Part shown: positions 1 through 42,028 of the stretch, piece by piece | Numbering within the stretch: the stretch's first letter is position 1 | Layout: the number at the start of each line of letters is the position of its first letter | Origin: Rhizobiales bacterium Ga0077530 | GTDB taxonomy: Bacteria > Pseudomonadota > Alphaproteobacteria > Rhizobiales > Hyphomicrobiaceae | Assembly (NCBI GenBank): GCA_001464855.1 | Contig: LNEA01000645.1 | Span: 1-42,028 of the forward strand | DNA length: 42,028 bases | Direction of reading: 5' to 3' | Position numbers and translations under genes: made by a program | The notes under the pieces: model-generated | What the model saw: only the letters and a program-made list of their open reading frames with translations | Databases searched by the model: none | What the model was told of the DNA's origin: nothing

Positions 1-849
1 TTGCGCCCGGATGTGCCGTTCCGCGTCGAGGCGACATGTAAAACTTCGAAGATCTATCATTCAGTCGCGGCGGCGCAGCGCATCGAGAAAGCGATCCGGG
101 CGGAGCTGGGTGCGACCGCCGCGCCTGACGCAGACGTGACGATCATGGCGCGCATCGAGGACGATCTCTGCACGATCAGCGTCGATACGTCGGGGGAACT
201 GCTGCACAAGCGCGGCTTCAAGGTCGCCGTCAACAAGGCGCCAATGCGCGAGACCATGGCCGCGCTGTTCCTGCGCCAATGCGGCTATACCGGCACCGAG
301 CCTGTCGTCGATCCGATGTGCGGCTCCGGCACGTTCGTGATCGAGGCGGCTGAGATTGCCGCTGGCCTCAAGCCAGGTCGCGAACGGCCCTTCGCCTTCG
401 AACAGCTTGCGACGTATGACGCCGCCGTGTGGGCTGAGATGCGCGCCGCGGCTCCTCAGGTAACGACCGCACTCCGCTTCTTCGGCAGTGATCGCGATGC
501 CGGCGCGATCGAGATGAGCCGTGCCAATGCCGCGCGTGCTGGCGTCGCCGACATCACCGAATTCAAGCAGCACGCCGTCAGCGATCTCTTGCCGCCGCCC
601 GGACCGCCCGGCCTCATCATCGTCAATCCACCATTCGGCGACCGCATCGGTGACAAATCGAAACTTCAGGCTCTCTACTGGGCCATGGGAGAGACATTGC
701 TGGCCAAATTTTCGGGCTGGCGCGTCGGCCTCATCAGCAATGAAGTCACCCTCGCGAGGGCAACCGGCCTACCGTTCAAACCGCCAGGCGCCCCCGTCGC
801 CAACGGCGGCTTACGCATTACGTTGTATGTGACCGATTCATTGCCCTGA
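1..849 (+). CDS. THUMP-type class I SAM-dependent RNA methyltransferase (RlmK/RlmL-like), 5' truncated
   Basis: The reading frame is open to the left edge, so the N-terminus lies outside the window and the TTG at base 1 is probably an internal leucine. The first ~75 residues resemble the end of a THUMP RNA-binding domain (RVEATCKTSKIYHS). The rest is a Rossmann methyltransferase: the SAM-binding motif DPMCGSGTF starts near residue 104 and the catalytic N-PP-F/Y-type motif NPPFGDR near residue 209. NPPF/Y motifs belong to N-methyltransferases acting on exocyclic base nitrogens, and the E. coli relative RlmL makes m2G in 23S rRNA. The exact target base cannot be read from sequence. The next gene starts 100 bases downstream in the same direction. 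Confidence 0.88.
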   Translation: MRPDVPFRVEATCKTSKIYHSVAAAQRIEKAIRAELGATAAPDADVTIMARIEDDLCTISVDTSGELLHKRGFKVAVNKAPMRETMAALFLRQCGYTGTEPVVDPMCGSGTFVIEAAEIAAGLKPGRERPFAFEQLATYDAAVWAEMRAAAPQVTTALRFFGSDRDAGAIEMSRANAARAGVADITEFKQHAVSDLLPPPGPPGLIIVNPPFGDRIGDKSKLQALYWAMGETLLAKFSGWRVGLISNEVTLARATGLPFKPPGAPVANGGLRITLYVTDSLP

Positions 850-949
850 GCCTGCGGATTAACCGCAATTGAAGCCGGATACTTGAATGTAAGATTTCGA
901 TAAGGCCCACAATCTATTCAATGGGGCGGTAGATATTGGGAGCGTGGCC

Positions 950-1885
950 ATGAAATCCATCCGTGTGCTTGCACTCGCTGTCGGTTTGGGCGTCCTGCTG
1001 GTGCCTCCAGCCGCCCGCTCCAGTGTTGCCGAGGTCCCCGCCCTCACGGCGAAGGTCAACGCCGCCATCGAGTGCATCAACCGCCTCTCGGAGCGGTCGC
1101 ATCTCTCGCGCCACCGTTACTTCAGTTGGGTCAGCAAGAACGGCCCGACTGGCAAGGAACGGATCATCTACGGCACCTACACGATCTACGACACCTCCGA
1201 CTGCCGGAAGAAAGTCGAGAAGGCGAACGCGCTCGCCCCGCACGAGCCCGAGTTCGAGGCGCTGGCATCGGCCTATGTCGAGGCGGTGACCGCGCTCGAG
1301 CCGCTGCTCAAGGAAGCGGACGATTACTACAGCCAGGAAAATTACAAGGATGACAGGATGGCCAAGGGCAAGGCCCTGCACCCGCGCCTGATCGCCGCCT
1401 GGGATACATTTGCGAAGGCCGATAAGAAACTGCGCATTGATCTCGACGTGCTGCAAGATCGCGACGCCGCTCGGCGGCTCGTCGAGATCGAACGAACCGA
1501 AGGCATCAAGGATCGATACCACATCGAAGCGGTGATGATCAGCGCCAAGCGCCTGTTGCGGGCGACCGAGGCTTCGCCGACAAATCTCGCCGCCATTACC
1601 GAGACGCTGAGCGGCTATGAAGCGATCGTCAAGGCGACCGAGGACTATGCTGCGGCCAACAAGGGCGCCAAGATCGGATCGAGTTTCATCAACGACGCGA
1701 AATCGTTCCTGACCACAAGCAAGCAGTTGATGCGCCGCATCCGTGACAAGACCCCTTACAGCCAAGGCGAGAAGATGATCCTCAACACGGGGAGCGGCGG
1801 CTGGATGATCGAGGGCTCGCCGGCACGCCTGACGCGGGACTACAACCAGCTCATCGGCAGCTACAATCGCGGCTCTCGATTCTAA
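950..1885 (+). CDS. YiiG-family exported protein (DUF3829)
   Basis: A 311-residue protein with an N-terminal signal peptide: MKSIRV, then a hydrophobic stretch ending near PPAARSS. The mature part is charged and largely helical. It contains ECINRLSERSHLSRH followed by a Ser/Trp segment and matches the DUF3829/YiiG pattern of periplasmic or lipoprotein proteins of unknown function. No lipobox cysteine is evident, so it is probably soluble in the periplasm. ATG 950 is chosen because GGGAG (938-942) lies 7 bases upstream. A GTG at 944 is in frame but too close to that site. It stands alone: the upstream gene ends 100 bases earlier and downstream lies a gene relic on the other strand. Confidence 0.75.
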   Translation: MKSIRVLALAVGLGVLLVPPAARSSVAEVPALTAKVNAAIECINRLSERSHLSRHRYFSWVSKNGPTGKERIIYGTYTIYDTSDCRKKVEKANALAPHEPEFEALASAYVEAVTALEPLLKEADDYYSQENYKDDRMAKGKALHPRLIAAWDTFAKADKKLRIDLDVLQDRDAARRLVEIERTEGIKDRYHIEAVMISAKRLLRATEASPTNLAAITETLSGYEAIVKATEDYAAANKGAKIGSSFINDAKSFLTTSKQLMRRIRDKTPYSQGEKMILNTGSGGWMIEGSPARLTRDYNQLIGSYNRGSRF

Positions 1886-1897
1886 AGGTCACGCTGG

Positions 1898-1978
1898 TCA
1901 ATCGAGGAACGACCGCACGATCTCGATCGTCGCCTTCGGATTTTCTTCCATGATCCAGTGGCCCGAGTCCGGCACGAC
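1898..1978 (-). pseudogene. Relic of an alpha/beta hydrolase gene (C-terminal ~26 codons only)
   Basis: On the minus strand the last 26 codons before the TGA at 1898-1900 read VVPDSGHWIMEENP and then a helix ending IVRSFLD. This is the typical C-terminus of epoxide-hydrolase-like alpha/beta hydrolases, with the catalytic His in SGHW. Upstream in the same frame the similarity fades within about 10 codons and no nucleophile elbow or oxyanion motif is found. The rest of the gene appears deleted, and the MFS gene now starts at 2147 on the other strand. It is most likely a degraded remnant with no function. Confidence 0.6.
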
Positions 1979-2146
1979 CGCTTCGTCTGGCTCGCTCGAG
2001 TGGAATTGTAGGGCGCTCCCTGCCGCACTGTCGACATTTTCGGAGCCGACCCAGTGCAGACCTGCGATGCGCCGGCTCCACCCCTCCCATGCGCCACGCC
2101 TTTCACAGTTGACGCGCGCGCCGGCCCCGGCCATTGCTCCCCGGCC

Positions 2147-3346
2147 ATGACAGCCACCCTCGCCAACGCCGCGCAACGCCCGCTCCTGCCGATCCTCGTC
2201 GCGCTGAGCGGCGCGCATCTGTTGAACGACCTCATCCAGTCGATGATCCCGGCGATGTATCCGCTGATCAAGGAGGCGTATCAGCTCGACTTCGCGCATG
2301 TCGGCTTGATCACGTTGGCGTTCCAAGTGACGTCATCGCTGCTGCAGCCGTTGCTCGGGTACGTCACCGATAAGAGGCCATGGCCGTACGCAATGGTGGC
2401 CGGCATGTGCTCGACGCTTGCCGGTCTGCTCGGGCTGGCGTTCGCACCCAACTACGCGACGGTTCTCGTCGCGGCCGGACTGGTCGGGCTCGGGTCGGCG
2501 GTGTTCCACCCGGAAGCGACGCGCATGGCGCGACACGCAGCGGCCGGCCAGCACGGTTTTGCGCAGGGCATTTTCCAGATCGGCGGCCACGCCGGCTATG
2601 CGATGGGTCCGCTCCTCGCCGCCCTGATCGTGGTGCCGCGCGGCCAGCAAAGTCTCGCATGGGTGTCGGTAGTGGCACTTATCGCCATGGTGCTGATGGC
2701 GTGGACCGGCACGCGTTATGCCGAAATGCGCCGCTCTCAGGTGGCCGCTGCCAAGGACCAACCCGCAGAGACTCCCACGCCGTCCGCTGGCGCACACGTC
2801 CTGCTGGCGATGACGATTTTGATCGTGCTGCTGTTCTCGAAGAATGCCTACACGGCAGCGTTCACGTCGTACTACACGTTCTACCTGATCGAGCGGTTCG
2901 GCGTGACCGTGCAGCTCTCGCAGATCATGTTGTTCCTCTACCTGTTCGTCGGCGCGTTCGGCGTCATCGTCGGCGGCATGGTCGGCGACCGCGTCGGCCG
3001 CCACCGCATCATCTGGATCTCGATCCTCGGGGCGCTGCCGTTCGCACTCATTCTGCCCTATGCGGACCTGTTCTGGACGGGCGTCCTCAGCGTCGTGATC
3101 AGCCTGATCATGGCTAGCGCGTTCGCCTCGATCCTCATCTATGCGATTGATCTCGTGCCGCACCGCGTCGGCCTCGTCGGCGGCTTGTTCTATGGGTTGG
3201 CCTTCGGACTCGGCGGGCTGGCGGCAGCGGCTCTCGGACTGCTGGCCGACAAGATTGGCATCATCGCCGTCTTCAAGATCTGCGCATGGATGCCGGCCCT
3301 AGGCCTGCTGACGTTCCTGCTGCCGCGGACGTCAAACGTCCGCTAA
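2147..3346 (+). CDS. fsr: MFS exporter, fosmidomycin-resistance (Fsr) type
   Basis: A 399-residue protein with about 12 membrane helices. It follows E. coli Fsr closely along its length: LSGAHLLNDLIQSMIPAMYP near the start, SSLLQPLLGYVTD in the loop between helices 2 and 3, the VFHPEATRMAR segment, GIFQIGGHAGYAMGPLLAA, SSYYTFYL-like TSYYTFYLIERFG, and GDRVGRHRIIWISILGALPF. Fsr is an inner-membrane proton-driven efflux pump that exports fosmidomycin, but its natural substrate is unknown. ATG 2147 is chosen because family similarity begins right after it and the in-frame sequence upstream (2054-2146) is Pro/Cys-rich and unrelated. It is monocistronic, with an alpha/beta hydrolase relic upstream on the other strand. 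Confidence 0.88.
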   Translation: MTATLANAAQRPLLPILVALSGAHLLNDLIQSMIPAMYPLIKEAYQLDFAHVGLITLAFQVTSSLLQPLLGYVTDKRPWPYAMVAGMCSTLAGLLGLAFAPNYATVLVAAGLVGLGSAVFHPEATRMARHAAAGQHGFAQGIFQIGGHAGYAMGPLLAALIVVPRGQQSLAWVSVVALIAMVLMAWTGTRYAEMRRSQVAAAKDQPAETPTPSAGAHVLLAMTILIVLLFSKNAYTAAFTSYYTFYLIERFGVTVQLSQIMLFLYLFVGAFGVIVGGMVGDRVGRHRIIWISILGALPFALILPYADLFWTGVLSVVISLIMASAFASILIYAIDLVPHRVGLVGGLFYGLAFGLGGLAAAALGLLADKIGIIAVFKICAWMPALGLLTFLLPRTSNVR

Positions 3347-3450
3347 GCGATTAAAGACCGGCGCGTCTTGACTTATCGCTACCGCTCCGACATTCGATCG
3401 CGCCATGAGAGCGCCGGGGCAACCGACGCCAGGCAGCCGGGAGTTGATCG

Positions 3451-4302
3451 ATGCCCACGCCCTCCATTCCCGTCAGCGCCACCGTCGCCGACCTCCGCGC
3501 GCGCGTCGGCACCTGGCGCCGCGAAGGTCGCCGGATCGCACTGATCCCAACGATGGGCGCGCTCCACGAGGGGCACATATCGCTGGTGCGGCTCGCGCGC
3601 GAGACCTGCGACCGGGTCGTCACGTCGATTTTCGTCAACCCGACGCAATTTGCGCCAACGGAGGATTTCTCGACGTACCCGCGCACCTTCGACGACGATT
3701 GCGATCAGCTTGCGCGCGCGGACTGCAACCTCGTATGGGCGCCCGGCGTGCGTGAAATGTATCCGGAGGGCTTCGCGACGCGGATTGTTCCGGAAGGCGC
3801 GGCTGAAGGACTCGAGACCGACTTCCGCCCGCACTTCTTCGGCGGCGTCGCGACCGTGTGCGCGAAGCTATTCCTGCAGGTGGCGCCGGACATCGCGGTG
3901 TTCGGTGAGAAGGATTTCCAGCAGCTCGCGGTGATCCGCCAGATCGTCCGCGACCTCGACTTGCCACTCGCGATCGTTGGCGCACCGACCATGCGCGAGG
4001 CCGACGGGCTCGCGATGTCGAGCCGCAACCGCTACCTTACCGCTGACGAGCGCCGTATCGCGCCGCTCGTCCATCGCGTGATCGCGGAAGTCGCGGAACG
4101 CGTGAAGTCCGGGATCAGCGTCGACGCCGCCTGCGCCGACGCCGCCGCCACGCTCACCGCGGGCGGTTTCCGCAGCATCGACTACGTCGCGGTGCGCGAT
4201 GCGGCGACGCTCAAGCCATATGATCCCGCAGGCGGGGCCGGCCGCGTCCTCGTCGCAGCTTGGCTCGGCAAGACGCGCCTCATCGACAACATCGCGATCT
4301 GA
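3451..4302 (+). CDS. panC: Pantothenate synthetase (pantoate--beta-alanine ligase)
   Basis: PanC condenses pantoate and beta-alanine with ATP to form pantothenate, the precursor of coenzyme A, in the cytoplasm. At 283 residues it has normal length. Motifs in order: PTMGALHEGHISLV (ATP-binding HxGH) near residues 30-43, SIFVNPTQFAP, EDFSTYPRT, FRPHFFGGVATVCAKLF, DIAVFGEKDFQQL, and MREADGLAMSSRNRYL (the second nucleotide-binding signature). GGGAG at 3439-3443 lies 7 bases before the ATG. panB is not adjacent, so panC is separated from its pathway partner. It is convergent with the antiporter gene, 16 bases away. Confidence 0.97.
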   Translation: MPTPSIPVSATVADLRARVGTWRREGRRIALIPTMGALHEGHISLVRLARETCDRVVTSIFVNPTQFAPTEDFSTYPRTFDDDCDQLARADCNLVWAPGVREMYPEGFATRIVPEGAAEGLETDFRPHFFGGVATVCAKLFLQVAPDIAVFGEKDFQQLAVIRQIVRDLDLPLAIVGAPTMREADGLAMSSRNRYLTADERRIAPLVHRVIAEVAERVKSGISVDAACADAAATLTAGGFRSIDYVAVRDAATLKPYDPAGGAGRVLVAAWLGKTRLIDNIAI

Positions 4303-4318
4303 AGTCGCGGCGACCGAC

Positions 4319-5989
4319 TCAGGCCGCCTTACCGAGGCGGAAGGTCAACGGGACACCGCCCAGCAGAACCTTGTCGCCGTCCTTCAGAACGGTGTGTTCC
4401 AATACCTCGCCGTTGATGACGATCGGATTGGCGGCCGAGCGATCGGCAGTCTGATTGTGAAGTTCGAAGGTGCCGCCGTCGCTCAACGTCAACAGCGCAT
4501 GATGGCGCGACACGCGAACGTCGTTGATGCGGATGTCGTCACCGCTGTGACGCCCGACCACGACGCGGGGACTGGTGATCACCGCAGAACCGTACTCGGG
4601 ATTGTCGAAAACGAGCGTCGCAAGGATCGGCTTGTCCGGCGCCACGGGATCTTCGGCGACGCGAGGCTCATCCGGCCGCACCATCGGGACGACACTCGTG
4701 CTGCCCTCGACCATGCTTTCACCGTAGCGCTTGACCAGCACGCGCGCGAACGGCACCGGCAGCCCCGTCGAGAACATGCACATGAGCACGGCGGCGGAGA
4801 ACATCAGCGGCGAGACGATGCCGCGCTCGAGGAACACGACGCAGACGATCAGGCCCATCAGACCTTTGGTCTGCAGGAAGAGCCCCACCGCCGCCGCGAA
4901 CGGCCACGGCTCACCCGACATTCGAGCTGCGATGCCGTGTCCGGCCATCTTGCCGACCACGCACAGGAACGAGCTGATGATGAAGAGTAGCCAGACGTTG
5001 ATGTCACCGATCGCAAAATCTGTCTTCAAGCCGGTATTGAGGAAGAAGAACGGCATCAGCACGAGGCTGGTTGGCCGATCCAGGCTGTGCGCCGCCATCT
5101 CGCGCACCTTGTCAGGCAGGAAGACGCCAGCGACGAACGCGCCGAGAACCGGGTGCAGCTCGGTGATCGAAGTGATCGCCGACGCGACGAAAATTGAAAG
5201 TGCCGCGAGGGTCATGACGGCGCTTTCGGGCGCCGCCTTCGCCATCATCCGCTCCAATATTGGATTGGCCACGAACAGAACGAATCCGATGCTCAGCCCG
5301 CCGCCGAGGAGCGCGATGGCGCACGCGCGGTACAAGCTGCCGGTGCCCGTGAGCGCGAGAACGACAGCGAGCCCAATCCACATCATCGTATCGGCAAGAC
5401 CGGCAGAGGCCAACGAGTAGGCGCCGATCCGGCGTTGCGTCAGCCCAAGCTCACGCAGGATGAGCGCAAGAATGGGCAGGGCTGAAACGGCGATCACGAG
5501 GCCGTAAGCGAGGGAAAAGGAAAATAGGTTTGTGTTGACGCCCTTGGAAGCGGGGATCGCGGCATAGATGAGGGCGCCGCCGGCCATGCCGAACGCCCAG
5601 CCGAACAGCATGCCGACAATGCCCGTGAGTGCGATGCTGCGGCCGGATTTGGCGATGAGTTCCTTGTCGGCGTCGGCGCCGGCGAGGAAGCCGAAGAGAC
5701 AGACGGCGATGGTTGCCAGCGCCGCGATACCGTCGGTACGATTGACCAGCTTCTCGCCCTGCTTGACGACACCGAACAGGGTATGAAAGAGCTCAGGCGC
5801 AAAAGCCCCGAACAGTGCCGGGCCGAGCAGCACGCCGCAGAAAATCTGAACGACACCGAGCGGGAACCACCTGCCGAGTTGCGCCGTCCGCCATAGCAGG
5901 TAGGGAATGAGGATGACGATACAGGCTTGAATGAGGAGAATATTGGCGGGCTTCATCGCCCGCAGCATCTGCATCAGTTCATCGATCAT
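4319..5989 (-). CDS. CPA2-family cation/proton antiporter fused to a C-terminal FHA domain
   Basis: A 556-residue inner-membrane protein. Residues ~15-420 form a Kef/NapA-like exchanger with about 12 helices. The N-terminal LGVVQIFCGVLLGP segment, the STELHPVLGAFVAGVFLP-like core (ITELHPVLGAFVAG) and LNTGLKTDF are typical of the CPA2 family. After a linker rich in V, P and D (residues ~430-445) comes a complete FHA domain: VVVGRHSGDDIRI, then SRHHA, then the conserved N and NG (VINGEV). FHA domains bind phosphothreonine peptides. Many CPA2 proteins carry a nucleotide-sensing RCK/TrkA-N domain at this place, so the FHA domain probably replaces that control input. The gene follows the FHA protein gene (6218-6799) in the same direction, with a kinase and phosphatase nearby. 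The ion (K+ or Na+) cannot be told. Confidence 0.88.
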   Translation of the reverse strand: MIDELMQMLRAMKPANILLIQACIVILIPYLLWRTAQLGRWFPLGVVQIFCGVLLGPALFGAFAPELFHTLFGVVKQGEKLVNRTDGIAALATIAVCLFGFLAGADADKELIAKSGRSIALTGIVGMLFGWAFGMAGGALIYAAIPASKGVNTNLFSFSLAYGLVIAVSALPILALILRELGLTQRRIGAYSLASAGLADTMMWIGLAVVLALTGTGSLYRACAIALLGGGLSIGFVLFVANPILERMMAKAAPESAVMTLAALSIFVASAITSITELHPVLGAFVAGVFLPDKVREMAAHSLDRPTSLVLMPFFFLNTGLKTDFAIGDINVWLLFIISSFLCVVGKMAGHGIAARMSGEPWPFAAAVGLFLQTKGLMGLIVCVVFLERGIVSPLMFSAAVLMCMFSTGLPVPFARVLVKRYGESMVEGSTSVVPMVRPDEPRVAEDPVAPDKPILATLVFDNPEYGSAVITSPRVVVGRHSGDDIRINDVRVSRHHALLTLSDGGTFELHNQTADRSAANPIVINGEVLEHTVLKDGDKVLLGGVPLTFRLGKAA

Positions 5990-6217
5990 CCGACGCCGCG
6001 CCCCAACCGCTCAATGTGAGAAAATCAATCGCCTGCGTCGTTGGACAGCAAATAGGCCCGTCCGTTGGTGCAAGGCGCACACTCAAAGTTCGACGGGCGC
6101 ACATCGCGCCAGCCGGTAACACATGAACTCGAACTGGACTGCCCACCCGACACTCGGCGACCCGTCACATTCGGTAGGAGATCACTAGGGACTGAATTCG
6201 TAGAACGGCGCGGAGAC

Positions 6218-6799
6218 CTACTTCAGCTCGCCCCAGTCGAAGTCGGGTCCGCACAACGGCACGAACAGAAGCGTCGTACGCCCCATCATCACCTTATCGT
6301 GCGGCTTGAGATCGACATTGGACGTGAGCGCTGCATCGTTGTGATAGACGAGGTTCGGCCGCTCGAGATTGGGCACGAGTTGATACGACCGCTTGCGCTC
6401 GTCGTAGGTGAGAAACGCCTGCTTCTCGCCCGAAATCGCATCGTCGCCGAAGTCGATCGGAACCCGCTGGCTGCCGGAACGGCCGATGGTATTGCTGCCC
6501 TTGAAGATCGGCCTGAAGTTGCCCTTGCCGGGGCCGTCGAGAACGACCAGCCAACCGACCACCGGATCTGCACGCGTGCTCTCGTAGCCCACGGTCTCGT
6601 AACCGAGGATGCGCGTGTGTCCGCTTTCGGCCGCAGCACGCGGAGCCGACGCAGCCGGCGATTGGATCGGTGATGGCGTCGCAAGATGCGTCGCCGCTCC
6701 GCCGCTGTCATGATTGCCGAGGACGCGTGTTTCTTCCTCGGCCATATCGCGGCGATGGCCGCCTCCGGCACCCTTGCCGTCACGTGAGGGCTGCTTCAT
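6218..6799 (-). CDS. FHA-domain phosphothreonine-binding protein
   Basis: A 193-residue cytoplasmic protein. Residues ~1-75 are a low-complexity Gly/Ala/Pro/Ser region with two near-identical motifs, EETRVLGN around T24 and GHTRILGY around T62. Residues ~80-190 form an FHA-like domain: VVGWLVVLDGPGKG, then NTIGRSGSQRV, DFGDDAISGEKQAF, LERPNLVYHND, and the end LLFVPLCGPDFDW, which is typical of a bacterial FHA subfamily. The usual SxxH of the FHA pocket reads SGEK here, so the phosphate pocket may be altered. By analogy with GarA-type proteins, the TR motifs are likely kinase targets that the FHA domain could bind itself. AGAGGT (6805-6810 on the plus strand) precedes the ATG. The kinase gene is divergent, 327 bases away. 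Confidence 0.85.
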   Translation of the reverse strand: MKQPSRDGKGAGGGHRRDMAEEETRVLGNHDSGGAATHLATPSPIQSPAASAPRAAAESGHTRILGYETVGYESTRADPVVGWLVVLDGPGKGNFRPIFKGSNTIGRSGSQRVPIDFGDDAISGEKQAFLTYDERKRSYQLVPNLERPNLVYHNDAALTSNVDLKPHDKVMMGRTTLLFVPLCGPDFDWGELK

Positions 6800-7126
6800 G
6801 GTCGACCTCTTTACAGTTCTTCAAAAGTCATGGTGGCGAGCATTATCGTGCGCCTAAACGGGCCTCGGAGACAAGCACTACCCAGACTCGGCGAACTCGG
6901 GCAAGATCATGTCGCTGGATGGAAAAAACAAGCAATCGAGAGACCAAATCAACGTGAACACCCCGATCGATTGCAGTGCCATTGGCCATCCGGGCACCAC
7001 GAAGTCTGCACTGCGTCTTGCGAAGCGCAACGACGGCATGGCCCGGAAGTGCTATTCCCCGAACCTGTGACGGCGTGCGGTTTAGAAGTTAAAGTTGATT
7101 AACGGGCGCGACCGCGGGGCAGCAAG
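6800..7126. other. Divergent intergenic region between the FHA protein and the kinase
   Basis: 327 bases lie between two divergent starts and must hold the promoters of both halves of the signalling island. Base composition is closer to 55% GC than the flanking genes. Short open frames here show no family-like sequence. I could not pick a convincing -35/-10 pair on either strand. GGGG at 7116-7119, 7 bases before the GTG at 7127, is the likely kinase ribosome-binding site. Confidence 0.5.
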
Positions 7127-8764
7127 GTGAGTCGTCAACCGCTTCCTAGAAATACTATCCTGGGGTCTGGCCTCGATCAATACAGGATCGACAGCGTCCT
7201 GGGGCCGGGCGGCTTCGGCATCACGTATCTCGCCGAGAGCCTGCGCATCCATCGCGAAGTCGCGATCAAGGAATACTTCCCCGCCGAGTTCGCCTACCGC
7301 GATGGCGCGACGACGGTCCAGCCGTTGCGATCCGGGGGCCGCGATCTGTTCGCGGACGGTCTACGCTATTTTGTCGAGGAGGCCCGTGTCCTCGGCCGCT
7401 TCCGTCATGAACACATTGTCCGGGTAATCGGCCTGATCGAGCAGTTCGGCACCGCCTACATGGTGCTGGAGTTCGAGGAAGGGGTGAGCTTCAAGCGCTG
7501 GCTGCAGCAGCTCGGCCGGGCACCGACGCAATCGGAACTCGACGCGGTGCTCGAACCGATCCTGTCGGCGCTCGATACCATTCACGCCCAGCAGCTCTTT
7601 CACCGCGACATCGCCCCCGACAACATCATCATCCGCCCCAACGGCAAACCGGTACTGATCGACTTCGGCGCCGCCCGCCATTTCGCGCGCGAGAATAGCC
7701 ATACGCTCGGGGCAATCGTGAAATCGGGCTACTCGCCGCCCGAGCAGTACACCCTCGACACCAAGCTGCAGGGAGCCTGGAGCGACGTCTACGCGTTGGC
7801 GGCAACGATGCACCATGCGCTGATGGGCCGGCCTCCCGAGGAAGCCTCGAAACGTCAGCTCCACGACACGACGTTGCCGATCGAGGATCACCTGGAGCCA
7901 GTGCTCCTGAGCAGGTATCGCCCGGCGTTTCTCGATGGCGTCAATGCCGGCCTCGCCCTGAAACCGCGGGAACGCCCCGCAACGATCGCCGAATGGCGCC
8001 CGATGCTGATGGGAGACGCGCACGGGGGGCATGCGCACGGGAGCGGGTCCGACAATCGATCCGGCGCGCACGAGCATCGCAATGGGCTTGCTTCCGCCGT
8101 GCATCGCCACACCCGCTCGACCGGCAGAAGCGACGAAACTGGGACAGTCGAGGAGCCACGCACCCAACCCCGGCTCGCGGACGCTGCCCCATTTCCCTCT
8201 TCGCCGAGCGGGGAATCCGGCTCAGGGCTCGCTTCGGCAGTTCAGGCCCTAGCGCTGGCGGCGGCGGCGCTCGGCGGGGTCGGGTTTTTCTGGTTTGGCG
8301 GCGTAGCTCACACCGCGAGTTGGGGAAGCGCGATTGCGTTTATCGTGTCCCTCGGCATCTTTGTTGCTGCCGGCATTGTCGACCTGAACTGGCGTAGTGA
8401 CGGTCTGGACCCGCTTGGCCAAGGGCATTTGCCCAATACCGCCGCCGTTGCGGTGCTGGCATTAGCGGCATTCTGGTTGCCACCGTTCGTGCTGCCGACC
8501 TACTATTTGTCGGCAGCACTGATTGTTTTGGCCGCGCTGAGTTGGCTCGCACCGCGAAGCAGGCTCGTCGCGGGTGGCGTTGTGATTGTCTGCGTGGCGC
8601 ATCTGGTGCTGGCCTTGTGGGTGCTTGCGGCGCAGCCGTTCGGCGCCAACACGTTTGTGATGCTGTTGGGGATTGGTCTCGCTGTTCTTGCGGGACTGAG
8701 CATGGGGGCGGCCGGAATGTGGATGCGGCGAGGCGCGTTGCGGCAAGATGGGGCAAACGCATGA
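7127..8764 (+). CDS. Membrane-anchored bacterial Ser/Thr protein kinase (Hanks type)
   Basis: A 545-residue protein. The kinase domain spans residues ~17-290. It has the glycine loop LGPGGFGITY (25-34), catalytic Lys48 in VAIKEYF, a Glu at 84/85 for the alpha-C salt bridge, HRDIAPDN (159-166, catalytic Asp161 and Asn166), DFGAAR (179-184) and SGYSPPEQYT in the activation segment. HRDIAPDN in place of HRDLKPxN is a variant seen in a bacterial subfamily. After a His/Gly/Ser-rich linker (~295-370), residues ~372-531 form about six hydrophobic helices with short loops and no extracellular PASTA or other sensor. The kinase thus sits on the cytoplasmic face of the membrane. Its substrates are plausibly the FHA proteins and the antiporter. 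The PP2C gene follows 75 bases later. Confidence 0.93.
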   Translation: MSRQPLPRNTILGSGLDQYRIDSVLGPGGFGITYLAESLRIHREVAIKEYFPAEFAYRDGATTVQPLRSGGRDLFADGLRYFVEEARVLGRFRHEHIVRVIGLIEQFGTAYMVLEFEEGVSFKRWLQQLGRAPTQSELDAVLEPILSALDTIHAQQLFHRDIAPDNIIIRPNGKPVLIDFGAARHFARENSHTLGAIVKSGYSPPEQYTLDTKLQGAWSDVYALAATMHHALMGRPPEEASKRQLHDTTLPIEDHLEPVLLSRYRPAFLDGVNAGLALKPRERPATIAEWRPMLMGDAHGGHAHGSGSDNRSGAHEHRNGLASAVHRHTRSTGRSDETGTVEEPRTQPRLADAAPFPSSPSGESGSGLASAVQALALAAAALGGVGFFWFGGVAHTASWGSAIAFIVSLGIFVAAGIVDLNWRSDGLDPLGQGHLPNTAAVAVLALAAFWLPPFVLPTYYLSAALIVLAALSWLAPRSRLVAGGVVIVCVAHLVLALWVLAAQPFGANTFVMLLGIGLAVLAGLSMGAAGMWMRRGALRQDGANA

Positions 8765-8839
8765 GACGCGATCGCTACCGCGCCGGCATGAGACCTGTCG
8801 GGATTTCGGCTTCTCAGCTCAAGTCTTGGGGCGGGCGCC

Positions 8840-9967
8840 ATGATTGAACTCGATACCGCCCAGCACGAGACGATCGGCGCACGCGCCGAGCAGCAGGACG
8901 CCGCAGGGTCGGCCCCGCTCGGCAGCGGGGGTGGCGCGCAGCTCCTGGTCCTCGCCGATGGCCTCGGCGGCCACGCCGACGGTGCGCGCGCGTCGAGGAT
9001 GGTGATCGAAACATTCGAAGATGCCGTTAAAGGTGGCCTCTTTGATGAGCCCGGCGGTCGCCGACAGGCACTCCATGGCGCAATCCAAGAGGTCAACAAG
9101 CGCATCCACGAGGCCACTGATCCCAACGACGGGCATCGCAGCATGGCCAGCACCGCCGTGGCAGCCATTCTCGCCAACGGCACCGTGCGCTGGATCAGCG
9201 TCGGAGACAGTCATCTCTACGTATGCCGCAATGGTCGCCTGTCGAAACTCAATGCAGACCATTCCCAGGCCGGCATCATGATCCGGCATGGATACTCTCC
9301 CAACGACGAGGCGGTGCTCAACGCGCGATCGGTGCTGGTGTCCGCGTTGACCGGCCGGGACATCGAGGAGATCGACACCCCCGCGCATGACGTGGCGCTC
9401 GAGATCGGCGACGTCGTTCTGCTCGCCAGCGACGGCTTGAATACGCTCAGCGATACCGAAATCGCACTCGCCATCGATCAGACCTACGACAAAGGCGCCA
9501 AGGCGATCGCCGAACTTCTGGTCCAGATGGTCGTCGAGCGGGGCTTGCCTCGCCAGGACAATGCGACAGTCATCGTGAGCCGAGTGCTTGGCCGCGGCGC
9601 TCACGCCATGACGGAAGACGGCCCCTCACTGCCGCTGACCCAAGCCAACCCGCGGACGGACATCCCGACGACCCCGGTCGCGGCGGTCGACGAAGTGGCG
9701 CCCGTAGCCGACAGAACCGATCCGCCACCGGCTCGGCCTGCGTCACGGGACGAGGCGATTACGGCCGCGATGCCTGCCCCGAACCCGCAGGTGGAGGCCC
9801 ACTTGGCGCCCGGCGCAGGGGCATCTGCGGCACCCCGGCAGCGATCCGCCACGGACTACGCGGCTGCCGACGCTGGAGCCGCACGGCAGAAACGGCGCTA
9901 TATCCTGGTCAGGATCTTCCTAACGACGCTGGCCGCCGCGGCGGCCGCAACCTACATCCTGGCCTAG
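8840..9967 (+). CDS. PP2C-type Ser/Thr protein phosphatase with C-terminal membrane anchor
   Basis: A 375-residue protein that should reverse the adjacent kinase. The catalytic domain (residues ~1-255) shows the metal-binding motifs of the PPM/PP2C family: EQQDA with Asp20, LADGLGGH with Asp40, VGDSHLYV, LASDGLNTLSD and QDNATVIV. The usual R-xx-NQD near the N-terminus reads RAEQQDA, with Asn replaced by Gln. Residues ~255-345 are a Pro/Ala-rich linker and residues ~353-375 are a basic flank (QKRRY) plus one hydrophobic helix ending at the last residue, that is, a tail anchor. Phosphatase and kinase are therefore both tied to the membrane that holds the FHA-antiporter. A gap of 75 bases and the same direction suggest one transcript. 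Confidence 0.93.
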   Translation: MIELDTAQHETIGARAEQQDAAGSAPLGSGGGAQLLVLADGLGGHADGARASRMVIETFEDAVKGGLFDEPGGRRQALHGAIQEVNKRIHEATDPNDGHRSMASTAVAAILANGTVRWISVGDSHLYVCRNGRLSKLNADHSQAGIMIRHGYSPNDEAVLNARSVLVSALTGRDIEEIDTPAHDVALEIGDVVLLASDGLNTLSDTEIALAIDQTYDKGAKAIAELLVQMVVERGLPRQDNATVIVSRVLGRGAHAMTEDGPSLPLTQANPRTDIPTTPVAAVDEVAPVADRTDPPPARPASRDEAITAAMPAPNPQVEAHLAPGAGASAAPRQRSATDYAAADAGAARQKRRYILVRIFLTTLAAAAAATYILA

Positions 9968-10114
9968 ATTGGTCGCGGCGAGCTCATGCCAGGCCCCAGG
10001 CTGAGGCGTCGGAGGCGGGCTCCGTCGTCCGGCGTCAAATTGGGCCGGCGGGCCAGTCGATTCACTGCTTTTCGGCAAGATGCGGATCAAACTGCCACTT
10101 TTGTGCACCAATTG

Positions 10115-10143
10115 TTGGCAAGTTGGGTTCACCAACCTATCTT
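10115..10143 (+). promoter_or_regulatory. Putative sigma-70-like promoter for ftsH
   Basis: TTGGCA (10115-10120) and TATCTT (10138-10143) are separated by exactly 17 bases, about 100 bases upstream of the ftsH start. The spacer holds a short inverted repeat, GTTGG-gttca-CCAAC (10122-10136), that could be an operator. A heat-shock sigma-32 promoter was considered for ftsH, but the CCATAT-like -10 of alphaproteobacteria is only partly present (CCTATC). Confidence 0.45.
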
Positions 10144-10241
10144 AGGGATAGAAGTTGTGCGCCGGGCCACTCGAGGCCAAGCGATCTGTGCGCGCGAAAG
10201 TGCTGCGCTGGACGGTCGGGCGCCACCAGGAAGGGGTCTAG

Positions 10242-12173
<1,932 letters not shown>

Positions 12174-12200
12174 GGGCTGCAATCCCAGAGACAAGCATCA

Positions 12201-12230
12201 ATCGGGCCCTTCGCGGGGCCCGATTCTTTT
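12201..12230 (+). terminator. Rho-independent terminator between ftsH and folP
   Basis: A perfect 9-bp stem, ATCGGGCCC / GGGCCCGAT, with loop TTCGCG is followed by TCTTTT. It lies 27 bases after the ftsH stop and ends only 8 bases before the folP start, so it should limit readthrough into folP or act as an attenuator. Confidence 0.85.
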
Positions 12231-12238
12231 GTTAGCTG

Positions 12239-13324
12239 GTGGATATGACCCTCCGCACCTACCTGCGCCCGACCGGCCTCGTGATGCCGGCTCACACCCG
12301 CCCGGCCAACGCGCCCGGCGACGTCATCGCCCTCGCTGGTCGCGGCGATCTGGCCTGTGCAGCGGTGCAGGTGATCGCGCGCAGCGGGCCGACGCGCGAT
12401 ATTTCCTACGCCATGTCTGCCGCTGGATTGCGGGCGTGGGCCGCGGACGGCGCCCTCCAGGGGGCGTTCTCGGCGCTGCTAGATCGGCACGAACGCCCCC
12501 GCCCACCACTGCTCACACTCACCCTCGACCGCCCGCGCATCATGGGCATCGTCAACGTCACGCCGGACAGCTTTTCGGATGGCGGGCTGCTCGGCTCCAC
12601 CGACGCAGCGATCGCGCACGCGCTGCGGCTTGCGGCCGAGGGCGCTGACATCCTCGACATCGGGGGTGAGTCGACACGACCGGGCTCGCAGGCGATTACG
12701 GTCGATGAGGAATTGCGCCGTGTGATCCCGGTCATCGAGGGGCTTGCCGGCAAAACCACGGCTCTGATTTCCATCGACACACGCAAGGCCGAGGTCATGC
12801 GCCACGCGTTGGCGGCGGGCGCCCACATCATCAACGACGTCGCAGCGCTAACCTATGAACCCGCTTGCATGGAGGTCGCGGCGGAGTCCGGCGCGCCAGT
12901 CGTCCTGATGCACGCCCAGGGCGATCCGCGCACGATGCAGACAGCGCCGCACTACGATGACTGCCTACTCGACGTTTACGATTGGCTCGCCGCCCGCATC
13001 GACGCATGCATCGCCGCGGGGATCGATCGCACGCGCCTGGTCGTCGACCCCGGCATCGGCTTCGGCAAGACTGTCGACCACAATCTCGAACTCATGGCCG
13101 GCCTCAGCGTGCTTCATGGGCTCGGCGTGCCCGTGTTGCTCGGCGCGTCGCGCAAGCGATTCATCGGCACACTCACGGGCATCAATATTGCCCGCGAGCG
13201 CGTAGCCGGATCGATCGCGGCGACACTGCATGGCGCCGCGCAGGGGGTTCAGATCCTACGCGTCCATGATGTCGCCGAGACGCGACAAGCGCTCACGTTG
13301 TGGGAGGCGATGCAGCGCGGATAG
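12239..13324 (+). CDS. folP: Dihydropteroate synthase
   Basis: FolP joins 6-hydroxymethyl-dihydropterin pyrophosphate and p-aminobenzoate in folate synthesis and is the sulfonamide target. At 361 residues it is ~90 longer than E. coli FolP because of an N-terminal extension seen in alphaproteobacterial homologues. The TIM-barrel core begins near residue 98. It shows GIVNVTPDSFSDGG, DIGGESTRPGS, ISIDTRKAEVM, INDVAAL, LMHAQGDPRTMQ, DPGIGFGKT and GASRKRFIG, covering the pterin and pABA sites. Two starts are possible, GTG 12239 and ATG 12245. The Shine-Dalgarno signal is weak for both because the ftsH terminator ends right there. It is convergent with the rhodanese gene. Confidence 0.95.
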   Translation: MDMTLRTYLRPTGLVMPAHTRPANAPGDVIALAGRGDLACAAVQVIARSGPTRDISYAMSAAGLRAWAADGALQGAFSALLDRHERPRPPLLTLTLDRPRIMGIVNVTPDSFSDGGLLGSTDAAIAHALRLAAEGADILDIGGESTRPGSQAITVDEELRRVIPVIEGLAGKTTALISIDTRKAEVMRHALAAGAHIINDVAALTYEPACMEVAAESGAPVVLMHAQGDPRTMQTAPHYDDCLLDVYDWLAARIDACIAAGIDRTRLVVDPGIGFGKTVDHNLELMAGLSVLHGLGVPVLLGASRKRFIGTLTGINIARERVAGSIAATLHGAAQGVQILRVHDVAETRQALTLWEAMQRG

Positions 13325-14378
13325 CTTTTCTCATCCTCTCCCGTAAAGCAGGGGAGAGGGGATCTATATATCCAGCGCCAACCCTTCGAATTCGTAAGGC
13401 TTTCAATCCGGCCTGACGCATCAGGAACACCGCGGCGTCGGAGCGCCGACCCGTCCGGCAATAAGCAACGTACTCACGATTCGGATCGAGACCGCGGGTG
13501 CGCTCGCGGATCGTCTCGAGCGGCATCAAACGCGCGCTCGGCAAACGCCACAGCTCCCATTCCTCGTCGGTCCGGCAGTCGATCAGATCCGCTTTGCCCT
13601 GCCGCAATTTCTCGGCGGCGGCCTCGGCCGAGATATCACCGAGCAGCTTCGATTTCAGCAGCAGATCGAAATCGGACTTCGCGAGCCGGAACAGCTCACC
13701 GTCCTCACGCATCCGCACGGTCGCATTGCGCGTGCTGTTCTGGAGCAAGGCCTCTTCGCCGAACGTCGCGCCGGCTTCGATCGTTGCGACCAGATCGTCG
13801 TCACCTTTGTCGTTCGTCCGCAGAATGTCGGCGCTGCCGCGTTCGATGACGTAGAAATAATCGCCGGGATCGCCCTCACGCACGACGTCTGTGCCGCCTG
13901 GGATCAGATGCGTCGTCATAGCCTCGGCGCAGCGCACGATGTGCGTGAAGCTCATCTGCTTGAACGGGTCCGCCTTCACCAGCGACGCAGCGCGGATGCG
14001 CACGCCGTCTTGTAACGCCGCGAGGCTGCGTTGCTCCTGTTCGCCCGACAGCAGCGCGTCGAGACGCTCGCCCTCGATGACCAGATAGACCGACGGCCGC
14101 GTCAGCACGAGGCTCGCGCCGCGCGGAATGGTGTAGAGGATCGCCGGCTCGCGCGCGCCTTCGTCGACGCTGAACGCCGCCAGGTGATCGCCGCCATCAT
14201 TGCTGCTCATGGCGAGTCCGCCCTCGAGCAGAACCACGAGATCGCCGGGTGCCACGTCGACTGGATCCCGGGCTGCTCCGCTGGTTACGCCAGGGCGTTC
14301 GATCAGCGAAACGAGCCCCGCTTCGGGAACCTGGGCGAACAGTCGTGTGCGGCGCAGCTTGCTGGTGACCGGTTCCAT
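13293..14378 (-). CDS. Cyclic-nucleotide-binding domain plus rhodanese domain protein (apparent 3' frameshift)
   Basis: Residues ~1-125 look like a degenerate first nucleotide-binding-like unit. Residues ~135-245 form a CNB domain with GDPGDYFYVIERGSADI and the phosphate-binding segment FGEEALLQNSTRNATV. Residues ~250-335 form a rhodanese domain with the active-site loop YCRTGRRSDAA, whose Cys is the persulfide carrier. There is no DNA-binding helix-turn-helix, so it is probably a ligand-regulated sulfur or signalling protein rather than a Crp regulator. Near 13396 the frame slips: dropping one A there gives the normal rhodanese ending YEFEGLALDI and a TAG at 13364-13366. As written, the protein runs on with an unrelated basic tail to 13293, overlapping folP by 32 bases. 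Confidence 0.82.
   Translation of the reverse strand: MEPVTSKLRRTRLFAQVPEAGLVSLIERPGVTSGAARDPVDVAPGDLVVLLEGGLAMSSNDGGDHLAAFSVDEGAREPAILYTIPRGASLVLTRPSVYLVIEGERLDALLSGEQEQRSLAALQDGVRIRAASLVKADPFKQMSFTHIVRCAEAMTTHLIPGGTDVVREGDPGDYFYVIERGSADILRTNDKGDDDLVATIEAGATFGEEALLQNSTRNATVRMREDGELFRLAKSDFDLLLKSKLLGDISAEAAAEKLRQGKADLIDCRTDEEWELWRLPSARLMPLETIRERTRGLDPNREYVAYCRTGRRSDAAVFLMRQAGLKALRIRRVGAGYIDPLSPALRERMRKAIRAASPPTT
13335..13359. repeat. Inverted repeat (hairpin) between convergent folP and CNB-rhodanese genes
   Basis: CCTCTCCC (13335-13342) and GGGAGAGG (13352-13359) form an 8-bp stem with a 9-base loop. It lies 10 bases after the folP stop and 4 bases beyond the frame-corrected stop of the opposing gene. 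It lacks a U-tract on either strand. Its CCTCTCCC...GGGAGAGG form resembles dispersed intergenic palindromes of alphaproteobacteria, so it may be a repeat serving as a 3' stabiliser. Confidence 0.5.
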
Positions 14379-14477
14379 GTCTCCTGCCTCATGATCTCGG
14401 CCCTCGCGGCAGCGTAACGGCCACCTGCGGGCGAAAGGTCCTATCTGGGGATGTTGAATACCACAGGCCGCGCCCGG

Positions 14478-14903
14478 TCACACGACCTTCCCACCATCAG
14501 ACTTAGCGTGGTTTTCCGGCAGGGCCGCTTCGCGCCAACAGGCAATCGCAAGCCCCAGGCAGATCAGCCCGGATACGACGTGGAACAGAATGGCACGCAT
14601 CCAGCCGGTGGCCTGCAGCACGATCGCGGCGTCAGCCAGGCAGGCCAGTGCCGCAAGTCCCAGCCATAAAGCCAGAGCGCGCCATTCCCTGAGGACTGCT
14701 AGCGCAATCACGAGCAGCGCCAGCCAGAGATCGCGGACTGCAACGACATAGTGGACGTGTGCCGGTGCGGCAGGCGTGTCGAGGCCGAAGAAGCGGGCGG
14801 CCGAACGGGGCACGAGGCCGAACCGCAGGCCGATCAGCCCGAGCACCAGCCCGGTCGCAATCGCCAAGCCTTGGAGCCAGCGTCGCCGAATGCGGGGTTT
14901 CAA
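14478..14903 (-). CDS. Small four-helix membrane protein, DUF4267 family
   Basis: About 141 residues, mostly hydrophobic, with four predicted membrane helices. The pattern IGLRFGLVPRSAARFFGL, then VRDLWLALLV, WRALALWLGLAAL, LADAAIVL and a final ILFHVVSGLICLGLAIA matches the DUF4267 family, whose function is unknown. A TTG at 14903 is chosen as start because a perfect AGGAGG (14910-14915 on the plus strand) lies 6 bases before it. An in-frame ATG at 14921 lies upstream of that site. The gene sits just beyond the rpoC terminator, so it is probably weakly transcribed by readthrough or has its own promoter. Confidence 0.72.
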   Translation of the reverse strand: MKPRIRRRWLQGLAIATGLVLGLIGLRFGLVPRSAARFFGLDTPAAPAHVHYVVAVRDLWLALLVIALAVLREWRALALWLGLAALACLADAAIVLQATGWMRAILFHVVSGLICLGLAIACWREAALPENHAKSDGGKVV

Positions 14904-14925
14904 CAGTTGCCTCCTCGCCATCGGC

Positions 14926-14963
14926 AAAAAAAGAAGGCCGGGGCAGAATGCACCCCGACCTTC
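14926..14963 (-). terminator. Rho-independent terminator of the rpoBC operon
   Basis: Read on the minus strand, GAAGGTCGGGG and CCCCGGCCTTC form an 11-bp stem with one G-U pair and a 9-base loop, followed by seven T. It starts 33 bases after the rpoC stop and is the strongest terminator in the window. Confidence 0.92.
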
Positions 14964-14996
14964 CGCTTTTCAGATCCACCTCGCGAGGAACGCAGC

Positions 14997-19235
<4,239 letters not shown>

Positions 19236-19407
19236 CGCATCTCTCCTCGTTCGGGACGTCGGGGCGGGCCGTCCCAGAAGATCGGATCAGGGTCGTCAAC
19301 GCGCACGCGATCCATTCATGTGCGCGCGATCTCGTCTTTCGGCTCAGCTCGATCGAGCCGGCTGAAATCGTCGCCATCCGCATCGCGCGGACGGCGACGT
19401 CATCACA

Positions 19408-23537
<4,130 letters not shown>

Positions 23538-23656
23538 GTGTGCTCCTCTTCGCGTCGCGGATGCCGATGGGCGCTGGCCACCCATCAAAGCATCCCGTGT
23601 GTGTCTTCGGTCGTCATGGACCGGTCGATGGCGACCGATCCTCGAGCAACTCGCCG

Positions 23657-23726
23657 GAGGGTCCCTCACTGCGCTCGCGCGGACCCTCGGGGGAGGTGCC
23701 CAGGCCGGCTTCGGATGAAGCCGGCC
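23657..23726 (-). promoter_or_regulatory. Two hairpins in the rplL-rpoB spacer (attenuator or processing site)
   Basis: Stem 1 is GAGGGTCC (23657-23664) with GGACCCTC (23681-23688). Stem 2 is a perfect 10-bp GGCCGGCTTC (23703-23712) with GAAGCCGGCC (23717-23726) and a 4-base loop. Neither is followed by a U-run on the minus strand. In E. coli the same spacer holds an attenuator and an RNase III site that set the ratio of L7/L12 to RpoB, and a similar role is inferred here. Confidence 0.55.
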
Positions 23727-23747
23727 CAGTCACGTCAATGGCGCGCC

Positions 23748-24116
<369 letters not shown>

Positions 24117-24202
24117 TTCAGTTGTTCCTTGATCGGTTCGAACCGCTCAGCGGTCCAGGTTGTGATGTTCTTCGCTCGCGGCGACCAGCGCCGCGCCACA
24201 TG

Positions 24203-24721
24203 TCACGCAGCTTCTTCCTTGCCGGCTTTCGCCTGAACGACGCGCGCGAGCTTGGCTCCCGGCTCCATGATCGTGCGGGCGATTTTGGTCGCCGGCGCGT
24301 TGAGGAGGCCGATCAGCTTCGCCCTCAGCTCGTCGAGCGAGGGTAGGTCTGCGAGTGCCTTGACGCTTGCGGAGTCGAGGACGGTTTTGCCCATCGCGCC
24401 GCCGAGGATCACGAGTTTGTCGTTTTCCCGGCTATACTTGACGGCAATCCTCGCGGCGGCCATCGGATCGGTCGAGTAGGCAATGCACGTTTGCCCCTTG
24501 AACAAATTCGATATGCCTTCCGAGTCAGTCTCCTTCAGCGCCAGGACTGCCAGCGTATTCTTCGCCACCTTGACCGCTCCGCCCGCTTCTTTCATGCGCT
24601 TGCGGAATTCGGTCATCTGGGCGACGGTCATGCCGGCATAGTGGGCAACGACGACCACGCCCGTGTCCTTGAACACGTCGTGGAGCGTCGTCACGAGCTC
24701 TTGCTTGGCAGCTCTGTCCAC
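24203..24721 (-). CDS. rplJ: Ribosomal protein uL10
   Basis: A ~172-residue base of the ribosomal stalk that binds 23S rRNA and bL12 dimers. [22 protein letters not shown] and [12 protein letters not shown] are family features, and the C-terminal Ala/Lys-rich helix binds bL12. GTG 24721 is preferred because family members begin VDRAxK and GGAG lies 9 bases upstream. An in-frame ATG at 24736 would add five atypical residues (MECSQ) and would overlap that ribosome-binding site. An L10-type leader lies upstream, so autoregulation by the L10-L12 complex is expected. Confidence 0.96.
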
Positions 24722-24940
24722 CTGGCTACACTCCATCTTGCAACCACGCCCTCGCGGGCGGGATTGCGGGTTGCACCTTGCCGCCGGGAGAGCGGGACGT
24801 TTCCGTCCTGCCCTGCGGCGACGCTGCGGTTCCTGTCCGCCCGCGCGTCGAAACCGACGGCACGGCGCTTCCCAAGAGGTTCGAACCGGCCCTCACCTTG
24901 CGGATCGGGTGCGCCCTTGCGGGCGAATGCTTCCGGTCGT

Positions 24941-25001
24941 CTCCCGTCTCATGCTGGCCCGGTTGGCTTAAGGCGGCTTGCGCCGCCACCAGCAGTCTCG
25001 G
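24941..25001 (-). promoter_or_regulatory. L10-type ribosomal protein leader upstream of rplJ
   Basis: On the minus strand CCGAGACTGCTGG (within 24986-25001) and CCAGCATGAGACGGG (within 24942-24957) pair as TGCTGG/CCAGCA and leave GAGAC on both sides, as in the kink-turn site bound by L10(L12)4. A perfect GGCGGC-GCAA-GCCGCC hairpin (24972-24987) sits between them. The whole rplA-rplJ spacer is ~380 bases and also contains a CCGGATC-GCAA-GATCCGG hairpin (25039-25056). Repression of rplJL by excess L10 is the known role of such leaders. Confidence 0.7.
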
Positions 25002-25118
25002 ACAGGTCGGAGAAAGGGCCTAAGCCTTCTCTCCTACGCCGGATCTTGCGATCCGGTATTTCGATCCGCGCCCCGGCCAAATAGACGGGTCGCAGAAGTC
25101 AAATCACGCGGAGTACGA

Positions 25119-25865
25119 TCAGGTCGGCGCCGGGCCGCTGGTCACACTTGTCGGCTCGACTTTTACGCCCGGTCCTTGGGACGAGGTGACGGCGACCCGC
25201 TTCAGATAGGTGCCCTTGGCACCCGGCGGCCGCGCCTTGACGACCGCGTCGACGAACGCTTTCACGTTCTCGACGAGCGCCTGCTCGGTGAAGCTCGCCT
25301 TGCCGACGCCGGCATGGATGATGCCGGACTTCTCGACGCGGAATTCGACCGAGCCGCCCTTGGCGCCGCGCACGGCAGAGGCAACGTCCATGGTCACGGT
25401 GCCAACGCGCGGGTTCGGCATCAGGCCGCGGGGGCCAAGTACCTTGCCGAGGCGGCCGACGAGACCCATCATGTCCGGCGTCGCGATGCAGCGATCGAAA
25501 TTGATCACGCCCTTGTTGACCTGCTCGACGAGATCCTCGGCACCGACGACATCGGCACCGGCGGCCTTCGCCTCTTCGGCTTTCGGGCCACGCGCGAACA
25601 CGGCGACCCGCAGCGTACGACCAGAGCCGTTCGGCAGGTTGCAGACGCCGCGCACCGTCTGGTCGGCATGGCGAGGATCGACGCCGAGGTTCATCGCGAT
25701 CTCGACGGTCTCGTCGAACTTCGCCTTGGCGTTCGACTTCACGAGCTTGATCGCTTCGTCGATCATGTACGACTTGTTGCGGTCCACAGTCGTCCGCAGC
25801 GAAGCCAATCGCTTGCCGCCGGCTTCCCGCGTCGCCTTGATGCTATCTTTGCCTAGTGCTGCCAT
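25119..25865 (-). CDS. rplA: Ribosomal protein uL1
   Basis: A 248-residue L1-stalk protein that binds 23S rRNA and moves E-site tRNA. It is also a known translational repressor of the rplK-rplA mRNA. Family segments: [68 protein letters not shown] and [14 protein letters not shown]. It is slightly longer than the usual ~230 residues through a C-terminal Pro/Thr/Ser-rich tail. It starts 5 bases after the rplK stop, so the two are probably translationally coupled. Confidence 0.98.
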
Positions 25866-25870
25866 CGCCG

Positions 25871-26299
25871 TTACTCCGTCACCCGAAGACCCATCGAACG
25901 CGCGGAGCCGGCGATGATCTTCGCCGCTGCGTCCATGTCGTCCGTATTGAGGTCTTTCAACTTGATCTTGGCGATGTCGCGCACCTGAGCCATCGTCACG
26001 GTACCTGCGACAGTGCGGCCGGTTTCCTTCGAACCCGACTCGACGCCCGCTGCCTTCTTGAGGAAGTGCGACGCCGGCGGCGTCTTCATCTCGAAGGTGA
26101 ACGAACGATCGGAGAAGACCGTGATCTTGACCGGGATCGGCGTACCCTGCTCCATGTCCTTCGTCTTGGCGTTGAAGGACTTGCAGAACTCCATGATGTT
26201 CACGCCACGCTGACCGAGCGCGGGCCCGATCGGCGGCGCAGGGTTGGCCTGTCCGGCCTTCACCTGCAGATTGATGTAACCGTCTATCTTCTTTGCCAT
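25871..26299 (-). CDS. rplK: Ribosomal protein uL11
   Basis: A 142-residue 50S protein at the GTPase-associated centre. The N-terminal domain holds [33 protein letters not shown], recognisable by the proline-rich PPIGPALGQ motif that contacts thiostrepton and release factors. The C-terminal rRNA-binding domain ends [13 protein letters not shown]. Length and sequence are normal. It lies 228 bases after nusG and 5 bases before rplA on the minus strand. Confidence 0.98.
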
Positions 26300-26323
26300 C
26301 TACGTCCTCTTTCCCCTGTGCTC

Positions 26324-26348
26324 AAAACCAGGGAGCACGGCTCCCCAG
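26324..26348 (-). terminator. Terminator-like hairpin between nusG and rplK
   Basis: On the minus strand CTGGGGAGC and GCTCCCTGG form a 9-bp stem (two G-U pairs) with a 3-base loop, followed by TTTTG. It lies ~180 bases after the nusG stop and ~25 bases before the rplK start. There is no room for a promoter after it, so it must be read through. It is best seen as an attenuator or part of the L1-controlled leader. Confidence 0.5.
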
Positions 26349-26527
26349 GGTTAGCGGTCAATCGGGCCGGCTCCAGCCCTCCCGCACGAACACGATGCGC
26401 TCTCCCTTGGCCTTTTCTTGCCAAACGAATGTCCGCCTCGTGCCTGTTCGTCGTCTATGCCTCTTGCAGCTTTGTCGCTCCCGTCGGGGGCGACCCACTT
26501 TCGTTCACCGGTCGTTCGGCGCCGGCG

Positions 26528-27061
26528 TTAGCCCACCTTCTCGACTTGGGTAAACTCCAACTCCACCGGAGTTGGGCGCCCGAAGATCGACACCGCCACC
26601 TTGAGGCGGGACCGCTCCTCGTCGACTTCTTCAACGAGACCGCTGAAGCTCGCGAATGGCCCATCGGCCACCTTGACCTGCTCGCCGATCTCGAAGGTCA
26701 CCGTCGGCTTCGGCCGCTCGACGCCTTCCTTGACCTGATTGAGGATGCGCATGGCCTCAGCTTCGGAGATCGGCACCGCCTTGTTGTCGGCCCCGAGGAA
26801 CCCAGTGACCTTCGGCGTGTTCTTGATCAGCAGGAACGCAGCATCGGTCATATCCATCTTCACGAGTACGTAGCTCGGGAAGAGCTTGCGTTCCGAGTGG
26901 ACCTTGCGCCCGCGGCGCATCTCGATGATGTCTTCGGACGGAACGAGCACTTCCTCGAACAAGTGTTCGAGACCCGCTGCCTTCGCCCGCTCCTTAATGG
27001 CCTCCGCGACCTTCTTCTCGAAGTTCGAGTAGGCGTGAACAATGTACCACCGCTTCGCCAT
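26528..27061 (-). CDS. nusG: Transcription termination/antitermination protein NusG
   Basis: A 177-residue elongation factor that binds RNA polymerase and links it to Rho and to the ribosome. The N-terminal NGN domain (residues ~1-105) begins KRWYIVHAYSNFEKKVAEAI and includes FPSYVLVKMDMTD. The C-terminal KOW domain (~125-160) has GEQVKVADGPFASFSGLVEE. Length is normal. The gene follows secE by 53 bases on the minus strand, the order found in most bacteria. Confidence 0.98.
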   Translation of the reverse strand: MAKRWYIVHAYSNFEKKVAEAIKERAKAAGLEHLFEEVLVPSEDIIEMRRGRKVHSERKLFPSYVLVKMDMTDAAFLLIKNTPKVTGFLGADNKAVPISEAEAMRILNQVKEGVERPKPTVTFEIGEQVKVADGPFASFSGLVEEVDEERSRLKVAVSIFGRPTPVELEFTQVEKVG

Positions 27062-27114
27062 GCTGCCCTGCTGTCAACTACCCACACGCGCCGGTGCGAC
27101 CGATCGGTCCACCG

Positions 27115-27312
27115 TCAGCGGAACACGCTCAGCACGAGCCTCACGAGCCAACCAAGCCCCTGATCGACAATCATGAAAAAGATCGATGCGAGGGTCACCA
27201 TGACCAGAACCATGGCGGTGGTTATCCACACTTCCTTCCAGGCCGGCCAAGTGACCTTGGCGGTTTCCTGGCGTACCTGCTGAAGAAACTCGAAGGGATT
27301 CGCTCGCGCCAT
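27115..27312 (-). CDS. secE: Preprotein translocase subunit SecE
   Basis: A 65-residue single-span SecE, the short form typical of alphaproteobacteria, that stabilises SecY in the protein export channel. It contains the amphipathic helix NPFEFLQQVRQETAKVTWPAWKE with the conserved KVTWP, then a membrane helix (WITTAMVLVMVTLASIFFMI). ATG 27312 is chosen because family members start MA(K/R)xNPFEF. A TTG at 27321 is in frame but is not needed. It lies 99 bases after tRNA-Trp. Confidence 0.95.
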   Translation of the reverse strand: MARANPFEFLQQVRQETAKVTWPAWKEVWITTAMVLVMVTLASIFFMIVDQGLGWLVRLVLSVFR

Positions 27313-27411
27313 CAGCTCCAATTCCCTGACATTCCCTGGCGATCCGACCGCTCCGGTCTCTCGCGCTCAATCCGTTACCCTTGTGACCACCAGCCGATCC
27401 GCCCGGAGTAT

Positions 27412-27487
27412 TGGCAGGGGCGGAGGGTCTCGAACCCCCAGCCTTCGGTTTTGGAGACCGACGCTCTACCAATTGAGCTACACCCCT
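27412..27487 (-). tRNA. tRNA-Trp (anticodon CCA)
   Basis: A full cloverleaf on the minus strand. The acceptor is AGGGGTG/CGCCCCT, the D-arm contains AGCTCAATTGGTAGAGC, the anticodon loop CTCCAAAA has CCA at 27452-27454, and the T-arm is GGGGG-TTCGAGA-CCCTC. The 3' CCA is encoded (27412-27414). Placement before secE-nusG is a standard arrangement. Confidence 0.97.
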
Positions 27488-27669
27488 CGAGGTCCACCCC
27501 GAAAACGGTCTGGCATTGTCACAGTCGGGTGGATTAGTCTTCGCGAGACCCCGCTGTCCGCGCCGCAACGGACACCGCAAACGTAGAGGCAGCCGACAGT
27601 GCAGTCTCCGGGCTTTCAAATCCCGTCTGCTGCCGTGTCGACTCTCGCTTGGGTGTGTTTCGAATGCTC

Positions 27670-27698
27670 CTTATAGGGGGAGCCCGGTGGGGATACAA
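27670..27698 (-). promoter_or_regulatory. Strong promoter for tRNA-Trp/secE/nusG/rpl transcript
   Basis: On the minus strand TTGTAT (27693-27698) and TATAAG (27670-27675) are spaced by 17 bases, and an A-rich tract (AAGAAAAAACGA) lies just upstream like an UP element. The predicted start is near 27663, giving a leader of about 175 bases before tRNA-Trp. A 47-base inverted-repeat element (27588-27634, GGCAGC/GCTGCC ends) lies in that leader. Confidence 0.7.
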
Positions 27699-27891
27699 GC
27701 CCAATCGTCGTTTTTTCTTGACTTGCGCCACCCTGCCACAAGCATCGTGGCGACCGCACGTCGAAGTCGCAATTTTAGATAATTATCGCATCGACTTACT
27801 TCAAGGGCGCAGGGCGCCGGAAGCACAATGTGACGGTGGGAGCAGCCGCAATCGACCATACCGCGGCCACTAAACCGGCAGGGAGCACAGG

Positions 27892-28458
27892 ATGTTGATC
27901 GATCGCCGCCGCAGTCAGCTCTTATTGATCGATATTCAGAGCAAACTGGCGCCCCACGTGGCCGAGAGCGACCGGGTGGTGGCGAACTGCGCCCGCCTGG
28001 CCCGCTATGCCTCCCGGCTCAGCGTTCCCGCGACATTGACCGAACACTACCCCAAGGGTCTGGGACCGACCGTGGAGCCGATCCTCGCGGCACTCGGCAC
28101 TCAAGCGGGCAGCAAAGCGCCCCGATTCGAGAAAATTTCCTTCTCGTCGTGGAAGGATGACGGCATCCGCGACCGGATCGAAGGTTTTCGAGGCGACGGA
28201 CGGGACCAGGTCGTGGTCGCCGGCATGGAAGCGCACGTCTGCGTCGGCCAGACCAGCCTGGACCTGCGCGCGGCCGGCCTGCAAGTGTTTCTCGTCGCCG
28301 ACGCGATCGGATCGCGGGTCGCCGAGGTGCGCGACGTAGCGATCCGCCGGCTCGAACAGGCTGGCGCCCACATCGTCACACACGAGATGGTTGCCTTCGA
28401 ATGGCTCGGACGCGGCGACACGAGGGAGTTCAAGGATCTCATCGAAGTGATAAAGTAG
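27892..28458 (+). CDS. Isochorismatase-family cysteine hydrolase
   Basis: A 188-residue cytoplasmic alpha/beta protein of the isochorismatase-like (YcaC) superfamily, which hydrolyses amides, nicotinamide, N-carbamoyl compounds or isochorismate. Asp14 in LLIDIQ and Cys117 in VAGMEAHVCVGQT are at the positions of the catalytic Asp and Cys. VADAIGSR follows as in YcaC-like members. The substrate cannot be told from sequence. It is the first gene to the right of the tRNA-Trp/secE promoter, divergent from it, and the glutaryl-CoA dehydrogenase gene begins 39 bases later on the same strand. Confidence 0.88.
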   Translation: MLIDRRRSQLLLIDIQSKLAPHVAESDRVVANCARLARYASRLSVPATLTEHYPKGLGPTVEPILAALGTQAGSKAPRFEKISFSSWKDDGIRDRIEGFRGDGRDQVVVAGMEAHVCVGQTSLDLRAAGLQVFLVADAIGSRVAEVRDVAIRRLEQAGAHIVTHEMVAFEWLGRGDTREFKDLIEVIK

Positions 28459-28497
28459 GGCGACGAAGCATCCCCATCGCACGCCGAGGACACCGCC

Positions 28498-29709
28498 ATG
28501 CAAGACAAAGCCCCCAGCTCAAAAGCCTCGCGCGCCGCCTTCCAATGGGAAGACCCCCTCCTCCTCGAGGATCAGCTTTCCGAGGACGAGCGTATGATCC
28601 GCGACACGGCGCGCGACTACTGCCAAGAGAAGCTCGCGCCGCGCGTCATCTCCTCCTATCTCGAGGAGCGCACCGACCGCGAGATCTTCACCGAGATGGG
28701 TGCGCTCGGCCTGCTCGGCATTACAATTCCGGAGAAGTACGGCTGCGCGGGCGCCAACTATGTGTCGTACGGCCTCGTCGCGCGCGAAGTGGAGCGTGTC
28801 GATTCCGGCTACCGCTCGATGAATTCGGTGCAGTCGTCGCTCGTGATGCACCCGATCTACGCCTACGGCTCGGAAGAGCAGCGGATGAAGTATCTGCCGA
28901 AGCTCGCGTCGGGCGAGTACGTCGGCTGCTTCGGTCTGACCGAACCGGACGCCGGCTCCGATCCCGGCGGAATGAAAACGCGCGCCGAGAAAGTCGCAGA
29001 CGGCTATCGCCTCACCGGCTCGAAGACATGGATTTCGAACGCGCCGATCGCTGATGTGTTCGTCGTGTGGGCGAAGTCGGCTGAGCACAATGACGAGATC
29101 CGCGGGTTCATTCTCGAAAAAGGCATGAAGGGCCTCTCGGCGCCGAAGATCGGAGGCAAGCTGAGCTTGCGCTGCTCGATTACCGGGGAAGTCGTGATGG
29201 ACGGCGTCGTCGTGCCGGAGAGCGCGATGCTGCCGAATGTCTCCGGCCTCAAAGGCCCGTTCGGCTGCCTCAACCGCGCGCGCTACGGCATCGCGTGGGG
29301 CGCCATGGGCGCGGCCGAGGATTGCTGGCACCGCGCGCGTCAGTACACACTCGACAGGAAGCAGTTCGGTCGTCCGCTCGCGGCGACGCAGCTTGTCCAG
29401 AAGAAGCTTGCCGACATGCAGACTGAAATCACGCTCGGATTGCACGTCGCGCTGCGCGCCGGCCGCCTGTTCGACGAAGGGCGCCTCGCGCCAGAAGCGA
29501 TCTCGATCATCAAGCGCAACAACTGCGGCAAGGCGCTCGACATTGCCCGCGTCGCGCGTGATATGCACGGCGGCAACGGCATCCAGATCGAGTACCATGT
29601 GATGCGTCACTCGGCGAACCTCGAGACCGTCAACACCTACGAGGGCGCGCACGACGTCCACGCGCTGATCCTCGGTCGCGCACAGACGGGACTGCAGGCG
29701 TTCTTCTGA
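28498..29709 (+). CDS. gcdH: Glutaryl-CoA dehydrogenase
   Basis: A 403-residue FAD enzyme that oxidises and decarboxylates glutaryl-CoA to crotonyl-CoA in lysine, tryptophan and aromatic-acid breakdown. Almost the whole chain aligns with known [118 protein letters not shown]. The catalytic base is Glu382 in [17 protein letters not shown]. This places it firmly in GCDH rather than a generic acyl-CoA dehydrogenase. The enzyme passes electrons to ETF. A DUF1272 gene follows 24 bases later. Confidence 0.96.
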
Positions 29710-29733
29710 GGCTCGCAAAAACGGAGGCCGGTG

Positions 29734-29985
29734 ATGCTGACCTTGAAACCAAACTGCGAGTGTTGCGACAAGGATCTGCCGGCAGATGCCGCGGACGCCG
29801 TGATTTGCTCGTTCGAGTGCACGTTCTGCGCCGACTGCGCGAGCGAACGATTGCCGGGCGGGCGCTGCCCGAATTGCGGCGGCGAACTGGTCAAGCGGCC
29901 AGTGCGCCCGGTGGATCGGCTGGCGAAATTCCCAGCCTCCGACAAGCGCGTCGTGAAGGCACACGGCTTCTGCGGGAGCGCGTGA
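29734..29985 (+). CDS. DUF1272 small zinc-binding protein
   Basis: An 83-residue protein starting MLTLKPNCECCDKDLP. It carries paired Cys motifs (CECC, CSFECTFCADC, CPNCG) that should bind one or two zinc ions, the hallmark of DUF1272. The function is unknown. ATG 29734 is chosen because GGAGG (29723-29727) lies 6 bases upstream. A GTG at 29731 is in frame. Its close spacing to gcdH suggests co-transcription. Confidence 0.85.
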   Translation: MLTLKPNCECCDKDLPADAADAVICSFECTFCADCASERLPGGRCPNCGGELVKRPVRPVDRLAKFPASDKRVVKAHGFCGSA

Positions 29986-29999
29986 CGCGAAGGTCACGC
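29980..29999. terminator. Hairpin between convergent DUF1272 and SDR genes
   Basis: GCGTGAC and GTCACGC form a perfect 7-bp stem with loop GCGAAG. The stem contains the TGA stop of DUF1272, and the SDR stop follows 6 bases later. No U-run is present, so it is a weak bidirectional terminator or 3' stabiliser. Confidence 0.4.
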
Positions 30000-30004
30000 G
30001 TGCT

Positions 30005-30757
30005 TCAGATACCGCGTCCCCCGGCGACATCGATCGTGACGCCCGTCACGTAGGATGCCTGTGGCGAGCACAGCCACAGCACCGTCTCGGCGACTTCCTG
30101 AGCGCTGCCACCGCGCCCGATCGGCACGCTCGATGCGATGCGCGCGACGCGCCCCGGATCGCCGGCACTCGCGTGGATGTCGGTCTCGATGATGCCGGGG
30201 CGCACGCCGTTGACGCGCACGCCTTCCGCTGCGTGCTCCTTCGCGAGACCGATCGTCATGCTCTCGATGCCGCCTTTCGACACCGCGTAGTCGACACACT
30301 CGAAAGCACCGCCGAGCTTTGCGGCCATCGACGACATGTTCACGATCGCTCCACCCTTGCCGCCGAAGCGTGTCGACATACGACGGATGGCGTGTTGGTT
30401 GGCGTGGAAGGGCCCGCTCAGATTGACGGCAATCGTGCGCGACAATTGTTCCGCGGTGATGTCCACGAAGCGCGAGTGCGGCCACAGGATGCCGGCATTG
30501 TTGAAGAACGCGTCGAGCCGCCCGAACGCGCGCTGCACGGCATCGAACGCGTTCGCGATCGCAACCGGATCGGCAACGTCGCATTGAACCGCGAGTGCGC
30601 GCCGCCCCATGCGCTGGATGTCAGCGACCATGGCATCGGCGGCGTCCTTACGGCAGATATAGGTCAGCGCCACGTCATAGCCACGCTCGGCTGCGAGTCT
30701 TGCCGCCGCCGCGCCGATGCCGCGAGAACCGCCCGTGACAAGAAATACGCCGCTCAT
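30005..30757 (-). CDS. Short-chain dehydrogenase/reductase (SDR)
   Basis: A 250-residue classical SDR, an NAD(P)-dependent oxidoreductase. The nucleotide-binding TGGSRGIG is at the N-terminus, NNAG follows the central strand, and the catalytic Ser (VNMSS) and YxxxK (DYAVSK) are present. The C-terminus ends TGVTIDVAGGRG. The pattern resembles YgfF and glucose-1-dehydrogenase-like members, but the substrate is unknown. ATG 30757 is chosen because GGGGGC lies 5 bases upstream and the nucleotide-binding fold begins immediately after. It is convergent with DUF1272 and divergent from hpf. Confidence 0.92.
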   Translation of the reverse strand: MSGVFLVTGGSRGIGAAAARLAAERGYDVALTYICRKDAADAMVADIQRMGRRALAVQCDVADPVAIANAFDAVQRAFGRLDAFFNNAGILWPHSRFVDITAEQLSRTIAVNLSGPFHANQHAIRRMSTRFGGKGGAIVNMSSMAAKLGGAFECVDYAVSKGGIESMTIGLAKEHAAEGVRVNGVRPGIIETDIHASAGDPGRVARIASSVPIGRGGSAQEVAETVLWLCSPQASYVTGVTIDVAGGRGI

Positions 30758-30900
30758 GTGCGCCCCCGATATCAGGCTGGAAACCATCCAGGCGAGACTG
30801 GGGTCACACTAAGGCAGTGGTCCCCCCTTGATCCAGCTTCACGCGACTCCCACGTCTAATAAAGTGCCGTCCGCCAACCCAGCAGAAAGGTGGTTCCCGC

Positions 30901-31269
30901 ATGACGATCCCTCTCGAGATCTCCTTCCATGGAATCGACAAGAGCGATGCTGTCGAGGCCCGGATACAGGAGAAATTCGCGCGCCTGCATGGGCATTTCG
31001 ATCGCTTCACGCACGCACGCGTCGTGATCTCGTCACCGAACCGCACGGACGCGCGAGCCAAGATGTTCAACGTAACGATCGACCTCGGCATGCCCGGCAA
31101 GCGACCGATCGTCATCGACAACGAGGCGGACAACGCCGACGTTTTCATTGCACTGCGAGACGCCTTCAACGCGGCGCAGCGCAAACTCGACGCCACCGCC
31201 GGCAAACTCGGCAACGTCGCAAAGCGCGAGCGATCCCGGCGCAAGCCAGCACCCAACAACGACGCCTAG
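30901..31269 (+). CDS. hpf: Ribosome hibernation promoting factor, short form (HPF/RaiA family)
   Basis: A 122-residue protein of the HPF/RaiA (sigma-54 modulation) family, which binds the 30S decoding centre and silences ribosomes in stationary phase. Sequence features include EISFHGIDKSDAVEARIQEK, HARVVISSPNR and the helix DVFIALRDAFNAAQRKL. The tail is basic (KRERSRRK). It lacks the C-terminal dimerisation domain of the long HPF that is common in alphaproteobacteria, so it may be a second paralogue acting as a YfiA-like blocker. It is monocistronic, and its neighbours are both on the other strand. Confidence 0.88.
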   Translation: MTIPLEISFHGIDKSDAVEARIQEKFARLHGHFDRFTHARVVISSPNRTDARAKMFNVTIDLGMPGKRPIVIDNEADNADVFIALRDAFNAAQRKLDATAGKLGNVAKRERSRRKPAPNNDA

Positions 31270-32505
31270 CTAAAATCCGCGTTCCTGTTCGAGGCGCTCA
31301 AACGCGCGCTGCACGTCGACGGCATAGTCGCGCGTGATCGGCACCGCGTCGCGTTTCTTCCCCAGTTGCATGTGGAAGACTTCCTGCGAGCCCGTGCGGA
31401 ACATCATCTCCGCGCTGACCAGATAGAACTCCCACATGCGGCAGAAGCGCTCGTCGTACATCGCCGCGACCTTGGCGCGGTTGGCCTCGAAGCGCTCGTA
31501 CCAGTGCCGCAGCGTCGTCGCGTAGTGCACGCGCAGAAATTCGACATCCGTCACCCACAGGCTGTTGGCCTCGACCACGGGGAAGACCTCGGACAGCGCT
31601 GGCGAGTAGGCGCCAGGAAAGATGTATTTGCGCAGCCATGGACTGGCGGTGCCGGGAGGGCTCATCTTTCCGATCGAATGGAGCAGCATCACACCATCGT
31701 CGGTGAGCAGGTCGTTCACCTTGGCGAAGAACTCGCCGTAGTGACCGACGCCGACATGCTCGAACATACCGACTGAGACGATGCGGTCGAACTTGGTCGT
31801 GAGCTGGCGGTAGTCCTGAAGCTCGAACGTTACGCGATCTGTGAGCCCTGCCACTGTGGTGCGTTCGACCGCCAGCGCAAACTGCTCCTTCGACAGCGTC
31901 ACGCCCAACACTTCGACATCGGCGATCTGCGCGAGATACCGTGCGAGCCCGCCCCAACCCGAGCCGATGTCGAGCACCTTCATGCCCGGCTTCAAGTTGA
32001 GCTTTGCCGCGATGAGACGGCACTTGTTGCGCTGCGCGGCCTCGAGCGTCTCGTCGTCGGTGCGGAAGTACGCGCACGAGTAGAACAGCTCGCGATCCAG
32101 GAACAACTCGTAGAACGGATTGCCCAGGTCGTAGTGGTGGGCGACGTTCTGCTGCGCCTTGCCGATCGGATTGGCCTGCTGGAAGCGCTTGAGCCCACGC
32201 GAGATGCGGCGCAGCACCTGCTGCACGGGCTGCGAACTGAGCGCGAGACGGTTGACCGAGAAGAGCGTCAGAAAGGCGCGTAGCCCCGTTTCCGGGAAGG
32301 TCATGCGGCCGTCCATGTAGGCTTCGCCCGCATGCAGTTCTGGATTGAAGAAAAGTTTGCGATAAAGGCTCGGATCGGTCAGTCGCATGTTGGCCGTGGG
32401 ACCGGGTCGCGTACCGCCGAAGACGTGCGACCGCCCTTCCGCATCGACCACGTTCAGGGTGCCGACCTTCACGAACGAGGTCAGCATTTTCGATAGTGGA
32501 AACAT
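31270..32505 (-). CDS. cfa: Cyclopropane-fatty-acyl-phospholipid synthase
   Basis: A ~411-residue SAM-dependent methyltransferase that converts cis double bonds of membrane lipids to cyclopropane rings in stationary or acid conditions. Motifs are AHHYDLGNPFYELFLD, YSCAYFR, the SAM-binding VLDIGSGWGGLARYLA, and VSVGMFEHVGVGHYGEFF. The ATG at 32505 is preferred, with GGG about 7 bases upstream. A TTG at 32520 is also in frame. The gene ends directly after the hpf stop (convergent). hpf and cfa are both stationary-phase functions, but they are on opposite strands. Confidence 0.93.
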   Translation of the reverse strand: MFPLSKMLTSFVKVGTLNVVDAEGRSHVFGGTRPGPTANMRLTDPSLYRKLFFNPELHAGEAYMDGRMTFPETGLRAFLTLFSVNRLALSSQPVQQVLRRISRGLKRFQQANPIGKAQQNVAHHYDLGNPFYELFLDRELFYSCAYFRTDDETLEAAQRNKCRLIAAKLNLKPGMKVLDIGSGWGGLARYLAQIADVEVLGVTLSKEQFALAVERTTVAGLTDRVTFELQDYRQLTTKFDRIVSVGMFEHVGVGHYGEFFAKVNDLLTDDGVMLLHSIGKMSPPGTASPWLRKYIFPGAYSPALSEVFPVVEANSLWVTDVEFLRVHYATTLRHWYERFEANRAKVAAMYDERFCRMWEFYLVSAEMMFRTGSQEVFHMQLGKKRDAVPITRDYAVDVQRAFERLEQERGF

Positions 32506-32614
32506 TACGCTGCCCGCCAATCGTGAAAAGATCCGTTGTCCAACGACATTGACTCGGTGGAACGCCGCCGTCCACCAGCTCTGGTGCCGCTGTGGAAAAG
32601 GCGGGTTGGGGGTA

Positions 32615-33073
32615 CTAAATGCGCTTCACCATATGTGCGATCGTGCGATCGGGCAGTTCCTCGATACGTTCGATCGTGTAGCCGTTGCGGCCGTACCAGC
32701 CCGTAAGATGGTGCAGTTTAGCACCCGTATAGAGCCGCATGGTCGTGCGATCGAGTTCACGGGCGCGCACCTCAGCTGCCGCGAGCATCGCACGCCCGAG
32801 ACCGGATTTCTGATGCTGCGGATCGGTGGAAATGCTCCAGATCAGGAGATCGTCGGCGCGCGGCTCTAGGATAAGTACGCTTGCGATCGGCCCCTCGGCC
32901 GTCACCCAGACCTCATAGTCGCGGAGGATCTGCTCGTAGTCGGCCAACAGCGGCAGCGGTTCGACACCGAGCAGCTCGCGATTTCGCGCATAGGCCGCGC
33001 GTTGAATGGCAACGACGCTCTCGAAGTCGCCTGACACAGCGCGCCGCAGTGCGAGATCGCCAACTTCAAGCAT
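32615..33073 (-). CDS. GNAT-family N-acetyltransferase
   Basis: A 152-residue protein with the GNAT fold: LALRRAVSGDFESVVAIQ at the start, the acetyl-CoA pyrophosphate loop QHQKSGLGRAML (R/QxxGxG/A) and a C-terminal GWYGRNGYTIERIEEL. Substrate not predictable. ATG 33073 is chosen because GGAG lies 7 bases upstream and homologous sequence starts there. The open frame extends much further upstream (to 33907) only as an antisense shadow of the DUF169 gene. It precedes cfa on the same strand with a 109-base gap. Confidence 0.85.
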   Translation of the reverse strand: MLEVGDLALRRAVSGDFESVVAIQRAAYARNRELLGVEPLPLLADYEQILRDYEVWVTAEGPIASVLILEPRADDLLIWSISTDPQHQKSGLGRAMLAAAEVRARELDRTTMRLYTGAKLHHLTGWYGRNGYTIERIEELPDRTIAHMVKRI

Positions 33074-33169
33074 CGCCTCGCTCCTCCATAGGCCGGCGCC
33101 ACCTTGCACGGACCGGGCGAACGGCACAATATCGGCCGCAATCACAACGAGACTTTGGGAGGCACGGGT

Positions 33170-33970
33170 ATGACGGCACTGCAAGCGAGCGATGCGACGT
33201 CCTTCGACTACGGAAAGCTCGCCGCCGATCTCGAACGGCTGTTGCGGCTGAGGTCGTTCCCCTTCGCCATGAAGATGTACGAGGATCGCGCCGAGATGGA
33301 GGCGATCCCGCGCATCCGGCGTCCGAAAGCGGTGCACACACTTGACCAGGTCGTGGCACAGGCTTCGCGTCTCGGCTGGACCGTCGGCATCACGTCGGAC
33401 GATCTCGTCGGCGCCCAATGCCGCGCGGTCGTCGGCCTCGGCAATGCGAAGGACCCCAAGTGGCAGTCCGGCGCCCACATGGTCAACGTCTGGTTCTCGA
33501 CCCCCGGCGACGCGCAACAGCATCAGGCTGCGATGCACTGCGTGCCAGACGGAAAATTTGACGCGCTGGCCGTGGCGCCTCTCGCCGCCGGCCGCCTCGA
33601 TCCGCCCGACATCGTCCTTTTCTACGCGACGCCTGGCGCCATGATGTACTTCATCAACGGACTCCAGTGGTCGGGCTACAAAAAGTTCGACTGGGGCGTC
33701 GTCGGCGAGAGCGCTTGCGCCGACAGTTGGGGCCGCGCGTTGACAAAGCGTGAGCCGTCGCTCTCGATCCCCTGCTTTGCCGAACGCCGGTATGGCGGCG
33801 TGCTCGACGACGAGATGTTGATGGCGCTGCCACCCGACCAGCTCGCCAAGGCCATCACTGGAATGGAGGCGCTGGCAAAAAACGGCTTCCGCTATCCCTT
33901 CGCGCAATACGGCATCCAGAACGACGTACGCGACGGCATGGCGCGCAGCTATCCCGATCGAAAGAAGTAG
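33170..33970 (+). CDS. DUF169 family protein
   Basis: A 266-residue cytoplasmic protein of the DUF169 family (COG2043). It has the characteristic FPFAMKMYED near residue 35 and a central DPPDIVLFYATPGAMMYFI, followed by a conserved ADSWGRALT and SIPCFAERR segment. DUF169 proteins contain conserved cysteines, as here (CRAVVGL, CADSWG, SIPCF), and some are linked to metal or one-carbon/methanogenic contexts. No biochemical function is established. GGGAGG (33157-33162) lies 7 bases before the ATG. It is divergent from the GNAT gene with 96 bases between. Confidence 0.85.
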   Translation: MTALQASDATSFDYGKLAADLERLLRLRSFPFAMKMYEDRAEMEAIPRIRRPKAVHTLDQVVAQASRLGWTVGITSDDLVGAQCRAVVGLGNAKDPKWQSGAHMVNVWFSTPGDAQQHQAAMHCVPDGKFDALAVAPLAAGRLDPPDIVLFYATPGAMMYFINGLQWSGYKKFDWGVVGESACADSWGRALTKREPSLSIPCFAERRYGGVLDDEMLMALPPDQLAKAITGMEALAKNGFRYPFAQYGIQNDVRDGMARSYPDRKK

Positions 33971-34180
33971 TGGGTACGGCCGCCGCGCACGCCAGCCGAT
34001 AGGCAGACATCCGCCCTTGCGACGACGGAATAAATTTAAGTCCCGGATGTCGCATGTGGCGGTCGGGCATCGCCCGGCGACGAATGGCCGCTATACCTTC
34101 AAATGACCTACTTCGCGGTGAATCAAGCGGCGGATCAGTTTAGTGTGCGCCGATTCCAAATGAAGAAGGAGGCCGGACGA

Positions 34181-35233
34181 ATGGTCCTGCGGAAGACCGC
34201 CATCGCACTCACACTCTTGCTCGGATGGGCGGGCACCGCTTCAGCAGGCCCCGCACTGCTCTTTGATGCCGCCACCGGTAAGGTGCTCTACGCCGAGGAG
34301 CAGGATCAGCCCTGGCATCCGGCATCGCTGACCAAAATCATGACCGCCTATATGGTCTTCGAGGCACTGCGTACGAACAAGATCAGTCTCGAGCAGAAGA
34401 TTCCCGTCAGCGCCAACGCGCACGCGCAACCGCCAAGCAAGCTTGGATTGCCCGTCGGCGCCGAGATCACCGTCAGCCTCGCGCTGAAAGCCCTGATCGT
34501 GAAGTCGGCCAATGACGCCGCCGTCATGCTTGCCGAAGCGATCGGCGGGACGGAAGAAGCATTCATCGCGCAGATGAACAATACGGCCCGGCGTGTCGGC
34601 ATGACCAACACACGCTTCGTCAATCCGCATGGACTGCCGGCGCCCGAGCAGGTGACGACGGCGCGCGATCTTGCCCGCCTGACTCGCATCGTCGTGCGCG
34701 AATATCCGGAGTACGGCCCGATGTGGGCCATGTCCGACATGCAGATCGGGCGGCGGCGCCTCAGAACACACAATGGCCTGCTGCGCACCTACGAGGGCGC
34801 GGACGGTTTCAAGACCGGATTCATCTGCGATTCGGGCTTCAACGTCGTCGCCAGCGCGACGCGGGATGATCGGCGCCTCGTCGCGGTGGTTCTTGGCGAA
34901 TACACGTCGCGCGATCGCAGCTTGCGCGCAGCGAGCCTGCTGGAGCACGGCTTCAAGAACTACGGCTGGAAGGAATTCTTCTCGAGCATGACGGTGGATT
35001 CACTGCCGATAAGTGCCGACACGACGGCCGTCCATAGCATCCGCGAACATGTGGCATCGTTTGCCTGCAATCCGCGGCGCAATGCTGGCGCGTCTCGCGC
35101 CAAGCAGAAGCGGCTCAGGGCCCGCAACCGTGCAGCAGCCAAAGAGAAGTCGGCTGCCACGAAGGGTAAATCGGGCCCGACGGTCGGCACGACCAAGTCG
35201 CCAGCGGCGAAAAGCGCCGCAAAGACCCCGTGA
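34181..35233 (+). CDS. dacA: D-alanyl-D-alanine carboxypeptidase (PBP5/DacA-like) with basic tail
   Basis: A 350-residue periplasmic serine peptidase that removes the terminal D-Ala of peptidoglycan stem peptides. A signal peptide covers residues ~1-22 (MVLRKTAIALTLLLGWAGTASA). The penicillin-binding triad is intact: SLTK (Ser49, Lys52), SAN (Ser109, Asn111) and KTG (Lys211). Instead of the usual amphipathic membrane-anchoring helix, the last ~50 residues are a Lys/Arg/Ala-rich low-complexity tail likely to bind cell-wall polymers or membrane. GGAGG at 34168-34172 lies 8 bases before the ATG, which decides the start against upstream in-frame ATGs (34103, 34160). It is convergent with the small gene at 35252. 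Confidence 0.92.
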   Translation: MVLRKTAIALTLLLGWAGTASAGPALLFDAATGKVLYAEEQDQPWHPASLTKIMTAYMVFEALRTNKISLEQKIPVSANAHAQPPSKLGLPVGAEITVSLALKALIVKSANDAAVMLAEAIGGTEEAFIAQMNNTARRVGMTNTRFVNPHGLPAPEQVTTARDLARLTRIVVREYPEYGPMWAMSDMQIGRRRLRTHNGLLRTYEGADGFKTGFICDSGFNVVASATRDDRRLVAVVLGEYTSRDRSLRAASLLEHGFKNYGWKEFFSSMTVDSLPISADTTAVHSIREHVASFACNPRRNAGASRAKQKRLRARNRAAAKEKSAATKGKSGPTVGTTKSPAAKSAAKTP

Positions 35234-35251
35234 TTGCGTCGCGAGGCGGGT

Positions 35252-35515
35252 TCAGACCAGCAAATCCAGCTTGTTCTCTCTGAACTGACAGCCGGATGAC
35301 GCTGGCGGATCGAATTCATCGTCGGCGCGCGCAGGAGGGGCCATCCGAGGCCGCTGAGCTGGCATTTGGCGCGCGGCCGGTGGGATCTGGTCGGACGGCT
35401 TCACGCGCTCGTTGGACCACACCTCGCGATCAACCGGCGCTGGCGTCTGGGCCAAGGCGGGTGCCGCCAGCACAATCAGTATTGTCCCGATGAGAGCATT
35501 GGATCGTCCGAACAT
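35252..35515 (-). CDS. Small exported hypothetical protein
   Basis: An 87-residue protein with a clear signal peptide (FGRSNALIGTILIVLAAPAL, cut near AQT) and a short mature part rich in Pro, Ala and Arg that ends GCQFRENKLDLLV. A single Cys near the end is notable. I do not recognise a family. ATG 35515 is preferred because it starts the signal peptide, and the 37 in-frame codons upstream are Arg/Cys-rich and not protein-like. It is convergent with dacA, with 18 bases between the stops. It may be a periplasmic accessory protein. Confidence 0.55.
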   Translation of the reverse strand: MFGRSNALIGTILIVLAAPALAQTPAPVDREVWSNERVKPSDQIPPAARQMPAQRPRMAPPARADDEFDPPASSGCQFRENKLDLLV

Positions 35516-35862
35516 CGCCGTGCCGCCCATCTCTGGCTGGCCGGCCCGCAGTCGCCGCCAGCAGCTTGCCCGAATTGCGAGCGCGCACCGTCGCGCCCGA
35601 CGCCCTGCACTATCGCATATCTCCACACTAATGTGGCCGGCGAACGTCCAGGTGTTTTTAGGTGTTCAGAAAGCGGCTACCGCACTGCGGGGGCTGCAAA
35701 CCTGCCATGCAAAGCGCCTGTCAGCAGGCTGAGCCCGCGCACTTCGTCATCAGGCAGCCAAGGTCGATTTAAGGGGGGCCAATTCGCGCCACCGCCACCG
35801 CGACGCCACACCAAGGGGCGCCAACAGGCCCCCGCCACCCGACAGCCGCAACCCGCCGCGAT
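35516..35862. other. Non-coding stretch upstream of the small exported protein
   Basis: About 350 bases with no gene I can support. It holds a short palindrome CCACA-ctaa-TGTGG (35623-35636) and a direct repeat AGGTGTT-ttt-AGGTGTT (35650-35666), one helical turn apart. Both lie 105-155 bases upstream of the small gene that starts at 35515 on the minus strand and could be regulator sites. Open frames on the plus strand here have atypical Arg/Pro/Cys-rich composition. Confidence 0.35.
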
Positions 35863-36048
35863 CTACTGCCTCGGATCCGATTGGACCGACGCCTCGGGAA
35901 ACTGAACGCCGGTCGCAGGGGCCTTCCACAAGGCCGCCAAGACGACACCTCCGGCAAGCGCCGTAAGCGCGGCCGCCAAAAACACATCGCGGGAGGAAAG
36001 CCGCAATCTGCGCCGATAAGTATCCGAAATACGGGATATGCGCGCCAT
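35863..36048 (-). CDS. Possible small single-span membrane protein
   Basis: A 61-residue reading frame beginning MARISRISDTYRRRLRLSSR, followed by one hydrophobic helix (DVFLAAALTALAGGVVLAAL) and a short polar tail. The basic N-terminus plus helix suggests an inner-membrane protein with its N-terminus in the cytoplasm. No family is recognised and the Shine-Dalgarno signal is weak (GGA about 10 bases upstream). The open frame extends further upstream, but that part is not protein-like. Treat as tentative. Confidence 0.35.
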   Translation of the reverse strand: MARISRISDTYRRRLRLSSRDVFLAAALTALAGGVVLAALWKAPATGVQFPEASVQSDPRQ

Positions 36049-36468
36049 GGTTTTGGAGTCCGTTGATCGTGTCCAAACGTAGGGCTCCGAGTAGCCATCA
36101 GCCAGGGCACCATTGGACGCGCGACAGAACATCTCATTGCTATTCGACTGCCAGAAACCACATACGTTCAGGCGCCGGAGCAAGCGCGATTGTTGCGATG
36201 AAGCACCGATGGTGCAAAACGGTCACGCTCGTTAATTACACTCACAATGCCGTGTTTAAGATCCGCAATTCGGAACATTCGGCAAGTCGGTACGTTGAAT
36301 AGTAAATCGAGCTGTGTCCCGCTTCGCAGCTCCACCAGAAAACAGACCAATCCCAACGAGATACGCAATGTTAATCCGGATGCAAACGATGTTTGCTGAG
36401 GCCAAAAGCAGCGCGTTCCGCCAAGTGGTCGGAAGTCATTAACGAAACATCATTGCAGGAGCTTCTTG
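36049..36468. other. AT-richer regulatory region before the aminotransferase/hydrolase cluster
   Basis: About 420 bases of noticeably lower GC than the flanks with no supported gene. It contains several short inverted repeats: GCACC-gat-GGTGC (36203-36215), GAGCTG...CAGCTC (36309-36332) and GCAAAC-gat-GTTTGC (36382-36396). No clear -35/-10 pair was found. It is the likely control region of the rightward cluster that starts at 36469. Confidence 0.4.
36382..36396 (+). promoter_or_regulatory. Palindrome, candidate operator upstream of the HAD phosphatase gene
   Basis: GCAAAC-GAT-GTTTGC is a perfect 6-bp inverted repeat with a 3-base centre, about 73 bases before the ATG at 36469. The size and position fit a repressor or activator site. 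No regulator gene is adjacent. Confidence 0.35.
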
Positions 36469-37254
36469 ATGCCCCAAAACAGTTGTAGAAGTTCAAGGTT
36501 TGGGGTAGCAACGCCAAATCATCGGACACAATCAAAGAGTTCCAAGCAAGTGTCGAGTGCGCGTTTGAAGTGCCACGCCTTCGTGGATTTTGATGGAACC
36601 ATCGTTCCTCAAGATGCCACCGACTTTCTGTTCGAGCGTTTCGCCGATTCGAGCTGGCGCGATGTCGAAGCCGATTGGCAATCGGGAAAGATCGGATCTC
36701 GCGAATGCCTGACACGGCAGGTCGCGCTACTTCGTGCTGATCCGAAAGACGTGTTGTCGGAAATCGGAGCTCTTGATGTCGATCCGGGGTTTTCGAAATT
36801 CGTCCGCGAATGCGCGAAAGCGGGCGTCGGCATTACTGTCGTTTCCGATGGCTTCGATTACGTGATCGAGAACGTGTTGCGCAACGCGGGTATTGATCTC
36901 GTCTTCAAGGCGAACCATCTCGAACATATCGGCGGCGGGCATTGGCGCGTGACGTTCCCGAATTCACGCAGCTCCTGCATTTCGCTCGCCGGCAACTGCA
37001 AATGCTCATTCACAGAGCCCCATCAGAAGACAATGAAGATCGTTGTCGGCGATGGTCGTTCTGATTTTTGCGTCTCCAAGCACGCCGACCTGGTGTTCGC
37101 GAAGAGCAAGCTGCTGGAGCTGTGCGTCAGCACCGGCGCTACTCACTACCCTTTCGAAAGCTTCTTCGACGTCACTGACAGACTTGGCGTCTGGCTTGAC
37201 GATCCCTCCATAAGGCGTCCTGAAGCAGCGCACGTCTCACAACCAACGCGCTGA
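36469..37254 (+). CDS. HAD-superfamily phosphatase (MtnX/phosphoserine-phosphatase-like)
   Basis: A 261-residue cytoplasmic phosphatase. Motif I is FVDFDGTIV with the nucleophile Asp40 and Asp42. Motif II is VVSDGFDYVI. Motifs III and IV are a Lys before VVGDGRSDFCVSKHAD, with the metal-binding GDGRSD. The order resembles MtnX-type and PSP-type HAD enzymes, which act on small phospho-metabolites, and the SLAGNCKC segment is also seen in MtnX-like proteins. The first ~34 residues are Ser/Lys-rich with no fold. ATG 36469 is chosen because AGGAG (36457-36461) lies 7 bases before it. It opens a rightward cluster with hydrolase, aminotransferase and SMR genes, so its substrate may be a pathway phosphate ester rather than a methionine-salvage compound. 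Confidence 0.85.
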   Translation: MPQNSCRSSRFGVATPNHRTQSKSSKQVSSARLKCHAFVDFDGTIVPQDATDFLFERFADSSWRDVEADWQSGKIGSRECLTRQVALLRADPKDVLSEIGALDVDPGFSKFVRECAKAGVGITVVSDGFDYVIENVLRNAGIDLVFKANHLEHIGGGHWRVTFPNSRSSCISLAGNCKCSFTEPHQKTMKIVVGDGRSDFCVSKHADLVFAKSKLLELCVSTGATHYPFESFFDVTDRLGVWLDDPSIRRPEAAHVSQPTR

Positions 37255-37295
37255 TCTCACGAGACGCTTGGGGCAATAAGAACAAAGGTATCGGC

Positions 37296-38141
37296 ATGAC
37301 TGCGGATGATCGCGGCACGTTCGTGCAAGGGGGCCGGACCGGCTTTTTGCTGCTCCATGGCTTGAGCGGCACGCCGGTCGAGCTGCGCTATATTGCCAAC
37401 GGCCTGACCAGGGAGGGACACACGGTGTCATGCCCGCAACTCGCTGGTCACTGCGGCACTCTCGAAGACCTGACGAATACCCGCTGGCAGGACTGGCATC
37501 AGACGGCCGAGGACGCGCTGCTGAGGCTCCGCGAGCATTGCGATCGCATCATCGTCGGCGGCCTGTCGATGGGGGCAGTACTCGCGCTGCGCGTCGCGGC
37601 CGAAAACCGCAACACCGTTGACGGCATCGTCCTTTATGCCCCGACACTGTGGCTCGATGGTTGGGCTGTTCCCTGGTACGCCGGTCTCTTCAATACCGTC
37701 TTCCAGAAATCGGTGGCGAACCGCATCCAGTTCAGTGAGCGCGCGCCTTACGGGATTAAGGACACGCGCCTGCGAATGATGATCGCGGAAGCGCTTCACA
37801 GTGGCGATCCGTCCAAGGCGGGTTTCTTCAGCATTCCCGGCGGACCGATGCTCGAGCTCAGGTGGCTCGTCAATGATGTGCGCCGGCGCCTCACGGGCAT
37901 TACGCAGCCGGCGCTTGTCATCCATCCGCGCGACGATGATCGGGCCAGCCTGCGGAACGCCACGTACCTCGAAAAGCATCTCGGCGGGCGCGTTCATACG
38001 GTTGTACTCGACGACAGCTATCACATCATCACGCTCGACAAGCAGCGCGACCTTGTGCTCGAACGAACAAAATCATTCGCGGATATGTTGATAGCTGAAT
38101 TAGGCCCGTCGCAAGTTATCGAAACGAAGGCCGTTGCTTGA
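37296..38141 (+). CDS. Alpha/beta hydrolase, carboxylesterase type (copy 1)
   Basis: A 281-residue cytoplasmic alpha/beta hydrolase of the Est30-like group. The oxyanion loop is HGLSGTP (21-27), the nucleophile Ser91 sits in GGLSMG, the acid is probably Asp213 in HPRDDD, and the catalytic His243 is in DDSYHIITLDKQ. There is no signal peptide. The lid segment PTLWLDGWAVPWY is shared with copy 2 (40163-41074), and the two are clear paralogues. It lies 41 bases after the HAD gene. Likely reactions are hydrolysis or transfer of a short acyl or thioester group, but the substrate is unknown. Confidence 0.9.
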   Translation: MTADDRGTFVQGGRTGFLLLHGLSGTPVELRYIANGLTREGHTVSCPQLAGHCGTLEDLTNTRWQDWHQTAEDALLRLREHCDRIIVGGLSMGAVLALRVAAENRNTVDGIVLYAPTLWLDGWAVPWYAGLFNTVFQKSVANRIQFSERAPYGIKDTRLRMMIAEALHSGDPSKAGFFSIPGGPMLELRWLVNDVRRRLTGITQPALVIHPRDDDRASLRNATYLEKHLGGRVHTVVLDDSYHIITLDKQRDLVLERTKSFADMLIAELGPSQVIETKAVA

Positions 38142-38229
38142 ATTCGGCATGGTGAAACGCCGTTAACTATACGGTCCGCAGCTTCTTGTTTCAGGCATGA
38201 GGAACCATCACAGTTTTGAATTGGGCAAG

Positions 38230-38258
38230 TTGAAACAGCCGTCCAGTCGACTGATTAA
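38230..38258 (+). promoter_or_regulatory. Possible promoter of the aminotransferase gene
   Basis: TTGAAA (38230-38235) and GATTAA (38253-38258) are 17 bases apart in an AT-richer 132-base gap, with the -10 ending 15 bases before the ATG at 38274. The -10 matches the consensus at three of six positions. If active it would give a very short leader. Confidence 0.3.
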
Positions 38259-38273
38259 ACAACGGACTAGGGT

Positions 38274-39695
38274 ATGCAAAAGGTGTTCTCAAAAGCAGAC
38301 GAGACGATTGGCTCGCCAGTACGTGGCGAAGCCGAGCTTCTTGAGCTTGAGAACGTCTATTGCTCGCACGGCGATACGGTGCACTACACCAACCCGCCGA
38401 AGATCTTCGATCGCTGCGATGGCTCGTTTATGTACGACGCCCAAGGCCGCGAATTTCTCGACCTTCAGATGTGGTATTCGGCGGTCAACTTCGGTTATCG
38501 CAATCCGCGTCTGAACGAGGCCGCGCACCGTCAGCTCGATAGGCTTCCGCAGGTCGCCTCGCAGTATCTCCATCGCGAGAAGATCGAACTGGCAACCCTG
38601 ATCGCGCGGGATGCCGAAGCCAAGTTTGGCAACAAGGGGCGCGTTCACTTCAATGTCGGTGGTGCCCAGGCCATCGAAGACAGCCTGAAGCTCGTTCGCA
38701 ATTTCAAGAAGGGCAAGAGCCTGATGTTCGCCTTCGAAGGCGGGTATCATGGCCGCACGCTCGCCGCTTCGGCGATTACCTCGTCCTACCGCTATCGCCG
38801 CCGCTATGGCCACTTCGGCGATCGCGCGCAGTTCATCCCGTTTCCGTACCACTTCCGCGGCCCCAAGGGGATGTCGAAGGAAGAGTATGGCGAGCAGTGC
38901 GTGCAGCACTTCGCCCGCCTGTTCGAGAGCGAGTACAACGGCGTCTGGGATCCCAAGGTTGGCGAGGCGGAGTACGCCGCGTTCTACGTTGAGCCGATCC
39001 AGGGCACCGGCGGTTACGTCATCCCGCCGCCGAATTTCTTCAAGGGCCTCAAGAAGGTTCTCGACGACCACGGCATTCTGCTCGTCGTCGACGAAATTCA
39101 AATGGGCTTCTATCGCACCGGCAAACTCTGGTCGATCGAGCACTTCGGCGTTCAGCCGGACGCGCTCGTGTTCGGCAAGGCGATCACAAATGGCCTCAAT
39201 CCGCTGGCAGGCGTTTGGGCGCGCGAGGAGCTGATCAACCCAACGATTTTCCCGCCGGGCTCGACCCACTCGACGTTCAACGCCAACCCAATGGGCACCG
39301 CGATCGCGCTCGAGGCCATGCACATGATGGCCGAGACCGATTACGAGGCCATGGTCATGGAGAAGGGCGCCTATTTCCTCGCCGGCCTCAAGGACCTCCA
39401 GAAGCGGCACAAATGCATCGGCGACGTCGACGGCCTCGGCCTGGCACTGCGCGCCGAGATTTGCGAGCCGCATGACAGCTTCACCCCCTCGAAGCGTCTC
39501 GTCGATCTGATGGTCGACGAGGGCCTCAAGGGCGATCTCAAGGTCGATGGTCGCGCATACGGGCTCGTTCTCGATATCGGCGGATACTACAAGAACGTGA
39601 TCACCCTCGCGCCGAGCCTCCACATCTCCAAGAGCGAGATCGATCTCGCTCTGCGGCTTCTCGATGCGGTGATCACCCGCGTCACGCGCAACTAG
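38274..39695 (+). CDS. Class III PLP-dependent aminotransferase
   Basis: A 473-residue fold-type I enzyme of the class III (ornithine/acetylornithine/omega-amino acid) group. It has VHFNVGGAQAIEDSLKL (phosphate-binding Gly-Ala loop), FEGGYHGRTLAASAIT (ring-stacking), VEPIQGTGGYVIPPPNFFKGL, VVDEIQMGFYRTGKLW (Asp contacting the PLP nitrogen), and the Schiff-base Lys302 in FGKAITNGLNPLAGVW. STHSTFNANPMGTA follows. The amino acceptor is unknown. Together with two esterases and two small transporters it suggests amination of a polar headgroup or lipid intermediate. HpnO-type hopanoid aminotransferases are a possible relative, but no other hopanoid gene is in the window. Confidence 0.93.
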   Translation: MQKVFSKADETIGSPVRGEAELLELENVYCSHGDTVHYTNPPKIFDRCDGSFMYDAQGREFLDLQMWYSAVNFGYRNPRLNEAAHRQLDRLPQVASQYLHREKIELATLIARDAEAKFGNKGRVHFNVGGAQAIEDSLKLVRNFKKGKSLMFAFEGGYHGRTLAASAITSSYRYRRRYGHFGDRAQFIPFPYHFRGPKGMSKEEYGEQCVQHFARLFESEYNGVWDPKVGEAEYAAFYVEPIQGTGGYVIPPPNFFKGLKKVLDDHGILLVVDEIQMGFYRTGKLWSIEHFGVQPDALVFGKAITNGLNPLAGVWAREELINPTIFPPGSTHSTFNANPMGTAIALEAMHMMAETDYEAMVMEKGAYFLAGLKDLQKRHKCIGDVDGLGLALRAEICEPHDSFTPSKRLVDLMVDEGLKGDLKVDGRAYGLVLDIGGYYKNVITLAPSLHISKSEIDLALRLLDAVITRVTRN

Positions 39696-39770
39696 ATGCA
39701 CTGAACGTCGACACCAATTGGGACCAGCGCGCCGGACACGGAGCGCTGATTGGGAAGGGAAGTTGAGTAA

Positions 39771-40145
39771 ATGTCGTTTGCGTCGACTTTGGTGCCGCTG
39801 TTTGCCGCGACCATCGCTTGCGATGTCGCTGGACAGCTGTGCTTCAAGATCGGCGCCAGCCGGCTCCCCGCCCATAGTGGACCCGACCGCGGCGGCTTCC
39901 TGCGCGGCCTGGTCAGCGACGGCTGGCTGCTCGCCGGGATCACGGCCTACGTGGCCCAGCTCATCCTCTGGGTCCAGATCCTGGCAATTCTACCGCTTTC
40001 GGTGGCCTTCCCGATCGCCAGTCTAACCTTCCTCGTGGTGGCCTTGGCCTGCCGCGTTTTCCTCTCCGAGCGTCTCGACGCCGGTCAGTTTGCTGGCGTC
40101 GTGCTGGTGATGGCAGGGGTAGCCATCGTCGCCGGGGCAGCATAG
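39771..40145 (+). CDS. SMR/EamA-like four-helix transporter (first of a pair)
   Basis: A 124-residue membrane protein with four helices: TLVPLFAATIACDVAGQLCFKIGA, LLAGITAYVAQLILWVQILA, LPLSVAFPIASLTFLVVALACRVF and AGQFAGVVLVMAGVAIVAGA. The fold is that of the small multidrug resistance/EmrE group and of the ArnE/ArnF flippase subunits. The motif SVAFPIASLTFL with FLSERL afterwards is typical. Such proteins work as dimers, and a partner of similar size is encoded at 41071. GGGAAG lies before the ATG and the alpha/beta hydrolase gene starts 17 bases downstream. Substrate unknown. Confidence 0.85.
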   Translation: MSFASTLVPLFAATIACDVAGQLCFKIGASRLPAHSGPDRGGFLRGLVSDGWLLAGITAYVAQLILWVQILAILPLSVAFPIASLTFLVVALACRVFLSERLDAGQFAGVVLVMAGVAIVAGAA

Positions 40146-40162
40146 CATCAATAAGAAAGGAC

Positions 40163-41074
40163 ATGAGCCTTCTCATGCAAACGTCTGACAACACCAATAA
40201 AATGGCTATCGCCGAACGGCTGGTCTACGACCAGCCAGGTTTCGGCGAGAATGGCCGCATCGGATTTCTCCTGATCCATGGTCTCGGGGGCACGCCGGTC
40301 GAGCTGCGCTTCGTGGCGCAAGGCCTGACTCGCGCCGGCTTCGCCGTTTACTGCCCGCTGCTCGAGGGCCATGGCGGCACGGACGAAGAGCTCAATGCGA
40401 CGAGCTGGCAGGATTGGTACGAATCCGTCTGCGCCGCACACGACGAGCTCAGTGCGCGCTGCGATATGGTCGTTGTTGGCGGCCTGTCGTCCGGTGCGCT
40501 CCTGGCGCTCCACCTTGCGGCCCAGCGGCCCAACAAGGTGCACGCGACACTCCTGTTCTCGCCGACGATTTGGCCGAACGGCTGGGCCATCCCGAAGGCC
40601 TTCCACCTGTTCAAGCTGGTGCGGCACAAGTGGTTTGCGAACCTGCTGAACTTCAGCGAAGTCGCGCCCTACGGCATCAAGGACGACCGCATCCGTCGCT
40701 TCGTGCTCGATTCGCTTCAGAGCGAAGGCCGGCCGCTGAAGGACATCTTCGGCCGTCGCGGTGGCGTGCTGTGGGAGTTCAAGGCGCTGCGCAACGTCGT
40801 GAAAAAGGAACTGGGATCCGTGCGTCAGCAGACGCTGGTCTTCCATCCGCGCCATGACGATCAGTCGGACATCTCGAACACGATGCAGCTCCAGCGCCAT
40901 CTCGGTGGCCTGGTCGACGTCGTGGTGCTGGATGACAGCTACCACATGGTGACACTGGATCGGCAGCGGACGCTCGTCGTCGATCGATCGGTGGACTATG
41001 GCAATTGGCTCGCCACCCAGCTCAAGCCGCGCAACGAGAGCGCTCCGGCGATCACGACTGCTGCTGCCGAATGA
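40163..41074 (+). CDS. Alpha/beta hydrolase, carboxylesterase type (copy 2)
   Basis: A 303-residue paralogue of the hydrolase at 37296. Shared blocks include GFLL(L/I)HGL-GTPVELR, WQDW, APYGIKD and DDSYH--TLD. The oxyanion loop is HGLGGTP, the nucleophile is Ser109 in GGLSSG (against GGLSMG in copy 1), and the His lies in DDSYHMVTLD. The start is uncertain between ATG 40163 and in-frame ATGs at 40175 and 40202, since the AAAGG at 40156-40160 is only 2 bases from the first. It is tightly packed between two SMR-like genes and overlaps the next one by four bases (ATGA), so they are translationally coupled. Confidence 0.9.
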   Translation: MSLLMQTSDNTNKMAIAERLVYDQPGFGENGRIGFLLIHGLGGTPVELRFVAQGLTRAGFAVYCPLLEGHGGTDEELNATSWQDWYESVCAAHDELSARCDMVVVGGLSSGALLALHLAAQRPNKVHATLLFSPTIWPNGWAIPKAFHLFKLVRHKWFANLLNFSEVAPYGIKDDRIRRFVLDSLQSEGRPLKDIFGRRGGVLWEFKALRNVVKKELGSVRQQTLVFHPRHDDQSDISNTMQLQRHLGGLVDVVVLDDSYHMVTLDRQRTLVVDRSVDYGNWLATQLKPRNESAPAITTAAAE

Positions 41075-41517
41075 GCGATGCCTCCGGGATCGAGCGCCGG
41101 TTGGGCGGAAAGATCCCGGAAACCGCCTCGGCGGCGACGGCATCCACAATTCGCCGCGATATCGGGTTGTGGGGGCTCTTTCTCGCGCTCGACTCCGGCA
41201 CCCAGATCGCATTTAAGGCGGGCGGCAACGCTCTTAACGGCGTCGACTTCGGCATCGCGTGGTTCGACCGCTTTCTGGCAACACCCGCCGTCTGGGCCGG
41301 CCTTGCGGGCTATGTCATCGCCTTCGTATTGTGGATCGCGATCCTCCAGGGCAGTGAACTGACGCGGGCGTTTACGCTGCAGGGGGCCACATTCGTTACC
41401 GTGCCCCTTGGTGGCTGGCTGTTCTTCGGCGAACAGATTTCGCTCGCGCGCGCGGGTGGTATTGCGCTGATCATCATTGGCGTGACGCTCATCAGCCGCC
41501 GGCGTATCGCGACCTGA
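41071..41517 (+). CDS. SMR/EamA-like four-helix transporter (second of a pair)
   Basis: A 148-residue membrane protein. After a ~28-residue polar N-terminus it has four helices: GLWGLFLALDSGTQIAFKAG, VWAGLAGYVIAFVLWIAILQG, AFTLQGATFVTVPLGGWLFF and GGIALIIIGVTLI, ending in SRRR. The third helix pattern TFVTVPLGGWLFFGEQISLA matches EamA/SMR repeats. It differs in sequence from the first SMR-like protein (39771-40145), so the two may form an asymmetric pair like ArnE-ArnF. Its ATG overlaps the TGA of the alpha/beta hydrolase gene (ATGA, 41071-41074). It is convergent with znuA, 19 bases apart. Confidence 0.87.
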   Translation: MSDASGIERRLGGKIPETASAATASTIRRDIGLWGLFLALDSGTQIAFKAGGNALNGVDFGIAWFDRFLATPAVWAGLAGYVIAFVLWIAILQGSELTRAFTLQGATFVTVPLGGWLFFGEQISLARAGGIALIIIGVTLISRRRIAT

Positions 41518-41536
41518 AGGGCGCGCCCAACTAACC

Positions 41537-42028
41537 TCACTTCAAGCATTGCTCGAAGTCGGCCGCCATATTGCGCAGCAGCGTCGGATAGTGCGCAGCG
41601 CCCGCGGGAATCGATGCGCCGAGCGGATCCAGCACACCTCGCTTCGCCGACGTGTTCTCCGTGATCGTCGCGATCTGGCGCGGCTCGAATTGAGGTTCGG
41701 CAAACACGCAGGCGGTCTTGAGCCGGCTAATCTTCGCGCGCAATGCGCTCAACCGCTTTACGCTCGGTGCAAGATCCGGACTGACGGTGACCGAGCCCAC
41801 CGCCTCGAGCCCGAACCTTTTCTCGAAATACTGGTAGGCATCGTGAAACACGATGAAGGGCCGGTCCGCGAGCGGCGCGAGCTTGGGCGACAGTTCTGCG
41901 GTTAGCGCGGACAGGTCGCGCACGAATGCGTCGGCATTGGATTTGAACGTGAGAGCAGCGTCGGGCCGCGCCTTGCCGAGGACGACAGCAACGTGTGTCG
42001 CAATTAGCGCCGCGTTGGCGGGATCGAG
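41537..42028 (-). CDS. znuA: Zinc ABC transporter substrate-binding protein ZnuA, 5' truncated
   Basis: The C-terminal 163 residues of a periplasmic metal-binding protein, with the frame open to the right edge. The sequence begins LDPANAALIATHVA, matching the ZnuA WLDPxNA segment. It continues with FIVFHDAYQYFEKRFGL, where the His of the zinc site is expected, then VSPDLAPS and the C-terminal EPQFEPRQIATITE and GVLDPLGASI. These fit ZnuA rather than Mn/Fe (SitA/MntC) members. ZnuA delivers Zn2+ to the ZnuBC importer and is usually Zur-regulated. The promoter is outside the window. Confidence 0.93.
   Translation of the reverse strand, partial: LDPANAALIATHVAVVLGKARPDAALTFKSNADAFVRDLSALTAELSPKLAPLADRPFIVFHDAYQYFEKRFGLEAVGSVTVSPDLAPSVKRLSALRAKISRLKTACVFAEPQFEPRQIATITENTSAKRGVLDPLGASIPAGAAHYPTLLRNMAADFEQCLK

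Follow-up and report, generated by a model that had tools for sequence, protein, structure and literature searches.

Known gating of bacterial CPA2 antiporters works through ligands that act on RCK-type domains: KefC carries RCK domains and is gated by glutathione adducts. The small FHA proteins GarA and OdhI control 2-oxoglutarate metabolism. The closest precedent for the locus described here is PknF/Rv1747 of Mycobacterium tuberculosis; the FHA-bearing transporter Rv1747 shares an operon with the kinase PknF and is positively modulated by it (PMC3908365). An earlier note on this DNA knew of no characterised system with this make-up, and our literature search for FHA-antiporter systems returned nothing relevant; we found no description of a phospho-switched arrangement for CPA2-type antiporters.

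The four genes and their products

Positions 4319-9967 of the window (the whole stretch of 42,028 nucleotides that was analysed, from a Hyphomicrobiales bacterium) hold four genes, all of them intact. The antiporter-FHA and FHA2 adaptor genes are read leftwards, the genes for a membrane Ser/Thr kinase and a tail-anchored PP2C rightwards, and the layout is one of two divergent pairs rather than a single operon. The earlier note had placed a kinase, a PP2C and two FHA proteins within 5.7 kb and had assigned the antiporter, the kinase and the PP2C to the membrane; the genes are indeed present, and hydropathy predicts transmembrane (TM) segments in these three proteins.

4319..5989, minus strand: CPA2-type cation/proton antiporter (predicted) of 556 aa that ends in an FHA domain (Pfam, profile, model)
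4358..4564, minus strand: antiporter residues 476-544, FHA domain (Pfam, alignments)
5390..5392, minus strand: antiporter Asp200 (profile alignments with NapA and KefC)
4949..4951, minus strand: antiporter Lys347 (profile alignment with NapA)
6218..6799, minus strand: FHA2 adaptor (AlphaFold2 model and Foldseek; Pfam marginal)
6614..6616, minus strand: adaptor Thr62 (GHTRIL), candidate phosphorylation site (invariant among homologues)
6728..6730, minus strand: adaptor Thr24 (ETRVL), second candidate phosphorylation site (alignments)
6800..7126, no strand: divergent intergenic region between the adaptor and kinase genes, 327 bp (computed gap)
7127..8764, plus strand: Hanks-type Ser/Thr kinase (Pkinase, catalytic motifs, hydropathy)
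8840..9967, plus strand: PP2C phosphatase with a C-terminal membrane anchor (PP2C_2, metal-site motifs, hydropathy)

No sigma-70-like site was scored in the intergenic region. A misbinned contig was ruled out: the FtsH encoded on this contig shares 93-94% identity with that of genus mates, and the flanking gene order matches theirs.

Residues 36-409 of the antiporter match Pfam Na_H_Exchanger (E=2e-32) and residues 476-544 Pfam FHA (E=2e-11), and about 11 TM segments are predicted by hydropathy. NapA and KefC are matched both by profile and by predicted model; since the score on the NCBIfam CPA2 model TIGR00932 is 85.7 and thus below the cut-off of 238.3, the protein is an outlying CPA2 member. 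In profile alignments, Asp200 corresponds to Asp157 of NapA and Asp156 of KefC, and Lys347 falls on the GK motif of NapA, which contains Lys305; the two positions hold Asp or Glu and Lys or Arg, respectively, in 12/12 aligned antiporter rows. The aspartate has an ion-binding role in KefC and NapA (PMC11150392). The protein thus combines the Na_H_Exchanger fold over its TM region with the ion-binding Asp and the TM Lys/Arg expected of CPA2 proteins; cation/proton exchange is predicted from this fold and these residues, and K+ is no more than a candidate cargo. The fused FHA domain retains Arg480, Ser494, Arg495 and Asn521, which the alignments show to be conserved across fused FHA domains, and the phosphopeptide-site motifs GRHS and SRHH are, together with Asn521, invariant in 7 homologues. 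Its nearest solved sequences are the FHA domains of GarA, OdhI and Rv1747. Since the AlphaFold2 model of the antiporter is of moderate confidence (pLDDT 66), contact between the FHA domain and the transport core cannot be read from it, and the modelled FHA placement was discarded.

The kinase matches Pfam Pkinase (E=4e-29) with a catalytic domain at about residues 19-244, carries the P-loop, Lys, HRD and DFG motifs of Hanks-type kinases (GPGGFG, VAIK, HRDIAPDN and (I)DFG), and has about five predicted TM segments C-terminal to this domain (hydropathy). The phosphatase is above the cut-off of Pfam PP2C_2 (E=7e-11) and matches NCBIfam Stp1_PP2C at E=6e-36, below that model's cut-off; it contains ADGLGGH, GDS, (A)SDG(L) and (Q)DN(AT), including the metal-binding Asp, and a single C-terminal TM segment at 355-373 (hydropathy).

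The adaptor tail and the proposed switch

The adaptor consists of a disordered tail (residues 1-74) and a non-canonical domain (about residues 80-181) that is predicted to adopt the FHA fold despite a marginal sequence score (Pfam FHA E=0.075, under the cut-off). When its AlphaFold2 model was compared with the PDB by Foldseek, GarA and OdhI were the best of 80 matches at E<=1e-3, and DgcB was also among the fold likenesses. The site residues Arg107, Ser123, Asn149 and Asn154 are present, so that the fold comes with a phosphate-binding Arg and Ser; the canonical SRxH motif reads SGEK(Q), its His being replaced. The curated OdhI model NF041660 gave no match to the adaptor at E<=1, and on the curated FhaB model NF049868 the adaptor scores 22.5, short of the 125 required for membership.

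The candidate phosphorylation site Thr62 lies in the disordered tail. It is invariant in 16/16 FHA2/FHA3 and in 20/20 FHA2 sequences (31 distinct sequences overall); in controls with shuffled tails, an average of 0.02 tail columns came out invariant. The residue at +3 is aliphatic in most homologues, the window protein included. The adaptor therefore has what marks the GarA/OdhI type, a conserved N-terminal tail threonine beside an FHA domain. Thr24 is invariant in 16/16 sequences of the FHA2/FHA3 set and in 6/6 of another alignment; a reduced and faster alignment did not show it as invariant, and in the wider FHA2 set it does not figure among the conserved columns.

We propose that the block forms a phosphothreonine switch around a CPA2 antiporter, and we regard the chances of this whole model of kinase, adaptor, FHA domain and PP2C as evenly balanced. 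It builds on the observed gene content, folds, conserved residues, gene order, fusion or neighbour pattern and invariant tail threonine. The membrane kinase would phosphorylate Thr62, and perhaps also Thr24, and the phosphothreonine would be read by an FHA domain, that of the antiporter being favoured over the adaptor's own. If the fused FHA domain binds the phosphorylated tail, the adaptor would be brought to the transporter; if the adaptor's own FHA domain binds it, as in GarA and OdhI, docking would be released or blocked. Docking would raise or lower cation/proton exchange, and the tail-anchored PP2C would strip the phosphate and reset the switch. Because the same gene set recurs in relatives, protein phosphorylation probably turns this ion pump on and off. 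That the circuit is complete and dedicated to the antiporter, with the kinase writing on a GarA-like adaptor, the fused FHA domain reading and the PP2C erasing, is a tentative reading that we place slightly on the doubtful side.

Alternatively, the kinase may phosphorylate loops or the linker of the antiporter itself, with the fused FHA domain binding in cis or across a dimer and the adaptor competing, much as for Rv1747. The resemblance of the two transporter FHA domains, the existence of fused antiporters without an adjoining adaptor gene and the positive modulation of Rv1747 by its operon mate PknF (PMC3908365) all point in this direction. However, the alignments reveal no conserved Thr in the linker between the TM and FHA domains, unlike in the adaptor tail, and we consider this alternative improbable.

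If the switch model is true, direct phosphothreonine control joins the known ways of regulating cation/proton exchange, and ion or pH homeostasis would be set directly by Ser/Thr phosphorylation, as opposed to nucleotide or glutathione binding. Writer, reader, eraser and adaptor would lie in one 5.7-kb set, and the kinase-FHA-phosphatase module of the Hyphomicrobiales would gain a concrete output, with Thr62, Thr24 and Arg480 as the residues to mutate.

Distribution of the block and its relatives

For the earlier note, a lack of co-occurrence of the four genes in relatives would have refuted its reading; this was checked, and the reading was not refuted. The full block, order kept, is present in G016 (L041) and G075 (L082), both of another genus, with gene-by-gene identities of 47-63% and different flanking genes. 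G161 is a 99%-complete genome from another family; the single STK that Pfam detects in it and its sole PP2C adjoin the antiporter-FHA gene, after which comes a small FHA gene from the superfamily of the adaptor; this kinase and PP2C are very distant from those of the window, indicating independent linkage. Since the block order recurs in G016 and G075 and G161 shows linkage as well, the four-gene co-occurrence exceeds chance. A fortuitous position of the antiporter-FHA gene beside a kinase module would fit the antiporter-FHA genes that stand alone, of which there are several, and the three genus mates with an assembled locus, which keep PanC-PP2C-FtsH and are missing the other three genes; however, the same order within different flanks in another genus and the independent linkage in another family make it very improbable. 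Conservation thus holds for the gene order in another genus, but the block is patchy.

Within the antiporter clade of the block, 9 rows are FHA-fused, 6 lie beside FHA genes and 3, all of one clade, show neither; this pattern is a link of the gene-fusion type. CPA2-FHA fusions near STK/PP2C genes, for which a search had been suggested, do exist in relatives, and FHA-antiporter linkage is a repeated theme. The block is rare (9/397 genomes of the order have an antiporter of the clade), and in 5/9 fused rows the STK is absent from the stretch read, some contigs being short. A 644-669 aa protein beside two antiporters, first read as a kinase, has only an FHA domain in Pfam. FHA as a general trait of the antiporter group was ruled out: in relatives from other parts of the phylum the match stops short of the FHA portion, and no FHA was seen in the short stretches around the five that were checked. 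No relative of the block was found on viral contigs, and plasmids gave only distant antiporters (30-36% identity) covering the query to residue 449 at most, with the FHA domain unmatched.

An antiporter-free module, STK<-|->TM-FHA->FHA2->PP2C, for which we found no name in the literature, is widespread in Hyphomicrobiales. It is the evident relative of the block, sharing its kinase, FHA2 and PP2C families and the divergent order; its kinase is longer (about 770-910 aa in most), and a membrane-anchored FHA protein takes the place where the block has the antiporter-FHA. Within our best explanation the block is a paralogue of this module. Thr62 is equally conserved in modules without antiporter, and the phospho-switch itself is therefore not antiporter-specific. 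Together with the wide occurrence of the antiporter-free trio and the likeness of the adaptor to GarA and OdhI, this would suit a general signalling module that acts on other targets, such as metabolic enzymes or envelope factors, with the antiporter-FHA as a client or sensing neighbour. We consider this unlikely, though worth weighing: the antiporter-FHA adjoins the adaptor on the same strand in three genomes, the sole kinase/PP2C pair of G161 sits at the antiporter locus, and the window's genome has a separate antiporter-free FHA/FHA2/PP2C module (C568), so that the antiporter-linked copy looks specialised. The earlier reading stands as to genes, predicted membrane placement, gene order in relatives and lack of secretion genes; it has to be amended in that the antiporter-free module, rather than GarA or the T6SS pathway, is the nearest relative and that the block is patchy, and its gating of cation/proton exchange is kept here as a proposal.

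Comparison with known systems

The threonine phosphorylation pathway of type VI secretion systems (T6SS) involves the same three protein classes, and PpkA, PppA and Fha are, like the products of the block, a co-encoded membrane STK, PP2C and FHA protein. However, the output partner here is an antiporter, which is no T6SS part, and VipA (PF05591) was not found in four genomes with antiporter-FHA, kinase and PP2C, namely the window's (G000), G016, G075 and G161, with a completeness of about 88% for G000 and for G075. A T6SS role is therefore hardly credible and was rejected, in keeping with the earlier statement that no secretion genes are seen.

The K+/H+ antiporters KefC and KefB share with the antiporter-FHA the CPA2 fold, the equivalent ion-binding Asp and a cytoplasmic C-terminal regulatory domain; this domain is FHA here as opposed to RCK in KefC, and the QD motif of KefC is replaced by Ala199-Asp200. 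GarA and OdhI, which act with PknB/PknG, resemble the adaptor as small FHA proteins with a disordered N-terminal tail, a conserved Thr and the FHA fold, whereas the adaptor is divergent in sequence, has SGEK for SRxH and is encoded beside a transporter. PknF/Rv1747 comes closest: the transporter bears FHA domains, its FHA is similar in sequence to that of the antiporter, and the neighbouring gene codes for a Ser/Thr kinase by which it is modulated, as the antiporter would be here. Rv1747 is an ABC transporter rather than a CPA2 antiporter, and where the accessible part of the source (PMC3908365) describes neither an adaptor nor an adjacent PP2C, the block has both.

Layout of the block and its proteins

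All four components named in the earlier note, a kinase, a PP2C phosphatase, a soluble FHA protein and a CPA2 antiporter with its own FHA domain, are present at the locus. The frames of all coding genes in the block are unbroken, and active-site motifs were found in the kinase, the phosphatase and the antiporter. The genes form two divergent pairs separated by 327 bp, with 75 bp from kinase to PP2C:

4319-5989, minus strand, antiporter-FHA (left pair)
6218-6799, minus strand, FHA2 adaptor (left pair)
7127-8764, plus strand, kinase (right pair)
8840-9967, plus strand, PP2C (right pair)

They are preceded by genes for an RNA methyltransferase, a DUF3829 protein, an MFS transporter and PanC, and followed by FtsH and a gene labelled FolP-like by its position. 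The source genome is a 4.46-Mb draft (completeness 87.9%), and the contig can be assigned to it since its FtsH is 93-94% identical to those of genus mates. Just past FolP, a single protein (13293-14378, minus strand) combines cyclic-nucleotide-binding and rhodanese domains. Three very long plus-strand frames at 14751-24236 (748, 808 and 1510 aa) have no Pfam matches and were rejected as genes: they are high-G+C shadow frames, the longest antisense to rpoB (19344-23669, minus strand), the other two mostly antisense to a 1412-aa minus-strand frame adjoining rpoB.

The antiporter is of the CPA2 type, and a profile built from related sequences hits NapA (E=3e-8) and KefC (E=8e-4). In the profile alignment, Asp200 corresponds to NapA Asp157 and KefC Asp156, whose ion-binding role is given in PMC11150392, and Lys347 to the NapA GK motif. 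KefC has Gln-Asp where the window antiporter has Ala199-Asp200, and thus the cation cannot be read from the sequence. The C-terminal FHA domain retains the residues of the phosphopeptide site, its closest solved sequences being GarA, OdhI and the Rv1747 FHA. The adaptor scores under the Pfam FHA cut-off; its AlphaFold2 model has a disordered tail (residues 1-74) followed by an FHA fold best matched by GarA, OdhI and DgcB. The claimed membrane placement of the kinase and the tail-anchored PP2C agrees with the predictions: about five transmembrane segments C-terminal to the catalytic domain in the kinase, and one at the C-terminus of PP2C.

Conservation and origin of the block

By name, antiporter-FHA proteins were found only in Hyphomicrobiales MAGs. 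Neighbourhood calls relied on locus models built from few sequences, with the main genes confirmed by Pfam. Many carriers are draft MAGs, and several of the contigs are short, so little weight can be put on the lack of a kinase next to some antiporter-FHA genes. The four-gene order that the earlier note had asked to look for in relatives is kept, divergence included, in Ga0077537 (G016) and Ga0077524 (G075) from another genus of the same family; the block genes are 47-63% identical gene by gene to those of the window, the flanking genes differ, and in both genomes the antiporter is followed by an additional small FHA gene. In the 99%-complete genome G161, from another family, antiporter-FHA is flanked on one side by the only PP2C and the only Pfam-detected Ser/Thr kinase of that genome, and on the other by a small FHA gene and then two further FHA genes. 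This linkage was probably made independently, since the kinase is a much poorer match to the block kinase profile and the PP2C is very distant. The window genome has a second antiporter-FHA contig (C122), which looks almost identical to one of the MAG Hyphomicrobium sp. bin.89, assigned to another genus; either genome may contain a stray contig.

FHA2 relatives were found in 44 of 397 Hyphomicrobiales genomes. At each of the 15 loci read, FHA2 and PP2C are accompanied by a divergent kinase, in most cases with a membrane-anchored FHA gene ahead of FHA2, and at none do these genes include an antiporter of the clade studied here. Given these shared genes, the window block is a variant of a widespread module (kinase diverging from membrane-anchored FHA, FHA2 and PP2C; L128-L142, also L051, L052 and L044), with antiporter-FHA in the place of the membrane-anchored FHA. 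Our literature search, of incomplete coverage, found no description of this module. G016 carries both versions, and the window genome has a partial antiporter-free module at the end of contig C568.

At the same chromosomal place, three genus mates (G001, G002 and G004) have MFS-PanC-PP2C-FtsH; their PP2C is 58-62% identical, and kinase, adaptor and antiporter are absent there. The difference thus concerns three genes at a single site, with PP2C alone between PanC and FtsH. The simplest reading is that the three were lost from an ancestral block; the PP2C tree is poorly resolved, which leaves room for the alternative that they were gained beside a resident PP2C.

FHA linkage and candidate phosphosites

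In the antiporter clade, 9 of 18 tree rows are FHA-fused, six have FHA genes as neighbours (one of these rows is truncated at the end of its contig) and the remaining three, forming one clade, have neither. Five of the six neighbour rows have an unfused antiporter adjoining a membrane-anchored and a small FHA gene. Antiporter relatives elsewhere in the phylum have no fused FHA domain. Among the genomic evidence, this alternation of fusion and neighbourhood points most strongly to an action of the FHA domain on the antiporter. A pair of FHA proteins accompanies antiporters of this clade at L039:6307-9074 and again at L072:10607-13454: one of about 250 aa, with a Cys-rich end in L039, and one of 644-669 aa whose C-terminal part was not recognised.

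An alignment of 16 proteins of the adaptor type, FHA2 together with the small form FHA3, shows the disordered tail to be invariant at Thr24 and Thr62 only. Thr62 is also invariant in 20/20 FHA2 proteins, of which 15 come from modules without an antiporter, where the consensus is [RK]TQLVRG, and across the 31 distinct sequences of both alignments together. When ten sequences were aligned in a reduced, faster way, Thr62 again came out as invariant and Thr24 did not. Tail-shuffled controls gave a mean of 0.02 invariant tail columns, and none of 150 reached the observed two, one being the start Met; as the aligned sequences share kinship, this is support and not a probability. Many FHA domains prefer an aliphatic residue at +3 of the phosphothreonine, and the window adaptor has one at +3 of both Thr24 and Thr62. 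Since Thr62 is conserved also in modules lacking the antiporter, the switch would predate its coupling to transport.

A putative switch and its precedents

We suggest that the kinase phosphorylates the candidate site Thr62, a step well motivated by the conservation of the adaptor tail. The mark could be read by the FHA domain of the antiporter or by that of the adaptor itself; reading would alter transport, and PP2C would return the switch to its start state. The block is unlikely to belong to a T6SS, since VipA was not detected in four genomes with antiporter-FHA, kinase and PP2C (the window genome, G016, G075 and G161), of which the first and G075 are about 88% complete. Our search, again of incomplete coverage, yielded no publication on an antiporter bearing an FHA domain. 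The nearest precedent for the block is Rv1747, reported as a transporter that carries FHA domains, is encoded together with the kinase PknF and is positively modulated by it (PMC3908365); like this pair, the window block sets the gene of an FHA-bearing transporter alongside that of a Ser/Thr kinase.

Follow-up and report, generated by a model that had tools for sequence, protein, structure and literature searches.

A patchy proteobacterial gene locus that may make and export an amine-bearing, acylated product

Introduction

What might unite a phosphatase, two lipase-like hydrolases, a class III aminotransferase (AMT) and two small membrane proteins whose genes lie side by side in Rhizobiales bacterium Ga0077530? 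The window, by which we mean the whole stretch of 42,028 nucleotides that was analysed, comes from contig LNEA01000645.1 of this draft genome. A preliminary description had suggested a pathway of synthesis, amination and flipping whose product is an aminated lipid or a small polar compound, and had named no known pathway with this exact set. The gene set is indeed undescribed in the portions of the full-text literature covered (family combinations, and serinol, ceramide, phospho-lyase and N-acyl-serinol chemistry), although this does not prove that no description exists. We tentatively interpret the six genes as one form of a proteobacterial locus with a patchy distribution. Its role would be to produce and export an acylated amphiphile bearing an amine, either an aminolipid or a lipid-like metabolite.

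Arrangement of the genes

The six ORFs across positions 36469-41517 were confirmed, all rightward and in the order originally given (Table 1). The close packing of the last three genes also holds: a gap of 17 bases separates SMR1 from hydrolase 2, whose reading frame overlaps that of SMR2 in the ATGA at 41071-41074. The SMR2 start at 41071 was read from the sequence; in the ORF list the frame is longer, beginning with TTG at 41005. The ZnuA-type gene at 41537-42028 is not part of the gene set. A role in phage defence was dropped because none of the six proteins has a PADLOC match at E <= 1e-5.

Table 1. Features at the locus and the gene that follows it.
Feature	Position	Strand	Matches and remarks
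HAD-IB phosphatase (HAD), MtnX-like subfamily	36469..37254 (ORF from 36466)	+	TIGR01489, PF12710
Alpha/beta-hydrolase 1, monoacylglycerol-lipase-like	37296..38141	+	PF12146
Class III PLP aminotransferase (AMT), unnamed subfamily	38274..39695	+	PF00202
SMR1, four-helix DMT/SMR-like membrane protein	39771..40145	+	EamA match, TM1 acid
Alpha/beta-hydrolase 2	40163..41074	+	PF12146
SMR2, four-helix DMT/SMR-like membrane protein	41071..41517	+	EamA match, TM1 acid
ZnuA-type protein, truncated by contig end	41537-42028	minus	next gene after SMR2

Conservation in relatives

There are 80 retained loci whose AMT is 75-92% identical to that of the window. The genes stay together in these relatives, which come from alpha-, beta- and gammaproteobacteria, a point on which the preliminary description had staked its reading. 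A HAD gene is located directly upstream of the AMT in 73 of the 80 loci, a hydrolase is found near it in 67, and SMR-like genes are present in 43, with two of them in 40. The most common order, HAD-AMT-arginase-SMR-hydrolase-FemAB-SMR, has 24 representatives. The SMR pair is split by hydrolase and FemAB genes in 28 of the 40 two-SMR loci, and by the hydrolase alone in the window. Smaller sets also occur: HAD, AMT and hydrolase without the other three of the six main families (17/80), HAD and AMT alone (5/80), and AMT with FemAB and arginase but no HAD, hydrolase or SMR (6/80). The exact gene order of the window is absent from the 80 loci, and its nearest relatives (L038-L041) keep just HAD, AMT and hydrolase.

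Partners encoded outside the window had been predicted, and several are present: FemAB, which resembles acyl- and aminoacyltransferases, in 50 loci, FabF ketosynthase in 20 and acyl carrier protein in 10. Arginase is found in 39. These counts may be low because of overlapping long ORFs. An AMP-ligase had been predicted as well, and none is among the conserved neighbour clusters identified, of which the small ones are partly annotated. Export-related genes include FtsX/DevC-like (25/80), HlyD (24/80) and TolC (15/80); the FtsX/DevC-like count is preferred to that for ABC ATPases (33/80), which may take in unrelated ATPases. Cyclopropane (CFA) synthase occurs in 11 loci, DegT in 8, desaturase in 5 and a short-chain dehydrogenase cluster in 12. 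The clusters present in at least 20 of the 80 loci are AMT, HAD, hydrolase (ABH), SMR, FemAB, arginase (ARG), a two-component pair, ABC, FtsX and HlyD. The two-component regulator matches NtrC/AtoC-type models, and a neighbour labelled MipA has no NCBIfam match; the MipA and HK labels are provisional.

Two loci are particularly informative. One (L199) carries AMT-ARG-SMR-desaturase-cyclopropane synthase-ABH-FemAB-SMR on a single strand. Another (L200) has HAD-ARG-SMR-ABH-FemAB-SMR beside a GSA-aminomutase-like class III enzyme in place of this AMT, so the amination step seems to be required and its enzyme swappable.

Across the class the locus is rare (3 of 385 genomes). AMT is found in 25 of 149 related genomes, and in 11 of the 13 that have an SMR1 match at E <= 1e-8, counts that are not independent because the 149 genomes are related. 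Six draft genomes (G007, G015, G030, G044, G055 and G056) have SMR and FemAB genes on contigs other than that of the AMT. All four congeners searched (G001-G004) carry the AMT and none has an SMR1 match at E <= 1e-3. This, together with the 17 loci having only HAD, AMT and hydrolase, means that SMR, FemAB and arginase are dispensable for the core reaction. Of the 149 genomes, 31 have FemAB relatives of 200 bits or more and 17 of these lack AMT, and the FemAB association is weak in the family of the window (14/24 AMT genomes versus 16/65 others). The genome of the window has a FemAB relative (G000:C425) that, in one unsupported FastTree run, clusters with FemAB genes of AMT-less loci. A search of this draft genome, which is 88% complete, revealed no relative of the arginase.

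The aminotransferase and phosphatase

AMT matches PF00202 with 257 bits in a Pfam profile search, and its best NCBIfam model gives 277 bits against a cut-off of 552. Residue positions were assigned from alignments with 1szk and 1sf2. Lys302, the expected Schiff-base residue, is invariant in all 85 rows, which represent 83 distinct loci, two contigs having been entered twice (L023 = L047 and L026 = L073). Thr245 and Thr444 occupy the positions of Glu211 and Arg398 in 85/85 rows (83/83 distinct loci). The latter pair, in E. coli GABA transaminase numbering, serves that enzyme in handling dicarboxylates. It is the criterion for GABA/ornithine-type class III enzymes, and AMT is without it. Among five other class III enzymes of the same genome, one has Thr at the Arg398 site and two others are likewise without the Arg, whereas the pair is retained in a fourth and the fifth is unaligned there. 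Thus, Thr at this position is not unique to AMT. Two of the five look like omega-transaminases without the same Arg.

The phosphatase exceeds the cut-off of the MtnX-like HAD-IB model TIGR01489 (93.0 bits versus 81.55) and also matches PF12710 (52.2 bits) and PF06888 Put_Phosphatase (32.4 bits). Its D41-F-D-G-T, D196/D200 and C178-K-C180 residues are at least 95% conserved (73 rows, 71 non-duplicate), and its nearest PDB match is the MtnX-type protein 2fea (E 2.1e-14). Identity with MtnX of methionine salvage was ruled out, with equivalog scores of 96.4 and 76.0 bits against cut-offs of 292 or 303.2. The start at 36469 is likely too far upstream: related proteins start near the DFDGT motif, and the true start is probably further in, near for example the GTG at 36550.

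The two hydrolases

The two hydrolases are 46% identical and match PF12146/PF12697, as expected for the paralogous esterases originally reported. Hydrolase 1 (55.5 bits to PF12146) is closest in the PDB to the lipases 7e04 (E 9e-25) and 4lhe (E 4e-24), and its closest relatives lie between HAD and AMT in loci L042 and L044. Hydrolase 2 (58.2 bits) best matches the monoacylglycerol lipase 7e0n (E 1.7e-24). It is 70-72% identical to the AMT-adjacent hydrolase in L038-L041 and is the counterpart of the hydrolase downstream of AMT in relatives. The hydrolase rows compared number 75 (73 non-duplicate). Some relatives have Cys as the nucleophile, which fits a role in acyl transfer.

The membrane protein pair

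SMR1 and SMR2 are four-TM proteins with an acidic residue in TM1, but the label SMR-like has to be read loosely because neither reaches the cut-off of PF00893 (23.7), to which SMR2 scores 16.3 bits and SMR1 has no match at E <= 0.1. The sole PF00893 match of the genome is on another contig. Against PF00892 EamA (cut-off 28.2), SMR1 falls below with 25.0 bits and SMR2 lies above with 29.6. The resemblance to ArnE/ArnF first proposed is not supported. Although Arn subunits are the top NCBIfam models for both proteins, every score is less than half of its cut-off: 46.7 and 41.1 bits for SMR1 and SMR2 with ArnF (cut-off 99), and 42.4 and 25.8 with ArnE (cut-off 92). Membership of the pair in ArnEF was rejected on these scores.

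TM1 carries Asp in both proteins of the window (Asp18 in SMR1). An acid occupies this position, which we take to be like Glu14 of EmrE, in 71 of 83 non-duplicate SMR rows (86 in all; Asp 61, Glu 10) and in 63 of 68 rows from AMT-bearing loci. The register was set by the Q and K that follow, with no EmrE sequence aligned. To our knowledge, ArnE and ArnF have no TM1 acid. The Ara4N-undecaprenol flippase resembles this locus in having two four-helix DMT/SMR-type proteins within an amine-forming gene set. The locus differs in the acidic TM1 residue of its pair and in having no sugar genes among the neighbours identified here.

Partners found only in relatives

Three FemAB members scanned exceed the cut-off of FemAB_like PF04339 (34.6, 45.1 and 55.3 bits versus 27). 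Alignment against PDB sequences gives only weak matches (E 0.034 or worse). The closest folds are those of FemX/FemA, Sba18/Sbb17 and MprF-type aminoacyl-tRNA-dependent enzymes (Z 17.7-21.7, 11-15% identity), including Sba18/Sbb17 solved with streptothrisamine (Z 21.4-21.7). N-myristoyltransferases follow at Z ~16, and thus the fold does not fix the donor. Three arginase partners likewise exceed the cut-off of PF00491 (31.7, 38.7 and 35.8 bits versus 22). The arginase partner has a ureohydrolase fold (Z 20.9-23.6), and H76/H77, D96, H98, D100, D214 and D216, which we presume to be the binuclear metal ligands, are invariant in 18 rows. For the exporter, members of L096 and L046 fall short of the DevBCA models (DevC 72.1 versus 290; DevA 210 and 226.5 versus 295.8), although DevA tops the list for those ATPases.

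A possible route

The additional ketosynthase, acyl carrier protein, desaturase, cyclopropane synthase or DevBCA-like exporter of some relatives points to an acylated, exported product. AMT would aminate a carbonyl precursor other than a dicarboxylate held in the manner of GabT or ArgD, consistent with the observed loss of residues. Perhaps the substrate is a phosphorylated small ketone, a guess prompted by the phosphatase being the most constant partner of AMT. The MtnX-like HAD would then remove the phosphate to give an amino alcohol, and the lipase-like hydrolases may transfer or trim an acyl group. In many relatives, the FemAB-type tandem-GNAT protein may acylate or aminoacylate the amine, and the arginase-type enzyme may trim a guanidino group. 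SMR1 and SMR2 might form a two-part transporter that takes the cationic product through the inner membrane by means of the TM1 acid, from where a DevBCA-like exporter and TolC-type channel could carry it out in some relatives.

Portions of this route have parallels. The RtxA route of rhizobitoxine (DHAP to serinol phosphate, followed by dephosphorylation) also combines an aminotransferase with dephosphorylation to give an amino alcohol. RtxA is described as bifunctional, with an N-terminal part like a Methanobacterium aminotransferase, and the section of PMC3222319 drawn on here states no relation to class III. RtxA homology was therefore dropped as support for serinol chemistry, and a serinol product stays a guess. 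In the Caulobacter ceramide model (Spt, bCerS, CerR), as given in the portion of PMC11087976 used, the amine-bearing base is likewise acylated, in the cytoplasm, before outward movement, whereas no Spt-type condensing enzyme is among the neighbours identified here. PbfA and ethanolamine-phosphate phospho-lyase, which in the part of PMC8154272 consulted are class III lyases acting on small phosphonate or phosphate amines, resemble AMT in having altered specificity residues on this fold. However, AMT scores 212 bits against a PbfA cut-off of 525 and its partners look biosynthetic.

An aminated lipid that would be formed by amination and then flipped, as first suggested, is still the best reading; the ArnEF analogy is weak, and the lipid nature and the flipping are conjectural. 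The presence of direct lipid genes (desaturase, CFA synthase and acyl carrier protein) in a minority of loci counts against a lipid. A more elaborate and improbable version envisages a new class of cationic lipid. Its amino-alcohol base would be acylated, then aminoacylated from tRNA by the FemAB-type protein (arginine is our guess), trimmed by arginase to an ornithine-like head and exported by a proton-coupled heterodimeric SMR pair with the DevBCA-like exporter. The window would then hold the core and transporter without the aminoacylation arm.

Alternative explanations

The alternative that survives best, though we regard it as unlikely, is a small polar amine rather than a lipid: an aminoacylated or otherwise modified amino compound secreted by the SMR pair, with the hydrolases acting on its ester or amide groups. 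The aminoacyl-tRNA-dependent folds closest to FemAB, especially Sba18/Sbb17 with streptothrisamine, agree with this, as do the metal-ligand motifs and ureohydrolase fold of the arginase and a TM1 acid that fits small cations. However, the desaturase and cyclopropane synthase lie within the set in L199, desaturase, acyl carrier protein and FabF genes recur among the 80 loci, and the solved structures closest to both hydrolases are monoacylglycerol lipases.

Rather unlikely is a catabolic or detoxifying locus, in which the hydrolases release an amine, AMT deaminates it and the SMR pair rids the cell of toxic amines. Many SMR proteins are efflux pumps, and the two omega-transaminase-like paralogues also lack the Arg. 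Yet none of the clusters in at least 20 of the 80 loci resembles an uptake system, a dehydrogenase or a CoA ligase; several partners (ketosynthase, acyl carrier protein, desaturase and FemAB-like protein) are biosynthetic; and the locus is rare across the class.

Flipping of an amino-sugar-undecaprenol in the manner of ArnEF, with AMT in the role of ArnB, appears very improbable. The rank of the Arn models and a DegT-type aminotransferase in 8 loci favour it, but the four Arn scores are low, the constant aminotransferase is of class III rather than DegT type, and neither glycosyltransferase nor formyltransferase is among the neighbour clusters identified, the small ones being partly annotated. 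Finally, chance adjacency of unrelated genes on this contig is scarcely credible and was ruled out: although the nearest relatives keep a reduced set and the exact order does not recur, the same families occur jointly in 80 loci in varied orders and strands, and in genomes even on separate contigs, whereas the flanking DacA-like and ZnuA-like genes of the window each recur in only 5 of the 80.

Significance

The same families are kept together across alpha-, beta- and gammaproteobacteria and yet the set is undescribed in the literature searched, which makes the locus a target for lipid and metabolite discovery. Its strict conservation means that one deletion strain would be informative. A secreted metabolite as its product would represent a new natural-product class. 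A cationic lipid, in turn, would be relevant to the charge of the envelope and to the handling of lipids by SMR-type pairs.

Six genes in the window and their flanks

The six ORFs are real and occur in the order claimed in the preliminary description (coordinates confirmed), and the sequence confirms the ATGA overlap that it reported between hydrolase 2 and SMR2. The window spans all 42028 bases of contig C645. The draft genome to which it belongs comprises 4.46 Mb in 747 contigs and is 88% complete. The right neighbour of the set is a ZnuA-like gene on the opposite strand, truncated at the contig end. To the left, a short ORF on the minus strand matches no family, and beyond it is a gene for a D-Ala-D-Ala carboxypeptidase. 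These three flanking genes are outside the set. A cyclopropane fatty acid synthase gene is located ~4 kb to the left of the cluster, and one is likewise found left of the HAD phosphatase gene in L038-L041, the window's nearest relative loci. Several housekeeping genes are also recognised by Pfam.

Coordinates of the six-gene set and of other genes in the window
Feature	Position	Strand	Basis
HAD phosphatase	36469-37254	+	ORF
Hydrolase 1	37296-38141	+	ORF
Class III aminotransferase (AMT)	38274-39695	+	ORF
SMR1	39771-40145	+	ORF
Hydrolase 2	40163-41074	+	ORF
SMR2	41071-41517	+	ORF
Cyclopropane fatty acid synthase	31270-32520	-	PF02353
rpoC and rpoB	15000-23669	-	Pfam
ftsH	10242-12173	+	Pfam
Pterin-binding enzyme	12239-13324	+	Pfam

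Conservation and gene order

A contig scan with AMT as the query revealed 558 stretches encoding relatives, and the best 80 of these (75-92% identity) were kept. The best 80 of 558 loci are drawn from alpha-, beta- and gammaproteobacteria, and because they include several Bosea species they are not 80 independent events; strand and order vary by lineage. The clustering proposed in the preliminary description is borne out, since family members stay together in these relatives. The HAD phosphatase gene is located immediately upstream of AMT on the same strand in 73 of the best 80 of 558 loci, a hydrolase gene is found in 67 and an SMR-like gene in 43, with two SMR-like genes in 40. Absences are due in part to contig ends, as for L109, which starts at AMT. 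As a flank control, the carboxypeptidase and ZnuA-like families are each found in 5 of the 80 loci, four of which are L038-L041.

The commonest order of the six main families is HAD-AMT-arginase-SMR-hydrolase-FemAB-SMR (24/80), followed by HAD-AMT-hydrolase (17/80). The exact order in the window, HAD-hydrolase-AMT-SMR-hydrolase-SMR, is absent from the best 80 of 558 loci, and it can be described as the HAD-hydrolase-AMT-hydrolase type (2/80) plus the SMR pair. There are seven loci that lack HAD, and six share one type, AMT-FemAB-arginase, found in Pigmentiphaga and other Burkholderiales (L095, L101, L103, L104, L106 and L115). Two long ORFs adjoining these genes presumably resemble cyanophycin synthetases.

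Partners outside the window

Judging from scanned representatives, the AMT loci encode a FemAB-like/GNAT protein (50/80), an arginase-family protein (39/80), a DevC-like permease (25/80), HlyD (24/80), FabF ketosynthase (20/80), a NodT/TolC-type channel (15/80), ACP (10/80), a DegT aminotransferase (8/80) and a desaturase (5/80), and none of these is found in the window. At L199 (G461:C96, 168-7734), the order on one strand is AMT-arginase-SMR-desaturase-cyclopropane synthase-hydrolase-FemAB-SMR, wherein the desaturase and cyclopropane fatty acid synthase sit between SMR and hydrolase. At L200 (G413:C1:56000-75000, 6387-13230), HAD-arginase-SMR-hydrolase-FemAB-SMR is found without AMT, and divergent from this set are a desaturase-like ORF and, adjacent to it, a class III enzyme resembling glutamate-1-semialdehyde aminomutase. 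We read this as the substitution of one amine-forming enzyme for another.

Four stretches from AMT-less genomes of the window's family (L174, L175, L180 and L183) carry a FemAB-like gene near varying subsets of DevA-like ABC, DUF2147, hydrolase and FtsX genes. There is no AMT or HAD in these stretches, which possibly represent a second system with common parts.

Among 149 related genomes, AMT is found in 25 (E ≤ 1e-100). Matches to SMR1 occur in 13 genomes at E ≤ 1e-8, 11 of which hold AMT, and in 24 at E ≤ 1e-3, 12 of which hold AMT; there is no match in the four congeners searched (G001-G004), all of which hold AMT. For FemAB, 31 genomes give a strong match (at least 200 bits) and 14 of them hold AMT; the association is weaker inside the window's family (14 of 24 AMT genomes versus 16 of 65 others). 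Strong arginase matches (>300 bits) occur in 4 genomes, 3 with AMT. Six drafts (G007, G015, G030, G044, G055 and G056) have SMR and FemAB genes on contigs other than that of AMT, although these assemblies are fragmented and so contigs do not give the true distance. Across the class AMT is rare: 3 of 385 genomes have it, one of them that of the window. An arginase relative is found in 2 of 385, one immediately beside AMT. AMT is patchily distributed, as accessory metabolism is.

The window's genome has one strong FemAB-like gene, on contig C425 beside a hydrolase gene. In a single FastTree run it clusters with FemAB from AMT-less loci, one of which is from congener G004, whose AMT is elsewhere in the genome. 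An arginase relative was not found in the window's draft genome (88% complete).

The predicted structure of the FemAB-like partner (mean pLDDT 93.2) is closest to those of FemA, FemX and Sba18/Sbb17, the last of which depend on aminoacyl-tRNA (Z 20.2-21.7 for this group, with a best rmsd of 2.9 across 273 residues), followed by MprF-type lipid aminoacyl synthases (Z 17.7-19.5) and N-myristoyltransferases (Z ~16). This ranking favours an aminoacyl donor but is no proof of one, as a common fold shows no function. The arginase-like partner (pLDDT 92.7) is predicted to have a ureohydrolase fold (Z 20.9-23.6 among the matches listed) with metal-ligand motifs retained.

Family placement and residue patterns

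The HAD protein scores above the MtnX-like subfamily cut-off and below the MtnX equivalog cut-offs (NCBIfam), and its closest solved structure by sequence is an MtnX-type phosphatase. AMT is under the cut-off of every one of the 25 NCBIfam models listed and therefore has no named function there. In phmmer alignments, it has Thr at the positions we take to be Glu211 (Glu in the 1sf2 row, Ser in the 1szk row) and Arg398 of E. coli GABA transaminase. All 85 rows, which represent 83 distinct loci, have both Thr residues and the PLP Lys302. Among five other class III enzymes of the same genome, one keeps the Glu/Arg pair and two, which we label omega-transaminase-like, do not; a fourth has Thr at the Arg site and the fifth is not alignable there. 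Because Thr/Thr replaces the Glu/Arg pair, AMT is not of the GabT/ArgD binding type; loss of the pair by itself names no substrate.

The two hydrolases are 46% identical, and their closest solved structures are thermostable monoacylglycerol lipases. The nucleophile is Ser in 67 of 73 non-duplicate rows and Cys in 6. The Cys rows are L027, L073 (identical to L026), L074, L080, L086 and L098, the last four being desaturase-bearing loci. These Cys-bearing proteins may be acyltransferases and not hydrolases.

Both SMR proteins have four transmembrane segments and match the ArnF, ArnE and EamA models weakly. The TM1 position is Asp in 61 and Glu in 10 of 83 rows, the remainder having other residues, and is Asp or Glu in 63 of 68 rows from AMT-bearing loci.

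Possible role of the locus

The preliminary description proposed synthesis, amination and flipping of an aminated lipid or small polar product, by analogy with ArnE/ArnF. This idea is good in outline but the analogy fails, as SMR1 and SMR2 did not pass as ArnE/ArnF members. The best reading, which we put at slightly less than even odds, is that the locus makes an acylated product bearing an amine and exports it.
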